From the NCBI GenBank assembly GCA_029209985.1, contig JARGNZ010000009.1, positions 1-64,000 on the forward strand: 64,000 nucleotides of DNA, written 5' to 3'. The position numbers and the translations under genes were made by a program. The notes under the pieces are model-generated. The model had not been told where the DNA came from, ran no database searches, and saw only the letters and a program-made list of their open reading frames with translations. Numbering within the stretch: position 1 is the stretch's first letter; each line of letters begins with the position of its first letter. Origin of the DNA: Parvibaculaceae bacterium (lineage in GTDB: Bacteria > Pseudomonadota > Alphaproteobacteria > Parvibaculales > Parvibaculaceae). Below, in pieces: positions 1-64,000 of this stretch.

Positions 1-21
1 CACCTGAGCGCATATGCGTGC

Positions 22-1107
22 TTACATTAACGCATCAACCTTTATCTCTTTGCTGTCGGTGGGCAGGGAGATAAAGGTGCCATCTTCCCCGAGTGTAATG
101 TCGCCCTCAAATGCGTCGTCAGTGCCTTCCAAGTAAACCTGCTCAAGCAGGCCAATCGGAAGCGGCGGCACAATGTGGTAATAAAGCAAATGCCCTACAC
201 CCGCCTCTTGCGCAGCTTCAGCAGCTTCTACTGGAGAGGCGTGATAGTTGGTGATATCCCACATAATTTTTTCTAGGTTTTTCCGGCCTGCCTTTTTGGC
301 GCCAGCTTGCATAATGCCCACGAGCTTTCTGGATAAGGCTTCGTGCACCAACAGGTCTGCACCTTTTGCCTGATCAATAAGCGTTTGGTTTTTCAGAGTA
401 TCGCCACTGATGAAAACACTGCGCCCTCCGTAGAAAACCCCATAGCCAACGGCTGGATGAATTGGGTCATGCTGCACCCGGAAGGCGATGATTTTAACCG
501 TATCATCTTCCAAAACAGTCACCGAGTGTCCTGCTGGGGGCACCGCAAAGGGCACAGCGCGTGACCCCGCCCCGCTTGGCGGAGTGGCCGCTTCCCCATG
601 ATGGGCAATCCGGTACGAGAAGTCTTGGGCGTAGGCACTGTTAAAGCCGTTGACCACCTGCTCCACTCCCTCAGGTCCATGCACGATAAGCGGCACCTCA
701 TTGGCAACGCTTGCCCAATGCTGCATCGCTAATTCACCTAAGCCATCAATATGGTCAGAGTGGAAATGAGTGAGGAAAAGCCCCTCAACCTCCCCGGTGG
801 GTAAGCGCATCATTTGCAAATTACGGGCGGCATTGTTTCCGGCATCAAAGACAAAGAGGCGCTTGCCTGCAACGACGGCCACACAAGGCCCTGAGCGATT
901 GGCAGAACCCAGCGGACCACCAGCCCCACACAAGGCAACGTGTAAACCATCTTCCAACTCATCAAGCTGGCTGGATTGCATGTTGCGATCGATCATGGGC
1001 TTCATGAGAGCCACACCGATTTGAGGGCCAAAAAAGACCACAGCCAGGGTGCCTAAAACGCCAACGAGAGCGATAAGAGCGACGAGAATAGCCAAAAACT
1101 TACGCAT
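22..1107 (-). CDS. Membrane-anchored metallo-beta-lactamase-fold hydrolase
   Basis: A 361-residue protein of the metallo-beta-lactamase superfamily, closest in pattern to RNase Z/arylsulfatase-like members. A hydrophobic segment at about residues 5-30 suggests an N-terminal membrane anchor or uncleaved signal, so the catalytic domain probably sits in the periplasm. The zinc motif THFHSDH lies near residue 115, followed by a glycine-rich strand and the later ISGDT and YYH elements expected to complete the metal site. The substrate cannot be read from sequence. It is divergent from the DUF3604 gene and ends close to the window edge. Family call is secure; RNase activity is unlikely for an exported protein. 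Confidence 0.85.
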   Translation of the reverse strand: MRKFLAILVALIALVGVLGTLAVVFFGPQIGVALMKPMIDRNMQSSQLDELEDGLHVALCGAGGPLGSANRSGPCVAVVAGKRLFVFDAGNNAARNLQMMRLPTGEVEGLFLTHFHSDHIDGLGELAMQHWASVANEVPLIVHGPEGVEQVVNGFNSAYAQDFSYRIAHHGEAATPPSGAGSRAVPFAVPPAGHSVTVLEDDTVKIIAFRVQHDPIHPAVGYGVFYGGRSVFISGDTLKNQTLIDQAKGADLLVHEALSRKLVGIMQAGAKKAGRKNLEKIMWDITNYHASPVEAAEAAQEAGVGHLLYYHIVPPLPIGLLEQVYLEGTDDAFEGDITLGEDGTFISLPTDSKEIKVDALM

Positions 1108-1165
1108 GTTTCCCCATTTCCTAAAATCATCGGTCCAAAACCGTCAAATGAATGCCTTGCAACAA

Positions 1166-1194
1166 ATCTAATGTTTGACATTACTTCAAGTCAA
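1166..1194 (-). promoter_or_regulatory. Candidate sigma70-type promoter for the MBL-fold gene
   Basis: On the minus strand TTGACT and TTAGAT are separated by 17 bases, about 60 bases upstream of the hydrolase start. The same stretch holds an inverted TTGAC/GTCAA pair (1175-1194) and a plus-strand TTGACA facing the DUF3604 gene, so the divergent promoters may overlap. Assigned by eye only. Confidence 0.4.
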
Positions 1195-1258
1195 GTTAGT
1201 TTTGCACGTAGCGAGAATACAGGACGCCTTAAGGGGCGGTAATTGAGGGGTTGAGACG

Positions 1259-3544
1259 ATGGCGCTTGGGAAGATGACAAAGATAATTGGGGGCGGCCTC
1301 GCCGTTGCAGTTGTCGTGGTCGGTGGGTATGCGTTGAGTTGGAGCTTGGGCCTCATCGGTCAGGTGCCAACGCAAGGGGCCATCACGCAGTCGCCTATGC
1401 CTGAAAGCGATGTGCTGGCGCGCCAAAGTCGGCGGCTGACCAGTGCGAAAAACATTGGGGTGCCTCAGCCTAAGCAAGTTCTGTTTGGGGATTTCCATGT
1501 GCATACGACGTATTCCGCAGACGCCTTTTTGTGGGCGCTGCCCATGAATGGTGGCAACGGTGTGCACCCCATTGGGGAAGCGTGTGACTTTGCGCGGTTC
1601 TGTTCAAACCTCGACTTTTGGTCCATTAATGATCACGCTGAATCGATGACGAAACGTCGCTGGGATGAAACCCGTGCCTCCATGCGCCAATGCCAGGCGG
1701 TATCTGGGGAAGGGCCTACGGCAGATATGTTCTCTTTCTTAGGTTTTGAATGGACGCAGGTAGGGGCAACCCCAGCCCAGCATTACGGCCACAAAAATGT
1801 TGTGTTTCAAGACCTCGCAGATGACGCAGTGTCGGCGCGTCCCATCGCCTCTTCCGGTGCGGCCTTCGACGCGCTGCGCAAATCATTTCCCACATTCCCT
1901 GCGGCCATCACTTTAGTGGAGGGCACAAAGGCACCTGCCTACGCTGACATGAATGCATTCCTGGGAGAAATTCGTGCGTCCCATGTGTGCGATCCTTCCA
2001 TCCCCTCCAACGAATTGCCGCTTGATTGTGTGGAAGTTGCGGCCAACCCTGGAGAGCTTTTGGCGCGTCTTGAACAGCAGGGCCTAGATCCGCTGGTTAT
2101 TCCCCACGGTTCCACATGGGGCTTTTACACGCCCACAGGCACAAGCTGGGATAAGCAGCTTAAAGCGGACATGCGACCAGAGCGCATGAATGCCATCGAG
2201 ATTTATTCAGGACACGGAAACTCTGAAGAATATCGCTCTTGGCGCTCGGTCGGTGTGCGTGAAACAGATGGGTCATACTTTTGTCCTGAGCCCTCTGAAA
2301 ACTACACGCCGGGGTGCTGGCGGGCGGGTGAAATCATCGAAGAGCGGTGCTTGGCGACAGGTGTTGGCGCGGCTGAATGTAGCGCCCGCGCAGTCGATGC
2401 CCGCCAGATTGCGTCTGAAATGTCAGTGGCCTTTCATACCGGTGTTCAAGGGGTGCAAGCCGAAGATTGGTTGGATGCAGGTCAATGTGTCGATTGTTTC
2501 CTACCGGCCTTTAATTATCGCCCGATGACCTCAATGCAATACGGCCTTGCCATTTCCAACTTTGATGAAGGCTTGGATAAACCACGGCGCTTTAACTGGG
2601 GCGTGATTGCATCCTCCGATACCCACCGTGCCCGTCCCGGCACAGGCTTTAAAGAATATCAACGAACCGTCAGTACCGAAGCCGGGGGCGCCCGTAATGA
2701 AGGATGGCGCAGGCGGTTGTTCGGTGCGCAGCAAGAGCGGACCCCTAACTTTCAAGGGCGCACCCGTGAAGAGCTGACAAGAGTAAGCGGCTTTCAGTTG
2801 ACCGAAATGGAACGTCAATCTTCTTTCTGGCAAACAGGCGGATTGGCGGCAGTTCACGCGGAGGGCCGCAGCCGGAAAGCCATTTGGGATGCGTTCCAAC
2901 GCAAAGAAGTTTTTGCAACATCTGGTCCTAAAATGTTGCTGTGGTTTGATCTCGTAAACGCAGGAGATGGCACGCAGGTAGAACCAATGGGCGCAAGTGT
3001 GGAACAAGAACGGGCGCCAACCTTCTCTGTGCGGGCAACTGGCTCTTTCAAACAAAAACCCGGATGCCCAGAATTTGCCACTGAAGGCTTAGGGGCAGAC
3101 AAAATTGCATCTATTTGTGGGGGAGAATGCGACAACCCGTCTGACGTGCGCCATATGATTAAACGCATTGAAATAGTGCGGATACGCCCTCAAACAACAC
3201 CGGGGGAAAATGTTGATGACCTCATCGATGATGCCTTTATTACGCATACGTGTGAGCCGTCACCGGATGGATGCGCTTTTGAGTTTCAAGACCCAGACTA
3301 CGAAACCTTGGGGCGCGATACCCTCTATTATGCGCGTGCCGTACAAGAATCCACACCCACCATTAACGCAGACCCGATGCAATGTGAGCGTGATGGAGAT
3401 GGCAATTGCATTAAAGTGAACTTGTGTCATGGGGATTATCGAACAGATAAAAACGAAGACTGTTTGGCCCCTGCCGAACACCGCGCATGGTCGTCGCCGA
3501 TATACCTCACCTATAAGTCAACCCAGCAAGCAGCCGCGCAATAA
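1259..3544 (+). CDS. Exported DUF3604 family protein (PHP-like metallohydrolase candidate)
   Basis: A 761-residue protein matching the DUF3604 family. An N-terminal hydrophobic segment (about residues 8-34) indicates export or anchoring. The domain starts with DFHVHTTYS and continues with NDHAE, PHGSTWG and SSDTHRARPG, the spaced His/Asp pattern expected of a PHP-type metal site, so a metal-dependent hydrolase or phosphoesterase is a reasonable inference; no substrate is established here. Many cysteines occur in pairs, fitting disulfides in a periplasmic protein. GAGGGG precedes the ATG by about 10 bases. It leads a same-strand cassette with a foldase and a HupE-like permease, separated from them by a terminator-like hairpin. 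Confidence 0.85.
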   Translation: MALGKMTKIIGGGLAVAVVVVGGYALSWSLGLIGQVPTQGAITQSPMPESDVLARQSRRLTSAKNIGVPQPKQVLFGDFHVHTTYSADAFLWALPMNGGNGVHPIGEACDFARFCSNLDFWSINDHAESMTKRRWDETRASMRQCQAVSGEGPTADMFSFLGFEWTQVGATPAQHYGHKNVVFQDLADDAVSARPIASSGAAFDALRKSFPTFPAAITLVEGTKAPAYADMNAFLGEIRASHVCDPSIPSNELPLDCVEVAANPGELLARLEQQGLDPLVIPHGSTWGFYTPTGTSWDKQLKADMRPERMNAIEIYSGHGNSEEYRSWRSVGVRETDGSYFCPEPSENYTPGCWRAGEIIEERCLATGVGAAECSARAVDARQIASEMSVAFHTGVQGVQAEDWLDAGQCVDCFLPAFNYRPMTSMQYGLAISNFDEGLDKPRRFNWGVIASSDTHRARPGTGFKEYQRTVSTEAGGARNEGWRRRLFGAQQERTPNFQGRTREELTRVSGFQLTEMERQSSFWQTGGLAAVHAEGRSRKAIWDAFQRKEVFATSGPKMLLWFDLVNAGDGTQVEPMGASVEQERAPTFSVRATGSFKQKPGCPEFATEGLGADKIASICGGECDNPSDVRHMIKRIEIVRIRPQTTPGENVDDLIDDAFITHTCEPSPDGCAFEFQDPDYETLGRDTLYYARAVQESTPTINADPMQCERDGDGNCIKVNLCHGDYRTDKNEDCLAPAEHRAWSSPIYLTYKSTQQAAAQ

Positions 3545-3570
3545 GCGGGCAGGTCGCAGGCATTGAGGAG

Positions 3571-3597
3571 CGGGCATCTCAAGGGGTGCCCCTTTTC
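3571..3597 (+). terminator. Probable intrinsic terminator after the DUF3604 gene
   Basis: GGGCATC and GGTGCCC form a short GC-rich stem followed by CTTTTC, 27 bases beyond the DUF3604 stop. The next gene begins less than 50 bases later, so partial read-through is possible. Confidence 0.55.
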
Positions 3598-3643
3598 ATG
3601 AATGTGGTAACACTAGAGTATGAGTGGAAGAGGAGTAGAGAGA

Positions 3644-4519
3644 ATGACGAAAGCAGATGAGGCTCAGCCTGCTGTTGTGGTGAATGAGCGCTGGGTGATC
3701 CTGGTCGCGGGGTTGGGTTTAGTGCTTGCTATTTGGTCTGCGTTAGGTTCCCCCTTGCCAAGGTTTGAAGAGGGAGAGGTGGCCATCGCCTATGTAAATG
3801 ATGTTCCCATCACTCAAGAAGAATATGCCAGAGCACTGGAGGCCATTCGGGCCGACGCCACCCATACGTTAACCCAAAAGGATAAGCAGCGGGCGCTAGA
3901 TGTGTTGGTGCGCGAGGAGTTGCTTGTGCAGCGGGCAGAACAAATGGGCATTGTCAAAACCGATCGCGCCATTCGCAAAGCCATTGTTGACGCGATGATG
4001 ATTTCCATTCGAACCGAAGAACGCGCAGCAGAGCCAACCGATGCGGAGCTCACAGAATTTTTAGCCAAAGCACCGGGCCTTTTTCAAAAGCCCGCCGCCT
4101 TGGTATTGGTGGCCGCACGGGCACCAACGCCTGATGCAGCAACCGCATTGGAAAACGCATTACGTGCGGACACGCCGTTTGAAGAAGCGGTAGAGGGGGC
4201 AGGGGCAGAGATATTGCCATTGCCTGAGGGCGCGCTGGCTTTGAGCAAAGTGCAAGACTACTTAGGTCCCACATTAACCGCGCGTGTTGCGATACAAAAG
4301 GCAGGCGACATCGTGGGGCCCGTGCAAAGTCCAAATGGCAGCTATTTTGTGTGGGTGTTAGCGCGAGAAGAAAGTGCGCCGAAAAGTTTTGAAGAGATGC
4401 GGCCCGTGTTGGCGCAGGAATGGCGCCGTCGGCGCGAAGTCGAGGCGGTACTTGCTTATTTTGCGCGACTAAAAAAGGCAGCTTCAATCGAGGTGATCGA
4501 CGAGGCCCTTCATGATTAG
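3644..4519 (+). CDS. Membrane-anchored parvulin/SurA-like peptidyl-prolyl isomerase
   Basis: About 291 residues. A transmembrane segment (roughly residues 17-34) is followed by a SurA-type N-terminal helical domain beginning near YVNDVPITQEEYARAL, then a PpiC-like C-terminal domain (about residues 140-260) and a charged helix. Such proteins assist folding of exported proteins in the periplasm. I chose the ATG at 3644 because AGGAG lies 8 bases upstream; an in-frame ATG at 3620 lacks a comparable site. The gene overlaps the following permease gene by 8 bases, implying coupling. The parvulin active-site residues are not clearly conserved, so it may act as a chaperone rather than an isomerase. 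Confidence 0.8.
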   Translation: MTKADEAQPAVVVNERWVILVAGLGLVLAIWSALGSPLPRFEEGEVAIAYVNDVPITQEEYARALEAIRADATHTLTQKDKQRALDVLVREELLVQRAEQMGIVKTDRAIRKAIVDAMMISIRTEERAAEPTDAELTEFLAKAPGLFQKPAALVLVAARAPTPDAATALENALRADTPFEEAVEGAGAEILPLPEGALALSKVQDYLGPTLTARVAIQKAGDIVGPVQSPNGSYFVWVLAREESAPKSFEEMRPVLAQEWRRRREVEAVLAYFARLKKAASIEVIDEALHD

Positions 4520-5723
4520 GACGCTCTATCTCATTTTATTTTCAGTCTGCATGTGGGTGGGTACGACAACAGAAGGCTTGGCGCACACAAAAAGCCTAGC
4601 TTTTTCGAAGTGGGAAATTTCAGGCACACAGCTTGTTGGCATTTACACGGTTGATGCGCGTCGCGCGACGTACCTCTATGCACTCGGTGACAAAGAGGTG
4701 GCGCTTCCTGCGCGGACCGCGCTGCATTTGAGCCGCTTTGTGCAAGTGGTACAGCAAGGAAATGTTTGTGACGCCGCAGCGCCAAAAGAGTTGCGGGCCT
4801 CTCCAGAATATATGCGCGTGGAATTGTCATACGACTGCCCCGAACCAATCGACGATGTGCCGGTCACAGTGGAGCTGGGCGCCTTCTTCCCCATTTCTGC
4901 AACCCATATCCATATCGCGCGGGTACAGGAGGGAAGCGCAGAGCGTGAAGTCGTTTTGAACAGCGCGGTTCGATTTTTCAGTTTGGGGCAAGGGGTGCAG
5001 CAAGCGGGCACCTTTGTATCCTTCGCCATCATGGGTGCAGAACATGTTTTGGGGGGCTTCGACCATTTAGCCTTTTTGGCTGCACTGCTTTTGTTGTGCG
5101 GTGCAGGCCGCCAAATCATAATAACCGTGACCGGCTTCACGCTGGGTCATTCCGTAACCATTGCGTTAGTCACCTTGGGCGTCTTGTCGCCCGCAAGCGG
5201 GGCCGTTGAAGCGATGATCGGTTTTTCCATTACCTTTGCCGCCTTTGAGGTGCTTTGGAAACAACGCCCCCCAAGTCTGCTGTTCGCCCTGAGTTTGGGG
5301 CTGGCGACACTCATATTAATCCCGTTCACACAGAGCGTCCCGCCTGCTGTGTTGGTTGGATTGGCATTATTTGTTGTGGGCATGGCCATTCATGCCGCAC
5401 GCGTGTCCCCTCAAACCGCCTCGGCATTCTTAAATCGAATGCCCCTCATCCTTGCAACGACCTTTGGTCTGGTCCATGGGGCTGGCTTTGCCGGGGCCTT
5501 GTTAGACCTCAACTTGCCGACTGAACGGCTCGTGACGGCCTTGGTCGGTTTTAACCTAGGCGTAGAGCTGGGACAGTTGGCTTTGGTGGCCCCCGTCGCA
5601 TTTTTTGCGTTAAAATTTGGGGGGCGATTGGCCGGGATTGCGCCAACTTTGAAGGGTGTGGCCTCCTTATCCCTTGTTTTTATTGGAATTTTTTGGTTTG
5701 TTGCCCGCACGTTGGGCGCGTAA
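4512..5723 (+). CDS. HupE/UreJ-family membrane protein with periplasmic N-terminal domain
   Basis: A 403-residue protein with a signal peptide (residues 1-24), a soluble domain of about 140 residues, and then seven or so membrane segments typical of the HupE/UreJ_2 family. The characteristic AEHVLGGFDHLAFL stretch and GFTLGHSVT motif carry His/Asp residues that bind metal in related nickel or cobalt permeases. In this family the large N-terminal domain is common in marine bacteria and the transported ion is unknown. No hydrogenase or urease gene is nearby, so the neighbouring DUF3604 protein and foldase are the likelier functional partners. Confidence 0.85.
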   Translation: MIRTLYLILFSVCMWVGTTTEGLAHTKSLAFSKWEISGTQLVGIYTVDARRATYLYALGDKEVALPARTALHLSRFVQVVQQGNVCDAAAPKELRASPEYMRVELSYDCPEPIDDVPVTVELGAFFPISATHIHIARVQEGSAEREVVLNSAVRFFSLGQGVQQAGTFVSFAIMGAEHVLGGFDHLAFLAALLLLCGAGRQIIITVTGFTLGHSVTIALVTLGVLSPASGAVEAMIGFSITFAAFEVLWKQRPPSLLFALSLGLATLILIPFTQSVPPAVLVGLALFVVGMAIHAARVSPQTASAFLNRMPLILATTFGLVHGAGFAGALLDLNLPTERLVTALVGFNLGVELGQLALVAPVAFFALKFGGRLAGIAPTLKGVASLSLVFIGIFWFVARTLGA

Positions 5724-5766
5724 TCGACCAAAAGGAAAACGTCCTGACGATGCGAAATTTATTTGA

Positions 5767-5797
5767 CTTCCCTTACGTAACCTACCGTATAGGGAAG
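5767..5797. promoter_or_regulatory. Inverted repeat in the thiolase promoter region
   Basis: CTTCCCTTACG and CGTATAGGGAAG form an imperfect dyad (one-base offset) with an 8-base centre. A TTGACT (5763-5768) overlaps its left arm and TATAGG (5788-5793) lies inside its right arm. This arrangement fits a repressor operator over the promoter; the regulator is unknown. Confidence 0.45.
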
Positions 5798-5836
5798 CCT
5801 GAAAACCTATAAATTAAAGCGAACAGGGAGATACCC

Positions 5837-7006
5837 ATGGCAGAAGCCTATATTGTTGCCGCCGCCCGTACAGCCGGTGGTCGTCGTGATGGTCAACTGA
5901 AAGGCTGGCACCCAGCTGATATGGCTGGTCAAGTGCTGAACGCATTGATCGACAAAACAGCAATTGACCCCGCAGCGGTTGAAGATGTGATCATGGGGTG
6001 TGTGGGCCAAGCTGGTGAACAGTCAAACAACATTGCCCGTAATGCAGTGCTGTCTTCTAAGTTGCCAGAAAGCGTTCCCGCCACGTCTGTAGACCGTCAG
6101 TGCGGTTCTTCTCAGCAATCAATGCACTTCGCAGCGCAGGCTGTTATGTCGGGTGTGATGGATTGCGTTATCGCAGCTGGTGTGGAAAGCATGAGCCGTG
6201 TACCAATGGGTCTGCCTGCGGTTTTGCCAATGAAAAACGGCTTTGGCGTACCAACTGGTGAAGCCATGGGAGAACGCTATCCGGGCATAAAATTCAGCCA
6301 ATTCACAGGCGCTGAAATGATGGCCAAGAAATATGGCCTGTCTAAAGACACCCTTGATGAATTTGCTTACAACAGCCACCGTAAAGCGATTGCAGCAACG
6401 GAAGCAGGCGCGTTCAACAATGAGATCGTACCGCTCGAAGTCACCACCGACGAAGGCACAAGCATGCACACCGTTGATGAGGGCATTCGCTTCAACGCCA
6501 GCATTGAAGGCATTAAAGGTGTGAAATTGTTGGTTGAAGGCGGCGCGTTGACAGCGGCAAGCTCAAGCCAAATTTGCGATGGCGCATCTGGCGTGATGAT
6601 CGTCAGTGAGCAATTCTTGAAAGACCACAACCTCACCCCATTGGCACGTGTGCATCACATGACTGTCATCGGTGGCGATCCTGTGATCATGCTCGAAGCA
6701 CCGATCCCAGCAACCGAAAAAGCACTTGCGAAAGCCGCGATGAAAATCGACGACATCGACCTGTTCGAAGTCAACGAAGCATTTGCTTCTGTGCCAGCAG
6801 CTTGGTTGAAAGAAACCGGTGCGGACCCAGAGCGTCTCAACGTCAATGGCGGCGCTATTGCATTAGGTCACCCACTGGGTGGATCAGGTACAAAGCTGAT
6901 GGCGACATTGGTGCATGCCCTTAAAAATCGCAACAAGCGCTATGGTTTGCAAACCATGTGTGAAGGTGGCGGTTTGGCCAATGTGACGATCGTTGAAGCC
7001 CTGTAA
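5837..7006 (+). CDS. Acetyl-CoA C-acyltransferase (thiolase)
   Basis: A 389-residue thiolase. The acylated cysteine lies in VDRQCGSSQQS (Cys89), the catalytic His in GGAIALGHPLGGSG (about His345) and the second cysteine in MCEGGGLAN (about Cys375), so all active-site elements are present. It catalyses thiolytic cleavage or condensation of acyl-CoA. The sequence does not separate a beta-oxidation 3-ketoacyl-CoA thiolase from a biosynthetic acetoacetyl-CoA thiolase, and no hydratase/dehydrogenase partner is adjacent. AGGGAG precedes the ATG. It stands alone between an upstream dyad and a strong terminator. Confidence 0.93.
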   Translation: MAEAYIVAAARTAGGRRDGQLKGWHPADMAGQVLNALIDKTAIDPAAVEDVIMGCVGQAGEQSNNIARNAVLSSKLPESVPATSVDRQCGSSQQSMHFAAQAVMSGVMDCVIAAGVESMSRVPMGLPAVLPMKNGFGVPTGEAMGERYPGIKFSQFTGAEMMAKKYGLSKDTLDEFAYNSHRKAIAATEAGAFNNEIVPLEVTTDEGTSMHTVDEGIRFNASIEGIKGVKLLVEGGALTAASSSQICDGASGVMIVSEQFLKDHNLTPLARVHHMTVIGGDPVIMLEAPIPATEKALAKAAMKIDDIDLFEVNEAFASVPAAWLKETGADPERLNVNGGAIALGHPLGGSGTKLMATLVHALKNRNKRYGLQTMCEGGGLANVTIVEAL

Positions 7007-7030
7007 GATTTGATCGTTTTAAGTGCTTTT

Positions 7031-7059
7031 AAGGCGGTACCTCCGGGTGCCGCCTTTTT
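7031..7059 (+). terminator. Intrinsic terminator after the thiolase gene
   Basis: AAGGCGGTACC pairs with GGGTGCCGCCTT around a TCC-type loop and is followed by a run of T. The stem is about 11 pairs including one wobble. Confidence 0.9.
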
Positions 7060-7164
7060 GCGTCTCCGATGGATTGCCCTTGGGCAAATTTAGCGTAGAC
7101 TAAGCAATATCGACGTGATCGATAAAATAATAAGAATGAAACATACCGACCGACCGGAAGCTAA

Positions 7165-7911
7165 ATGAGCAAACAAGTAGCACTTTTCGCGACATGCATT
7201 GTCAATACAATGCGTCCACGTGTGGGTTTCGCAGCGCTGAAGTTATTGGAAGATGCTGGTTATGATGTAGCCGTGCCTGAAAATCAAACCTGTTGCGGCC
7301 AACCAAACTTTAATAGCGGCGACCGGGAGGGCACGCGCCAAATGGCGCGTCATTTCCTCAAAACCTTTAAGGACTATGATTATGTCGTCGTGCCTTCAGG
7401 GTCATGCGGGGGCATGGTGCATAAGCATTATCCCGAATTGTTTGACCCTTCCGAAGAAGAACACGCACCTTTGAGCGCACTTGCAGGCCGAACGTACGAG
7501 CTGATGTCATTCCTTACCGGTATTGCTGGCGTGGAAAAGGTATCAGCAAGTTGTAATCGCAAAGTGACCTATCACGACAGCTGCGCAGGATTGCGGGAGC
7601 TTAAAGTCAAACAACAGCCGCGTGATTTATTGAACACGGTGGAGGGTCTTGAGCTTGTTGAAATGAAGGAACCAGAAGTGTGCTGCGGATTCGGCGGCCT
7701 TTTCTGTGTTAAATATTCCGACATTTCAGGCGACATGGTTGAGAAGAAAGCAGACGACGTTGTCACCACAGGGGCCGACCTCGTTGCCATGGGCGATGTG
7801 GGCTGCTTGCTGAATGTTGAAGGGCGGCTCAACCGTCGCGGTGAAAAAATTGAAGCCGTGCATGTGGCAGAGGTGCTTGCGGGCATGGTTCCAGACCGGG
7901 GAGAGGGCTAA
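7165..7911 (+). CDS. lutA: Lactate utilization protein A-like Fe-S oxidoreductase subunit
   Basis: A 248-residue LutA/LldE-type protein with two cysteine-rich CCG domains: TCCGQPNFNSG near residue 43 and VCCGFGGLF near residue 172. In LutABC systems this subunit works with an iron-sulfur flavin-independent complex that oxidises L-lactate to pyruvate at the cytoplasmic membrane. It begins a compact operon, with the next start only 3 bases after its stop. The CCG domains are also found in glycolate oxidase and heterodisulfide reductase subunits, but the lutB and lutC neighbours settle the assignment. Confidence 0.9.
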   Translation: MSKQVALFATCIVNTMRPRVGFAALKLLEDAGYDVAVPENQTCCGQPNFNSGDREGTRQMARHFLKTFKDYDYVVVPSGSCGGMVHKHYPELFDPSEEEHAPLSALAGRTYELMSFLTGIAGVEKVSASCNRKVTYHDSCAGLRELKVKQQPRDLLNTVEGLELVEMKEPEVCCGFGGLFCVKYSDISGDMVEKKADDVVTTGADLVAMGDVGCLLNVEGRLNRRGEKIEAVHVAEVLAGMVPDRGEG

Positions 7912-7914
7912 GTC

Positions 7915-9396
7915 ATGCAGATAACCTCCGACCAGTTCCACGAAAAATCAGCCGAAGCTTTGCAAGATGAAAGTCTAGCCGGTGCTTTATTTGTGTTGGG
8001 AAAAATGTTTCCGCTTATGCGCGAAACAGTTGCGGGCCAATTGCCCGAGTTTGAAGCCCTGCGCGACCGCGCCCGCGATATCCGCAATCATGCCCTCGAC
8101 CACTTGCCAGACTATCTCGACGCATTTGAGAAAAAGGTCATCGCCAATGGTGGCCGTGTGCACTGGGCACGCACTGGGGCAGAAGCAAACCGCATCGTTG
8201 CAAAATTATGCAAAGAAGCCGATGCCCGACAGGTCATCAAATCCAAGTCCATGGTGACCGAAGAACTTGAATTGAATGACCACCTCGAAGCCGAAGGTCT
8301 CACAGTGACTGAAACGGATTTGGGTGAATACATCATTCAACTGCGCAAAGAAAAACCATTTCATATTGTCGGCCCTGCCTTGCACCTGAGCGCGGGCCAA
8401 GTATCTGACACCTTTTACGAGGCGCACCAAGAACATGGCCGAAGCGAGAAAGTAGAAGATAAAGCCAAGCTGGTTGAAGAAGCCCGTATTGTCTTGCGCG
8501 AACGGTTCAAGAATGCCGACGTGGGCATCACCGGTGCTAATTTTTTAGTGGCCGAAACCGGACAAATTGCCTTGGTGACAAATGAGGGAAATGCGGACCT
8601 GACGGCCACGTTGCCCAAACGCCATATTGTTGTGACGGGCATTGAAAAAGTGGTGCCGACGTTGGATGACTTAGGCGTATTGCTACGCTTGCTCCCCCGT
8701 TCTGCGACTGGCCAAGAAACATCGAACTATGTTTCTTTATACACCGGCCCCCGCCAAGACGGCGATGGAGACGGTCCGGGGAGCTTTGATATTGTGTTGG
8801 TCGATAATGGCCGCTCCAACATGCTGGATTCACCCGTTAAAGAAATGCTGCGCTGTATCCGTTGCGGTGCCTGCCTCAACTCGTGTCCCATTTATGGCGC
8901 CGTTGGAGGGCAAGCCTACGGGTCTGTGTATTCCGGTCCCATGGGTTCGGTATGGACGCCTGCGCTTACCAGCGTTTCCCAAGCGGGCAACTTGCCAAAT
9001 GCCTCTACCTTTTGTGGGAAGTGCGAAGAAGTGTGCCCGGTCCGTATTCCGTTGCCCAAGCTGATGCGCCACTGGCGAGAAAAAGAGTTTGAACAACATC
9101 TTTCGCCGACAACCGCCCGGTGGGGACTGGGCGTGTGGACATGGTTGGCGCGCCATCCACGAAGCTACCGGCTTTTTGTCCGCCTGGGTTTGATTGGCAT
9201 GAATGTGATGGCCCCGGCCCCAAGTCAAAAGGGCCGTTGGATTGCAAAGCTACCCTTCATCGCGTCTGGTTGGACTGAGAGCAGAAATTTATCGGCACCA
9301 TCAGGGGGCAGTTTTCTGACCCAATATAAACAAGCGCAAAAGGCTGCATTGGAAAAAACTGGGCACCCTTCAAAGACAGAAGGAGCCAGTAAATGA
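7915..9396 (+). CDS. lutB: Lactate utilization protein B-like iron-sulfur protein
   Basis: A 493-residue LutB/LldF-type protein. The N-terminal two thirds is the LUD domain; two 4Fe-4S motifs follow at CIRCGACLNSCP (about residue 317) and CGKCEEVCP (about residue 366), and the C-terminal region is the usual DUF3390-like tail. It should transfer electrons from lactate toward the respiratory chain together with LutA and LutC. The stop overlaps the lutC start by 4 bases, indicating translational coupling. Length is normal and no key cysteine is missing. Confidence 0.93.
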   Translation: MQITSDQFHEKSAEALQDESLAGALFVLGKMFPLMRETVAGQLPEFEALRDRARDIRNHALDHLPDYLDAFEKKVIANGGRVHWARTGAEANRIVAKLCKEADARQVIKSKSMVTEELELNDHLEAEGLTVTETDLGEYIIQLRKEKPFHIVGPALHLSAGQVSDTFYEAHQEHGRSEKVEDKAKLVEEARIVLRERFKNADVGITGANFLVAETGQIALVTNEGNADLTATLPKRHIVVTGIEKVVPTLDDLGVLLRLLPRSATGQETSNYVSLYTGPRQDGDGDGPGSFDIVLVDNGRSNMLDSPVKEMLRCIRCGACLNSCPIYGAVGGQAYGSVYSGPMGSVWTPALTSVSQAGNLPNASTFCGKCEEVCPVRIPLPKLMRHWREKEFEQHLSPTTARWGLGVWTWLARHPRSYRLFVRLGLIGMNVMAPAPSQKGRWIAKLPFIASGWTESRNLSAPSGGSFLTQYKQAQKAALEKTGHPSKTEGASK

Positions 9397-10052
9397 GCAG
9401 CGCCAGAGAAGAAATTTTTGCCCGGCTTCATAAGGCCTCAACACCCTTAACTGCCGATACAGAAAAACCACAGCCATTGGTGCCCGCTGTTGCGCAAACC
9501 ACGGGGGCGGCATGTCTTGTTCAGTTCAAGGAAAAAGCCACAGCCCTTGCGTGCACGGTTGCAGAATTAGATCGCATCCAAGATGTGCCTCAAGAAGTTA
9601 CACGGTATCTGAATGAACGCGCTTTGCCTGCCGATATTTGGTGCTCAACAGAACCAGCTATCACCAGCTTGCCTTGGGCGGCTCAAACAACATTGACCCT
9701 TCACGCCGACATCGCCCGCAACAAGTTAGACGGGGGCACATCTGTCACCGGGTGCCTTGCAGCCGTGGCTGAAACCGGGGCATTGGCCGTTGCGTCAGGG
9801 GCAGACTTTGCAACCCGTTTAGGGTACTTGCCAGACACGCATATTGTTGTCTGCCGACAAGATCAGTTGGTGGGCGGCTTTGAGGATGTGTGGGCACATA
9901 TCCGCCAATACACCACATCAAGCGCGGTGCCGCCGCGTGCCATCAATTTTATTGGGGGACCATCGCGCACCGGTGACATTGAGGCGACGTTGGTCATGGG
10001 CGCCCACGGGCCGCGCGCGGTGCATGTCATTTTAGTGCCCGCTACCGGCTAG
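9393..10052 (+). CDS. lutC: Lactate utilization protein C-like LUD-domain protein
   Basis: A 219-residue LutC/LldG-type protein consisting of a single LUD domain; the C-terminal core has the family pattern GCLAAVAETGALAV followed by INFIGGPSRTGDIE. It completes a lutABC operon. No lactate permease or LutR/LldR-type regulator is visible on either side. About 100 bases separate it from the copper ATPase gene, which carries its own promoter. Confidence 0.9.
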   Translation: MSSAREEIFARLHKASTPLTADTEKPQPLVPAVAQTTGAACLVQFKEKATALACTVAELDRIQDVPQEVTRYLNERALPADIWCSTEPAITSLPWAAQTTLTLHADIARNKLDGGTSVTGCLAAVAETGALAVASGADFATRLGYLPDTHIVVCRQDQLVGGFEDVWAHIRQYTTSSAVPPRAINFIGGPSRTGDIEATLVMGAHGPRAVHVILVPATG

Positions 10053-10083
10053 ACACTGTACTTATAGAATGTAATTTGTGAGC

Positions 10084-10114
10084 TTGACCTTCCAGTGACA
10101 GGAAGGTTTAAGGT
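10084..10114 (+). promoter_or_regulatory. CueR-type copper-responsive promoter
   Basis: TTGACC (10084-10089) and TAAGGT (10109-10114) are separated by an over-long 19-base spacer, the hallmark of MerR-family promoters. The spacer carries the perfect dyad ACCTTCC (10087-10093) and GGAAGGT (10101-10107), the same arms as known CueR operators of copA genes. This predicts Cu(I)-dependent activation by a CueR protein, which is not encoded in this window. Confidence 0.85.
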
Positions 10115-10151
10115 GCCTGCTCTGGAAAGTTGAGAGCAAAGCAGGTGCCTA

Positions 10152-12506
10152 ATGTGTACATCCCCTCAGTGCGATAAAATGGATCCGCCCCGTCAGGCGG
10201 TGGACCCTGTGTGCGGCATGTCTGTCGCTGTCGAAACGGCCAAGCACACCTGCGTTTATGAAGCGGACACATATTATTTTTGCAATCCGCGCTGCTTAGA
10301 AAAGTTTCAGACGCAGCCCATGCGTTATCTCGATCCAGACGCTTTTCCAGCAGAACTGGAAGACCCAACCGCCCTCTACATTTGCCCGATGGATCCTGAG
10401 ATCGAGCAAATAGGGCCGGGCACATGCCCTATATGTGGCATGGCGTTGGAAGCCGCTGTGCCAGGTCTCGATCAAGGACCCAATCCTGAGTTGGTTGATT
10501 TTACACGCCGGTTTTGGATTGGCGCATGTTTTACCCTTCCTCTATTTGTGATGGAGATGGGGCAGCACTTCTTTGGCCTCACTTTCGGCTTGCCGCCCCT
10601 CGCGCGGGCTGCCGCCCAGTTTTTTCTCGCGGCCCCGGTTGTGCTGTGGGCTGGTTTTCCATTTTTTGTGCGCGGGTGGCAATCGTTCAAAACCGGCAAT
10701 ATGAACATGTTCAGCTTGATCGCCATCGGCACAGGCGTCGCCTTCGCCTATAGCACGGTCGCTTTAATATTCCCGGATATTTTCCCCGCCGCTTTTCACA
10801 CAAGGTCCGGCGATGTGCCGCTCTATTTTGAAGCCTCAGCCGTGATCATCGAATTGGTCTTGATGGGGCAATTATTAGAACTGCGCGCCCGCGAAGAAAC
10901 GGGCCAAGCCGTGCGCAGTCTCATGGATTTAAGCCCTCCCACGGCCATGCGGGTAGAGGCATCAGGACGAGAAGTTGAGGTGCCGCTGGCCGATGTGCAG
11001 GTGGGTGATATTTTACGGGTGCGACCCGGTGAAAAAGTGCCCGTGGACGGCATCATCACCCAGGGGGTGAGTTCTTTGGATGAGGCGATGATTACCGGTG
11101 AGCCGTTCCCGGTGACTAAACGTCCAGATGATCAGGTGGTCGGGGGCACACTCAATGGGGCAGGTAGTTTTCTCATGAGCGCCTCCCATGTGGGAAGCCA
11201 AACACTCTTGGCACGTATTGTCGGGCAAGTTGCCAATGCCCAGCGCTCAAAGGCCCCCATTCAATCATTGGCCGATAAGGTCGCCACCTTCTTTGTGCCC
11301 GCCGTCTTGCTTAGCGCCGTCATCGCCTTTGCGACTTGGAGCCTCCTTGGTCCAGCCCCCGCAATGGCAAACGGTCTCATGGCAGCGGTGAGTGTGCTGA
11401 TTATTGCCTGTCCGTGCGCGCTTGGATTGGCCACACCAATGTCGGTTATGGTGGCGACAGGGCGGGCGGCCCAAGCCGGTATCTTGGTCCGCGACGCAGA
11501 AACCTTTGAACGGTTGGCACGTGTGACAACGCTGGCGGTTGATAAAACCGGCACCCTCACTCAAGGCCATCCCCGTTTGGGGGAGGTCAGATGTATTGGG
11601 CAGAAAACACCCAACGCCCTCAGCGCAGATGAATTACTGCAACGTGTTGCTTCGTTGGAAGCAGCAAGTGAGCACCCATTGGCCGAAGCCATTGTGCGCA
11701 GCGCAACAGAAAAAGGGCTCGCACTGAAACCCGTCTCTGATTTTCACGCAACCATTGGGGCCGGTGTGGAGGGGGTCGTCGAGGGCGTGAAAGTGCACAT
11801 CGGTAATGTGGCGTTTCTAGAAGAAGCCGGCGTGTCAATGGATGCTGATCTGGTACAGGCGCATCTAAACGACGTGGGCGCTCAAGCCACATGTCTTTGG
11901 GTCGCGTTGGAAAGCGAGCTTGCAGGTCAGTTGGTACTAGAAGATGAAGTGCGCCCAGAAGCGCATGCTACCATTCAACATCTTAAAAAGGCTGGCTTGT
12001 CGGTGATATTGCTCACAGGGGATACAGAAGGGCCTGCTGCCTACGTTGCTGAAAAACTTGCACTGGATGGGTGGCACGCCCATTTGAAGCCCGAAGACAA
12101 GTTGGAGCTGATCACGCAACTGCAAGGCAAAGGCGAGCGGGTTGTGATGCTCGGAGACGGGATCAATGATGCGCCCGCCCTTGCGGCAGCCGATGTGGGC
12201 GTGGCCATGGGCAGCGGCACAGACATCGCGATGGAAACAGCAGGCGTCACCTTGATGCGCTCTGGTATCGCCCCCTTGTCTGATGTGGTAAGCCTTGCTC
12301 AAGCTACCTTAGGTAACATCCGACAGAACCTATTTTTTGCATTCATTTATAATGGACTGGGGGTGCCCATCGCAGCCGGGGTGCTCTATCCACTTGCCGG
12401 TATTTTGCTTAACCCCATGGTTGCCGCACTGGCAATGTCCCTGAGTTCAATTTCAGTGATATTAAATGCCTTGCGGTTGAGGTATAAACATCTGGCAGGG
12501 CACTAG
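10152..12506 (+). CDS. copA: Cu(I)-exporting P1B-type ATPase with YHS and heavy-metal-binding N-terminus
   Basis: A 784-residue heavy-metal P-type ATPase. Residues about 18-60 form a YHS domain (DPVCGM) and residues 77-100 a heavy-metal-binding domain with paired cysteines (ICPMDP, TCPICGM); the usual ferredoxin-like HMA domain with GMxCxxC is absent. The membrane CPC motif is at residues 420-422, DKTGT starts at residue 464, and SEHPLAEA and GDGINDAP are intact, so it should be an active copper/silver exporter. The CueR-type promoter upstream supports copper. A TetR gene follows, but 87 bases away and not obviously related. Confidence 0.93.
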
Positions 12507-12592
12507 GATCACGCCCTGATAGACCCATTGGTGCATACAGCTACATGTATTAAATGCGTTGATTTTCTATCGAAACTCAATAGAAATTAGTT

Positions 12593-13261
12593 ATGGCTAA
12601 TACACCCCCCAAAATAACGACTCGTCTGCGCCTTCTCCTGACTGCTGAACGGCTTTTTAGTGAAAAAGGACTGGATCAGGTTACAACCAAAGAAATATTG
12701 GCCGCCGCAGAACAACGTAATGAGTCCGCGCTGCAATATCACTTTGGGTCCCGCGAAAAGTTGATACGAACGATTTTAGACCTACGCGTCAATGAAGTGG
12801 ATCTGCGCCGTGTTGAGCTGATGGACGCTCTGGAAGCAAAAGGGCGCGATAAGATTGAGCTACGCGAGATTGTGCGTGTGGCGATCCAGCCCTTATCTGA
12901 GCGGATTAATGACCCAGAAGCGCGTCGCTTTATCGTCTTAATGTCCTACGTCGTGGCAGATCCTAGGTTTGATATTGTTGGCAGCTCCATACGCTTGGGC
13001 TTCCCCGGTATTCGCCGCTGCCGCCGGTGGATGCAGGTTCACATGAAAGGCTGCGATGCCGCGATCCAAGAATTGCGCCTGCGTATGGTGATCGAATTAG
13101 GTGTCGGTGCTTTAGGCAGTGCGGCGAGAGAGCTGGAATTTAGCGAGACACCCCGCGATATGGATTTGTTTTTGGAGCAATTGCTGGACACGTTAACAGC
13201 GCACTTGCAATCCGCCCCCAGTGACCAGACACTCGCAATCATACAAAAAAATAAAAAGTAG
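12593..13261 (+). CDS. TetR/AcrR-family transcriptional regulator
   Basis: A 222-residue regulator with an N-terminal TetR helix-turn-helix at about residues 10-56 (sequence pattern ERLFSEKGLDQVTTKEILAAA followed by YHFGSREKL) and a helical C-terminal ligand and dimerisation domain. The ligand and target cannot be inferred. The ATG has no convincing ribosome-binding site. It reads in the same direction as the DUF1330 gene 38 bases downstream, which could be its target or partner. It is unlikely to be the copper regulator because the ATPase promoter is of the CueR class. Confidence 0.87.
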   Translation: MANTPPKITTRLRLLLTAERLFSEKGLDQVTTKEILAAAEQRNESALQYHFGSREKLIRTILDLRVNEVDLRRVELMDALEAKGRDKIELREIVRVAIQPLSERINDPEARRFIVLMSYVVADPRFDIVGSSIRLGFPGIRRCRRWMQVHMKGCDAAIQELRLRMVIELGVGALGSAARELEFSETPRDMDLFLEQLLDTLTAHLQSAPSDQTLAIIQKNKK

Positions 13262-13299
13262 CCTCAAGCCTCAAAAGGCAGGGCAACGGGAGAAAACTC

Positions 13300-13716
13300 A
13301 TGCGCGCGATTGAACCAACCACAGAGCAATTAGAGAAATTTGCATCCCTTGATCAGGATCAGCCGATTGTCATGTTGAACTTGCTGAAGTTCAAAGACCA
13401 AGCGACCTATCCAGAGGGCAGTGGCCATGCACCGTGCACGGGCTTGGAGGCTTATGTGCTGTACTCAGCGGTTGCCATGAAGTCGATTGAGAAGGTGGGT
13501 GGAAAAATTTTGTGGAGCAGCACCCCGGAAATGAAGATGATTACGGGAAGTGACGAAAATTGGGATATGACTGCCATTGTGCGCTACCCATCGCGTAAAG
13601 CTTTTCTCGAAATGACCTCTGCATTGCCGGAGTACCAAGCAGCTCTTGTGCACCGTGAGGCAGGCTTGGCCTATCAAGACCTCATCCAATGTGCCGAAGG
13701 GTTTTCTGGTTTTTAA
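13300..13716 (+). CDS. DUF1330 family protein
   Basis: A 138-residue protein with the ferredoxin-like alpha/beta fold expected of DUF1330; the opening PIVMLNLLKFKD stretch is typical. No catalytic residue is known for the family. A start with upstream GGGAG is clear. It lies directly after the TetR gene and may share its transcript. The following kinase could begin inside its 3' end but more likely starts 84 bases beyond its stop. Confidence 0.8.
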   Translation: MRAIEPTTEQLEKFASLDQDQPIVMLNLLKFKDQATYPEGSGHAPCTGLEAYVLYSAVAMKSIEKVGGKILWSSTPEMKMITGSDENWDMTAIVRYPSRKAFLEMTSALPEYQAALVHREAGLAYQDLIQCAEGFSGF

Positions 13717-13799
13717 CGGAAACAGTCAAAGCTGCCCCTGCCTTGAGTTATGGGAATTTTTCAATAAAGGCAGTGCTCTCTAATAAAAGACGCGGTTTT

Positions 13800-16373
13800 A
13801 TGCCTGTCTTAACCTCTGTTCGCGACACTCCGCTGGTTGATTCAAGTTTGAATCAATATTTGGGTGAATGGAGCAGTGGCTTGGCGATGCTTGCCGAACA
13901 ATTTGTATGGCGCTTTCGAGCGGCGATTGGCGCAATAACAGTGCTGCCGCCCTTGGTGGCTTTCCTAACGCTTCATTGCGTTGGGGGGGTAAGTGTTGGC
14001 ACCTTGATCCGTGTGTTTGATCAGCCCCTTGTCTTTCTATGCCTGCTGCCTGCTCTCGTCGCTCTTTTGAAAAGCCATGATGCGGCTGTTTTTGCCGCGC
14101 GGACGTTGGAACAGGCGAACGACAGTAATGTTCAGGAGAATGCGGCAACAGCGCTCAGGCAATTTTCTTTTTGGGGGAAGATATATTCGGTCCTTATCCT
14201 ACTGGGGTGGATAGGGGTTGTCTTTACCGCCGGGATTTGGGTCGGGCAATCTAATCCGCTCGATGCCCGTGGCATACTGCATACTGCCGTACTTCTATGC
14301 CCGCCCCTTGTGATCGCTTCCGTTCCGTTCATCATTTTTGTTGCCCTCGACATGGGTAAGTTTTTTAGCGAACGCAGCCTCTCGGTGCGTATTTTTTCTG
14401 TGCATTCCCACTTTGCGATTTTGGGAATTTTTATGCCCATAAGCCTGCTGTCCATTGTTCTCGTCTATCTCGACCTTCAAGGTTTTGAAATGACCGGGGA
14501 ACTGTTCGCCATTTTTGCCGTTGCAGGCACCGTTGCCGTCATAGGCACCGTCATTGCCAGTATGGTTTTGGATATCAGCATGCGTCCGGTCTATGCGCTC
14601 TCCCAGATCGTAGATCCGAAGAACTTGCGCTCCCTCACCGATGCTGATTTCAACATCAAGCCGCGCTCGCTCGACGAAATCGGTGACATGACTTTGATTT
14701 GGTCAAAGTTGGCGCGCCGTGCCTCAGCCTACCTGCGCAATCTGCACCATGTGTCGAGCTATTATCGCGCACTGGTGGACTCCAACCGTATGCCATTGTT
14801 GATGGTGGGCGTTGATGCTGAGATCAGGTTTGCCAATAAGGCTATGATATCTGAATTTGGCTACCAAGAAGATTTGCTGACCGGGCTTTCTCTCTTCAGC
14901 CTGATAGAAGATGACCGACCCAACGGCACGAAGAGGGCTTTAACGACGGCCTTGTCCACGCCGAAGGGGTCTGCGGATTGTAACTTTCGCCTGCTCCATG
15001 CAAATGGCGAGTGGCGTGATCTGCATTGTGCCTGCCAGCATGTAGAGCTGCCCGATAATGAAGAAGTCATTCTTCTCAGCTTGCGGGATGTAACGGAGCA
15101 ATATCAAGCTGAGGCCGCTAAAAGCCTGAGTGAGCAGCGTTTGCGCACGATGATGGATACGGTTGAGGATGGTATCCTCTCCATTGATGCGTCGGGCCGA
15201 GTGGTTTCAGTGAACCCAGCCATCTGTCATCTATTTCAATATTCTTATAAGGGGTTGGTGGGGCGCAAGTTAGATTCGCTGTTGCAAAACGGACGACAGC
15301 CCTTTGATTTTGCCCAAGCCGTGCAGGAGTTCAATGCGACCGGTCAATCTGAGTTTGTTGATGCGGGGGTCCATGAAATGCGGGGCATCCGGGCAGATGA
15401 GACCCAATTCCCCCTCGAATTGACGATAAAGACCATGCAAGTGGACGATCAGACTCAATTTGTGGGTGTGGTGCGAGACATCACTGTGCGCAAACATGCA
15501 GACCAAGCCTTGCTGGCAGCTCTTGGAGACGCGGAACAAGCCAACCGCGCAAAGTCTCAATTCCTAGCCAATATGAGCCATGAATTACGCACCCCCCTCA
15601 ACGCCATCATCGGTTTTTCTGAAATTTTGGATGCTGGCATGTTCGGACGCTTAGAGAATGAGCGGTACGAAGGCTACGTTTCCAATATTCTAGAATCCAG
15701 TCGGCACTTGCTTGATGTCATCAACGATATTCTCGACCTGTCGCGCATTGAGGCAGGCATGGTGGAGCTTGAAGATGAATGGGTCGATATCGCGCAAGTA
15801 ATTGAATGGGCCGCAGGGCGTGTGGCAACGACTGTGAAGGGCGAAAAGCAACCACGCCTCATCACAGATGCGGCAGAGGATTTGCCCTATCTTGCAGCCG
15901 ACAAGCGGGCCATGAAACAAATTCTCCTCAATCTCATGTCTAATGCGATGAAATTTACACCGGCCGACGGAGAAGTGCGTGTTGAGGTGGAATATGTCGG
16001 CGAGGAAACGCTGTCCGTGCGCATCATTGACACAGGGATCGGCATTCCTAAAGAACATTTGGAAGAAGTGTTGCAACCCTTCGTGCAAGTTGAAGCGACG
16101 TTGGCGCGCCGGTTCGAGGGCAGTGGCTTAGGGCTTGCGATTACAAAGTCACTGGTCGAAGCGCATCGGGGCACGATCGAGCTGACAAGTGAGCTGGGGA
16201 AAGGGACCCAAGTAACCCTCAGTTTCCCGAAGAGTCGCTTGGGGCGAGATTTAGATGGAGAGCTGCCAGAGCCAAGCGTAATGCTTGAAAGCAGCACCCT
16301 GTTGGACGCCAACGGCGGCCGTGAGCTGAGCGCCCGATTTGAGAGCGGTGGCTTTGCCAGCGCGAACGCTTAA
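13800..16373 (+). CDS. Membrane-bound PAS-domain sensor histidine kinase
   Basis: About 857 residues from the chosen ATG. The N-terminal ~260 residues contain five or six membrane segments, followed by a HAMP-like linker, two PAS domains (roughly residues 320-440 and 450-570), a HisKA domain with the intact ANMSHELRTPL box (His594) and a HATPase domain with DTGIGIP (about 743) and GSGLGLAI (about 773). It should therefore autophosphorylate. No receiver domain is fused and no response regulator is adjacent, so it is an orphan kinase. The start is uncertain: an in-frame ATG at 13689 overlaps the upstream gene, and 13800 has only a weak ribosome-binding site. Confidence 0.88.
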   Translation: MPVLTSVRDTPLVDSSLNQYLGEWSSGLAMLAEQFVWRFRAAIGAITVLPPLVAFLTLHCVGGVSVGTLIRVFDQPLVFLCLLPALVALLKSHDAAVFAARTLEQANDSNVQENAATALRQFSFWGKIYSVLILLGWIGVVFTAGIWVGQSNPLDARGILHTAVLLCPPLVIASVPFIIFVALDMGKFFSERSLSVRIFSVHSHFAILGIFMPISLLSIVLVYLDLQGFEMTGELFAIFAVAGTVAVIGTVIASMVLDISMRPVYALSQIVDPKNLRSLTDADFNIKPRSLDEIGDMTLIWSKLARRASAYLRNLHHVSSYYRALVDSNRMPLLMVGVDAEIRFANKAMISEFGYQEDLLTGLSLFSLIEDDRPNGTKRALTTALSTPKGSADCNFRLLHANGEWRDLHCACQHVELPDNEEVILLSLRDVTEQYQAEAAKSLSEQRLRTMMDTVEDGILSIDASGRVVSVNPAICHLFQYSYKGLVGRKLDSLLQNGRQPFDFAQAVQEFNATGQSEFVDAGVHEMRGIRADETQFPLELTIKTMQVDDQTQFVGVVRDITVRKHADQALLAALGDAEQANRAKSQFLANMSHELRTPLNAIIGFSEILDAGMFGRLENERYEGYVSNILESSRHLLDVINDILDLSRIEAGMVELEDEWVDIAQVIEWAAGRVATTVKGEKQPRLITDAAEDLPYLAADKRAMKQILLNLMSNAMKFTPADGEVRVEVEYVGEETLSVRIIDTGIGIPKEHLEEVLQPFVQVEATLARRFEGSGLGLAITKSLVEAHRGTIELTSELGKGTQVTLSFPKSRLGRDLDGELPEPSVMLESSTLLDANGGRELSARFESGGFASANA

Positions 16374-17272
16374 TCTAAAAACCCATCCAAAAGTTTCAAG
16401 AAATAGTCGAGCTGGTCATGGTGAACCCAATGGCCTGCTTTTTCTACATTCTCCACCTGCGCATTTGGGAAATGAACGGCGCGGCCATCCTCCAAGGGAT
16501 CGCTGGCCCAGCTTTCCGTGCCGCGAATAAGCAGCGTCGGGCAGGTTATGCGTTTCCACATGGCAATAGCTTCAACCGGGTCAAAGGCATTGGGAGAAAA
16601 GGCGCGGACATAATTGTCAAACTTCCAACTATACGTCCCATCTTCGTTCTGATGCACTCCATGCACAGTCAAATGCCGGGCTTGTTCTGGGTTTAGGTGA
16701 GGGTTTTCCCCCTGCATGCGTTTGCAGGCTTCCTCCCAACTTGCGTACCGCTTTGGCAGACGCCCTGAAAGGCCGCGCATGTCTTCAATCCATTGGCGCA
16801 ACTTGTCAGAACGCGGGGTTTCCGCACGTTCTTTAGCCAGTTTAGGCGATGGCCCCAAACCTTCAATCGCCACCAGTTGCTTGACCGTTTCGGGAAAAAG
16901 CCCCGCATAGCGCAGTGAAATATTACCGCCCAACGAATGTCCAATAATGGTGAGGGGGGCCAAGTTCTTTTGGTGCACCAATTGAGCAATGTCGTAGACA
17001 AAATCCATGAGATCGTAAGCGCCCCCTAACATCCATTGGCTGTCGCCGTGGCCGCGCAAATCTGGCGCGATGATGTGGTAGCGGTCCTTCAATGATTGAG
17101 CGACCCAATCCCAATTGCGGCAATGGTCGCGCCCGCCGTGGACAAGCAGGAGAGGCGGTGCCCCTTCATTGCCCCAGTCGACATAGTGCAAACGCAGGCG
17201 TTGCGAAAAATAAGTGTTGGATGTGGGTCCCATTTCACCCGCAGCAAAAGGCGGAAAACTGGATGAAGTCAT
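16370..17272 (-). CDS. Alpha/beta hydrolase
   Basis: About 300 residues with the alpha/beta hydrolase fold. The nucleophile elbow IGHSLGGN and the oxyanion-side HGGRDHCRNW are visible, and a His near the C-terminus (KAGHWVHHD) completes a probable Ser-Asp-His triad. Substrate is unknown; epoxide hydrolase or esterase relatives are possible. TAGGA lies 9 bases before the ATG at 17272, while in-frame ATGs at 17278 and 17299 are less well placed. It converges on the histidine kinase with a 4-base overlap of coding ends. Confidence 0.85.
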   Translation of the reverse strand: MTSSSFPPFAAGEMGPTSNTYFSQRLRLHYVDWGNEGAPPLLLVHGGRDHCRNWDWVAQSLKDRYHIIAPDLRGHGDSQWMLGGAYDLMDFVYDIAQLVHQKNLAPLTIIGHSLGGNISLRYAGLFPETVKQLVAIEGLGPSPKLAKERAETPRSDKLRQWIEDMRGLSGRLPKRYASWEEACKRMQGENPHLNPEQARHLTVHGVHQNEDGTYSWKFDNYVRAFSPNAFDPVEAIAMWKRITCPTLLIRGTESWASDPLEDGRAVHFPNAQVENVEKAGHWVHHDQLDYFLKLLDGFLD

Positions 17273-17324
17273 AAGCATAATTCCTATGCAGTGCCACATG
17301 TGGCGTCAGTGTCAAAACGGGGAG

Positions 17325-17633
17325 TTAGGTGTTTGTCAAAGGACCGCTTGAGGACACCACAAGTTTTTGGATATCCATATTGCTTGGCCGGATTTGGCCA
17401 AGTCCTTCTAGAAAAACCGCCATATGAGGGGTCGCAAAGTGAAAGGCGACAGCATCCTCATCGGCCCATTCTTCATACACCCGGAAATGATTGGGGCGCG
17501 TAATGTCTTCGAAGAAGGCATAAGCACTGCATCCTTCTTCGGACAAGCTTGCTTTGGACATTTCAGCCAAAAGGCTAAAAGCTTCCGTGCGTTGTTCTGG
17601 CTTTAGATCAAATGTACCGGTGATCACGATCAT
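17325..17633 (-). CDS. Antibiotic biosynthesis monooxygenase (ABM) domain protein
   Basis: A 102-residue protein of the ABM dimeric alpha/beta-barrel family, with the signature HFRVYEEWADEDAVAFH. Small ABM proteins are often quinol monooxygenases or uncharacterised cofactor-free oxygenases; the name does not imply antibiotic synthesis. It is followed on the same strand by the alpha/beta hydrolase gene, so the two could act on one substrate, but this is only positional. Confidence 0.82.
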   Translation of the reverse strand: MIVITGTFDLKPEQRTEAFSLLAEMSKASLSEEGCSAYAFFEDITRPNHFRVYEEWADEDAVAFHFATPHMAVFLEGLGQIRPSNMDIQKLVVSSSGPLTNT

Positions 17634-17711
17634 CGTGTTGCCCTCCCAGGAAACGTCTCAAAGTGCGTTCTCCATTATCACCCATCCCCGTCTTCCTGTC
17701 GAACATGTCTT

Positions 17712-17736
17712 CCTGCCGAGCAAAATGCACGGCAGG
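17712..17736. repeat. Perfect hairpin between the SDR and ABM genes
   Basis: CCTGCCG and CGGCAGG form a perfect 7-pair stem around an 11-base loop, 58 bases beyond the SDR stop on the minus strand. No T run follows, so it is either a Rho-dependent or weak terminator, or an RNA stability element. The rest of this 160-base gap shows nothing. Confidence 0.5.
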
Positions 17737-17793
17737 AGCCGTCAACGTGGAAGAACGGGAGGGAGGGCAGGGGGGTGCCGGTTGTTTGACCGG

Positions 17794-18627
17794 TTACTTG
17801 TTGCCGAGTTCGCCGATTGGTGATTTTTTGCCGAACATGATCGAGCCGTATTTAGCCGGGAATAACCGCTGAATACGGTCCATCATACGTGCATCTTTCC
17901 CAATGAGGATGCGGCCCTTACGCTTGCGCAGACCATTCAAGATGATTTGAGCCGCTTTTTCTGGTGTTGTCCGCGCGAGCTTATCAAAGTTTGTCGAAGC
18001 ATCCGTGCGGTCCTGCGCGGTAGAGCTTTGCAAGAAGCGCGCATTTTTGACGATGCTGGTTTTCACGCCACCAGGATGAATGCAGGCGATATGCGTTGAG
18101 GTGTCTTTCATCTCATGACGCAGAGCTTCGGTGAACCCACGGATAGCAAACTTTGCGGAGTTGTAGGCAGCTTGGCCGGGCACCGCAATGATGCCGAAGA
18201 TGCTGGATACATTGGCCAGATAGCCGTCGCCCTTGGCTTTAATTTGCGGCAAGAAGGCTTTCGTGCCGTAGACCATGCCCCAATAGTCAATTTTCATGAC
18301 CCATTCTAAGTCGTCCATGGTCAATTCATCAACGGTGGCCATTTGGGCAACACCCGCATTGTTGATGAGAATATCTGCGCCACCTTGTGTGGATTGCACT
18401 TCATCGGCAAAGGCAAAGACGGCATCACGGTCGCCAACATCCACTTGGTACGTGCGGCCACTGCCACCAGCAGCTTCTACCATGCGCAGGGTTTCGGCCA
18501 AGCCATTCATGTCCACATCTGAAATGGCCACGGATGCCCCTTCTTGTGCAAAGGCAACAGCGAGAGCCCGCCCAATGCCGCTTGCAGCTCCAGTGATGAC
18601 GGCTACTTTTCCATTAAATGGAGACAT
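17794..18627 (-). CDS. Short-chain dehydrogenase/reductase
   Basis: A 277-residue classical SDR. The nucleotide-binding TGAASGIGRA motif lies at residues 12-21, NNAGV near residue 88, and the catalytic Ser plus YNSAK (Tyr at about 155) are in place. The substrate is unknown; a C-terminal extension of about 30 basic and hydrophobic residues suggests a long-chain or membrane-associated substrate. It is transcribed away from phoR and has a hairpin downstream. Confidence 0.9.
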   Translation of the reverse strand: MSPFNGKVAVITGAASGIGRALAVAFAQEGASVAISDVDMNGLAETLRMVEAAGGSGRTYQVDVGDRDAVFAFADEVQSTQGGADILINNAGVAQMATVDELTMDDLEWVMKIDYWGMVYGTKAFLPQIKAKGDGYLANVSSIFGIIAVPGQAAYNSAKFAIRGFTEALRHEMKDTSTHIACIHPGGVKTSIVKNARFLQSSTAQDRTDASTNFDKLARTTPEKAAQIILNGLRKRKGRILIGKDARMMDRIQRLFPAKYGSIMFGKKSPIGELGNK

Positions 18628-19058
18628 GACTTTTCCTCAACCTTCTTGATTATGACATTTTATCACTAAATAACCTTTTTTGATCTCTTTGTCAGGCAGT
18701 TTATGGAAGTTCAAAAAGGGCGCTCCATTGGCCGCTGTTCGTGTGCAAGCCGACCCGATCTGATCCGTGTGAGGCGTAAAGCTAAAGGGGAGGGTTTTCG
18801 GCGTTTTGGATAAACAGAAGGGACTGTCACATAAGGTTCGTAATTATCCGTACAACTACGTTAGCCTTGCAAATCGGCTAAGAAGAAAATGATTCGCTGA
18901 ATATGGCGCGTCTCAGGACCCAAATTCGGTTTGCAGGCATGGGCAGGGCTGTCGGCGGTCGATCCCATTTTCATATGAAACTAGGCGTAAATGGGTAACC
19001 CTACAGACTGTTGGTCAAGGTGGATCGCATGTCGGGCGCTATAGAGGAGTCAGCTAGA
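18628..19058. other. 431-base non-coding gap between the SDR and phoR genes
   Basis: This stretch should contain the divergent promoters of the SDR gene and phoR. I see an inverted repeat CCCATTT/AAATGGG (18964-18995) near the phoR end and a lone CTGTCAC (18824-18830) resembling half of a Pho box without a second half. I find no convincing gene or RNA here. Confidence 0.6.
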
Positions 19059-20372
19059 ATGGGTATTAAGCCCCTTACATCGCTAGAGCAATTTGTTGCT
19101 AGAATGTGGCCCTTTCGCCTGTTTGGGGGCGTCACTCTTTTGGTGTTCGCGTGCTTGGTGGGGTGGGCAGGCTTAAATATTTGGATAGCTGCGGCGTGCG
19201 TGGGTGTGTTGACCATTGGTCTTTCCGCCACCCTCTCTCGGCGTGTCATTGGCAAAGCCCCGAGTGTGGCCGTAGGCCAGCGCCGAGCAAAGGGTGTTTT
19301 GGAGATGCCCAAAAATGGCATTGATAGCTTGGTGGTTCAATCTCTGCGAGACCCTCTTATTTTGGTGAATGAACTGGGGCGCGTTGTTTTCAAAAACGAA
19401 GCCGCCGATATTCTCGTGGGCGAACAGGCAGAAAACAAACATTTGGCGAGCGTGTTGCGAGTGCCAGATGTGTTGAGCGCCGTGGAAAATGTCCTAAACG
19501 GCAGGGAGCCTGAGCGTGTAGAATATACAATGCCGGTCCCCGTGGAGCGCAGCTTTGAAGCTTTCATTGCAGCGCTTGATAAGAGCGTGGCGCGCCAAAG
19601 TGTTCAAAATTTAGATATGGCACCTCGGGTGCTGATCATGTTTCACGATGTCACAGAGAGCCGACGCGTTGAGCAGATGCGCGTGGATTTTGTGGCGAAT
19701 GCGAGCCATGAGTTGAAAACACCTTTGGCCTCGGTGCTGGGTTTTATTGAGACGTTGCAAGGGCACGCCAAAGATGACCCAGAAGCACAAAGTCGATTTT
19801 TGGAAATAATGTCGACCCAAGCATTGCGCATGCAAAAGCTGATTGACGACCTGCTCTCCCTAAGCCGCATTGAATTGCGTGAGCATGTCCCCCCATCTGG
19901 TGAAGTGGATATCGGTGCTTTGCTGGGCGATGTGGTGGATGGGTTAGGTCATCTCGCCGCGCAGCAAGATGTGACGATCGACATCCAAGCAATGGCGGAC
20001 AGTCCCACCAAAGTCACGGGAGATTGGGACGAGCTTTATCAAGTCATGCAGAACTTGGTGGATAACGCGATTAAATATGGCGGGGCAGGTAAGAAGATTG
20101 ATATCAGCTTGGCCTTAGATACGTCGGGCCGCCGTTCGATGCTGGCCATTTGTGTAAAGGACTACGGTCCGGGCATCGCGCGCGAACATTTACCTCGATT
20201 AACAGAACGCTTTTATCGCGCTGATATTGCCAGTTCTCGGGAGCGGGGAGGCACGGGGCTCGGCTTGGCCATCGTTAAACATATCATCAGCCGTCACGAT
20301 GGGACCTTGAGTATCGATTCTGAGCTGGGGGTGGGAACCAATATGACAATTCGCCTGCCTATAAAGGCATGA
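19059..20372 (+). CDS. phoR: Phosphate regulon sensor histidine kinase PhoR
   Basis: About 437 residues. Two short membrane segments occur at about residues 15-55, then a PAS-like domain (about 100-200), HisKA with NASHELKTPLAS (His217) and HATPase with the N box, DYGPG and GGTGLGLAI all intact. It senses phosphate status through the Pst/PhoU complex and phosphorylates PhoB. GAGGAG lies 9 bases before the ATG at 19059, which I prefer over the 19011 alternative. It heads the pst-phoU-phoB locus, typical of alphaproteobacteria. Confidence 0.92.
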   Translation: MGIKPLTSLEQFVARMWPFRLFGGVTLLVFACLVGWAGLNIWIAAACVGVLTIGLSATLSRRVIGKAPSVAVGQRRAKGVLEMPKNGIDSLVVQSLRDPLILVNELGRVVFKNEAADILVGEQAENKHLASVLRVPDVLSAVENVLNGREPERVEYTMPVPVERSFEAFIAALDKSVARQSVQNLDMAPRVLIMFHDVTESRRVEQMRVDFVANASHELKTPLASVLGFIETLQGHAKDDPEAQSRFLEIMSTQALRMQKLIDDLLSLSRIELREHVPPSGEVDIGALLGDVVDGLGHLAAQQDVTIDIQAMADSPTKVTGDWDELYQVMQNLVDNAIKYGGAGKKIDISLALDTSGRRSMLAICVKDYGPGIAREHLPRLTERFYRADIASSRERGGTGLGLAIVKHIISRHDGTLSIDSELGVGTNMTIRLPIKA

Positions 20373-20430
20373 ATAAGCGGTCTGACTGATGTTTTTGAAG
20401 TAAAATTCCTTTCAAAACAAAGGCTTGAGG

Positions 20431-20448
20431 GTGTCATGTAACTGTCAC
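20431..20448 (+). promoter_or_regulatory. Pho box upstream of pstS
   Basis: GTGTCATGTAACTGTCAC matches the PhoB consensus of two 7-base direct repeats with an AT-rich spacer at 16 of 18 positions. A third, degenerate repeat TGTCG follows at 20454, exactly 11 bases on, so PhoB may bind as tandem dimers. It lies 175 bases before the pstS start. Confidence 0.88.
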
Positions 20449-20622
20449 TCTTTTGTCGTATTCCCTTCGTGTGGCAGACATAGCTTGCCCGTGCCTGAGG
20501 GCAGATCAGCGATCGCACGCTGGACTTGAAGACCAAGAGACACTCGTTTCGTCAGGGCTTCACAAGGCAACATAGTGCGGTTGGTGTGATTAACAGGGAT
20601 TCCACGTGATTGGAGAGATACC

Positions 20623-21660
20623 GTGAAACTTAAGACTCTCGCACTGGCGGCATCAGTCGCAGTAGCTTCTATTTCAATGGTTGGCGTGGCGCATGCTCGC
20701 GACCAAATTCAAATCGTTGGTTCATCAACCGTATTCCCATTCTCAACGAAAGTTGCTGAAGAGTTCGGTCATTCAACCAGCTTCAAAACACCAGTTGTTG
20801 AATCAACCGGTTCTGGCGGCGGCATGAAATTGTTCTGCTCCGGCGTTGGCATGGAACACCCAGACATTACGAACGCATCGCGTCGTATTAAGAGCAAAGA
20901 ATTCAAAAAATGCACCGAAAACGGCATCACCATCACCGAAGTTAAAGTCGGTTACGATGGCATCGTTTTGGGCAACGCTAAATCGGGCGCTGAGTTCTTT
21001 TTGACCACAAAAGACATTTTCTTGGCGCTTGCTAAAGAAATCCCAGACGGCAAAGGCGGCTTGATCGCAAACCCAAATAAAACTTGGGCAGATGTGAACA
21101 AAGACCTGCCAACGACAAAAATTGAAGTGCTTGGCCCACCACCAACATCCGGCACACGCGATGCATTCGTTGAGTTGGCAATGGAAAAAGGCGCTAAGAA
21201 GTTCCCAGAACTGAAAGCGTTGAGAAAAGCTGACAAAAAAGCCTTCAAAGCAATCGCACACTCTATCCGTGAAGATGGCGCATTCATCGAAGCGGGTGAA
21301 AACGACAACTTGATCGTTCAGAAATTGGTTGCGAACCCAGATGCACTTGGGATCTTCGGCTTTTCTTTCCTCGATCAAAATGCTGACAAAATCAAAGGCG
21401 CAATCGTAGAAGGCAACATGCCTTCCTTCGAACGCATCGCAAATGGCGACTACCCAATTTCTCGCTCACTCTTCTTCTACGTGAAGAAAGAGCACGTGGG
21501 TAAAGTGCCTGGCATCGAAGAGTTCGTTGCTGCATTCACAAACGAAGACGCATGGGGCACAGACGGCTACCTGGTTGACAAGGGTCTGATCCCTCTTCCA
21601 GACGCTGAACGTGCTTCCATGGCTGAACAAGCTAAAACACTTGCACCACTTGCAATGTAA
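20623..21660 (+). CDS. pstS: Phosphate-binding protein PstS
   Basis: A 345-residue periplasmic phosphate-binding protein. A signal peptide ends after AHA near residue 25, and the phosphate loop residues appear in IVGSSTVFPF, ESTGSGGG and PPTSGTRDAF. The start is GTG with GGAGAG 6 bases upstream. It delivers phosphate to PstCAB and is usually the most strongly induced gene of the regulon; codon use is enriched in favoured codons compared with neighbours. A stable hairpin follows the stop, likely separating abundant pstS message from the transporter genes. Confidence 0.96.
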   Translation: MKLKTLALAASVAVASISMVGVAHARDQIQIVGSSTVFPFSTKVAEEFGHSTSFKTPVVESTGSGGGMKLFCSGVGMEHPDITNASRRIKSKEFKKCTENGITITEVKVGYDGIVLGNAKSGAEFFLTTKDIFLALAKEIPDGKGGLIANPNKTWADVNKDLPTTKIEVLGPPPTSGTRDAFVELAMEKGAKKFPELKALRKADKKAFKAIAHSIREDGAFIEAGENDNLIVQKLVANPDALGIFGFSFLDQNADKIKGAIVEGNMPSFERIANGDYPISRSLFFYVKKEHVGKVPGIEEFVAAFTNEDAWGTDGYLVDKGLIPLPDAERASMAEQAKTLAPLAM

Positions 21661-21668
21661 TTGAGCGG

Positions 21669-21690
21669 TTGGGGAGGGCGACCTCCCCAA
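21669..21690 (+). terminator. Hairpin between pstS and pstC
   Basis: TTGGGGAGG and CCTCCCCAA form a perfect 9-pair stem with a GCGA tetraloop (GNRA class). No T run follows, so it is more likely a partial terminator or 3' stabiliser giving higher pstS than pstCAB expression. Confidence 0.7.
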
Positions 21691-21781
21691 CACTTCGCCT
21701 TCTACTAAGTATGTCATGCGTTTAGGCTTGCGGAAGTCCAAGGGCATAAAGCACTCCACTCAATAGAGAAGCAGCTTACCC

Positions 21782-23176
21782 ATGCAGATCTCTTATCTTG
21801 TCATTACGCTCCTATTGCTGACGGGCGTCAGTTATTTCTGGGGCCGCCGCCGAGCAGTGTCCTTGGCAAAGGGTGAACACCTTGTTGTTCTGCACTCCCT
21901 GCCTTCCTTCCACGGCGCCTACGTCGCTTTGTGGTGTGGCCTACCTGCTTTGATCCTTGTTTTGCTTTGGATGATCTTAGAGCCTCAAATTATTGAGATG
22001 TTAGTGATCAATCAACTGCCCGCAGCACAAGCAGACTTAGCGACCACCAACCCAAATGCTTTCAAACTCTTGCTCACTGACATTCAAAACCTAGCCTCCG
22101 GCAATATTGTTAGTCAGTCAATTGATCCCTCCCTTCAGGCAGCTGCAAACTCTTATGTGCGCTATGAAGAGATCGGCCAAATGGCGTTGTTCCTAGTGGC
22201 TCTGTCCCTGGCCATTATTTTAGGAACCTTTGCGCGCACACGGTTGAGCCAAAAATTCCGGGCGCGCAACCAAGTCGAAACGATTGCTCGCTGGGTCATG
22301 ATTACGGCATCCATGATTGCCATTCTCACTACAATCGGCATCGTCTTGTCATTGATCTTTGAGACCATTCGTTTTTTTGAAAAAGTACCCTTTAGCGAGT
22401 TTCTCTTTGGGCTTCAATGGAGCCCGCAAATGGCATTACGCGAAGACCAAGTAGGGTCTTCCGGTGCCTTTGGTGCGGTGCCATTGTTCGCGGGTACATT
22501 CCTTATCACCCTCATTGCCATGTTGGTTGCTGTGCCCATCGGCCTCTTCTCCGCTGTTTACATGTCGGAATATGCAGGCCCAACAATGCGCTCAATGGTC
22601 AAACCCGCTCTTGAAATTCTTGCAGGGGTGCCAACTGTTGTGTACGGCTTCTTTGCAGCCCTAACAGTGGCTCCTTTCTTTAGAGGTGCTGGCGATAGCT
22701 TAGGCTTAGACGTTTCCTCAGAATCCGCACTGGCTGCCGGTGTTGTCATGGGCATTATGATTATCCCCTTTGTGTCGTCACTCTCTGATGATGTGATGAA
22801 CGCAGTGCCACAAACTTTGCGGGACGGGGCCTATGCCTTGGGTGCAACCCAATCAGAAACCATCAAACAGGTCATTCTTCCCGCCGCATTGCCCGGCATT
22901 GTGGGCGCGGTACTTCTCGCGGTGTCGCGTGCGATCGGCGAAACAATGATCGTGGTGATGGCGGCTGGTCTGGCTGCAAACTTGACGGCGAACCCGCTGG
23001 AAGCGGTCACAACGGTGACGGTGCAAATCGCAACCCTGTTGGTGGGCGACCAAGAATTTGACAGTGCCAAAACACTCGCCGCTTTTGCGCTTGGTTTGGT
23101 TCTGTTTGTCATCACCCTATGCCTCAATATGGTCGCGCTCCGCGTGGTCCGCAAATATCGAGAGAAATATGACTGA
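21782..23176 (+). CDS. pstC: Phosphate ABC transporter permease PstC
   Basis: A 464-residue permease with about eight membrane segments. The C-terminal half has the ABC inner-membrane domain with the EAA-type loop around LGATQSETIKQVILPAALPGI. The first 200 residues form an extra region with additional membrane segments and a periplasmic loop, making it much longer than the enterobacterial form but usual for alphaproteobacterial PstC. It pairs with PstA, whose gene overlaps it by 8 bases. Confidence 0.94.
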   Translation: MQISYLVITLLLLTGVSYFWGRRRAVSLAKGEHLVVLHSLPSFHGAYVALWCGLPALILVLLWMILEPQIIEMLVINQLPAAQADLATTNPNAFKLLLTDIQNLASGNIVSQSIDPSLQAAANSYVRYEEIGQMALFLVALSLAIILGTFARTRLSQKFRARNQVETIARWVMITASMIAILTTIGIVLSLIFETIRFFEKVPFSEFLFGLQWSPQMALREDQVGSSGAFGAVPLFAGTFLITLIAMLVAVPIGLFSAVYMSEYAGPTMRSMVKPALEILAGVPTVVYGFFAALTVAPFFRGAGDSLGLDVSSESALAAGVVMGIMIIPFVSSLSDDVMNAVPQTLRDGAYALGATQSETIKQVILPAALPGIVGAVLLAVSRAIGETMIVVMAAGLAANLTANPLEAVTTVTVQIATLLVGDQEFDSAKTLAAFALGLVLFVITLCLNMVALRVVRKYREKYD

Positions 23177-24446
23177 TACATCATCAAATACAGCCGTCTC
23201 CACACAAGGGACGTGGGGTGAGATGTCTGAGCGAACCCGTTTGCGCTATGCGGCCGAACGCCGGTTCCGCCTCTACGGTCTTGCCGCCATCGGTGCAGCG
23301 GTTCTCATTTTGGCAACTTTGGTCACATCTATTGGCATCACTGGCTTGCCAGCCTTTTTCCAAACCTACATCAAGCTTGATGTAACGGTGGATGCGGCTT
23401 CTGCTGAAAAGGGCAGCTATCGAGGGCTTATGTTCAAGTCGGTCTACGCCTTGTACCCAGAAGTCACAGACCGCCGCGAGAAGAAGAAGTTGCGTGGCAT
23501 CGTCTCTTCTGGTGCGGGCCGTGAAATCAAGGCTGCCGTTCTTGACGATCCATCCCTGATTGGAACGACCTTCTCAATTTGGGTGCGCAGTTCTGATGAC
23601 GTCGATATTTTCGTTAAAGGTCAGATGGACAGGAACCTGCCGGAAGCAGACCGCCGGGTGAAGGACAATGAAGTCGCATGGATTGACGGCCTTGAAGAGC
23701 AGGGCCGTGTAGAAACACGCTTCAACTTCTCGTTCTTCTCCAGCGGCGATAGCCGCGAGCCAGAGCAAGCTGGTATTTGGGGCGCTGTTGTTGGGTCCTT
23801 CTTTACCCTCTGCGTTACTTTGGCGGTAAGCTTCCCCCTCGGCGTTTTAGCCGCTGTCTATTTGGAAGAGTTTGCCCCGCAAAACCGTTGGACAGACCTT
23901 ATTGAGGTCAACATCAACAACCTTGCAGCCGTTCCATCCATTGTCTTTGGTCTGTTAGGGCTGGCAATGTTCCTCAATTTCTTCGGCATGCCCAGGTCAG
24001 CCCCGCTGGTTGGGGGGATGGTCCTCGCCTTGATGACGTTGCCAACGATCATCATTGCGACACGCGCCGCCCTTAAAGCTGTGCCTCCGTCCATTCGGGA
24101 AGCCGCACTGGGTGTGGGCGCTTCGGAATTACAAGTCGTAACCCACCACGTTGTGCCTTTGGCCATGCCCGGCATTTTGACCGGGACGATCATTGGGATG
24201 GCGCAAGCATTGGGCGAAAGTGCTCCTTTGCTGATGATTGGTATGGTGGCCTTTATTGTGGATGTTCCACAAGGAATTTTCGATCCGTCAACTGTACTAC
24301 CAGTTCAGATTTATATCTGGGCCGATAGTCCGGAGCGGGCCTTTGTTGCAAAAACCAGTGCGGCCATTTTGGTTCTACTCACCTTCTTGGTGTTTATGAA
24401 CGCGGTCGCCGTCATGTTGCGTAAACGCTTTGAGCGTCGCTGGTAG
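23169..24446 (+). CDS. pstA: Phosphate ABC transporter permease PstA
   Basis: About 425 residues. An N-terminal cytoplasmic segment, one membrane span and a roughly 150-residue DUF3333-type periplasmic insert precede the permease domain, whose coupling loop reads [23 protein letters not shown]. The ATG at 23169 overlaps the pstC stop by 8 bases, and I reject the longer frame from 23058 because it lies inside pstC. Together with PstC it forms the phosphate channel driven by PstB. Confidence 0.94.
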
Positions 24447-24457
24447 GGGAAACGAAT

Positions 24458-25270
24458 ATGTCAGTAGCAGAACAAATCTCAAACAATGGCCAATCAGAGA
24501 CGGCTGTAGAGAACAAATTCAAAGTGATCGGGAAAGACATCACCGTTCACTATGGTGAGAAGCAAGCCCTGTTCGACGTCAATTTGCGCATCCCTGAACA
24601 TCAGGTAACCGCGCTGATTGGGCCATCTGGGTGTGGTAAGTCTACATTCCTACGATGCATCAATCGCATGAATGACGTCATTGATGGCTGTCGTGTTGGT
24701 GGTGAATTGACAGTGGACGGCGTCGATATCTATCGCTCGAACATCGATGTGGTGGAATTGCGCGCGCGTGTGGGCATGGTTTTTCAAAAGCCAAACCCCT
24801 TTCCTAAGTCGATCTACGACAATATTGCTTATGGCCCTCGTATTCATGGTCAGGCATCTGGCCGGGGGGAGATGGACGAAGTGGTGGAAACCAGCCTTCG
24901 CCGTGCGGGCCTTTGGGACGAAGTGAAAGATCGCTTGGACGAGCCGGGCACGGGTCTTTCAGGTGGGCAGCAACAACGTCTGTGCATTGCACGAGCCATC
25001 GCTGTAAACCCAGACGTGATTTTGATGGATGAGCCTTGCTCTGCATTGGACCCCATTGCAACCGCACGGATTGAAGAGCTGATTGATGAACTCAGAGAGC
25101 GCTTTACAATTGTGATCGTGACACACTCCATGCAGCAAGCTGCGCGTGTATCGCAACGAACTGCATTTTTTCACTTAGGCGTTTTGGTGGAAGAGGGTGA
25201 AACAGATCAGATTTTCACCAACCCTAAAGATGAACGCACACAAGATTATATTACGGGCCGCTTTGGCTAA
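24458..25270 (+). CDS. pstB: Phosphate ABC transporter ATP-binding protein PstB
   Basis: A 270-residue ABC ATPase. Walker A is GPSGCGKST, the signature is LSGGQQQRL, Walker B is [13 protein letters not shown] and the switch His lies in [13 protein letters not shown]. The PstB-specific INRMNDVI segment follows Walker A. It energises high-affinity phosphate import. The first ~20 residues are a poorly conserved extension. It starts 12 bases after pstA. Confidence 0.97.
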
Positions 25271-25328
25271 CCGCCAAACGACACGGTGCGTTTGACGCAC
25301 TAAGTGAAGCGGACTTTCGGAGGATGTT

Positions 25329-26045
25329 ATGTCAACGGAACATATTGTAAAATCGTTTGAAGATGAGTTGGACGCCTTGTCCACGGCCATCGCGCAAATG
25401 GGTGGTTTGACGGAAGTGCAACTATCCGGCGCCATAGATAGCGTCGCCCGCAAAGACTTGCGTCTGGCTGAGCAAACGGTCGCAAGTGATGCCCAAATCG
25501 ATGCCATGGAGCATGAAATTGAAGCGCAAGCGGTAAAGTTGATTGCCTTGCGTCAACCAATGGCCCGCGACCTTCGTGAAACCATTGCAGCTTTTAAGAT
25601 CGTGTCAGATCTGGAGCGTATTGGCGATCTGTCCAAGAACATTGCAAAGCGTTCCATTGTTATTTTGGACCACCACGACACACCGTCGCGCTTGATGCAA
25701 AGCTTGTCGCGGATGGGCCGCTTAGCGCTGGGGCAACTGAAAAAAGTGCTCGATGCTTATGCAAACCGATCTTTGGAAGAAGCCCAAGAAGTGTGGATGT
25801 CTGACGAAGAAATCGATGAGATGTATAATTCCATCTTCCGTGAATTGCTCACCTATATGATGGAAGACCCACGCATGATTGGTGTGTGTACTCACTTCTT
25901 GTTCATTGCCAAAAACATTGAACGGATCGGTGACCACGCCACCAATATTGCTGAGACAGTAAATTACTTGATCACCGGTGAATGGGTTGTCGATGAGCGC
26001 CCCAAGAGCGATCAAACTAGTTCCGTCAATATGATTGACTCCTAG
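25329..26045 (+). CDS. phoU: Phosphate signalling protein PhoU
   Basis: A 238-residue protein with two repeats of the PhoU three-helix domain; the conserved metal-binding patterns occur in DLERIGDLSKNIAKR and IERIGDHATNIAE. PhoU links PstSCAB to PhoR and suppresses PhoB activation when phosphate is plentiful. GGAGG precedes the ATG. It is followed 25 bases later by phoB. Confidence 0.96.
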   Translation: MSTEHIVKSFEDELDALSTAIAQMGGLTEVQLSGAIDSVARKDLRLAEQTVASDAQIDAMEHEIEAQAVKLIALRQPMARDLRETIAAFKIVSDLERIGDLSKNIAKRSIVILDHHDTPSRLMQSLSRMGRLALGQLKKVLDAYANRSLEEAQEVWMSDEEIDEMYNSIFRELLTYMMEDPRMIGVCTHFLFIAKNIERIGDHATNIAETVNYLITGEWVVDERPKSDQTSSVNMIDS

Positions 26046-26070
26046 ACTAAAAAGACGATTGGAGAGTAGC

Positions 26071-26853
26071 ATGGCTTTGGAAATAGATGGGTCTGGCAAT
26101 TCAGCCTCGCGTGAAATCTCGCCTGTGGGCCATGTGAAACGAGCGACAATGAAACCGACTGTAATGATAGTGGAAGACGAAGAGGCACTAGCGACCCTGC
26201 TTCGATATAATTTGGAGAAAGAGGGCTACGACGTCATCGCCGCAATGGATGGCGAAGAGGCTGGCCTCTTGCTGCGTGAAAACCAGCCAGACTTGCTACT
26301 GCTTGATTGGATGTTGCCGGGCGTCTCTGGGATTGAGTTGTGCCGTCGTCTACGTGGCCGCCCTGAAACGCGCAACCTTCCAGTGATCATGATCACGGCA
26401 CGTGGGGAAGAGTCAGACCGTATTCGCGGGCTAGACACAGGCGCGGATGATTACATCACCAAGCCTTTCTCAACCAGTGAGTTGTTGGCCCGTATTCGCG
26501 CTGTAATGCGGCGCATTCGCCCAGCTCTTGCCGAAGATATTGTGACGTTCGGTGACATCGTGATGGACCGTGCAGCCCACAGGGTGCGCCGCGCTGAAAG
26601 AGAAGTGCATCTTGGCCCAACCGAATATCGCTTGCTTGAGCACCTTATTCAGCACCCCGGACGCGTTTTTTCGCGTACTCAGTTGCTTGATGCTGTGTGG
26701 GGGTCTGATGTGTACGTTGAAGCCCGCACCGTAGACGTGCATGTGGGCAGATTGCGCAAAGCGTTGAATATTGAGGATGAGATTGATCCCATCCGTACAG
26801 TGCGTGCCGCAGGCTATGCGCTTGACGAGCAGTTTGACGCCAAAAAACACTAA
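26071..26853 (+). CDS. phoB: Phosphate regulon response regulator PhoB
   Basis: About 260 residues: a receiver domain with DWMLPG phosphoacceptor site, MITARG and TKPFS residues intact, followed by an OmpR/PhoB winged helix (RTVDVHVGRLRKAL). GGAGAG precedes the ATG at 26071, giving a 26-residue extension before the conserved MKPTVMIVEDEE start; an internal start at 26149 is possible. It should bind the Pho box before pstS. A strong terminator follows. Confidence 0.95.
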   Translation: MALEIDGSGNSASREISPVGHVKRATMKPTVMIVEDEEALATLLRYNLEKEGYDVIAAMDGEEAGLLLRENQPDLLLLDWMLPGVSGIELCRRLRGRPETRNLPVIMITARGEESDRIRGLDTGADDYITKPFSTSELLARIRAVMRRIRPALAEDIVTFGDIVMDRAAHRVRRAEREVHLGPTEYRLLEHLIQHPGRVFSRTQLLDAVWGSDVYVEARTVDVHVGRLRKALNIEDEIDPIRTVRAAGYALDEQFDAKKH

Positions 26854-26879
26854 ACACTGGCCTTTAAGTGCAGGTACAA

Positions 26880-26912
26880 AAAAGCCGACCTTCATCAGAA
26901 GGTCGGCTTTAT
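26880..26912. terminator. Bidirectional intrinsic terminator between phoB and gcrA
   Basis: AAAGCCGACCTTC and GAAGGTCGGCTTT form a perfect 13-pair stem with an ATCA loop, flanked by A runs on one side and T on the other. It lies between the convergent phoB and gcrA genes and can serve both. Confidence 0.95.
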
Positions 26913-26945
26913 ATTGAGCAGCCCTAAATGTTTAGGACTTAAACT

Positions 26946-27461
26946 TTAAGCAAAGCCGTTGCCGCGACTACGCTCCGTGCGCCGGCGTGGCTGTACTGGC
27001 TGATAAGCCAAGCGTGCATGTTCGGTGCAATAAGGTGAGTCTGTTTCAGACTTACGCCCACAGAAGTGGAAGCCTTCTGTGCCCGGATCGCCAATTGGCC
27101 ATTTGCAAGTGTGCTCTGTTAAAGACAGAACCGTCGCGCCGCCGCCTTCATAGCCAACAATTGGCTGTTCCGGTGCGGTGGCCATTGGCACCATTTCTTG
27201 TTCAACCTTAGGTGCCCGTGGCACTGCTGGCGTGCTTGGTGCAGCGGGCGTTCGCGGTGCGCTGGCTCTTGGGGCCGCAGCAACAGTCGCTGATTTACGG
27301 GGTGCACGATTTGACGTAGCGCGCCCAGATAAGCCCAACCGGTGTACCTTGCCAATGACAGCGTTACGCGTCACGCCGCCCAATTGCTTTGCAATTTGGC
27401 TTGCACTTAGTCCTTCAGCCCAAAGTTTGGTGAGGATTGCTACACGATCTTCAGTCCACAT
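26946..27461 (-). CDS. gcrA: GcrA cell cycle regulator
   Basis: About 171 residues. The start MWTEDRVAILTKLWAEGLSA is the conserved GcrA N-terminal DNA-binding helix-turn-helix, followed by a disordered Ala/Pro-rich linker (about residues 65-105) and a C-terminal domain with the Cys/His pattern CKWPIGDPG, FHFCG and YCTEHARLAY that contacts sigma70. GcrA co-activates promoters with CcrM-methylated GANTC sites. An AGGGG site supports the ATG at 27461; a longer frame to 27584 lacks one. An upstream DnaA box suggests replication-linked control. Confidence 0.95.
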   Translation of the reverse strand: MWTEDRVAILTKLWAEGLSASQIAKQLGGVTRNAVIGKVHRLGLSGRATSNRAPRKSATVAAAPRASAPRTPAAPSTPAVPRAPKVEQEMVPMATAPEQPIVGYEGGGATVLSLTEHTCKWPIGDPGTEGFHFCGRKSETDSPYCTEHARLAYQPVQPRRRTERSRGNGFA

Positions 27462-27545
27462 AATGGTCCCCTCTAGCATGTTCCAGACTGCACCGGCTCC
27501 TAGACATTGAGTCCAAAGCTCTGTGTAGCCACTATATGCTGTGTT

Positions 27546-27584
27546 TATATTTGGTAAATATACAAAATAGCGGGCATTTCGCAA
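27546..27584 (-). promoter_or_regulatory. Candidate gcrA promoter with AT-rich palindrome
   Basis: On the minus strand TTGCGA (27584-27579) and TATATT (27562-27557) are 16 bases apart. The -10 lies in a perfect palindrome TATATTT-GGT-AAATATA (27546-27562). This would give a 5' leader of about 85 bases. Confidence 0.5.
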
Positions 27585-27608
27585 TCCCTACGTCGGGTTG
27601 TTAACTGT

Positions 27609-27617
27609 TTATCCACA
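27609..27617 (+). promoter_or_regulatory. Perfect DnaA box upstream of gcrA
   Basis: TTATCCACA is the consensus high-affinity DnaA box. It sits about 25 bases upstream of the candidate gcrA -35 and between the divergent gcrA and permease genes. DnaA is known to activate gcrA in Caulobacter, so the placement is meaningful. Confidence 0.75.
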
Positions 27618-27742
27618 GATATTAACGGCGGGTTTTCGCGTTATATCTAGGGTTTTTGTTCAATTAAGGTCCCTAACAGTCTGTTCCTATTGAATTTTGC
27701 TGACTGCTGCCCTATCTCATGGGTCTTATTGAGGAGAGCGCA

Positions 27743-28564
27743 ATGTCGCAAGAAACTTTGCCAGCAGCAGGCAGCCAACGCCGGTTTAATAATATCAATT
27801 GGTTGGGTCTATGGACCCTGTACCTCAAAGAAGTGCGCCGCTTTGTCAAAGTGGGAACCCAAACGGTGGGGGCCCCTGTTGCCAATGCTTTGCTTTTCTT
27901 GGCAATTTTCTCGCTGGCCTTTGGCGCCGGTGCGCGGCCCGATGTGGACGGCTTGCCCTTCGTGACATTCCTATGTCCCGGCTTGATCATGATGACAATG
28001 CTCACCAACTCTTTCGCCAATACCTCCTCTTCGCTGATGATCTCCAAGATCCAAGGGAATATTGTTGATGTGTTGATGCCCCCACTGTCGGCCATGGAGC
28101 TGAACATCGGCTTTGCCCTTGCAGGGGTTACACGGGGTGTGGTCGTTGGCTTGGTGACCGGCCTTGGCATGTGGGTCTTTGTGGGCGATAGCATTTCAGT
28201 TTACAACATTGCAGCGCTTATCTTCTATGCAGTGAGCGCTTCCCTTATGCTGTCTCTGCTCGGTATTCTGACAGGCATCTGGGCCGAAAAGTTCGACCAC
28301 CTGCAAGCCATCACCAATTTTGTCATTACACCAATGGCTTTCCTATCCGGCACCTTCTATGCGGTGCGTAATTTGCCGGATTTGGCTTACTCCATCACCC
28401 AATTCAATCCGTTCTTCTACTTAATCGACGGTTTCCGGTTCGCAATGACGGGTCGGGCAGACGGATCCATCATGACTGGTGTGATTACCATTACAGCCAT
28501 AAACATCGTGCTTTGGTTCGTAAGTGACCATGTGCTGCGACGAGGCTACCGATTGAAGGCCTAA
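27743..28564 (+). CDS. ABC-2 type transporter permease
   Basis: About 273 residues with six membrane segments of the ABC-2 type permease family (YadH/NodJ-like); the pattern FNPFFYLIDGFRFAM near the C-terminus is typical. GAGGAG is 6 bases before the ATG at 27743. These permeases export polysaccharides, lipids or drugs together with an ABC ATPase, but no ATPase gene is adjacent, so its partner must lie elsewhere. It shares the intergenic region with gcrA. Confidence 0.85.
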   Translation: MSQETLPAAGSQRRFNNINWLGLWTLYLKEVRRFVKVGTQTVGAPVANALLFLAIFSLAFGAGARPDVDGLPFVTFLCPGLIMMTMLTNSFANTSSSLMISKIQGNIVDVLMPPLSAMELNIGFALAGVTRGVVVGLVTGLGMWVFVGDSISVYNIAALIFYAVSASLMLSLLGILTGIWAEKFDHLQAITNFVITPMAFLSGTFYAVRNLPDLAYSITQFNPFFYLIDGFRFAMTGRADGSIMTGVITITAINIVLWFVSDHVLRRGYRLKA

Positions 28565-28620
28565 TTTCGACGAACCCACTGATTTTATGTTGATTTTGGC
28601 CGTCTGTAGCATCCGCGCGA

Positions 28621-28649
28621 TTGACAGAGAGAGCTGATCTCAACATAAT
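28621..28649 (+). promoter_or_regulatory. Strong sigma70-type promoter for argD
   Basis: TTGACA and CATAAT are separated by exactly 17 bases. A short dyad GAGA/TCTC sits in the spacer and could be an operator. The expected start of transcription near 28656 puts a hairpin at the very 5' end of the argD leader. Confidence 0.7.
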
Positions 28650-28665
28650 CAGCCGTTTCTCGGAC

Positions 28666-28690
28666 AGCCGCCGGTTAGGGCGGCTTTTCT
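28666..28690 (+). terminator. Terminator-like hairpin in the argD leader
   Basis: AGCCGCC and GGCGGCT form a 7-pair stem followed by TTTCTTATT, ending only 25 bases before the argD start. It may terminate upstream permease transcription, or act as an attenuator or 5' stem of the arg message. Confidence 0.6.
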
Positions 28691-28714
28691 TATTCGCGTT
28701 CGGGAGCGAACACC

Positions 28715-29920
28715 ATGATGACACCAGTACTACCTACATATGCCCGGTTTGATCTCGCATTTGAGACCGGGGAAGGGCCCTATCTTTTTGATGCTCAAGG
28801 AGAGCGCTATCTCGATTTTGGAGCCGGGGTCGCTGTGACATCTCTTGGTCATGCTCATCCGCGCCTTGTGGCTGCGTTGACAGAGCAGGCCGGGAAGCTT
28901 TGGCACACGTCAAATTTGTATAAAATCCCAGGTCAAGAAAAGCTCGCCGTTCAACTCACGGAAGCAACGTTTGCCGACACGGTTTTCTTCGCCAATTCAG
29001 GGGCGGAAGCTGTTGAGTGTGCCATCAAAATGGCGCGTAAATATTTCGCAGCTAAAGGCGAGCCTGAGCGTTATGAGCTGATTACGTTTGAAGGTGCATT
29101 TCATGGTCGGACCTTGGCCACAATCGCGGCTGGTGGCAAAGACCAATATTTAGATGGCTTTGGCCCCAAGACACCGGGCTTCCCGCAGATTGATTTTCCC
29201 CACACAGTTAAAGATGTGGAGAAGGTCAAGGCGGCCATCGGCCCGCACACCGCAGGCCTGCTGCTTGAACCGATCCAAGGGGAAGGCGGCATCCGTGCCT
29301 TTGCCCCGGAAGTATTGCGGGCCTTGCGGGCGCTCTGTGATGAGGAAGGTCTGTTGTTGGTGATGGATGAAGTCCAAACAGGTGCCGGGCGGACGGGTAC
29401 TTTGTTCGCATATGAGCAAGCTGGTATCACCCCAGACATCTTAGCAGCGGCCAAAGGTCTGGGCGGCGGCTTCCCAATGGGGGCGTGTTTGGCCACCGAG
29501 GCAGCGGCAGCAGGCATGGTGCCGGGAACTCATGGGTCAACCTTCGGCGGCAACCCTTTAGCGGCCAGTGTGGCCAATGAAGTGCTCACCGTATTGCGTG
29601 AAGAAGGTTTTCTGGACCGCGTAAAGCATGCCGGGCTTCTCCTGAAACAAAAGGTTGCCCGGTTGGTCGATGAGCACCCAACCATCATCGAGCAAGTGCG
29701 CGGTGAAGGACTGATGATCGGGCTTAAATGTAAAGTACCCAACACAGAGTTGGTTGCCGCATGTATTGATCAACACCTATTGACAGTGGGCGCGGGCGAT
29801 AATGTCGTGCGGATTATTCCGCCGCTGATCGTCACCGATGCCCAAATTGACGAAGCTGTGAAAGCCATTGATGCGGCCTGCATTGCATTGGAAACAGCTC
29901 AAACCAAGGAGGGCGCGTAA
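28715..29920 (+). CDS. argD: Acetylornithine aminotransferase
   Basis: A 401-residue class-III PLP aminotransferase. The cofactor lysine lies in [14 protein letters not shown] (about residue 252) and the family's [11 protein letters not shown] precedes it. It converts N-acetylglutamate semialdehyde to N-acetylornithine in arginine synthesis and may also serve as the succinyldiaminopimelate aminotransferase for lysine. It overlaps argF by one base, and argE lies further on, so three arginine genes share this locus. Confidence 0.95.
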
Positions 29921-30855
29921 TGACGACGACCCTAAAGAACTTTATTGACCTGAGCGACGTGAGCAAAACCGACTTACGGGCCATTATTGAAGACGCGCAC
30001 ACCCGCAAGGCCGCGCGCGCCGGTAAAGGCCAAGCCGAGCACGACGCAGATGCCCCGCTGAATGGCAAACTTTTGGCCATGATATTTGAAAAGCCGTCCA
30101 CCCGGACCCGTGTGTCATTCGATGTGGGCATGCGCCAGCTGGGTGGATCGCCACTCATGCTGAACGGCAGCGAGATGCAATTGGGACGTGGCGAAACCGT
30201 GGCAGACACAGCGCGGGTTTTGTCGCGCTATGTTGACGCGATCATGATCCGCACGACCGATCATGCCAAATTGTTGGAACTGGCCGAATATGCAACCGTG
30301 CCCGTCATCAACGGCCTGACCGATCAAAGCCACCCCTGCCAAATCATGGCGGATGTGCAAACCTTTGAGGAGCACCGGGGACGGATCACAAACCGCAAAG
30401 TCGCGTGGGCCGGTGACGGCAACAATGTGGCTGTGTCTTGGATCCATGCCGCAATTCAATTTGATTTTGAATTGCGCTTGGCCTGTCCCCAAGAGCTGGC
30501 CCCTCCCAAAGAGGTGATGGCATGGGCAAAGGCACAAGGGGGCAAAGTGACTGTCACGCAAGATGCCGATGCCGCTGTTGAGGGTGTGGATTGCGTTGTC
30601 GCTGATACGTGGGTTTCCATGGGCGATGATGAAGCCGAAGTGGCCAGCCGTCACAATTTGCTGGCACCCTATCAAGTGAACGATCGCTTGATGGGCCTTG
30701 CGGCAAAAGACGCTCTGTTCATGCATTGCCTTCCCGCGCACCGTGGCGAAGAAATGACAAGCTCTGTGATCGATGGACCGCAATCGGTGGTTTTCGATGG
30801 TGCTGAAAACCGCTTGCATGCTCAAAAGAGCGTATTGGCTTGGTGCTTCTCTTAA
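29920..30855 (+). CDS. argF: Ornithine carbamoyltransferase
   Basis: A 311-residue enzyme joining ornithine and carbamoyl phosphate to citrulline in the cytoplasm. The carbamoyl phosphate motif is [10 protein letters not shown] (about residues 53-62), HPCQ and the ornithine loop VSMGDDEAE and [10 protein letters not shown] are all present. Translation is coupled to argD through a TAATG overlap. The absence of the C-terminal extension of catabolic forms supports the anabolic role. Confidence 0.97.
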
Positions 30856-30934
30856 ACGCCCTTTGAGATGATATTAGACATAAACCGTGCATGTACCGCT
30901 GCACGATGATCTGACCTACAGAAAGTGTGACGCA

Positions 30935-31936
30935 ATGAGCGACGACACAAATATTTCGCTAAGCGCCTTGGCGAACGATGATCTCGTGACGCCCTTCCAA
31001 ATTGAGGGTATTGGCCTGAGGGGCCGCATTGCGCGTTTCGGACCGTTGATTGATAGTATTTTGTCGCGGCATAACTACCCCGAAGCTGTGTCTATTTTGC
31101 TGGGGGAAGCGGTTGTCTTGGCGTCCCTGTTCGGATCGGCGCTGAAGTTTGAAGGCCGCCTTACGCTGCAAACCAAAGGTGATGGGCCAGTCAACATGAT
31201 CGTGGCCGACTATGATACTTCTGGCACCATGCGCGGTTATGCCATGTTTGATGCCGACAAAGTTGCCGCATTGATCGAGCAGGGGAAAACCTCCAGCGCC
31301 GACCTTTTGGGCAAGGGCTATTTGGCGATGACCATCGATCAGGGTCCTGATATGGATAATTATCAGGGGATCACAGAGCTGAGTGCAGAAGGCTTGTCCC
31401 ACTCTGCCCATGAATATTTCCAACAGTCAGAACAAATCGCAACGCGCATCCGTTTAGCCGTAGGCCCACTTTATCAGCGTGATGAAGACGGCAAAGGCTC
31501 AACGGTTTGGCGGGCTGGGGCGATTATGATCCAACACATCGCCAAAGAAGGCGGTTTAACCGGCCACCGCGACCAAGAAGAAGACGAAAGTCTGGGTGCT
31601 GAAAAGGATGCGCCGTTAGACACCCAAACCCAAGAAGAAAGAGATTGGGAACACGGCGTTATTCTTTTGAACACAGCCGAAGATCACGAACTTCTGGACC
31701 CTGATTTGCCAGCCGATCGTTTGCTCTATCGCCTTTTCCATGAAGACGGCGTGCGTGTTTTTCAACCGACTTCCGTGGCCTTTGGCTGTCGCTGTTCGCA
31801 GGAAAAAATGTTAGCTGTTTTGCGTAGGCTACCCGTGGAAGAGTTGCATGAGATAGCAGAAAACGGCACGATCTCTGCGCGGTGTGAATTCTGCAACGAG
31901 CAATATGATTTTGATCCAGACAACCTTCCTAACTAG
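30935..31936 (+). CDS. hslO: Redox-regulated chaperone Hsp33
   Basis: About 333 residues. The globular N-terminal domain is followed by a linker and the C-terminal zinc switch, CRC near residue 283 and CEFC near residue 319, which together bind zinc in the reduced state. Oxidation activates it as a holdase. The ATG at 30935 is preferred to an in-frame one at 30887 that would add 16 unconserved residues. Position after argD-argF is a common alphaproteobacterial arrangement. Confidence 0.95.
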   Translation: MSDDTNISLSALANDDLVTPFQIEGIGLRGRIARFGPLIDSILSRHNYPEAVSILLGEAVVLASLFGSALKFEGRLTLQTKGDGPVNMIVADYDTSGTMRGYAMFDADKVAALIEQGKTSSADLLGKGYLAMTIDQGPDMDNYQGITELSAEGLSHSAHEYFQQSEQIATRIRLAVGPLYQRDEDGKGSTVWRAGAIMIQHIAKEGGLTGHRDQEEDESLGAEKDAPLDTQTQEERDWEHGVILLNTAEDHELLDPDLPADRLLYRLFHEDGVRVFQPTSVAFGCRCSQEKMLAVLRRLPVEELHEIAENGTISARCEFCNEQYDFDPDNLPN

Positions 31937-31989
31937 GCACGCCAGACTTGGCCTTGCCAAAATTGGGCGAGGTGGAAGAGGGAGTGACC

Positions 31990-32601
31990 ATGCAAGGTTG
32001 GTATCAAGGTTGGTATAAAGGGACACTGAAAGCGGCCGCGCTATCTGGCGTGATCGCCATCAGTGCATGTGCGACGCCTCCTGCCCCAACAACAGCACTG
32101 GAAATGACCTTTCAACACCGCCCCGTCATTTCGTTAAATGTAGCGCGCATGGAGGTCGTGGATGCATATGACATCGGCGGCAGCTTCCCCCGCGTGGACC
32201 ATCTTTATACAAAAACGCCTGCAAGCTTAGTCCATCAATGGGCGCAAGACCGCTTAAAACCCGTTGGGCAGATGGGCCAAGTCAGCGTGCTTATTCAAGA
32301 AGCAAAAGTGGTTGAAACATCTCGCCTGATCGACAAAGGGTTTCTCAGCCTCTTTAACGATGAGCCCGATACAGATTTAACCGCGACGATTACAGCACGC
32401 ATTGAATTTGTGAACGTTCTCGATGGCGGCTCCTACGCGGTGGATGTCAATGCGCACGCAAATGTCGCCATCTTTGAAAGCGCCACGCTGAATGAGCGCG
32501 ACCTTGCATATTATTCTGCCTTAGAAACTTTAGGGGCGGCTTTTGATGAGGCAGTTGAAAAAGAACTGCGCTCCGTCATGAAGGCAATCATCGTTCCTTA
32601 A
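31990..32601 (+). CDS. Predicted outer- or inner-membrane lipoprotein
   Basis: About 203 residues. A signal peptide ends in a lipobox, IAISAC, with the lipidated cysteine at about residue 27. The remainder is a mixed alpha/beta domain with no motif I recognise; spaced strands around VSVLIQEAKVVE and LTATITARIEFV suggest a periplasmic assembly-type fold. GAGGGAG precedes the ATG at 31990. Its coding end overlaps convergent argE by 4 bases. No function is assigned. Confidence 0.75.
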   Translation: MQGWYQGWYKGTLKAAALSGVIAISACATPPAPTTALEMTFQHRPVISLNVARMEVVDAYDIGGSFPRVDHLYTKTPASLVHQWAQDRLKPVGQMGQVSVLIQEAKVVETSRLIDKGFLSLFNDEPDTDLTATITARIEFVNVLDGGSYAVDVNAHANVAIFESATLNERDLAYYSALETLGAAFDEAVEKELRSVMKAIIVP

Positions 32602-33770
32602 AGTGTTTGGCCGCAGACATATTTTGTGAGTCGAGAGAAGAACTGGTCGCAGGCGGCAATTTGTTCAAGCGCAATAAATTCGTTTGGCTGGTGGGCTTGG
32701 TCGATACTGCCGGGACCGCAAATGACGGTCGGTAAATCTGCAATCTGAAAAAGCCCAGCCTCTGTGCCATATGAAACCGCTTGGGCTTCATTGCGTTCTG
32801 CAAGCTTCAGGACCAGCGTTTCCCCCGGTGAACCATCATTGGCCATAAGACCGGGCACAAACTCCCGCTTCTCTGTGGTGACATCAGCTTGCAACGAGAT
32901 CTCGCGCATTTTTGGAAGAAGTGTTTCTGCGATGTAAGCGTTTACCCGATCAGGAATTTCATTCACGTCTTGATCCGGCAGGGCGCGGAACTCCCACACA
33001 AAGCTGCATTTACGTGGAATGATATTAAGGGCCGTGCCCCCTTCGATCGTGCCGATATGGACAGTCGTATAGGGTGGGTCAAACCGTTCGGTTGCATCCC
33101 CCTTCGCCCGCATTCTCGCGCCTTCGTCTTCCAGAAAGTTGATAATCCGTGCGGCGTAAGAAATCGCATTCACTCCCGCATGTGTGCGGCTCGAATGGGC
33201 TTCAAAGCCGGTCACTTCAGTGCGAAACGCATGGATGGCTTTGTGGGCATTGACGACTTTCATCATCGTGGGTTCCCCCACAATAACAATCTCAGGGCGC
33301 GGTAATTTAGAAAGGGCTTGATCAATCATAGGCCGCACCCCAAGGCAGCCAACTTCTTCATCATAAGAAAGTGCGAAATGTACGGGGCGCTCTAACCCGG
33401 CTTCAATCATGTCTGGCAAATGCGCCAAGGCGATTGCGATGAAACTTTTCATGTCACAGGTGCCGCGCCCATGCAATAGGCCGTCGGCCTCACGGGTGGA
33501 GAAGGGGTCGCTGGCCCAATCTTGTCCATCAACAGGCACCACATCCGTATGCCCTGAAAGTACAATCCCGCCGACTTGGTCGGCTGGCCCTGCCGAAGCA
33601 AATAGGTTTGCCTTGGTGCCTTCTGCATTGACAATACGCTGTGACGGGACACCCCACTGTGCCAAATAATCTTCGACAAAAGCGATAAGTGCCAAATTGG
33701 AATGGCGGCTGACGGTGTCAAAAGAGACAAGCTTGTCGATCATTTCACGCGAACTATAACGCTGTGCCAT
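32598..33770 (-). CDS. argE: Acetylornithine deacetylase
   Basis: About 390 residues of the M20 metallopeptidase family. Metal-binding and catalytic residues appear in GHTDVVPVDGQDW, GRGTCDMK and YDEEVGCLG, with the lid domain between them. It removes the acetyl group from N-acetylornithine, the step linking argD to argF. AGGAG lies 7 bases before the ATG at 33770; a longer frame to 33818 is less likely. Succinyl-diaminopimelate desuccinylase is the main alternative, but GPGSIDQAHQPNE near the end fits ArgE. Confidence 0.92.
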   Translation of the reverse strand: MAQRYSSREMIDKLVSFDTVSRHSNLALIAFVEDYLAQWGVPSQRIVNAEGTKANLFASAGPADQVGGIVLSGHTDVVPVDGQDWASDPFSTREADGLLHGRGTCDMKSFIAIALAHLPDMIEAGLERPVHFALSYDEEVGCLGVRPMIDQALSKLPRPEIVIVGEPTMMKVVNAHKAIHAFRTEVTGFEAHSSRTHAGVNAISYAARIINFLEDEGARMRAKGDATERFDPPYTTVHIGTIEGGTALNIIPRKCSFVWEFRALPDQDVNEIPDRVNAYIAETLLPKMREISLQADVTTEKREFVPGLMANDGSPGETLVLKLAERNEAQAVSYGTEAGLFQIADLPTVICGPGSIDQAHQPNEFIALEQIAACDQFFSRLTKYVCGQTL

Positions 33771-33889
33771 AGGGCATCTCCTATAACCGGGGTCCGTTCC
33801 GGGGTCGTTAATGGGCATCCTATCTCAGATGGCAAGGAATACCAAAGCCGACGCGCCCGTGCATACTGAGGTGTGCAGAGAGGCGGCGG

Positions 33890-35341
33890 CTAGTTGCGCC
33901 AGAAGGATGGCGAGAGAAGCACTAAGACGGTGAATACTTCTAAGCGGCCAATCAACATGGAGACAGATAAAATCCATTTGGACGCATCAGGGAGGGGGGC
34001 AAATGTACCCATAGGGCCAATAATATCTCCCAGTCCCGGCCCGACATTGGAAATGGTGGTGCCCGCTGCCGACACAGAGGTTAGAAAATCCAACCCGGTG
34101 AGGTTGAGCAGAATGGCAATGATGCCAAAGCAGAAGAAAAAGAGGAAGAAGAATCCCATCACAGACGCGGCCACACTATCAGTAATGGGCCGCCCATTAT
34201 AACGCGGTACAAACACCCCATGCGGGTGCACAATTTGCTTGATTTGGGCATGCATGGACGCCATCAACACCTGCAAGCGGAAAATCTTAACCCCGCACGA
34301 CGTGGACCCCGCACAGCCCCCAATAAACATGATGACAAAAAACAGCACCACCACAAAGCTGCCCCATGAGGCATAGTCGTGGTTTGTGTAGCCGGTGCCT
34401 GTGAGAATGGAGACGACATTAAACGAGGCGTAAAGCACCCGTTCCCCCAGCCCATCATTAATCTCATAGCTATTTTGGTAAATCGTCAGGCACAGGACTA
34501 AAAGCACGAGGATGCTCAAGAAAACCCGCACTTGAGAGTCTTTCCAAAGCGCCAGCGGCTTGCCTTGTACGGCTTGAATATACAAAAGGAACGGAATGGA
34601 GCCGACAATCATAGCCATGATTAAAACGATATCGATTGCCGCATTGTCAAAATAGCCAATGGAGGCGTCATGGGTGGAAAATCCACCGGTCGCAATTGAG
34701 GTCATCGCATGGTTGATGGCGTCAAAGGCATCCATGCCACTGCTCCAAAGGAACAGCGCACAAAAGAACGTAAAGGCGATGTAAAGTGAGGATAGAGAAC
34801 CCGCAATTTGGGCCGCACTCGGCAGCACCTTCTCGGCGGTGTCAAATGCCTCCACCTTAAAGAGTTGCATGCCCCCCACTTGCAGCATTGGCAAGAGAGC
34901 AATGGCCATAAAGACAATCCCTAAGCCGCCAAGCCATTGCAGCAAACTGCGCCACAACAAAATGCCCGGAGGCGCATCATCTAAACCCACAATCACTGTG
35001 GCACCTGTGGTGGTCAGTCCAGACATCGCTTCAAAATAGGCGTCCGTGTAGCTTAGGTTGAGACCAGAAAAGGTGAGCGGCAGAGCAGAAAATGCGGGCA
35101 ACAAAATCCACGCCATCACCACCAGTAGAAAGGCTTCTTTGAGAGAGAGCCGGTCGCCGCTGCCCCAGTTGGTCAGAGCAAGAGAGACGCCCATAAACAG
35201 GGTCAATAAAGTTGAGGCTGCAAAAACTCCCCAATCACTGTGGCCAGCACTGAGGTCAACCAGAGTCGGGATCAGCATCGCCGCCCCTAATGTCGTCAAA
35301 AGGAGGCCGTTTACGAGCAATATAGGACGGAAATCAAGCAT
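33890..35341 (-). CDS. trkH: Trk-type potassium uptake protein TrkH
   Basis: A 483-residue membrane protein with about ten to twelve segments and four pore-loop repeats, visible in SGLTTTGATVI, TSIATGGFSTHD, GTGYTNHDYASWG and AGTTISNVGPGLG. It forms the K+ translocating subunit; the NAD-binding TrkA partner is not in this window. Length is normal for TrkH. Confidence 0.94.
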   Translation of the reverse strand: MLDFRPILLVNGLLLTTLGAAMLIPTLVDLSAGHSDWGVFAASTLLTLFMGVSLALTNWGSGDRLSLKEAFLLVVMAWILLPAFSALPLTFSGLNLSYTDAYFEAMSGLTTTGATVIVGLDDAPPGILLWRSLLQWLGGLGIVFMAIALLPMLQVGGMQLFKVEAFDTAEKVLPSAAQIAGSLSSLYIAFTFFCALFLWSSGMDAFDAINHAMTSIATGGFSTHDASIGYFDNAAIDIVLIMAMIVGSIPFLLYIQAVQGKPLALWKDSQVRVFLSILVLLVLCLTIYQNSYEINDGLGERVLYASFNVVSILTGTGYTNHDYASWGSFVVVLFFVIMFIGGCAGSTSCGVKIFRLQVLMASMHAQIKQIVHPHGVFVPRYNGRPITDSVAASVMGFFFLFFFCFGIIAILLNLTGLDFLTSVSAAGTTISNVGPGLGDIIGPMGTFAPLPDASKWILSVSMLIGRLEVFTVLVLLSPSFWRN

Positions 35342-35445
35342 GGGGCTCTGTCAGTCTGATGTTCAGTCGGGCGTGTGACGTTAAGGAAACGACCTGCACG
35401 ACTTTTCATAGCCTTTATCGCGCGCCTTGGGGGACCCTGTCCAGT

Positions 35446-35838
35446 TTAATGGATAATCCGACGGGCTTGGGGCCCATCAAGTGGAAAGGCGGGAATGGCC
35501 ACTGTAAAAGTATCACCGGCTTCATTCTGCATTTGATAGCTGCCTTCCATGAACCCAGAGGGGGTCGTAAGAGGGGTGCCGCTGGTATATTCAAAACTGT
35601 CACCAGTGCCCAAAACAGGCTGTTCTCCAATTACCCCATCACCCTGCACCTCGTGTAATCGGCCATTTGTATCGGTAATTTTCCAGTGCCGGGTGCGCAA
35701 TTGCACGGTGCTGGGGCCTTCATTGGTGATGGTGATGGTATAGGCCCAGACATAATAGTCGCGATCAGGCTCAGACTGCTCCGGCATGTATTGGGGACGC
35801 ACATCGACGACAATGTCAGCGGTTCGGGCACTAAACAT
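35446..35838 (-). CDS. apaG: ApaG/Co2+-Mg2+ efflux family protein
   Basis: A 130-residue single-domain ApaG protein with the fibronectin-like fold; the typical IVGEQPVL-type stretch reads GVIGEQPVLGTGDSFEYTSG, followed by MEGSYQM. The biochemical role of ApaG is unclear, though some bind metals or pyrophosphates. Its proximity to metZ and hslO is common among alphaproteobacteria. Confidence 0.93.
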   Translation of the reverse strand: MFSARTADIVVDVRPQYMPEQSEPDRDYYVWAYTITITNEGPSTVQLRTRHWKITDTNGRLHEVQGDGVIGEQPVLGTGDSFEYTSGTPLTTPSGFMEGSYQMQNEAGDTFTVAIPAFPLDGPQARRIIH

Positions 35839-35983
35839 GAAACCTCACAGATACCGCGCCGCCCTAAAGGGGCATAGACGCATAGCTATTTGAGAATGGA
35901 CGTGAATTTACGACATCTTGCCTAATGAGCGGTTACTTTCAGACAAATAGGCACGATAGCACCTACTTGTCCAAATACGCAGG

Positions 35984-37171
35984 TTACGCAGCGCTAAGCG
36001 CCTGTGAAAAGTCTTCAATCAGGTCATCCGCGTCTTCAAGGCCAACTGACAAGCGCAATAATCCGCCGGTAATGCCCAAACCAGCCCGTGCTTCATCAGA
36101 AAGACGCTGATGAGTGGTTGTCTCAGGATGGGTAATGAGGCTTTTGGCATCCCCTAAATTATTGGAAATTTTCACGACCTCTAACCCATTGGCTGTTGCA
36201 AAGGCAGAGGCTTTGCCGCCCGCAAGCTCGATGGCCACAATGCTGCCCCCCATTTCCATTTGCCGCGCGGCCAATTCATGTTGGGGATGGCTTTTCAGGC
36301 CCGGATAGATTGCCCGGCTAATTTTTGGATGATTGTCGAAAAATTCGGCCAATTTTTGCGCATTCCGGCAGTGTTCGCGCACCCGCAAGTCCAGCGTTTC
36401 TAAGCTTTTAAGCATCACCCACGCATTGAATGGGCTTAAAGAGGGCCCTGTTTGGCGCATGTAATTCGCCAGATGGTCGTCAATAAAACTTTGGTCACCC
36501 AAGACAATGCCGCCCAAGCAGCGGCCCTGACCATCTATGTGTTTGGTGGCTGAATAAACAACAACATCAGCGCCAAGCTCCATCGGCCGTTGCAGGACGG
36601 GGGTGGCAAATACATTATCGACCACCAACCGGGCACCGGCTTGGTGCGCGATGTCCGCAACAGCCTTCAGGTCGATCACTTCAAGGGTTGGGTTGGACGG
36701 TGTTTCCAAAAACAATACTTTGGTGTTGGGGCGAACCGCATTTTGCCACTGCGCTAAATCTGTCCCGTCAACCAAGGTGGACGCCACCCCAAAACGCGGA
36801 AGCAGCTCTTCAACAATATAAAGGCACGAGCCGAACATCGCTTTCGCCGCAATGATGTGGTCTCCGGCCGAAAGCTGGCAGAGCAGGGCTGCGGTGACAG
36901 CCGCCATGCCGGTTGAGGCCGCACGGGCGTCGTCCGCCCCTTCAAGCGCGATCATGCGTTCTTCAAACATGCGCACGGTGGGGTTGGCAAAACGGCTGTA
37001 GATAAATCCGCCTTCGTCACCTTTGAAACGGGCTTCTGCGGCTTCCGCGCTATCATAAACATAGCCGGACGTGAGGAACATCGCTTCGCTGGTTTCACCA
37101 AATGGGGAGCGCACGGTGCCCCCATGAACGGCGCGTGTGCGCGGGCGAAAATTAGCTGGATCCTGGCTCAT
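35984..37171 (-). CDS. metZ: O-succinylhomoserine sulfhydrylase
   Basis: About 395 residues of the Cys/Met metabolism PLP family. The cofactor lysine lies in YSATKHIDGQGRCLGG, and the phosphate-binding Ser/Thr region around AASTGMAAV is intact. It forms homocysteine from succinylhomoserine and sulfide. The SAM-II riboswitch directly upstream supports a methionine role over cystathionine synthase. The ATG at 37171 is preceded by GGGA; a TTG three bases earlier is possible. Confidence 0.95.
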   Translation of the reverse strand: MSQDPANFRPRTRAVHGGTVRSPFGETSEAMFLTSGYVYDSAEAAEARFKGDEGGFIYSRFANPTVRMFEERMIALEGADDARAASTGMAAVTAALLCQLSAGDHIIAAKAMFGSCLYIVEELLPRFGVASTLVDGTDLAQWQNAVRPNTKVLFLETPSNPTLEVIDLKAVADIAHQAGARLVVDNVFATPVLQRPMELGADVVVYSATKHIDGQGRCLGGIVLGDQSFIDDHLANYMRQTGPSLSPFNAWVMLKSLETLDLRVREHCRNAQKLAEFFDNHPKISRAIYPGLKSHPQHELAARQMEMGGSIVAIELAGGKASAFATANGLEVVKISNNLGDAKSLITHPETTTHQRLSDEARAGLGITGGLLRLSVGLEDADDLIEDFSQALSAA

Positions 37172-37186
37172 CAATCAAAGTCCCAT

Positions 37187-37219
37187 AAAAAAACCCCGAC
37201 CAGATCGGATCGGGGGTTT
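37187..37219 (-). terminator. Intrinsic terminator as SAM-II expression platform
   Basis: Minus-strand AAACCCC and GGGGTTT flank a loop of about 16 bases and are followed directly by a run of T, just after the aptamer and 16 bases before metZ. This placement implies control by premature termination. Confidence 0.8.
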
Positions 37220-37224
37220 GAACT

Positions 37225-37286
37225 CCCGACCTTTTAGCGCCTTATTTTACGTGGTGGCAAGCCGGTCGGCTCAAATTTCCACGAAA
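37225..37286 (-). promoter_or_regulatory. SAM-II riboswitch upstream of metZ
   Basis: The minus strand shows the SAM-II architecture. P1 forms between CGTGG (37283-37279) and CCACG (37254-37250), the conserved ATTTGA and CTTGC follow, and GCTAAAAGG precedes the 3' strand. A pseudoknot is visible: CCGACC (37269-37264) pairs with GGTCGG (37231-37226). This known class of alphaproteobacterial aptamers binds S-adenosylmethionine and turns down methionine synthesis genes. Confidence 0.93.
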
Positions 37287-37295
37287 CAGATCGGC

Positions 37296-37324
37296 ATATA
37301 ACGCCCAATTTTTCACCTCGTCAA
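37296..37324 (-). promoter_or_regulatory. metZ promoter
   Basis: TTGACG (37324-37319) and TTATAT (37301-37296) are separated by 17 bases on the minus strand. The predicted start near 37289 coincides with the first base of the SAM-II aptamer, which strongly supports both calls. Confidence 0.8.
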
Positions 37325-37560
37325 GCCCGACCGTTGGTAAAATGGGAATGGGATCACCGCAAACCAAGCACGTGCGCGCCCCCACTAGGCCCCGGCGTTG
37401 TTAAATGCTAGAACGTCAGCGCTCCATTTTGGGATCAGAATCGCTCATTCCGGCAGTTTTGATCGAAAATACCGTCCTTTCGGCGGTGGAGTCGGTATAT
37501 GTTAATAGCGAATGATCGGCGTTGCCTTTGAGACGCCCCTATAAAGAAGCGGATGTAATT

Positions 37561-38724
37561 GTGACCAGCGCGAACGATCTTTTTCCAGGCCATGATGGCG
37601 CTGTCCCCACACAGTCCCGCCACGGTGCGCCCCATGCGACAGGCATTTTGCCCGCCCATGCCATTAAGTCGCTCATCCGTGACCAAGAAATTTGGTCCAG
37701 CAATGAAATTGAAGACAGTCAGGTCCAGCCAGCCAGTTTGGATTTGCGCTTAGGCACAGTGGCCTATCGTTTACGCGCCAGTTTCTTGCCCGGCGAACGC
37801 TCCTCTGTCATGAGCAAGGTTGAAACGCTCGCCCTTCATGAAATTGATCTGACCCAAGGGGCGGTGTTGGAGGTTGGCTGTGTTTATCTGGTGCCTTTGC
37901 AAGAAACCCTTGCCCTGTCAGAGCGCACAGCAGCGGCGACAAATCCAAAAAGCTCAACTGGGCGACTTGATGTTTTTACCCGTGTGATTACTGATTTTGG
38001 CACCCAATTTGACCAAATTGTTTGCGGCTACAAAGGGCACTTGTATTTAGAAATCAGCCCACGGACGTTCCCTGTTTTGGTGCGCCAAGGCTCAAAGCTT
38101 TCCCAAATTCGTTTCCGTCGTGGGCAAGCAACGCATACGGATACAGAGTTGCGTCACCTTCACGATACAGTGAAATTGCTGGACGGCACGCCAAACATCG
38201 ACAATGGCTTGGCCCTCACGATTGATCTAAAGGGCAACAGTGACGATGGCTTGATTGGATACCGGGCACGCCGCCACTCCGCCGTGATCGATATGGATGT
38301 TCCTAATGCGCTAGATGTGTTGGATTTCTGGGACCCGGTCTATATGCGGGGGCGTGATAATCTGATTTTGGACCCAGACGAATTTTATATTCTGGCCTCG
38401 TGTGAGGCTGTGCATGTCCCTGCATCTCACGCAGCAGAAATGGTGCCATTCAATCCATTGGTTGGTGAGTTTAGGGTGCACTACGCAGGGTTTTTCGATC
38501 CCGGCTTTGGTTCCAAAGCCGCAGGGGGGGCAGGCAGTCGCGCGGTTCTGGAAGTGCGCAGCCATGAAGTGCCTTTCATTCTTGAGCATGGGCAAATCAT
38601 TGGACGTCTCATTTACGAACGTCTCACCGATACGCCCGCCAGCCTTTATGGCCAAGGCATCGGCTCGAACTATCAAAAACAAGGCCTGAAACTCTCCAAG
38701 CACTTTCGCACGCCAGCATTTTAA
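37561..38724 (+). CDS. dcd: Two-domain 2'-deoxycytidine 5'-triphosphate deaminase
   Basis: About 387 residues, with two dCTP deaminase/dUTPase-like domains; the first carries QVQPASLDLRLG and the second the AGFFDPGFG stretch and EVRSHEVPF, matching the double-length Dcd common in alphaproteobacteria rather than the ~190-residue enterobacterial form. It deaminates dCTP to dUTP for thymidylate supply. The start is unclear: GTG at 37561 or TTG at 37522 (13 residues longer), both with weak ribosome-binding sites. Confidence 0.9.
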   Translation: MTSANDLFPGHDGAVPTQSRHGAPHATGILPAHAIKSLIRDQEIWSSNEIEDSQVQPASLDLRLGTVAYRLRASFLPGERSSVMSKVETLALHEIDLTQGAVLEVGCVYLVPLQETLALSERTAAATNPKSSTGRLDVFTRVITDFGTQFDQIVCGYKGHLYLEISPRTFPVLVRQGSKLSQIRFRRGQATHTDTELRHLHDTVKLLDGTPNIDNGLALTIDLKGNSDDGLIGYRARRHSAVIDMDVPNALDVLDFWDPVYMRGRDNLILDPDEFYILASCEAVHVPASHAAEMVPFNPLVGEFRVHYAGFFDPGFGSKAAGGAGSRAVLEVRSHEVPFILEHGQIIGRLIYERLTDTPASLYGQGIGSNYQKQGLKLSKHFRTPAF

Positions 38725-38733
38725 GAGGCCAGC

Positions 38734-39129
38734 ATGAGTGCACGAGAATGGATGCAATGTGGATTAGCTTTTCTGGGGCTGACGCTCTTGTTCCTATGGG
38801 GAACATGGGTGCAACAAAGCTTTGCGCTCACCATTCCCGGTGCGGTGCTGGGGCTTTTAACAATGGTGGGCCTGCTTGTGTGGCGACATCGCCCGGGCAC
38901 ACAAAGTGCGGTAGCGCTTGACCACACCGCCGATACCTTGCTGGCTCACATGAATTTGTTTTTTGTGCCCGCCGGTGTGGGCGTCATGGCGCACCTTGCT
39001 TTGGTGGCGCGGGACCTGTGGCCCATCATGGCAGCGTTGGTTTTTTCCACGTTGATCGGGGTGGCAACAACGGGCCTTGTCTATCAGGCCTTGTTGAAAA
39101 AAGCTGAGAAAGGGAAGGGCGATGCTTGA
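38734..39129 (+). CDS. lrgA: CidA/LrgA family holin-like protein
   Basis: A 131-residue protein with four membrane segments. The family pattern FFVPAGVGVMAHL is present. LrgA-type proteins act with LrgB at the membrane in murein hydrolase control or in pyruvate and glycolate transport, depending on organism. Its start is 10 bases after dcd and it overlaps lrgB by 8 bases. Confidence 0.9.
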   Translation: MSAREWMQCGLAFLGLTLLFLWGTWVQQSFALTIPGAVLGLLTMVGLLVWRHRPGTQSAVALDHTADTLLAHMNLFFVPAGVGVMAHLALVARDLWPIMAALVFSTLIGVATTGLVYQALLKKAEKGKGDA

Positions 39130-39829
39130 GCTACTTTCCACATGGGGCTTGCCGGAAACAGTGTGGCTGTGCGCAACCATAGGCGCTTACCTTTTGGCCC
39201 GCAAACTCCAGCAGACTGCTGGGAATGTGCCCCTTGCAAATCCGGTTTTGCTGGCGGGTGTTCCGCTGGGGTTGGTCATCTGGATAGGTGATTTTCCATT
39301 CGTTTCCTATCAGTCCGCAGGGCAGGTGCTCCTGTTTTTGTTAGGACCAGCAACGGTGGCTTTAGCCATTCCCTTTCATCGCAACTGGCGCATTATCCGC
39401 TCGCACGGTGCTCCATTTTTAATTGCCATGGGTGCCGGTTCAGTGGCGACAGTCCTGTCCGGCCTTGCCATTGCATGGGCGCTGGGAGCTGGTCCCGATA
39501 CGCTTGCCTCTCTCGCCCCCAAAGCCGTCACAACACCGATTGCCATTGGCATTGCAGAGCAAATTCACGGCATTGCCTCTTTGACAGCGGCCTTTGTCAT
39601 TTTCAGTGGGGTTATCGGGGCCATGCTGGGTGGCCCCGTGTTAACGCTATTGGGCGTGAAAGATCCTGCCGCGCGAGGGGCCGCATATGGCACCGCTGCA
39701 GGAGGCATTGGCACCGCCCAAGCTTTTCAAGAAGATCAACTTGCAGGCACATTTGCAGGCATATCGGTAACGGTGAACGGCGTTGTCACCGCAATACTTC
39801 TGCCTATTTTGTGGTGGGCTGTCATCTAG
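39122..39829 (+). CDS. lrgB: LrgB family membrane protein
   Basis: A 235-residue protein with about seven membrane segments and the LrgB signature PKAVTTPIAIGIAEQIHG followed by GTAAGGIGTAQAF. It pairs with LrgA. The 3' end overlaps the convergent radical SAM gene by 4 bases. Whether the pair moves a three- or two-carbon acid, as in the plant homologue PLGG1 or Bacillus PftAB, cannot be decided, but the nearby lutABC system would be consistent with acid traffic. Confidence 0.92.
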   Translation: MLELLSTWGLPETVWLCATIGAYLLARKLQQTAGNVPLANPVLLAGVPLGLVIWIGDFPFVSYQSAGQVLLFLLGPATVALAIPFHRNWRIIRSHGAPFLIAMGAGSVATVLSGLAIAWALGAGPDTLASLAPKAVTTPIAIGIAEQIHGIASLTAAFVIFSGVIGAMLGGPVLTLLGVKDPAARGAAYGTAAGGIGTAQAFQEDQLAGTFAGISVTVNGVVTAILLPILWWAVI

Positions 39830-40803
39830 CCGCTACAAGAGCCGCCGCCTAAAACACAGAACCGAGCGCAATGGGCATGGTTGAGTGAAATTGGTTCTGC
39901 GGCTTCTTCAAGGCTGGCTCCCAGATCAAACCGATCGTCATAGGGAAGCAGTGTGCAGGCTGCGACAGAGGCGTGGCCCGCCCCTTTGCGTTTCACCACC
40001 ATTCGGCTTGTCGCACACATCACACTGCTGGGTTCAACATCCAAAATCCCCCAACAGGCTGTAGTAATTTCCGGCACGTCTTGGGTGTCATCCATTTCAG
40101 GAAACAGCACTAAATCCGTTGCATTGTCCGCATCGAGGTTCAGCTCTTCTGTTGCAAAGAGTTCTTTATATCCCGCTCGTGCCTCATCTTCGGCTTCATG
40201 CCAGCAAGTGCGTCCTGCAATGTCGAGCGAAAACCCATGGGCCGAAAGCCATCGCAGGCCAACCATTGCTTTGGCAAAAGACCCGGCCCCTCGTTCTTGG
40301 TCATGTAGGTCGGCACTATAATGATCTAAACTGACCCGCATGGTGAGTTGGTCGCCGTAGCGTTCTTTGAGGGTAAGCAGCCCCGCCTTCACTTTGGGGC
40401 GCATCATGGGGGCCATGGCATTGGTCAGCATGAGCACTCTAAAACCCCGTGCCAATGTTTCATCGAGAATAGGGAGCATGTCGGGGTTCATAAAGGGCTC
40501 CCCGCCAGTAAAACCAATCTCTTCTGTGCCTAAAGTGTTGGTCGCAATTTCGTCAAGGTAGCCCAGCACATCTGCGGTGGATAAATAGACCAGCCGGTCA
40601 TTCGTCGGGCTCGACAAAATGTAACAATTCACACATTCGATGTTGCACAAGGTGCCCGTGTTAAACCAGAGAGTTTCCAGTTTTTGCAAGGCCACATGGG
40701 CGCGCTGCTCCCCCTTAGCTGTCAGCTGAGGGTCACTAAATTTGAGAAGGCGGTGCGCATCCTCGGCCATTTGATCGGGCGTTTTGAGAGTTAGATCGGT
40801 CAT
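39826..40803 (-). CDS. Radical SAM protein of unknown function
   Basis: A 325-residue radical SAM enzyme. The 4Fe-4S motif is CNIECVNC (CxxxCxxC, near residue 53), preceded by WFNTGTLC, and the GGEPF motif follows near residue 100. The C-terminal 80 residues hold six further cysteines (CWGIL, MCATS, ACTLL, HCARFC and a terminal GGGSC) and could bind an auxiliary cluster, as in SPASM-like proteins. The substrate is unknown. It is transcribed in the same direction as the GFA and small-peptide genes upstream, with 84 bases between it and GFA. Sulfatase maturase or peptide modification are conceivable, unproven roles. Confidence 0.85.
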   Translation of the reverse strand: MTDLTLKTPDQMAEDAHRLLKFSDPQLTAKGEQRAHVALQKLETLWFNTGTLCNIECVNCYILSSPTNDRLVYLSTADVLGYLDEIATNTLGTEEIGFTGGEPFMNPDMLPILDETLARGFRVLMLTNAMAPMMRPKVKAGLLTLKERYGDQLTMRVSLDHYSADLHDQERGAGSFAKAMVGLRWLSAHGFSLDIAGRTCWHEAEDEARAGYKELFATEELNLDADNATDLVLFPEMDDTQDVPEITTACWGILDVEPSSVMCATSRMVVKRKGAGHASVAACTLLPYDDRFDLGASLEEAAEPISLNHAHCARFCVLGGGSCSG

Positions 40804-40887
40804 AGGGCCATGCTATCGCGCTTGTGAAAAAAGGGCCACTCACATTGACGCGAGCAGCCCTCATTCATTGTTTAAGTCGGTGTACGC

Positions 40888-41295
40888 TTAGCCCGGTAGG
40901 CGGTCAAAACTGGCCACCCCATCTGCAATGATATGGAAAGGCTGCTTGTCACAGGTGTAAATCGCAGCCTGCGGCCCTCCAAAAATTGCGGGATCATCAA
41001 ATGACCCAACTTTGAGCAAAATAGCGCCCGGCAATGCAGGAGAGCGGGTGCCTAGGGACGTGCCGCACTCGCCACAAAATTCACGCGTTACAGCATTTTC
41101 AATGTCTGTCCGCGTGAATTGTTTTGGCGTACCTTTGGTATAGGTGAAACCAGCTGTTGGGATAGCCATTGTCAAATTGGCAGCGCCACCGGTGATATAT
41201 TGGCACTCACGGCAATGGCATTGGCCTTTGAACAGCGCGTCTCCGCTCGCTTTATACCGAACGGCCCCGCAATAACATCCACCTTCAAAATCCAT
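40888..41295 (-). CDS. GFA/CENP-V family protein
   Basis: A 135-residue protein of the glutathione-dependent formaldehyde-activating family. Zinc-binding cysteines appear in CYCGAVRY, GQCHCRECQ and FCGECGT, so both zinc sites of the fold are intact. Most members are of unknown function; formaldehyde chemistry is shown only for a few. It lies 73 bases after the small exported peptide gene on the same strand; a 5-pair CCCTG/CAGGG stem sits just before its ribosome-binding site. Confidence 0.9.
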   Translation of the reverse strand: MDFEGGCYCGAVRYKASGDALFKGQCHCRECQYITGGAANLTMAIPTAGFTYTKGTPKQFTRTDIENAVTREFCGECGTSLGTRSPALPGAILLKVGSFDDPAIFGGPQAAIYTCDKQPFHIIADGVASFDRLPG

Positions 41296-41368
41296 TGTAG
41301 CTCTCCCTGTTTTGTTTCAGGGCCAGTCTAATGGTTTTTGAAAGGAAAAGGCTATCCCTAGTAACTGA

Positions 41369-41584
41369 CTATCTCCAGAAACCCCAGTTCCAGCTACCGG
41401 TGTATTCGTAATAAGAACCGCCACCGCTACAGGCATAAGCAGGTTGTGCGCTGAGAGCATATCCGCCAGCCGCAATCATCACGGCCATTGCGCCGCCGGC
41501 CAATTTAGCGCGCAGTGGGGTCACACCCATTGCTTTCGCTTTTTGCGCCGTTGTACGTCCCTTTTTAAGTCCCCAATGGATCAT
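41369..41584 (-). CDS. Small exported aromatic-rich peptide
   Basis: A 71-residue product starting MIHWGLKKGR with GGGAAGG 8-13 bases upstream. A basic N-terminus is followed by a hydrophobic segment (about residues 28-48) ending AQPAYA, a strong signal-peptidase site. The predicted mature part is only 20 residues, begins with Cys and is dominated by Gly, Tyr, Trp and Phe, with no acidic residue but one Glu. I do not recognise the family. A longer frame to 41836 overlaps the tRNA-side gap and lacks a start signal. Confidence 0.6.
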   Translation of the reverse strand: MIHWGLKKGRTTAQKAKAMGVTPLRAKLAGGAMAVMIAAGGYALSAQPAYACSGGGSYYEYTGSWNWGFWR

Positions 41585-41821
41585 TGTGAAACCTTCCCTA
41601 AATTTACTGTTCCAATTCAGGACAAAAGGCAGAAAAACACTGCCATTTCGTCTCATGAGCCAAAAATTGCAACTTTTATGCCGGATCCACCCGCCAGAAC
41701 TCGACCAATCTAAGACGAGAGCCAAGAACGAGAAACAGGGACGTGGAAATGCATTTTGAGTCTTGCGTAAAAGAGGCCGGGGCGCTAGTAACGGATGTCC
41801 GTGCCACCGTGCATTGATCCT

Positions 41822-41895
41822 GCGGATGTAGCTCAATGGTAGAGCAGAAGCTTCCCAAGCTTACGACGAGAGTTCGATTCTCTTCATCCGCTCCA
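41822..41895 (+). tRNA. tRNA-Gly (anticodon CCC)
   Basis: A complete 74-base tRNA with encoded CCA. The acceptor arms GCGGATG and CATCCGC pair fully, the D arm is GCTC-AATGGTA-GAGC, the anticodon loop TTCCCAA gives CCC for the GGG codon, and GAGAG-TTCGATT-CTCTT forms the T arm. The first anticodon-stem pair is a G-A mismatch. It reads against both flanking genes. Confidence 0.96.
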
Positions 41896-41940
41896 TTTTC
41901 CCACAATCAGTTTCGTTTCAGAGCGCGCTTTTCGGCGGCT

Positions 41941-44301
41941 TTACGGCTTCAGGATGGGCCAATTGGTGAGCATTTGTGCGCGCAGGCTGTGTTCTGGAAA
42001 TTCGGTTGAGAAAATCTCAAACTGGCGACGGGCCGCATCAATGTCTTGAATGCTGAAGGCATATTGAATGGCTGCCGCCTGCACTTGGGGATTGTGGGGG
42101 GCACGTTGAAGAGCATCCGCAATAAGGGTTGCCGCTTGGGCCGGCTGGCCAGCTTGTGCATAAAGTTGGGCTGCTTCAGTGCGCACCATCGCATCGTCGG
42201 GCAAGAGGACCAATGCTTTCTCCATCGCCATCAGCGCAGCAGACAATTCTCCCCGATCGCGTCTTAGGCGGGCAAGTTGCAGGTAGATGCCCGCGTCATC
42301 GCCTGCGGCGTCTAGCCCCTGCATCCAAATATCAATCGCACGCTCAGCTTGTCCCGTGAGCAAATAAAGCCGCCCGAGGCTCATCCATGCAGAGCCGAGT
42401 TTAGGATCAAAGGAGATGGCTTGCTTAAAGGCGCGTTCCACCCCGCGCACATTATTGACCGCATATCCAAAGCCCGCCAATTTCATATGACCTTCCGGGT
42501 AGTCAGCGGTGGCAAGGTATGAATCCAGCAGGGCTTTCCAGACAGCGCGCAATCGGTCGCGCGATCCTGCTTGAATGTGCATGGAGGGCGCTCCCGCCAA
42601 CAACCGTCCTGCCGCCAACCGAACCGATTGGCTCGGATCGCCTAAAAGTGGTTCGAGCAGAGTGGCTTTTTCGGCATCACTTGCCGCTGCTTGAGAAAGA
42701 ATAGCGGCTTTGCGCACCAAAGGAGACACGTCGGAAAGGGAAGCCCGTGCGAGCACTGCCGCGCGTGGGGCGTCAAGCTGCACCAGCAAGTCCAATGCAC
42801 TGGCACGAATGATGGGGGCGAGGGTAGCATCACGTGACATCTCAATCAGCGCAGGAATGACCCGCCCGTCTCCGACCCGTGCGCCAGCAAAAGCCTCTGA
42901 GAAATGAGACTTACCCCATTGCCCGTTTGGAAACCGGTTGGCAATTTCTGCAGCAGCCCACGCATTGCTCTTGTCGTCGTGGCATCCGATACAGGCATTG
43001 GGCGCCCCAGTGGTATCGCTCAAATCAGGACGAGGAACGCGGAAGCTATGGTCGCGGCGTGGGTCCACCCCCATAAAGGTGCGCTCTGGCATGTGGCAGG
43101 ACACACATTGCGCCCCCGCCGTGCCCGGCTCGTGGAAGTGATGGGAGGCATCATCATATGTTTTGCGCGGAAGGCTTGTGAAGTCAGGGTTGCCGTTCGG
43201 ATTATGGCAGGTCGCACATAATGCATTTCCTTCGGCCACAAGCGTCAAGCTATGGGGTTCATGGCAATTGGTGCAGGTCACACCTTTTGCATGCATTTTA
43301 CTTTGGACAAAGGAGCCGTAGACATAAACCTCATCCAAAATCTGCCCGTCGGAAAAATATAAGCCATCACGCAAGGTGGCTAAATTGAAGTCATTGTGAA
43401 AATCAGAATGGGGATCCCGCGATGAGGCACTCAAAGGTTCGCGTCGTGAGTGACACGCCGCACACATGCCCGATACGGCATGAGGAGAGGCCGGTGTTAA
43501 AGACGCTGGCGTGCCCGCATAAGGATCAGGTGTTGGGTTTTGAATCTCCGTTTCATAGCTTTTGGCCCATGCCACATGGCCTGACCCCGCCCCGTGGCAA
43601 CTTTCACATGCGACATTCATTTCTGACCACGTGCTTTGATAGCTGTCAGTGGCTGTGTCGTAGTTTTTTTCAAACCCGGTTGAATGGCAGTCGGCACATC
43701 GGCTGTTCCAGTTCTGATAGACACCAGTCCAATGCAATCCATCGTCTGGGGTAATGATTTGATCTGGGTAAAGATGATACCACTCTTCCCCCGCCCGGTC
43801 CCAAGCGATGCTCAGAGTTTGCAAACGCCCCGGTGCGGTCTCCAGCACATATTGTTGCAGCGGTTCTATCCCGACCACATATTTAACCGGGAAGGTTTGC
43901 GGCGTGCCTTTCGGTCCCGTGGTGGTCACCATAAAGGCATCACCGTCTCTAAAGAACCGCGTGACCTCACCAAAGTGGGTGAAGGTGATGTCGGAGAAGT
44001 CACCTTTAACCGTGTCCGTTGTGGGAAGCTTTAACGCCCAATCATGGTGAGAGCCGGTCCATGCGTCGACCTCTTCTTGATGGCACTCTTGGCAGGTGGC
44101 GGTGGATACAAAGTCACTTTTGGCGGCGGCTGGCTGAGCCCAAATCGGCTGGAGAAAAAGAAAGCTGCATACAAGCAAAACCAATGCAGTACCTAAATTT
44201 TCACCGGCTGGTTGCGCCAAGGCCTCATTTGAGGACGCAAATGCAGAGAAAACCGAATTTTTTTTTGCCAGTGAGAACAAGCGCTTACCCCTCCAAATCA
44301 C
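41941..44301 (-). CDS. Eight-haem cytochrome c with C-terminal TPR region
   Basis: A 786-residue exported protein. A membrane/signal segment lies at about residues 37-55. Eight CxxCH haem motifs follow at Cys 70, 202, 232, 280, 343, 362, 399 and 437, resembling cytochrome c554/multihaem c families. After residue 450 comes a HEAT-like helical section, then tetratricopeptide repeats (about 600-760). Such proteins move electrons in the periplasm, but the partner is unknown. No nitrite, hydroxylamine or sulfur oxidase gene is nearby. It is divergent from the arylsulfatase across an AT-rich gap. Confidence 0.85.
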   Translation of the reverse strand: MIWRGKRLFSLAKKNSVFSAFASSNEALAQPAGENLGTALVLLVCSFLFLQPIWAQPAAAKSDFVSTATCQECHQEEVDAWTGSHHDWALKLPTTDTVKGDFSDITFTHFGEVTRFFRDGDAFMVTTTGPKGTPQTFPVKYVVGIEPLQQYVLETAPGRLQTLSIAWDRAGEEWYHLYPDQIITPDDGLHWTGVYQNWNSRCADCHSTGFEKNYDTATDSYQSTWSEMNVACESCHGAGSGHVAWAKSYETEIQNPTPDPYAGTPASLTPASPHAVSGMCAACHSRREPLSASSRDPHSDFHNDFNLATLRDGLYFSDGQILDEVYVYGSFVQSKMHAKGVTCTNCHEPHSLTLVAEGNALCATCHNPNGNPDFTSLPRKTYDDASHHFHEPGTAGAQCVSCHMPERTFMGVDPRRDHSFRVPRPDLSDTTGAPNACIGCHDDKSNAWAAAEIANRFPNGQWGKSHFSEAFAGARVGDGRVIPALIEMSRDATLAPIIRASALDLLVQLDAPRAAVLARASLSDVSPLVRKAAILSQAAASDAEKATLLEPLLGDPSQSVRLAAGRLLAGAPSMHIQAGSRDRLRAVWKALLDSYLATADYPEGHMKLAGFGYAVNNVRGVERAFKQAISFDPKLGSAWMSLGRLYLLTGQAERAIDIWMQGLDAAGDDAGIYLQLARLRRDRGELSAALMAMEKALVLLPDDAMVRTEAAQLYAQAGQPAQAATLIADALQRAPHNPQVQAAAIQYAFSIQDIDAARRQFEIFSTEFPEHSLRAQMLTNWPILKP

Positions 44302-44442
44302 CCACAGGTATCACGTGCATGGGTGAGATCGGTTTTATTTTCACCAATATAACGCTAATATCTCACTAAGTTACACAGCTAACTTGTTGAAATAACTCAA
44401 ATAAATTAGCTTTATCAATAATATGAATAGTAGGAGGGGCAA

Positions 44443-46014
44443 ATGATCAAGATTTTGAGTAAAGCAACCAGCTTGCTCGTTGCGACCTGCGCAATGGGCT
44501 TGGCGTTGATGGGCACAGCTCACGCGGCAAAGAAGCCGAACATTCTCGTGATTATGGGGGATGACATTGGCATTACAAATATTAGCGCCTATAGCCGTGG
44601 TTTGATGGGGTACAAAACGCCAAACATCGACCGTATCGCAGCTGAAGGCATGATGTTCACAGACTCATACGGAGAGCAAAGCTGTACAGCCGCGCGCTCC
44701 GCGTTCATCACGGGACAGCATCCTTTACGTACTGGTCTCACGAAAGTCGGCTTGCCGGGCGCTGAAAAAGGCATTCAAGCCAGCGACCCAACCTTGGCGG
44801 AGATGATTAAACCGCTGGGCTATGCAACCGGCCAATTTGGTAAAAACCACCTTGGCGATAAGGATGAGTTCCTACCAACCAACCATGGTTTTGATGAATT
44901 CTTTGGCAATCTGTATCACTTGAATGCAGAAGAAGAGCCAGAGCATGAGGACTACCCGCAGACCCCAGGGTTTCGCGAGAAAATGGGACCTCGTGGTGTC
45001 ATCCATGCCTATGCAGATGGGCGTGTTGAAGACACAGGCGCGTTGACACGCAAGCGGATGGAAACCGTTGACGAAGAAACAGTGAGTGCCGCCCTCAAGT
45101 TTATGGATAAGTCTGTAGACAATGATAAGCCGTTTCTTGTTTGGTATAATTCAACCCGTATGCACTTTCGGACGCACACCAAGCCAGAATCTATGGGTCG
45201 GTCAGGCCAAGGTTTCTACAATGACGCGATGTTGGAACATGATGACCATGTAGGCCAACTTCTCGACAAATTGGACGAGCTGGGCATCACCGAAAATACC
45301 ATCGTTCTGTATACAACAGATAATGGCCCTCACTTTAATACGTGGCCAGATGCTGCGATCACACCGTTCCGCAGTGAGAAAAACACCAATTGGGAAGGCG
45401 GCTTTCGCGTTCCAATGATGGTGCGGTGGCCGGGTAATGTGAAACCGGGAACCATTTCCAACACAATCATTTCTCACCTTGATTGGACACCAACCTTCAT
45501 GGCTGTTGCCGGTGACGCCAACATCAAAAAAGATTTGCTTCAAGGTAAAAAAATTGGTGACACAACCTATAAAGCCATGTTGGACGGGTATAACTTTGTA
45601 CCTTACCTAAAAGGCGAAGCGAAAGCGGGACCTCGTAACGAGTTCTTCTATTTTAGCGATGACGGCAAGCCTGTCGGTGTCCGTGTGGGTGATTGGAAAA
45701 CAGTGTTTGCAGAGCAGCGGGCCCGTCGCTTTGATGTATGGCGGGAGCCGTTCGTCTTCTTGCGTATCCCAAAACTCTTCAATCTGCGCCGGGACCCCTT
45801 CGAGCGGGCTGATACGGATTCCAATGCCTATAATGAATGGTGGGCAGATCGTGGTCCCCGTATTTTCCAAGGGGCAGGGGCCTTACGTCAATTCCTCAGC
45901 ACCTTTGTGGCCTATCCACCAAGTCAGCGTCCAGCTTCTTTCACCATTGATCAGGATTTTGAGAAGTTTATGACCATGCTGGAAGCCAATGCTGCAGCTC
46001 AGAAAAAACAATAA
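44443..46014 (+). CDS. Exported arylsulfatase
   Basis: A 523-residue sulfatase with a signal peptide ending in AHA near residue 28. The metal site opens with MGDDIG (Asp40 and Asp41), and the formylglycine motif is CTAAR (Cys81), so maturation of this Cys is required. Conserved FGKNHLGD and TTDNGPH complete the active site. It removes sulfate from organic esters in the periplasm; the substrate is not evident. AGGAGGGG precedes the ATG. No dedicated maturase is adjacent. Confidence 0.93.
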   Translation: MIKILSKATSLLVATCAMGLALMGTAHAAKKPNILVIMGDDIGITNISAYSRGLMGYKTPNIDRIAAEGMMFTDSYGEQSCTAARSAFITGQHPLRTGLTKVGLPGAEKGIQASDPTLAEMIKPLGYATGQFGKNHLGDKDEFLPTNHGFDEFFGNLYHLNAEEEPEHEDYPQTPGFREKMGPRGVIHAYADGRVEDTGALTRKRMETVDEETVSAALKFMDKSVDNDKPFLVWYNSTRMHFRTHTKPESMGRSGQGFYNDAMLEHDDHVGQLLDKLDELGITENTIVLYTTDNGPHFNTWPDAAITPFRSEKNTNWEGGFRVPMMVRWPGNVKPGTISNTIISHLDWTPTFMAVAGDANIKKDLLQGKKIGDTTYKAMLDGYNFVPYLKGEAKAGPRNEFFYFSDDGKPVGVRVGDWKTVFAEQRARRFDVWREPFVFLRIPKLFNLRRDPFERADTDSNAYNEWWADRGPRIFQGAGALRQFLSTFVAYPPSQRPASFTIDQDFEKFMTMLEANAAAQKKQ

Positions 46015-46029
46015 GGCGGGTTAGCCGGG

Positions 46030-46066
46030 TGCCCCCGTTCAACACAGTTGGACGGGGGCATTTCTT
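46030..46066 (+). terminator. Intrinsic terminator after the arylsulfatase gene
   Basis: TGCCCCCGTTCAA pairs with TTGGACGGGGGCA (one G-T wobble) around CACAG and is followed by TTTCTT. It marks the boundary before the moxR/bat operon. Confidence 0.93.
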
Positions 46067-46128
46067 ATGTCACGATATGTGATCCACATTCAAAATCAAT
46101 CAAAGCAGCTCCCCTGAAAGTAGCTCCC

Positions 46129-47094
46129 ATGGACGCCAGAGACGCCTTTCATTCCATTGAGAAAAACCTCAATGCCGCCATCATTGGCCAAGAAGAATTG
46201 GTCCATTTCCTGTTGATCGCCTTGCTGGCGAACGGAAATGTTTTGTTGGAAGGCTTGCCGGGAACCGCCAAAACCCGTGCAATCAAAGTGCTCGCAAGCG
46301 CCTTATCAGCGGATTTAGGGCGCATACAGTTTACGCCAGACCTCTTGCCGTCCGATGTGACGGGCACAGAGATTTACCGAGATGAGGGGCAGGGGAGTCA
46401 ATTGACGTTTCAGCCCGGCCCTCTTTTCAACAATCTTGTTCTGGCAGATGAGATCAACCGTGCGCCCGCTAAGGTGCAGTCCGCTCTCTTAGAAGCCATG
46501 GGCGAGCGGCAGGTCACGGTCGCGGGCAAAACATATCCACTGCCTGAGCTTTTCATGGTGCTCGCCACACAAAACCCCATTGAGCAAGAGGGCACCTATC
46601 CGTTGCCCGAAGCGCAAATGGACCGCTTTCTGCTGAAAGTGTCATTAGGTTATCCAGACTTTGAGGGTGAACTCAAAATCATTGCACTGATGCGCGAGGA
46701 AGAAGCCGGCGCATCCTTTGTGCCAGATACAATCGTGACCGAACAAGCTGTCTTCGATGCCCGTGCAGACGTGCATACGGTCCACGTATCGCCCAATGTT
46801 GATCACTATATCGCCGCTCTCATCATGGCAACGAGGGACAAAGCCCGTCAAAACGCAAAACTACAAAACTGGATAGAGGTAGGCTCCAGTCCCCGCGCAA
46901 CCATTGCATTAGACATTTGCGCCAGAGCCCATGCTTGGCTTGGAGGCCGTGATTTTGTTGACCCTGATGATGTGCGGGCAGTCGCGACGGCTGTCTTGCG
47001 GCATCGTCTGGTTTTGACCTATGAAGCCCTCGCAGATGGGGTGACACCAGATGACGCCATTTCGGAGCTATTGGCTCATGTTGCAGTCGCCTAG
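46129..47094 (+). CDS. MoxR-family AAA+ ATPase
   Basis: About 321 residues. Walker A is GLPGTAKTRA and Walker B LVLADEINRAP, with the sensor motif LATQNPIEQEGTYPLPEAQMDRF that defines MoxR proteins. MoxR ATPases act as chaperones for VWA-domain partners, which are encoded just downstream. I take the ATG at 46129; the upstream TTG at 46048 lies within a terminator stem. It heads a six-gene operon. Confidence 0.92.
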   Translation: MDARDAFHSIEKNLNAAIIGQEELVHFLLIALLANGNVLLEGLPGTAKTRAIKVLASALSADLGRIQFTPDLLPSDVTGTEIYRDEGQGSQLTFQPGPLFNNLVLADEINRAPAKVQSALLEAMGERQVTVAGKTYPLPELFMVLATQNPIEQEGTYPLPEAQMDRFLLKVSLGYPDFEGELKIIALMREEEAGASFVPDTIVTEQAVFDARADVHTVHVSPNVDHYIAALIMATRDKARQNAKLQNWIEVGSSPRATIALDICARAHAWLGGRDFVDPDDVRAVATAVLRHRLVLTYEALADGVTPDDAISELLAHVAVA

Positions 47095-47161
47095 GAACTG
47101 CATTTGAGTGCGTGATCGCGAGTGTATGTGAACTGAAGCGCAGGAAGGGAGGTAACGTCAT

Positions 47162-48103
47162 ATGGCCCAAAGTAAGACCACCCTCCAAGGTGTTTATACG
47201 AACGTGAAGGCCCTCCTTGCATTACGGTTTGAAGCCCGAGGCTTTTCCTTTCATCCGCGCCAGCTTATGCAAAACCCAATGCATGGGCGCTATGCGGCGC
47301 GTTTGCGCGGGCGCGGGCTTAATTTTGAAGAGCTGCGCCAGTATCAAATGGGGGACGATATTCGCACCATCGATTGGAAAGTAACCAATCGTATGCGCAA
47401 GCCCTTTGTCCGCTCTTACACAGAGGAGAAAGAACGCGCCGCCCTTTTGTTAGTGGACCAACGCACGCCGATGTTTTTTGGCAGTCAGCGCCAAATGAAA
47501 TCTGTAACAGCGGCCGAATGCGCAGCACTCATCGCCTGGCGCATGGTGGGCGCGGGAGACAGAGTGGGCGGTATCGTGTTTGGGGATGAGGCTTTGCAAG
47601 AGTATAAACCCCACCACCTTCAAAGTACCTTGGTTGCTTTCCTAAGGGGGATTGAAAAAAGCAACGCGGCTTTATCTCTCTCCTCTCGTGCGCCGTCACC
47701 ACGGCCCTTAGCCAATGTATTGCAAGTGGCAGGGCGTCTCGCCACGCACGACCAGCTTATTGTCTTGATAACAGATCTATCAGGCTGGGATGCCCAGTCC
47801 TATAAAAGGGTGACGCGACTTGCCCAGCATAATGATCTTGTGGTGTGCCATGTTGTGGACCCTTTGGAAAAACAGTTGCCATCTCAAGGTCAAATGCCTG
47901 TCAGCGATGGGAAACTGCAAATTGAATTGGATGCGTCAAAGTCCAAATTGCGCCAGGACTTCACGCACTCCTTTGAAACGTGGGCGCAAAGCATTTATCA
48001 AAGCTTGAGTAAACACGGTATTTCCTGCGTGCCCATCAGCACAGCCCAAGACGTTGCCCCTCAGTTGCGCCAGGCATTCGGTCCGCGCCAATCGAAGCGA
48101 TGA
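47162..48103 (+). CDS. DUF58 domain protein
   Basis: A 313-residue DUF58 protein. The signature DDIRTIDWKVTNRMRKPFVR (about residues 70-89) is followed by a VWA-like fold. DUF58 proteins accompany MoxR and VWA proteins in bat-type operons; their activity is unknown. It follows moxR by 67 bases and precedes the DUF4381 gene by 7 bases. Confidence 0.92.
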   Translation: MAQSKTTLQGVYTNVKALLALRFEARGFSFHPRQLMQNPMHGRYAARLRGRGLNFEELRQYQMGDDIRTIDWKVTNRMRKPFVRSYTEEKERAALLLVDQRTPMFFGSQRQMKSVTAAECAALIAWRMVGAGDRVGGIVFGDEALQEYKPHHLQSTLVAFLRGIEKSNAALSLSSRAPSPRPLANVLQVAGRLATHDQLIVLITDLSGWDAQSYKRVTRLAQHNDLVVCHVVDPLEKQLPSQGQMPVSDGKLQIELDASKSKLRQDFTHSFETWAQSIYQSLSKHGISCVPISTAQDVAPQLRQAFGPRQSKR

Positions 48104-48110
48104 GGGATGT

Positions 48111-48674
48111 ATGGCCTTAGAGTTTCCAAAGATTTTCGGCAATTATGCCCTCAAGGGATTGGAAGAAATCGCCAGTCCTGACCCCATCAGCACTTTGCCA
48201 AGTGGGCCGGGCTGGTGGTTTGTGTTTGGTGCTGTACTGCTGCTCTGTGCAGCCATGCTGTATCGCGCGCGCAAAAGGTGGTGGGCCAATGCCTATCGGC
48301 GGCGTGCGATCACGGCTCTGGCGGCTTTAGAAAAACCGGAGAGGCACCCCGGACAAAATTGGCATGATCACCTGCAATCCGTGCCCGAAATTTTACGTGC
48401 GACAGCACTGCACGCCTATCCGCGCCTTGCTGTCGTCGCCGCATCTGGGGACACATGGCGAGAGTTTCTCAATGCAGCCACAGATAAGCCCCTGTGGTCG
48501 GAAAAAACATTTCAAGTGCTTTATGCGGTCTCATACAAGCCAGCATCTGCCTCGGAAATATCCACACAAGAGGCCGAAAGTGTTTTACGCGCGGCAAAGG
48601 CTTGGGTGAATGAGCACACGCCCCAACCGCGTGTCGGCGAGAATAAACGACAAGGGGGGCGTCGCTGTGTTTGA
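48111..48674 (+). CDS. DUF4381 domain membrane protein
   Basis: About 187 residues with one membrane segment (residues about 42-62), short N-terminal region and a cytoplasmic helical domain. It matches DUF4381, a component of bat operons. GAGGG lies near the ATG at 48111. Its 3' end overlaps the BatA gene by 8 bases. Its role is unknown. Confidence 0.85.
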   Translation: MALEFPKIFGNYALKGLEEIASPDPISTLPSGPGWWFVFGAVLLLCAAMLYRARKRWWANAYRRRAITALAALEKPERHPGQNWHDHLQSVPEILRATALHAYPRLAVVAASGDTWREFLNAATDKPLWSEKTFQVLYAVSYKPASASEISTQEAESVLRAAKAWVNEHTPQPRVGENKRQGGRRCV

Positions 48675-49695
48675 GTTCGCGCACCCATGGATGTTTCTGG
48701 CGCTCCTTTTACCGTTCGGGGCTTATTGGTTGCTGCCGCCCTATAAGGAACGCAGGGCGTCCGTGCGCGTGCCTTTCTTTGATCGCTTGGTGGGCATTTC
48801 AGCCCAAGCCCCACAAGACGGTGTGGCCATGCCAGCGCGTAAATGGCCGCAGAAAGTCATCTTAGGGGCGGGATGGGGATTATTGGTGGCCGCTCTTGCA
48901 CAACCCATTTGGGTGGGCACGCCGGTCGTTCAGGAAAAGACAGCCCGTGATTTGATGATCGCCGTTGATCTTTCTGGCTCGATGGAAACCAAAGACTTCC
49001 TGCCAGTGCGCCGCCAAAATGAAGCGGGAGAGGATACGCCGATTTCCCGGTTAGAAGGGGCAAAACGCGTTCTGGAGACGTTTGCCCAAACGCGTGCGGG
49101 CGACCGCTTAGGGCTGATTGTGTTCGGCTCCGCGCCTTATCTTCAAGCTCCGTTCACAGCAGACTTAAAAACGTGGACGGCGCTGCTTTCTGAAACAGAG
49201 GTGGCGATGGCCGGGCCAAAGACACGGTTTGGCGATGCGATAGGTTTGGCGATCAAACTTTTTAAGGGATCCGCCAGTGCCCATAAGGTTTTAATTGTGG
49301 TGACGGATGGCAATGATACCGATAGCAAGGTTCCCCCCTTGGAAGCAGCCCGCATCGCCCGCGCACACGGCATCCGTATCTATGCCATCGCCATCGGCAG
49401 CGTAGAGAGTGTGGATCAAGAAGCGCTCGACTTAGAGGTACTTGCGCAAATCGCATACCTCACAGATGGGCAGGCCTATCTTGCGATGAACCAAGCAGAG
49501 CTAGCAGATGTCTATCGTCAGATCGAGGCGCTGGAACCTGCTGAGTATGAAACCATTAGCTTTGCCCCGCGTCGCGAGCTCTTTGCCTATTTTTTCGGGG
49601 CAAGCATCCTCCTCAATGCCTTTTTCTTTAGCCTCATGTTGATGTGGTCTCTGTGGCATCGGCGGCATGTGAAGAAGGAGCGGGCACATGTTTGA
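48667..49695 (+). CDS. batA: BatA-like VWA domain membrane protein
   Basis: About 342 residues. The protein opens with the family-typical MFEFAHPWMFLALLLPF membrane segment, which supports a GTG start at 48667 with AAGGGGGG upstream, rather than a longer frame from 48610. A VWA domain with intact MIDAS residues (DLSGSME) follows, then a C-terminal membrane segment. VWA proteins bind partners through a metal ion and are substrates of MoxR. Overlaps of 8 bases with both neighbours. Confidence 0.9.
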   Translation: MFEFAHPWMFLALLLPFGAYWLLPPYKERRASVRVPFFDRLVGISAQAPQDGVAMPARKWPQKVILGAGWGLLVAALAQPIWVGTPVVQEKTARDLMIAVDLSGSMETKDFLPVRRQNEAGEDTPISRLEGAKRVLETFAQTRAGDRLGLIVFGSAPYLQAPFTADLKTWTALLSETEVAMAGPKTRFGDAIGLAIKLFKGSASAHKVLIVVTDGNDTDSKVPPLEAARIARAHGIRIYAIAIGSVESVDQEALDLEVLAQIAYLTDGQAYLAMNQAELADVYRQIEALEPAEYETISFAPRRELFAYFFGASILLNAFFFSLMLMWSLWHRRHVKKERAHV

Positions 49696-51337
49696 CAGCA
49701 CCTTCATTGAAAATTTTCACTTTCTACGCCCATGGTGGCTGCTCGCCTGCGTCCCTGCATTGGTGGCTGCCCTTTATGTGATGCGGAGCGCATCTCCGCT
49801 GCATCTTTGGACCGGATTTGTCGCACCTCATTTATTGCCACACCTTGTCTCAGGCGGTGGGTTGGCGAAGTGGATGCGGCCCACAACCATGCTCATTGTT
49901 GTTGCGCTGCTGTCCAGCCTCGCAATGGCCGGTCCAACATGGCAGCAGTCAACGTCGCCCTTCATTCAAGATCAATCGCCGCTCATCTTTGTTGTAGATT
50001 TATCGGGCAGCATGGACCAAGCCGACATTGCGCCAACGCGGTTGGAGCGGGCGAAGCAAAAACTAAGGGATATAGTGGCGGCCCGTGAAAGCATTCTGGC
50101 GGCTGTGGTCGTCTATGCGGGCAGCGCCCATATCGCAAGCCCGTTGACCAATGATCCCGATGTCTTGCTCAACATGGTGGACGCTATCTCAACACAAGCC
50201 ATGCCGCGCCGGGGAAAATTTGTCGAAAAAACCCTACCAAAATTAGAAGCCCTGTTGGCGCCCACCTCCTTGCCGGGAACCATTGTGCTGTTAACAGATG
50301 GGGTGGCAAAACCAAGTGCCGAATCTGTTGAGGCATTCTGTACCTTCCCCCCGACAGACCAACATCAGTGGATTGTGTACGGTATTGGGGCAACCGCACA
50401 GACTTCACCTGCAGCCAATGCAACCTTAGAGCCGGGTGATAGCAAACTCTCTTTGCCCCTAGAGCGTGCATCGTTGAAAAGTTTAGCAGCGGTATGTGCG
50501 GGCACTTACGTCGAGGTTTCTATTGAGAATGAGGATGTCGCCTCTATCGTGGCGCAAGTGCAAAGTCATTTTGAGAGTGCGGGAGGGGACGAACGCCCAT
50601 GGATTGATATGGGATATTTTCTTCTCTTTCCAATCGCACTCTTGACGCTCCTATGGTTCCGGCGTGGCTGGGCCTTGCAATGGGTCGTGGTGCTCTTTCT
50701 CATGGGGCCGATGCTCTTCCCACAGTCGGCTCATGCAAGTGAGGGGGCGTCATCTGCCTTTTGGGATTTATGGTTGAGCCGCGATCAGCAAGGTTATTGG
50801 GCATATCAGCAAGGGGACTATGCCCAAGCTGCACGCCTGTTTGAAGATCCGATGTGGAAAGGCAGCGCCTATTATCTGGCGGAACAATTCGACAATGCAA
50901 TCGAGGTGTTTTCACGTCTTGATACGGTGGAGGCGCGGTTTAATTTAGGCAATGCTTATGCCCAAAATCAACAATATCTCAATGCGGTGGCCACCTACAC
51001 TGAAGTGCTGGCCTTGGAGGAGGGCCACGCACTGGCAAAGCATAACAGAACCATTGTGCAGGCTCTTATAGACGAAATAAATGCCATGAGTGCGAACCAG
51101 CAAAGCGAAGCAGGAAAAAGCGATACGTCCAAACAACTGGGAGAGGGGCCACAGAGGGCAGAGGGAGCAGAGCGGGAAGTCTATGCAACACGGGATAGAG
51201 ATATATTGACGGCCGATCAAATTCTGTCGGACCCTGAGAAAAACGAAATTTGGATGCAACAGGTGCAGCCAGACCCCAGCCAGTTTCTCAGTCTTAAATT
51301 TCATCGCCAGCTTGCGCGCGAAGAGGGGAAGCCATGA
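49688..51337 (+). CDS. BatB/BatC-like VWA-TPR fusion protein
   Basis: A 549-residue protein. Two N-terminal membrane segments, a VWA domain with DLSGSMD, another membrane pair around 300-345, then TPRs (about 370-455), as if BatB and BatC of Bacteroides were joined. The C-terminal tail is acidic and Gln/Glu-rich. A periplasmic TPR region is likely. It overlaps batA and batD by 8 and 4 bases. Confidence 0.9.
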   Translation: MFDSTFIENFHFLRPWWLLACVPALVAALYVMRSASPLHLWTGFVAPHLLPHLVSGGGLAKWMRPTTMLIVVALLSSLAMAGPTWQQSTSPFIQDQSPLIFVVDLSGSMDQADIAPTRLERAKQKLRDIVAARESILAAVVVYAGSAHIASPLTNDPDVLLNMVDAISTQAMPRRGKFVEKTLPKLEALLAPTSLPGTIVLLTDGVAKPSAESVEAFCTFPPTDQHQWIVYGIGATAQTSPAANATLEPGDSKLSLPLERASLKSLAAVCAGTYVEVSIENEDVASIVAQVQSHFESAGGDERPWIDMGYFLLFPIALLTLLWFRRGWALQWVVVLFLMGPMLFPQSAHASEGASSAFWDLWLSRDQQGYWAYQQGDYAQAARLFEDPMWKGSAYYLAEQFDNAIEVFSRLDTVEARFNLGNAYAQNQQYLNAVATYTEVLALEEGHALAKHNRTIVQALIDEINAMSANQQSEAGKSDTSKQLGEGPQRAEGAEREVYATRDRDILTADQILSDPEKNEIWMQQVQPDPSQFLSLKFHRQLAREEGKP

Positions 51338-52650
51338 CCCCTACAGATAAGCCGAGACAGAGTGCACATATATGGGCCTACATGGGCGGGCTGGTCTTGT
51401 CGGTGTTGATGTTGTTTCCCGCCTACGCGAATGAGGGTGTGGGGGACCTGCTGCGTGAGGGGCGATTGCGCGTCACCACTCATATCACCAAAACCCAAAC
51501 ACCTCTTTATGTCACCCAACCAGTCGTCATTCATGTTGAGGTGGCAACCCAAGGCCGTTTCAATCGCGGCACGCAGATCCGGGGGTTTCATGTTGCAGAT
51601 GCCATCACGCTGCCCCCACCTGCTTTTGCAGTTAATGCAACGCGCTTGGAGGCAGGCACGCTGTGGGCAGTGCAGACATGGACCTTGACGCTTTATCCGC
51701 TGAAAGACAAAAAATATCTGCTGCCCGCTCTTTCACTAGAGGTTGGAGTGGTGGACCGCGACGGGGGAGAAAAAAGCGGCGTGGTGAAAACTCAGCCCCA
51801 AACCTTTTCCTCTGTGCTGCCCCCGAGTGCTGCGGAAAAAATGCCCTGGATTGCGGCAAAAAGCATGAACCTGAGCAGTCATATATCAGGCCCAACCGAC
51901 GCACTCCAACAAGGCTCGGCCATCACCCGCACCCTTAACGTGGAAGCGGACGGCGTACCGGGGATGATGTTGAAAGAAATCGGCACCCCGTCCATTCCGG
52001 GGCTGGCCGTCTACCCTGATGCGGCGGACATAAAAACCACCTCTAATCGTGGAGAGATCAGAGGGATGCGCCGTGAAAGAACGACCTATATCGTTCAAAA
52101 ACCGGGCCGCTATCAGCTTCCAGATGTGAGATTGAATTGGTGGAATCTTGAAACAAAACAGTGGGAACAGGCCGTTGCCCCCAGTCAGATCCTTCAAACC
52201 GAAGGCATTGCAGAGACAGCACCTTTAATTCAAGCGGTATCTCCCGTTCATGCCAGAACAATCGCGTGGGCATGGGGGGCATGGCTCATCGCAGGCATCA
52301 TTGTGGTCGGCGGGCTTGCAGTATGTGCTTTGGTGTTCAAACGCGGTTTGCCGGAGGGGCTTGGCCAATGGCGTTTGCGTCAGCATATGCGCAAGGCGCT
52401 GGCATCGGGAAAAACGATGTCGGCCATTCGTTTGTTTTATCAATGGTATGATCAATACAGTGCGGGGCGGCAAACGCCGAGCGTGCGTGATCATGCGCAA
52501 GCGGCAGACTTTGAAGCGTTGATGGAAAAGGGTTATGCCGACCATGGAGCGGAAGAGACCGCTGTGCAATTTGAAGGTATTTTTTCGGACATAAAGACGT
52601 CCCCATCAGCTCATCCGCTTTACGATAAGCCTTTTCCGCTGAACGATTGA
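51334..52650 (+). CDS. batD: BatD family protein
   Basis: A 438-residue exported membrane protein. A signal peptide ends near residue 30; two immunoglobulin-like beta domains follow and a membrane segment at about residues 308-330 precedes a helical cytoplasmic tail. It closes the bat operon and matches the BatD oxygen-tolerance family. Its coding end overlaps the convergent response regulator gene by 31 bases. Confidence 0.88.
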   Translation: MTPTDKPRQSAHIWAYMGGLVLSVLMLFPAYANEGVGDLLREGRLRVTTHITKTQTPLYVTQPVVIHVEVATQGRFNRGTQIRGFHVADAITLPPPAFAVNATRLEAGTLWAVQTWTLTLYPLKDKKYLLPALSLEVGVVDRDGGEKSGVVKTQPQTFSSVLPPSAAEKMPWIAAKSMNLSSHISGPTDALQQGSAITRTLNVEADGVPGMMLKEIGTPSIPGLAVYPDAADIKTTSNRGEIRGMRRERTTYIVQKPGRYQLPDVRLNWWNLETKQWEQAVAPSQILQTEGIAETAPLIQAVSPVHARTIAWAWGAWLIAGIIVVGGLAVCALVFKRGLPEGLGQWRLRQHMRKALASGKTMSAIRLFYQWYDQYSAGRQTPSVRDHAQAADFEALMEKGYADHGAEETAVQFEGIFSDIKTSPSAHPLYDKPFPLND

Positions 52651-53210
52651 TCCAATTGTCGTTTGAGGGACGCATCATTTCGATTCAAAATGCGTGCGGG
52701 AGAATCCGGCTGCTCAAATTTTGCTTTGGCTCGTCTGCGTTCTGGCCCCATGTGGGGAAGGGGGGATGTGTGCCAGTCGCCATCAGCAGGGGGGGGCGCT
52801 TGAAGCGGCTGAGAGCTTTGCTCAATCATGACCTGCAGGGCGGTGTAAAGCTTTTGTGCTGTCAGCGGCTTGGTCAGGATCTCGGTTGCGCCTGCCTCTC
52901 GCGCGGCTGAAAGGCGCAGAGTATCACTGTGGGCAGTGAGCATAAGGATGGGAATGTTTTGGTTGGGGCTTTTCTCATCGTTTCGAATTTGACGTATGAA
53001 ATCAATCTCATCTGCAGGCTCTTGAAGGCAGTCAGTGATGATGATGTCAATCGGGGCCAATCGAAAATACGCGTAGGCTTCATGGGCAGATTGCGCTTCA
53101 AAAATCCGTTGAGCATGAAAGGCGTTCAGAATTTTTCGCATCACGGAAAGCGTAAAGATATTCTCGTCTGCAATCAAAAAGGAAAGGTGCGAGAGATCAT
53201 AAGGTTTCAT
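52620..53210 (-). CDS. Single receiver-domain response regulator
   Basis: About 196 residues. The receiver domain spans residues 8-125: acidic pair in IADEN, phosphoacceptor in IIITD, Thr in MLTAHS and Lys in LTKPLT, so it can be phosphorylated. The 70-residue tail has no known output domain; a GPERRR motif there is common in alphaproteobacterial single-domain regulators. Starts at 53210 or 53237. Its kinase is unknown, but the MshEN glycosyltransferase gene next door on the same strand is a candidate target process. Confidence 0.82.
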   Translation of the reverse strand: MKPYDLSHLSFLIADENIFTLSVMRKILNAFHAQRIFEAQSAHEAYAYFRLAPIDIIITDCLQEPADEIDFIRQIRNDEKSPNQNIPILMLTAHSDTLRLSAAREAGATEILTKPLTAQKLYTALQVMIEQSSQPLQAPPPADGDWHTSPLPHMGPERRRAKAKFEQPDSPARILNRNDASLKRQLDQSFSGKGLS

Positions 53211-53352
53211 GAGGCCGGTCCAATCTGCTGTTGCCATATAATCAAACGGACATGTCGAAGAGGGTCTAAGGTCGCGTCACCCTCTATAGGGTAAGTTATA
53301 TATTTTAGATAGTGTGTGGGAATTGAGATTGCGTTACCAAGAAAGATAAAAA

Positions 53353-55365
53353 TTATAACGAAACGTCACCTCCCGCTTCTTTGTCTAAAGAGCCTGTGAA
53401 GGGCGGAGCGGTGGAGCGCAGTGTACGCGCGCGCAAATGAAGGCGGCGGGCCGGAGACATGCGGCTAAGGGCATGTTGGGTTTTTTCCCAGTAGTGAGGT
53501 TTTGTGAAAAGTTGCAACAACCCCATGTAGGCCCCGCAAGAAATAAACAGCCAGTACGCAGGCATTCCCATAGCCGAGAAAAATAGCCTGAAATATCCCC
53601 GATGTGCGGCCCCCGCCATGGCCGCCAAAATGGTGGATGCGTAGCCAGCTACAAAAACAAGCAGATGAATGCTCAGGTCGGGTAGGGCGCCGGGGGTGTT
53701 GCTGAGAAGCAGTTGCCCAATAAGCAGCACATAGACCCAGGGGTGCAGGAGTGCGCAGAGAACAAAGCCACCAATCACAAGCTGAAAGGAACAGAAACCA
53801 GCGGGGCCAAGGTGTCGCCATAAGCGGCGCGGGTTACGCATATGGACGATATAGGTTTGCATCCAGCCTTTCAGCCAGCGCGATCGTTGACGTAACCAAT
53901 TGCCGCCTTCGCAATTGGCTTCCTCGTTGGTGGTGCCCTGCAAAACCCCGGTTTGGTATCCAGCAGCCCCCAACCGGTAGCCTAGGTCTGCATCTTCCGT
54001 CACGTTGAAAGGGTCCCATGCGCCTACCTCACGCAGAACCTTGGTGCGAAAGTGGGTGGAAGTGCCCCCTAAGGGCAAAGGCAGCCGCAGCCGGTGGAGT
54101 GCGGGCAAGAGCAGGTCAAAAAGAGACGTATATTCCAAAGTAAATTGGCGGGTGAGCCAGTTCTCCCGCCAGTTGTAGAAATTTAAGGGTGCTTGAAAAC
54201 ACGCAATATGGTCGTCTGCCTGATGGAACGCATGAGCGGCCTCTCGTAGTTGATCTGTATCAGGAATATCTTCGGCATCATATATGACAAGATAGTCCCC
54301 TCGTGCGAAAGGCAGGGCGTAATTACATGCTTTGGGCTTTGTGAGGGGCAGAGACTTGGGCACCAAGACCACCTCAAAATGTGAGGGGAGTGTTAAGTGA
54401 CTGGCCACTGTCCGCGTATCTGTATCCGTACTTTCAATCAGAAGCTTGATGTCCAATTTCGCGGGGGGATAATCTAATCGCTTTAGGGCAGAAACTAAAT
54501 CCGGCAGCACATCCCCTTCCCGCAACAAAGGCAGCATCACCGTAAAGCTGGGAAGGTCTGCATCGCTTAACGCCGGACGCCCAGTATGGGGTGTTGGTTT
54601 TTGTGTTCGGTGCAGTCCAGCGACAATGGAAAAAACACGCAAACCAGCAAGGCCGCTATAAATTAAACCAATGAGACACAGCACCAGTGCTTCCAACTTG
54701 CTGGGAAAAAGAAACATCAGAACGCTAAGGCTCAAAATGAAAAGTGCCATTTTGAAGATCATTGAAGCTGGAAAAAGCTGCCGGGCCGACAGCGCAGGCG
54801 TGTTGCGATCAAATTGAAAGCATGCCCGCGCAGTAAAGTGTTCTTCAAATCGCGTGCGCACGGTTTGGCCGATCAGCTTGGGCGTGCTTTGGTAAATCAT
54901 AAGGGCTGCGTGCGGCGTGTCACTGAGGGCTTTGCGCGCGGCAGGGACATCTGCAGCGACCCATATTTCTTGGCCTTGAAGAGTGCGCCACGGCACGCAC
55001 TGATGCGCTAGATAAAAATCAACATCCTCTCTTTTGAGCAGCGACCTGTCACAGGGGGTAGCCGCAAGATGCACAAAAGGAATACCAGCTTGCAGAGAGA
55101 GGGTGGTGCAAAGGTCTTCTTCTTTCAGCTCTCCTTCTGCGATGAGTGCAGCACCTAGGGGGACGTTCCATTTCTTTTGGTTCTTGAGAGCACCAGCAAG
55201 TGCGTGTTGGGTGACGTGCCCGCGCGACAGTAGCAAGTCTCCTAATAAGGGTTTATCAAGCGAATAGTTTTTGACTGTCGGGCGTTCAGACAGGCCGTAG
55301 GGCGTGGCAGTTTGTGAAAAACGATTCAGCGGAACAAGAGGGCTCGGCACGAAAAAATCATTCAT
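53353..55365 (-). CDS. Membrane family-2 glycosyltransferase with N-terminal MshEN domain
   Basis: A 670-residue protein. Residues about 35-95 form an MshEN (T2SSE N-terminal) domain with repeated LGDLL/LGAAL half-motifs, which in other proteins bind cyclic di-GMP. Two membrane segments near 210-250 are followed by the glycosyltransferase domain with DAED (DxD), TEDADLGYRL and QRSRW, the pattern of processive enzymes, and three or four C-terminal segments. It should make an extracellular polysaccharide. NfrB-like proteins combine the same domains in the other order. Promoter region unclear. Confidence 0.85.
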   Translation of the reverse strand: MNDFFVPSPLVPLNRFSQTATPYGLSERPTVKNYSLDKPLLGDLLLSRGHVTQHALAGALKNQKKWNVPLGAALIAEGELKEEDLCTTLSLQAGIPFVHLAATPCDRSLLKREDVDFYLAHQCVPWRTLQGQEIWVAADVPAARKALSDTPHAALMIYQSTPKLIGQTVRTRFEEHFTARACFQFDRNTPALSARQLFPASMIFKMALFILSLSVLMFLFPSKLEALVLCLIGLIYSGLAGLRVFSIVAGLHRTQKPTPHTGRPALSDADLPSFTVMLPLLREGDVLPDLVSALKRLDYPPAKLDIKLLIESTDTDTRTVASHLTLPSHFEVVLVPKSLPLTKPKACNYALPFARGDYLVIYDAEDIPDTDQLREAAHAFHQADDHIACFQAPLNFYNWRENWLTRQFTLEYTSLFDLLLPALHRLRLPLPLGGTSTHFRTKVLREVGAWDPFNVTEDADLGYRLGAAGYQTGVLQGTTNEEANCEGGNWLRQRSRWLKGWMQTYIVHMRNPRRLWRHLGPAGFCSFQLVIGGFVLCALLHPWVYVLLIGQLLLSNTPGALPDLSIHLLVFVAGYASTILAAMAGAAHRGYFRLFFSAMGMPAYWLFISCGAYMGLLQLFTKPHYWEKTQHALSRMSPARRLHLRARTLRSTAPPFTGSLDKEAGGDVSL

Positions 55366-55499
55366 CTGCGCATCCTGAAATAATTATTTCATTTATTAAC
55401 TATGTTAATTTCATGCTGAACCACTAACGAGCAGATGAATTGCTGATGTGTGTGCAACCAAAAGAGGTTTTTTTGGCAGATATGGTGTGAGGGCTAGAA

Positions 55500-56738
55500 A
55501 TGCCATACTCAATACGGCATTCTCCCTCGATGAATATTCTGTTGAAAATAAACATCGCCTTTTTGGCGCTTTTGCTGTTGGCCCTTGCGGTCATCCTTGA
55601 AGAGTCGCCCCTGCACGGCCTTTGGGAAAAGGGCGTTGCACAGGTTGCGATGTGGTGGGAGCCGCATTCAACAGATATAAAAGACCTGCCAAAAGAGAGG
55701 GAGACGCCACAAGCTGACCCTGAAATAAATTTAGCTCTGGTGCCCTTTGTGCCAGACGAAACCGCTCCTCCCACAACCGCTGAACTGGCAGAGGGGGGCG
55801 TGCCAGAGGTGGCACCGGATCCTTTCGAGAATTTAGAGGCTGACCCGAACGCCCCAACGCCAGAACGCAATCCCCGTCGCGCACTCATCGTGCCGGCAGA
55901 TGTGGCCGTGCCCGCTATCGCTGAAACAGAGCCTGAAAGCGTTACCGTCGCTGTGAATGAGGGAGCCGGCGATACAGAAGCAGAAGTGAAAACAGAAGCG
56001 GTGGCAGAAACCGATGCCGTGACAGTGCGAACGGCACAGCCTCCCTTGCGTATTGCAACAGAGGGAAATTTCCCGCCATTTAATTTTATCAATGATGAAG
56101 GGCAATTGGCCGGTTTTGAGGTTGATTTGGTGCGCGCGCTCTGTACGCAGCTCAAACGCAAGTGTGAGTTATACCCCCAAGAGTGGGATGCCCTATTGCC
56201 GGGCTTAACCGATGGAAAGTGGGATGTGGCAATGGCTTCGCTGCGTATTCCAGAGCAGGCCGCCGAAGGGGTGCTTTATACAAAGCCTTATTACCGCCTG
56301 CCCGCTCAGCTTGTGGTGCGGCAAGGAGATGCCACCCACCGCCGGGTGCCAGAGCTTGCAGGTAAAGAAATATTGGTGCAGTCCGGTTCGCGCCACGAAG
56401 CTTATGTGATGCAGAATTTCCCAAAAGCGTTGCGGCGCACCGTCCCCACATTTGAAGAGGCGTGGGACCGGTTTGTATTGGGAGAGGCTAACTTCTTCTT
56501 TGGCGACCGGGTGGCCATTCTCCAGCATATGTCTGATACGCGCTGTTGTGAGTTGGTGGGGGGCCCGGTGATGGATGCGAGTTTCTTCTCACAAGGGGTC
56601 GGATTTGCCTTGCCCAACACGGATGCCCCATCGAGCAAAGAGCTTAAAACACAATTAGAAAATGGTTTGAGTACGCTCATCGCCAATGGCACATACGAAG
56701 AGATCAGCACAAAATATTTTAACGAGAATATCTTCTAA
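55500..56738 (+). CDS. Membrane-tethered solute-binding protein
   Basis: A 412-residue protein. A single N-terminal membrane segment (about residues 12-30) is followed by a long acidic, Pro/Ala/Glu-rich linker (about 45-175) and a complete PBPb-type binding domain (about 178-405) of the amino acid transporter family, starting PLRIATEGNFPPFNF. The domain resembles those binding polar amino acids. No permease or ATPase is adjacent, so it may be a receptor rather than a transporter subunit. It is divergent from the glycosyltransferase. Confidence 0.85.
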   Translation: MPYSIRHSPSMNILLKINIAFLALLLLALAVILEESPLHGLWEKGVAQVAMWWEPHSTDIKDLPKERETPQADPEINLALVPFVPDETAPPTTAELAEGGVPEVAPDPFENLEADPNAPTPERNPRRALIVPADVAVPAIAETEPESVTVAVNEGAGDTEAEVKTEAVAETDAVTVRTAQPPLRIATEGNFPPFNFINDEGQLAGFEVDLVRALCTQLKRKCELYPQEWDALLPGLTDGKWDVAMASLRIPEQAAEGVLYTKPYYRLPAQLVVRQGDATHRRVPELAGKEILVQSGSRHEAYVMQNFPKALRRTVPTFEEAWDRFVLGEANFFFGDRVAILQHMSDTRCCELVGGPVMDASFFSQGVGFALPNTDAPSSKELKTQLENGLSTLIANGTYEEISTKYFNENIF

Positions 56739-56797
56739 CTGGTGCAGGCACCCGCTCAGAGGAGCCATCTACACAGACTCAAATCGGCTCTTAGTGC

Positions 56798-57319
56798 TTA
56801 GGACTCCATCAAGTCCCGTGGTTTGCTGAAGTGCATTAGGCGGCCTTTGCCTTTGCCAATGTCGGCCCAGCAATCGCAATCAAACTCATACACCACATAA
56901 CTGGCCGTTGGGAAATGCTCAAATTGCACCCGCGCTTGCGTTGGCTTTTCACATTGCATGAGTTCAATACTCAGCATTTCCAAGCCGGGGTTGTGAGAAA
57001 TAATAAGGACGGTTTCTGCACTATCAGGAATGTCGTGAATGCGTTCAAGAATTTCATCGGGCATGGGAAGGTAAAGCGCATCCTCAATCAAAACCTGAGC
57101 TTTGTCGCCGAGCTTTTCTTGAATCGGGCCAAGGGTGAGGCGTGCGCGTTTTGCCGTGGAGCACAAAATTGTGTCAGGGGTAAAGCCATTCTCGCACATG
57201 AAGTCAGCCATAAAGGCAGCCGTGTCTTCGCCCCGCTCATTCAAACCACGATCGTGGTCCTCTATCGCAGCATTTCCCCATTCAGATTTAGCATGTCGTA
57301 AAAGGCAAAGGCGCTTCAT
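56798..57319 (-). CDS. sixA: SixA-like phosphohistidine phosphatase
   Basis: A 173-residue histidine phosphatase of the SixA clade. The catalytic RHAKS motif (LLRHAKSEWGN, residues 6-16) and the second His in ISHNPGLE are present. SixA removes phosphate from phosphohistidine domains of kinases or phosphotransferase proteins. The start overlaps the desaturase stop by 4 bases (ATGA), so it is translated with it. Its target is not known; no histidine phosphotransferase is nearby except the degenerate one at the window end. Confidence 0.9.
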   Translation of the reverse strand: MKRLCLLRHAKSEWGNAAIEDHDRGLNERGEDTAAFMADFMCENGFTPDTILCSTAKRARLTLGPIQEKLGDKAQVLIEDALYLPMPDEILERIHDIPDSAETVLIISHNPGLEMLSIELMQCEKPTQARVQFEHFPTASYVVYEFDCDCWADIGKGKGRLMHFSKPRDLMES

Positions 57320-58167
57320 GAGTGTTCTCTTCTTTTATTACTTGGCGTGCGGTCCAGCCGCGCACGAAATGGCAGCACGAGGCTCCACCCTAATTGACTT
57401 GTTTCTGGCCCCCGGTAAGCCGAAAGGCCAATCTGCATATCCGCATGGCCTGCCTGTGGCTGAGCGCAATATGACCCAAAAAGCCGGTCCCATAGGGGTA
57501 TGTTAAAGCCAAAATTCCGATCTGTCTCGGTTTGTATAACAGAGTGATGGATCCTGTGCATATCCGGTGTCACAAGCACAAGACGCAGCACCTTGTCGAG
57601 GCTGAGAGGAAGCTTGAGGTTGGCGTGGTTGAACAGGGCAGTGGCATTGAGAATAATTTCAAACAAAATGACAGCTGCTGGTGTCGCCCCTAAGGCAATC
57701 ACAAAGACGATTTTTATCAGCATGCTGATGATAATTTCTATCGGGTGAAAACGCACCGCTGTCAGGGCATCAATGTCTTGATCGCAATGGTGTACCTTAT
57801 GAAACCGCCAGAAAAGGGGCGTGACATGGAAGATGCGATGCTGCCAATAAATCGCTAAATCCAAAATCAGCAATGTGACGATCAACTCTAGCCAAACGGG
57901 CAACCCGAGATAAGGCAGTACCCCCCAACCTTGCGTTTGAGCCCAAAGAGCCGCACCAACAGCCAATATGGGAAAAGCAAACCGCAGGAGGAGAGCGTTT
58001 AAGAGGCTGAGGCCAAAATTGGTGCGCCACCGGCTGATCCGGCTTTGAACACGGGCGCGGCGCGGCAACAGAGCTTCCAAACCCATCATGAGCACCAACA
58101 TGCCTCCAAATACACTAAGGCGTATCAGGCCTTCTTGCTCTAAGAGGCTGTTGGTAAATGATCCCAT
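57316..58167 (-). CDS. Sterol desaturase/fatty acid hydroxylase family protein
   Basis: About 283 residues with four membrane segments. The di-iron histidine clusters are complete: WQHRIFH, FHKVHHCD and HRIHHSV. It is a membrane oxygenase acting on a lipid or carotenoid, substrate unknown. AGGA precedes the ATG at 58167. It lies between the TerB-like and sixA genes in one operon. Confidence 0.92.
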   Translation of the reverse strand: MGSFTNSLLEQEGLIRLSVFGGMLVLMMGLEALLPRRARVQSRISRWRTNFGLSLLNALLLRFAFPILAVGAALWAQTQGWGVLPYLGLPVWLELIVTLLILDLAIYWQHRIFHVTPLFWRFHKVHHCDQDIDALTAVRFHPIEIIISMLIKIVFVIALGATPAAVILFEIILNATALFNHANLKLPLSLDKVLRLVLVTPDMHRIHHSVIQTETDRNFGFNIPLWDRLFGSYCAQPQAGHADMQIGLSAYRGPETSQLGWSLVLPFRARLDRTPSNKRREHS

Positions 58168-58216
58168 GATGCGTCCTTTGGCACCCAAGTTGTCACTGAA
58201 AGGGCGCTGGCTTTCG

Positions 58217-58630
58217 TTAAATCACGGCGTGGCGGGCACGGGCACCACGTTCAATGGCTGCTGTCGTGAGTTTCTCGAGGCCCAAAGTATCCGCAAGAAT
58301 TTGCAAGAGGCGAAGCTCTTCAGGTTGGATCGCCCGGTCAGATGCTGCGACTTCAACCGCAACAGCATAAGCTGTTTCACGCAAATGCACGGGTAGAGAT
58401 TCTTTGGCCAAACCGAACACAGCTTCCAGTCCACCGTCTTCCTGCAAAATGGCGCCACATTCTTCAGCCACCTGCACGAGCTTTTCTGGCGAAAACCCAT
58501 CAAATACGGGCAGGAATGTCACCATATTGCCGATGTCTTGCAATTCTTGGTCACTCATGGAGCGGTCCACTGCAGACATTGTCACCATGATATAAATCAG
58601 GGCGGTGTGGGGGCTAATGGTTTGCGTCAT
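58217..58630 (-). CDS. TerB-like helical protein
   Basis: A 137-residue all-helical protein with the TerB/DUF533-like pattern of repeated acidic helices (SAVDRSMSDQELQDI and AASDRAIQPEEL). TerB domains bind calcium and membranes; resistance to tellurite is not implied. AGGA is about 9 bases before the ATG at 58630. It is the first gene of the operon with the desaturase and sixA. Confidence 0.82.
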   Translation of the reverse strand: MTQTISPHTALIYIMVTMSAVDRSMSDQELQDIGNMVTFLPVFDGFSPEKLVQVAEECGAILQEDGGLEAVFGLAKESLPVHLRETAYAVAVEVAASDRAIQPEELRLLQILADTLGLEKLTTAAIERGARARHAVI

Positions 58631-58771
58631 GGAATAGTTTCCTACTTTAGTTGAAGGTGGCACGCGACACGGTTAGACGTCGGGCACAGCATATGAATGG
58701 TCGGCTGAAGTCTCAGCTCTGAATTGACCTCAAATCTATGAAGTTCAGCGCTGGGAAACAAGCTTTTGAGA

Positions 58772-58799
58772 CTATTTAGGGGAGAACTACCCCAAATAG
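58772..58799. repeat. Inverted repeat downstream of the DinG-family gene
   Basis: CTATTT-A-GGGG and CCCC-AAATAG form a 10-pair stem with one bulged base in the 220-base gap. It could end helicase transcription or be an operator for the TerB operon; no T run is evident. Confidence 0.45.
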
Positions 58800-58883
58800 C
58801 TATGCAGATGTACTAACAAGTCTGTGATTTGGCGACTAGCATTGCCCCACGTGCCCCGCACGTCAGTCAGACAGCACTTCATT

Positions 58884-61800
58884 TTAGTCTTGATTAAAGA
58901 GCCTGACGGTCTCAACAGCTTGGGCAAGGCCGACCCGCTCAATGTCAATTTCTGCGGGGAAAGCCGTTGTCAGCCGAGTGGGTAATTGCGCATCCAGCAT
59001 CACAAAAATCCCCCGGTCGGTATGGCTGCGGATCAGGCGGCCAAAAGCTTGTTTTAACTTGAGCCGGGTAATCATGTCATCATAGCGCGATTTGCCAAAG
59101 GTTTCCCGTCGGGCTTTGTGCAAAATATCGGGCCGCGCCCATGGCGTGCGGTCAAAAACAATCAGCCGGAGGGAGCGCCCCGGCACATCCACCCCATCGC
59201 GAATGGCATCCGTTCCCAAAAGGCAAGAGTCTGTTTCTGCCTTAAAAATATCGATGAGCGTGCCCGGATCAATGGCATCAACATGCTGTGCATAAAGGGG
59301 CAGGCCGTGCTCACTCAAAGGGCCGAGCAATTTGTTTTGCACGTCGCGTAGTCGGCGGATGGCGGTGAACAGTCCCAAGGCCCCCCCATGCGACGCCAGA
59401 AATAGTTCTCGGTAAGCCGCTGCAACTTGATCTGGCGAGTTTCGGTTCACATCCTTCACCACCAAAATACGGGCCTGTTTTGCATAGTCAAAGGGGGAGC
59501 TAAAAGCAGCACGTTGAGCCGCATGGGGAAGGTGGCGGGCACCTGTGCGCGTATCAGCATTTTCCCAATCCCGGCTAATAACAGATGGCGCGTCCATCAC
59601 GTTCGTGCCAGAGGCCGTTGCAGCGTCCCCGTCACTTGGGGGAGACGGGGGGTGCAAAATTTCATCGCGTAAGGTGGCCGATGTAATCAGCACCCCGTGT
59701 GCTTGGCCGTAAACCGTTTCTACCAGCGGTCGCGTCGGATCAATCCAATGGCGATGCAGGCCGGTATCCACATCGCGAACGCCGTCTCGGTCCAGCGAAA
59801 ACCAACTGACAAAAAGGCCAGCTTCCCGGTCAGGTGTGCCCTCCTTATCTGCCATCGCCGTGCGCACAAGGTCACCCAACATCCGCCGCCATGCCAACAA
59901 GAGCGTTTGGTTGCGTCGTTCCAGCCCCCGGATAAGCGCATCAATGCGCACCCGCGTAGAAGGTTCCAACCGGTCGGCCCCATCGTCGAGCACATCACGC
60001 AGCCCTTCAATCACCCCTTTGAAGGCGCGCGATAAGGTCGAGAGGGTTTGGTCCAACGTACCTGCTTGGGTGAGCACCGCTTCCGGTAAATCAGAAACAC
60101 CTGTTTCAAGTGAATAACCAGACGCCCGCCCATTGCTGCGTGCCAGCACCAATTGGCGGCAACTGGCCAGAAACTTTTCAGCAGCGCCCTTCGGCTGCCC
60201 ATCCGCCAATCGGTTCTGCCAGCCCGGAGCGGGCAACCCTCCGGCAGCTTTTAAGGCCATTTGCAAGGCATCTTCACCGCTGGAATGGCCGTCAAGGAGG
60301 TCGCCTGCGCGGTCCAAAAGCCCTCGCCCCCGTGCCCGACTTCGGGTCTCAGTCCCTCTAATCCAGCGGCGCAGTTCAGCTGTTTCAAGCCCGGTGATGT
60401 GGGCTGAGAAGGCGCTGTCCGCCGCATCAAAAAGCTGGTGTCCTTCGTCAAAGACAATCCGGCTCATAGCATCATCAGCGGTGGGAATCTCGTCTTCCGC
60501 GCCCGCTGCATGGCCGGGGCCATCAAGCGTTTCGTGCCCGTCGAGTTTGTTTTCAGAGCCATAGGTTAAGCTGGCCAGCGCTGCACGGCGCAACACGAGC
60601 GCGTGGTTGGCGACAACAATTTCAGCGTGGTGGGATTTGCGAATAGCCTTTTCAACAAAACACTTTTTGTAGTGGGGACATGCCGAAAACATACACTCTC
60701 CGCGTCGGTCTGTGAGGGCAGGCACCATGCCGGAAGCGTCCAATGCAGAGGGCAGCCATGCGGGAAAATCTCCGCCAACCATATCGCCGTCACGGCTGGC
60801 TTCCATCCAGCGCGCCACCAATCCTGTAGCAACCGCATCCACGCCTAAAGCCGCGCGGTTGGCCCCTTCTTCATAGTTGAGCAAGCACAGATAATTTTCA
60901 CGCCCCTTGCGAATAACCGCCTTCTCGCGTTTTTCAACAGGGTTGGGATAAAGCCGGTCCAGCTCCTGATCAAGTTGGCGTTGCAAGTTCTTTGTGTAAG
61001 TAGAAATCCATACGGTGCCTTCGTTTTGCTCGGCCCATAAACTCGCAGGCGCAATATACCCAAGTGTTTTGCCCGTGCCCGTGCCCGCTTCAGCCAGCAG
61101 CACGTTGGGCGCTCCCGGCAAATCAGGGGGATCAAACGCAAGCGTTGCTTTTGCAGCAAAGTCAGACTGCGCTCGGCGTTGTTCGGCATCTGGCCCCACA
61201 AGCAAGGCCAGCCGTTGGCGGGCTTTGTCCGGGGCAATGGATATCTGGGCAGGGCGGGGAGGGGGAGGCTGCTCTTCCCATTCTTCAAGGTCCGCCCAAA
61301 CGCTATACCCAGACCCATGGTTTCTGCCGCCTTCTTCGCGCGGCCCCAGTGCGGCCAGCACAAATTGGCCCCAGCCCCAACCAGATTGGGTCATCAAATG
61401 CGCCAGCGATCGCGCATGGTCTTTGGCGGCTTTGGGCTGGTCGGCAGCAGCACTTAAAAGAAGCTGCATCGCGTGCAACAGCCCTAGGGCTAAGTCTTCA
61501 GGGCTTGGCTCGTCCGTGGCAGAGGTCAGCGCCAGTGCCCGCATCACCCCAAGCGGTGTGGGTAAACAGGGGCGCGCGGGATAGACAAAAGCAAACAGCT
61601 CCAAAATGTCCAAGGTTGAGGGGTGCAGCGGTGGGCGCTGATTTTGCCCGCGTCCCGGCTGCATGGAAGGCATCACCCGCCGACTGGTGAAAAGCCGATG
61701 GCAAATAAGGTGCGGCGCATCTCGCAAGGCAGCCATGGCCTGCGGGCGTGTATGTTCAATAATTTCACCAGATAAATCAACGCTGACACCTCCCATAGGG

Positions 61801-61898
61801 GCAGGCACCAAAGCGGGAAGCTCTGGCATAAGCGGGCCGTCAAAAGCCGGAGAGACTGGCGAGGCCGAAGACGAATCGGGCAAAGAAGTGTCGGTCAT
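58884..61898 (-). CDS. DinG/XPD-family ATP-dependent DNA helicase
   Basis: A 1004-residue superfamily 2 helicase. Walker A is AEAGTGTGKT (near residue 270); the iron-sulfur cysteines occur as CLLNYEEG, CMFSAC and CPHYKKC; the DEAH box reads DEGH; and motif VI is in LKQAFGRLIRS. It unwinds DNA or R-loops in repair. The ~230-residue N-terminal region is family-specific and rich in Pro. The gene follows the sensor-like gene by 32 bases in the same direction. Confidence 0.92.
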   Translation of the reverse strand: MTDTSLPDSSSASPVSPAFDGPLMPELPALVPAPMGGVSVDLSGEIIEHTRPQAMAALRDAPHLICHRLFTSRRVMPSMQPGRGQNQRPPLHPSTLDILELFAFVYPARPCLPTPLGVMRALALTSATDEPSPEDLALGLLHAMQLLLSAAADQPKAAKDHARSLAHLMTQSGWGWGQFVLAALGPREEGGRNHGSGYSVWADLEEWEEQPPPPRPAQISIAPDKARQRLALLVGPDAEQRRAQSDFAAKATLAFDPPDLPGAPNVLLAEAGTGTGKTLGYIAPASLWAEQNEGTVWISTYTKNLQRQLDQELDRLYPNPVEKREKAVIRKGRENYLCLLNYEEGANRAALGVDAVATGLVARWMEASRDGDMVGGDFPAWLPSALDASGMVPALTDRRGECMFSACPHYKKCFVEKAIRKSHHAEIVVANHALVLRRAALASLTYGSENKLDGHETLDGPGHAAGAEDEIPTADDAMSRIVFDEGHQLFDAADSAFSAHITGLETAELRRWIRGTETRSRARGRGLLDRAGDLLDGHSSGEDALQMALKAAGGLPAPGWQNRLADGQPKGAAEKFLASCRQLVLARSNGRASGYSLETGVSDLPEAVLTQAGTLDQTLSTLSRAFKGVIEGLRDVLDDGADRLEPSTRVRIDALIRGLERRNQTLLLAWRRMLGDLVRTAMADKEGTPDREAGLFVSWFSLDRDGVRDVDTGLHRHWIDPTRPLVETVYGQAHGVLITSATLRDEILHPPSPPSDGDAATASGTNVMDAPSVISRDWENADTRTGARHLPHAAQRAAFSSPFDYAKQARILVVKDVNRNSPDQVAAAYRELFLASHGGALGLFTAIRRLRDVQNKLLGPLSEHGLPLYAQHVDAIDPGTLIDIFKAETDSCLLGTDAIRDGVDVPGRSLRLIVFDRTPWARPDILHKARRETFGKSRYDDMITRLKLKQAFGRLIRSHTDRGIFVMLDAQLPTRLTTAFPAEIDIERVGLAQAVETVRLFNQD

Positions 61899-61930
61899 GG
61901 CGACACTATACCCATCAAAGGGAGAGCGAT

Positions 61931-63775
61931 CTAATTGAGACTTGGATAGGCCCGCGAAAGTTCCATGAAGCCGTTGGCAAATCCAGTTTGAATTTCCTGC
62001 GTGAGCTGGCTGGCCCGGACTTTGTCTTCGCTACTAGCCGCGATAGACAGCGCTCCCGCAATATTGGACAGGTCCACTAGACCAATAGAGCGGGCTGCTT
62101 CTTTAATACTTTGCGACACATCCAGCAGACTGCGTAAGTCAGCTTGTGAATTTGCCGTTTCTAAGTGGCGGCACGCCAAGGCAACACGCCCAAGGGTCTC
62201 AGAAAGGTGCTGTGTCATAGACGTAAGCCCCACTTCTTCTTCCAAAGCATACAGCGTATCGAGATTGAGAATACGGCGTTCAGATGCGGTGTCGGGCAGT
62301 GGCTCCGGCATGAGCTTGCCAACAGCGGGGTCGCACGCAAGCACAAACCAAGCAATCACGTTACCGCCGTAAACACCGTCCACACCAATTTTCCCGTCCA
62401 TCGCATGAACCAACTGGCTGCAAAGTGCTAAGTCCAAGTTTTCTGGGGCATCGCCTACGCGGTCTGAAAGGGGTTCTTCCTGGTCTAAAACTTGCGCCAT
62501 GCCATCGGGGTTCATCTGTGTTTCTGTGGCGCTAACCGAAAATCGTACCGCCTCGCCGTGCGGGTGCATGGCAACCGGTGCCAAATGAAGAATAACACCG
62601 CCCGATGTCAGGTGACGGGTCGCGTGAACGATGAGATTAATAATGACCTGCTTCACCCGGTCTGGGTCTGCATACATTTCAGATGGCAGGCGCGTAGAAA
62701 TATCAACTTCAATAGAAAGGCGCGCCGAAAACATCTCTAAGCGCAGGAGTTGCACAACGTCCTTGGTCAACTCTGCTGGGTCAAAGCTTTGAGGACGCAA
62801 TTTCAAAGAGCTTTGCGACAGGCTAGAAAGGTCGGCAATGTCAGAAATAAGACGTTTCAGCAAGCGCCCATCATCGCGCATAGCCCCGCAAAGGGCGGTC
62901 TGTTCATCAGTCAACGAGGTTTTGCTGAGGGCGTCTGAGGCCGTTGCCAAATTGGAAAGTGGGCGGTCAAATTGGCGCACCACCATATTGAGAAAATCTT
63001 GGCGGCGATTATCTGCTTCTTGGGCTTCCTGCCACGAGGCCTTGGCTTCTTCATGCTTTTGCTTGGTCAACTTGTTGGCCTCAACCATTGCCGCTGCTAA
63101 GTCGGAATTTTCAAGTTGCAGGCGAATGTTCTCCGCACTGTTTTTTTGCAAGGTGCGTGTCCAGCCCCCTAAAAAGGCAACACAAATGAAACCGAGTGCG
63201 CAAATAAATTGTGCATACTCATTGGTCGACAGCATCAAGCCGATAGATGTGGGGATCCACGCCATGCCTGTATAGGACCACATCGCAGGGGGGTAGTTAT
63301 GCCGGGACAACACAGAGCTGATACCGGTCGAATAGAGCACCGCAGCAAACAGAGCTTGCAAAACAAAGGGCGCATCCGGTAGCCACATCAAGCCCGCCAA
63401 ACCCCAAGTGAGGCCACTCATCATACATCCGCGCGCATATCGGTCAGCCCAACTTATCGGATTGTCGTGGGCTGTCTCGCTATTTTCATAGAGGCTCCGC
63501 AACCGGTTGAAATACAATTGGGCAAAGGCTTGGTTCAGCAAAAGGGGCAGAATTGTCCATGCTTCCACGTAGGGCAAAAAGGGCACCCAGCACGCAATAA
63601 GAATGGCAAACATTAGAATTGAGCCGTTCCGACCCATTTGAAACATTAAACCAATTTGACGCGCAACGACACGTTTGGGAAGCCTCAGACCACCACCGAA
63701 AAGGGAGGTATCAGAAATTTCCGTAGTGACCTCATGACGGTTTTGATCAGTCTGCACATCGCTTCGCACAGGCAT
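61931..63775 (-). CDS. Degenerate membrane histidine-kinase-like protein (pseudokinase candidate)
   Basis: A 614-residue protein. Residues about 45-205 contain six membrane segments, 212-258 a coiled coil, and 255-480 a HisKA/HATPase layout. The H box reads FLNMVVRQFDRPL, with Arg267 where His is expected; the N box reads QVIINLIVHATRH, with His384 replacing the ATP-binding Asn; the DxGxG and GxGLGL loops are absent. Residues 500-614 resemble an HPt domain, but its His appears to be Gln555. No frameshift interrupts it, so it is likely a real protein with a signalling or scaffold role. It is transcribed just upstream of the helicase gene. Confidence 0.82.
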   Translation of the reverse strand: MPVRSDVQTDQNRHEVTTEISDTSLFGGGLRLPKRVVARQIGLMFQMGRNGSILMFAILIACWVPFLPYVEAWTILPLLLNQAFAQLYFNRLRSLYENSETAHDNPISWADRYARGCMMSGLTWGLAGLMWLPDAPFVLQALFAAVLYSTGISSVLSRHNYPPAMWSYTGMAWIPTSIGLMLSTNEYAQFICALGFICVAFLGGWTRTLQKNSAENIRLQLENSDLAAAMVEANKLTKQKHEEAKASWQEAQEADNRRQDFLNMVVRQFDRPLSNLATASDALSKTSLTDEQTALCGAMRDDGRLLKRLISDIADLSSLSQSSLKLRPQSFDPAELTKDVVQLLRLEMFSARLSIEVDISTRLPSEMYADPDRVKQVIINLIVHATRHLTSGGVILHLAPVAMHPHGEAVRFSVSATETQMNPDGMAQVLDQEEPLSDRVGDAPENLDLALCSQLVHAMDGKIGVDGVYGGNVIAWFVLACDPAVGKLMPEPLPDTASERRILNLDTLYALEEEVGLTSMTQHLSETLGRVALACRHLETANSQADLRSLLDVSQSIKEAARSIGLVDLSNIAGALSIAASSEDKVRASQLTQEIQTGFANGFMELSRAYPSLN

Positions 63776-64000
63776 TCTCCGTGTTTCAGTTTCAAAAACT
63801 GTACGCCGATCTTTGAATGTCGGCCTTGATCCAAATAAGCAAGGTCAGCTAAGGGGCACCCCGTCACCAATCGACCCTGATCGTCCGCACAAATGAACGC
63901 GAAATAGCGCCCGAAAGGACTGTGATTGACTGTATGCGTCCCAAAGAATAGGGTCCCCGGACTTTACAAAGCTTTAAAGCAACCAACGGACTTATATACA
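63776..64000. other. Upstream region of the sensor-like gene
   Basis: The last 225 bases should hold the promoter of the gene at 61931-63775. I see no other gene or RNA; the window ends here. Confidence 0.4.

Follow-up and report, generated by a model that had tools for sequence, protein, structure and literature searches.

A probable pseudo-histidine kinase at a conserved locus of Parvibaculaceae, with a record of repeated catalytic loss among its orthologs

In a 64,000-nucleotide stretch of DNA from a Parvibaculaceae bacterium (the window), a gene on the minus strand at 61931..63775 probably codes for a sensor kinase that is functional yet catalytically dead, that is, a pseudo-histidine kinase, working via protein contacts. 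Comparison with orthologs shows its descent from an apparently active multi-domain kinase at the same locus, with loss of the phospho-acceptor histidine, the ATP-site motifs, the receiver and the histidine of the HPt domain. Repeated separate losses at this one locus suggest signalling by partner contact rather than enzymatic activity.

Results

Gene and predicted architecture

The gene starts with ATG and its frame is intact over 614 residues, as an earlier, sequence-only reading of this DNA had stated; the frame is also open in all copies of the locus gene examined. We ran AlphaFold2 on 15 sequences. In the model of the window protein, and with profile A2, residues 34-205 (63161..63676, as all features below on the minus strand) form a membrane domain of six helices, predicted at 34-66, 72-98, 106-131, 137-158, 162-181 and from 186 onward. 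A coiled-coil or signalling helix (residues 206-256; 63008..63160) runs unbroken from the sixth transmembrane helix to the first DHp helix, so that TM6 is continued for about 100 residues. Pfam and the model together delimit a DHp (HisKA)-like domain (residues 257-328; 62792..63007) and a CA (HATPase_c)-like domain (residues 329-482; 62330..62791). An HPt-like helical domain follows (residues 505-609; 61949..62263), supported by a sub-threshold Pfam match and by a well-predicted bundle in the model (pLDDT mostly 77-94).

The CA-like part is modelled as an alpha/beta domain with a low-confidence lid region (420-447). Over the whole chain, a mean pLDDT of 77.7 and a pTM of 0.40 leave the arrangement of the domains uncertain. 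Among the Foldseek matches of the model, GacS and RetS come first with their kinase regions, and such predicted structural matches are evidence of fold, not of function.

No Pfam family matched the membrane part, either in the window protein or in an outgroup copy, and Pfam found no PAS domain in the window protein. This six-helix sensor domain (63161-63676) is nevertheless widespread, occurring in 62 of 385 alphaproteobacterial genomes at E 1e-12. The protein ends in YPSL (61937..61948), whose P611 is invariant across 30 family sequences. This YPxL-like motif is kept in Parvibaculaceae and is present in outgroup family f5 and one protein of outgroup family f121; it may be a contact motif. No Rfam elements were found near the gene.

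Loss of the catalytic sites

Ortholog alignments bear out each of the five site losses that the sequence-only reading had proposed by eye. In the H box, the phospho-acceptor His is replaced by R267 (codon 62975..62977), and in the N box Asn is replaced by H384 (62624..62626). The DxGxG motif reads A416-x-E418-x-Q420, with A416 (62528..62530) at the position of Asp. GxGLGL is lost, GLGL being replaced by NLDLAL; the lost G2 box (residues 447-452; 62420..62437) reads LDLALC where GLGL is expected. In the HPt-like C-terminus, Q555 (62111..62113) stands at the position of the histidine.

The protein thus carries none of the residues that define an active HisKA kinase (H-box His, N-box Asn, DxGxG and GxGLGL), and its predicted HPt-like bundle has Q555 in place of the phosphorylatable histidine. 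R267 also sets it apart from the ChpT-like state, in which the DHp histidine is kept and the CA domain is dead. What it does show are the marks of a pseudo-histidine kinase: a kinase shape, no catalytic residues and a gene under selection.

The domain scores are mixed. With Pfam, the window protein reaches 29.3 bits on HATPase_c (above the cut-off of 26.4), 23.7 bits on HisKA (below 26.9) and 14 bits on Hpt (below 24.6); the HATPase_c match alone would name it a sensor kinase, a warning for annotation. The other two kinases of the window score 72-100 bits on the HisKA and HATPase_c models, about three times as much. Both of these, at 13689 and 19011, retain H, N, D and G2 as had been said of them, and nine further kinases of the same genome, which surfaced as relatives, also keep the motifs, bringing the total to eleven.

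In a large survey, the histidine is missing in 0.9% of HisKA domains and in 0.9% of Hpt domains (PMC12632262). With so low a base rate, chance does not account for the loss of all sites in a single protein. The claim that the usual phosphate relay is impossible for this protein is well supported by the motif losses, and judged by its sequence the protein is almost certainly catalytically dead.

A conserved locus

Counted from the stop of the pseudokinase gene, 32 bases lead to the start codon (61898) of a DinG/YoaA-type helicase gene (58884..61898), exactly as first noted. This downstream neighbour is part of conserved synteny, with a TerB-like gene (58217..58663) next in the block. Across Parvibaculaceae the order is class I LysRS, pseudokinase gene, DinG, TerB-like and fatty-acid hydroxylase, and beyond LysRS the conserved block adds DUF952, PyrD, ArsC and MATE. 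The LysRS-kinase-DinG core is also found in the outgroup families f4, f5, f121 and f126, with a kinase-motif-intact gene there. Because DinG belongs to this old, broadly conserved block, its adjacency gives little ground for a functional link, and we play down a link specific to DinG.

Searched alone against the named genomes, the window protein gave no match; the relatives came from an alignment-based scan. One ortholog is present in 22 of 24 relatives within the family, and the window gene belongs to this LysRS-DinG ortholog group by its single copy per genome and its position. Both exceptions belong to genus g2; there, as in L208 (G002), the stretch from DinG to DUF952 contains neither a class I LysRS gene nor a copy of the pseudokinase gene. 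No gene for a response regulator was seen adjoining the pseudokinase gene at the locus.

Intact and damaged orthologs

Homologues with intact His and Asn, which the sequence-only reading had counted as evidence against itself, do exist in Parvibaculum-type copies and in the outgroup families; yet what they show is loss from an active ancestor. The question raised there of whether the substitutions are conserved is answered in the negative, as other lineages have Q, D or an intact His at position 267. R267 itself is shared with the sister species and occurs independently in one g5 genome.

The active syntenic orthologs (f4, f121, f126 and the Parvibaculum-type kinases with an HPt-like tail) share with the window protein the locus, a related membrane domain and the DHp-CA core, but in them His, Asn, Asp and G2 are intact. 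At this locus f4 has an HK-REC-HPt protein with intact sites (one f4 genome lacks the HPt in frame), f126 has HK-REC, and f121 has HK-HPt with all sites intact and no receiver. In f5 an intact kinase core is followed by a receiver-sized segment and then by an HPt without its histidine; the segment had no Pfam receiver match in the copy tested (L034). By eye, the segment between kinase and HPt lacks the phospho-acceptor Asp in L034, L170 and L171 of f5. No receiver domain is found in the Parvibaculaceae copies.

Within the family, most copies of g5, the Parvibaculum-type genus, have H, N, D and G2, usually with the HPt histidine absent. All sites are damaged in g1, which includes the window. 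In g3 the His is kept, Asn is changed to Arg and G2 is lost, while g4 has H to Q, N to Y and D to S. Single proteins depart in their own ways: L029 has H to D and a lost G2, L026 has D to A, and L155 (G053), sister to the intact L152, has H to R but keeps N, D and G2. Several of the relatives come from metagenome assemblies, which leaves each lone substitution, D to A in L026 for example, dependent on a single assembly. By its sequence, L155 appears to be an ATP binder without a phospho-acceptor. The g3 orthologs L012-L018, with His kept, the ATP site broken (N to R, G2 lost) and a DHp omega of 0.01-0.03, look like a ChpT-type phosphotransfer state, not a fully dead one.

A maximum-likelihood tree built from 44 proteins groups g4, g1 and g3 in one clade, with g5 as the other. 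The terminal branch of the window sequence is long (1.58 changes per site). Both clades return when the motif columns are removed, which sets aside a long-branch artefact as their source; the window sequence stayed in this motif-free tree, and its own placement is therefore less certain. Combined with parsimony, the tree gives at least four losses of His within Parvibaculaceae, together with three for Asp and a single one for Asn. Meanwhile H, N, D and G2 of a control kinase (19011-20372) are unchanged in 15 of 15 family orthologs. As the control keeps its motifs in the same genomes, the decay is a feature of the locus rather than of the lineage; the control, together with the further kinases of the window's genome, rules out a lineage-wide decay of kinases.

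Selection on the gene

Against the sister species G001, in which R267 is also present, the window gene has a dN of 0.127 and a dS of about 2.4 over 302 codons. The resulting omega of about 0.05 is approximate because dS is near saturation, and it covers only the first half of the window copy because the sister contig extends no further. In g4, the two copies that are fully dead give an omega of 0.12 (membrane 0.01, DHp 0.11, CA 0.08, HPt 0.18), and g3 pairs give 0.05-0.07. Among 30 family sequences, dead members included, invariant residues are densest in the CA-shaped part (21 of 154). The gene is thus evidently under purifying selection, and both the membrane domain and the kinase-shaped body are constrained rather than drifting freely. 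These dN/dS values rule out a pseudogene and lend good support to the proposal of a maintained non-catalytic protein.

Discussion

Taken together, the protein is very probably functional and non-catalytic. As for how it may work, RocA, RetS and DivL offer comparisons that are best taken as functional analogies and not as homologous systems. RetS of P. aeruginosa controls GacS, a case of kinase-kinase control, and the DHp-CA regions of these two are the best fold matches of the model. At 20-23% identity, any HisKA kinase could give a match of this level, and both the membrane part and the domain order differ.

RocA of group A Streptococcus, as far as the available text of PMC7028121 describes it, is a pseudokinase with six putative transmembrane helices that binds CovS and does not need kinase activity for its function. 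In its six helices, kinase-shaped body and degenerate ATP site it resembles the window protein, for which sequence and model likewise indicate six transmembrane helices and a degenerate kinase body. Unlike the window protein, RocA belongs to another phylum and retains its His (H246, dispensable), and that text describes no HPt-like tail, which the window protein has (PMC7028121). A pseudokinase form of ChrS heterodimerises with HrrS (PMC9491836). DivL reads DivK~P and works without kinase activity, and like the window protein it has its phospho-acceptor His replaced (PMC4211667). The DivL type is marked by PAS domains, Tyr or Ala at the His position (Tyr in DivL) and otherwise intact boxes, none of which the window protein has; in their stead it has a six-helix membrane domain and an HPt-like tail, and its ATP site is lost.

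A pseudo-histidine kinase domain has been named in RcsD (PMC3762810). Like the window protein, RcsD is a membrane protein with a pseudo-kinase body followed by an HPt and with no receiver; the match of the window protein to the NCBIfam RcsD model is weak (41 bits, cut-off 634). Phosphotransfer from RcsD to RcsB goes through its HPt, whereas the HPt-like part of the window protein has Q555 at the histidine position.

We propose that the six-helix domain would sense a signal, that this would travel along the continuous TM6-coil-DHp helix, and that binding of the DHp/CA/HPt-shaped body to another two-component protein would change in response. The likeliest target would be an active histidine kinase whose activity is biased, as in RocA/CovS and RetS/GacS, with a response regulator less likely. 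Action on another histidine kinase is an evenly balanced proposition, and action on a response regulator appears rather improbable. The former is preferred because an intact kinase whose membrane domain is related co-occurs with the gene. This kinase (G000:C42:105564-107177) lies in the same genome and scores a distant 28 bits on the family membrane profile. Each near-complete family genome searched that carries the gene also has relatives of this kinase that align into the membrane part, and g2 has none, a co-absence that is weak because g2 has few kinase matches altogether. On its sequence it may be considered a candidate partner, as a lead only. That genus g2 lives without the gene counts against our explanation.

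The protein could instead resemble DivL in being directed at a response regulator rather than a kinase, either as a phospho-specific receptor or as a decoy that sequesters it. DHp and HPt surfaces normally dock receivers, and in the window protein both shapes are kept and predicted to be folded. DivL is moreover an alphaproteobacterial precedent (PMC4211667), but it keeps its motifs except His and has PAS domains, whereas the window protein has neither an ATP site nor PAS, and no regulator gene adjoins it; we consider such a role unlikely.

Alternatively, the gene may have no present function and be decaying toward loss, in keeping with the recurrent loss of catalytic residues, the long branch and the complete absence of the gene from g2. 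Open frames in all copies examined, omega values of about 0.05 for window and sister, 0.12 in g4 and 0.05-0.07 in g3, and the invariance of fold-determining residues in 30 sequences argue against this, and make it very unlikely.

The phosphatase motif of HisKA kinases is usually H-E-x-x-T/N. Because R-Q-F-D-R stands in its place, with E and T/N both replaced, and with no response-regulator gene seen beside the locus, it is most improbable that the protein has kept the phosphatase half of a bifunctional kinase and dephosphorylates a response regulator with no kinase activity, even though HisKA phosphatase activity does not strictly require the His (PMC12632262).

The reading of a pseudo-histidine kinase acting by contact remains our preferred one, since contact is the simplest way for a dead kinase to work when its sensor, signalling helix and docking surfaces are all retained. 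Pseudo-histidine kinases are known already, though few have been studied, and the transition from active kinase to pseudokinase is rarely visible; here the series of losses is unusually clear. Among related bacteria, one syntenic gene takes an intact hybrid form, a pseudo-receiver form, a form with no receiver, one that is ATP-dead but still bears the His, and one that is fully dead; with these graded forms at one locus, it can be tested directly whether a non-catalytic role came before catalysis was lost. Tentatively, and with some doubt on our part, the ancestral kinase may have gained an important non-catalytic job before catalysis was lost; phosphotransfer would then have become dispensable family-wide and been dropped at least four times, with different residues broken in each lineage. 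If so, a single orthologous gene would show, in natural gradations across the family, the passage from hybrid kinase to pseudokinase, and even the motif-intact Parvibaculum copies would work mainly by contacts.
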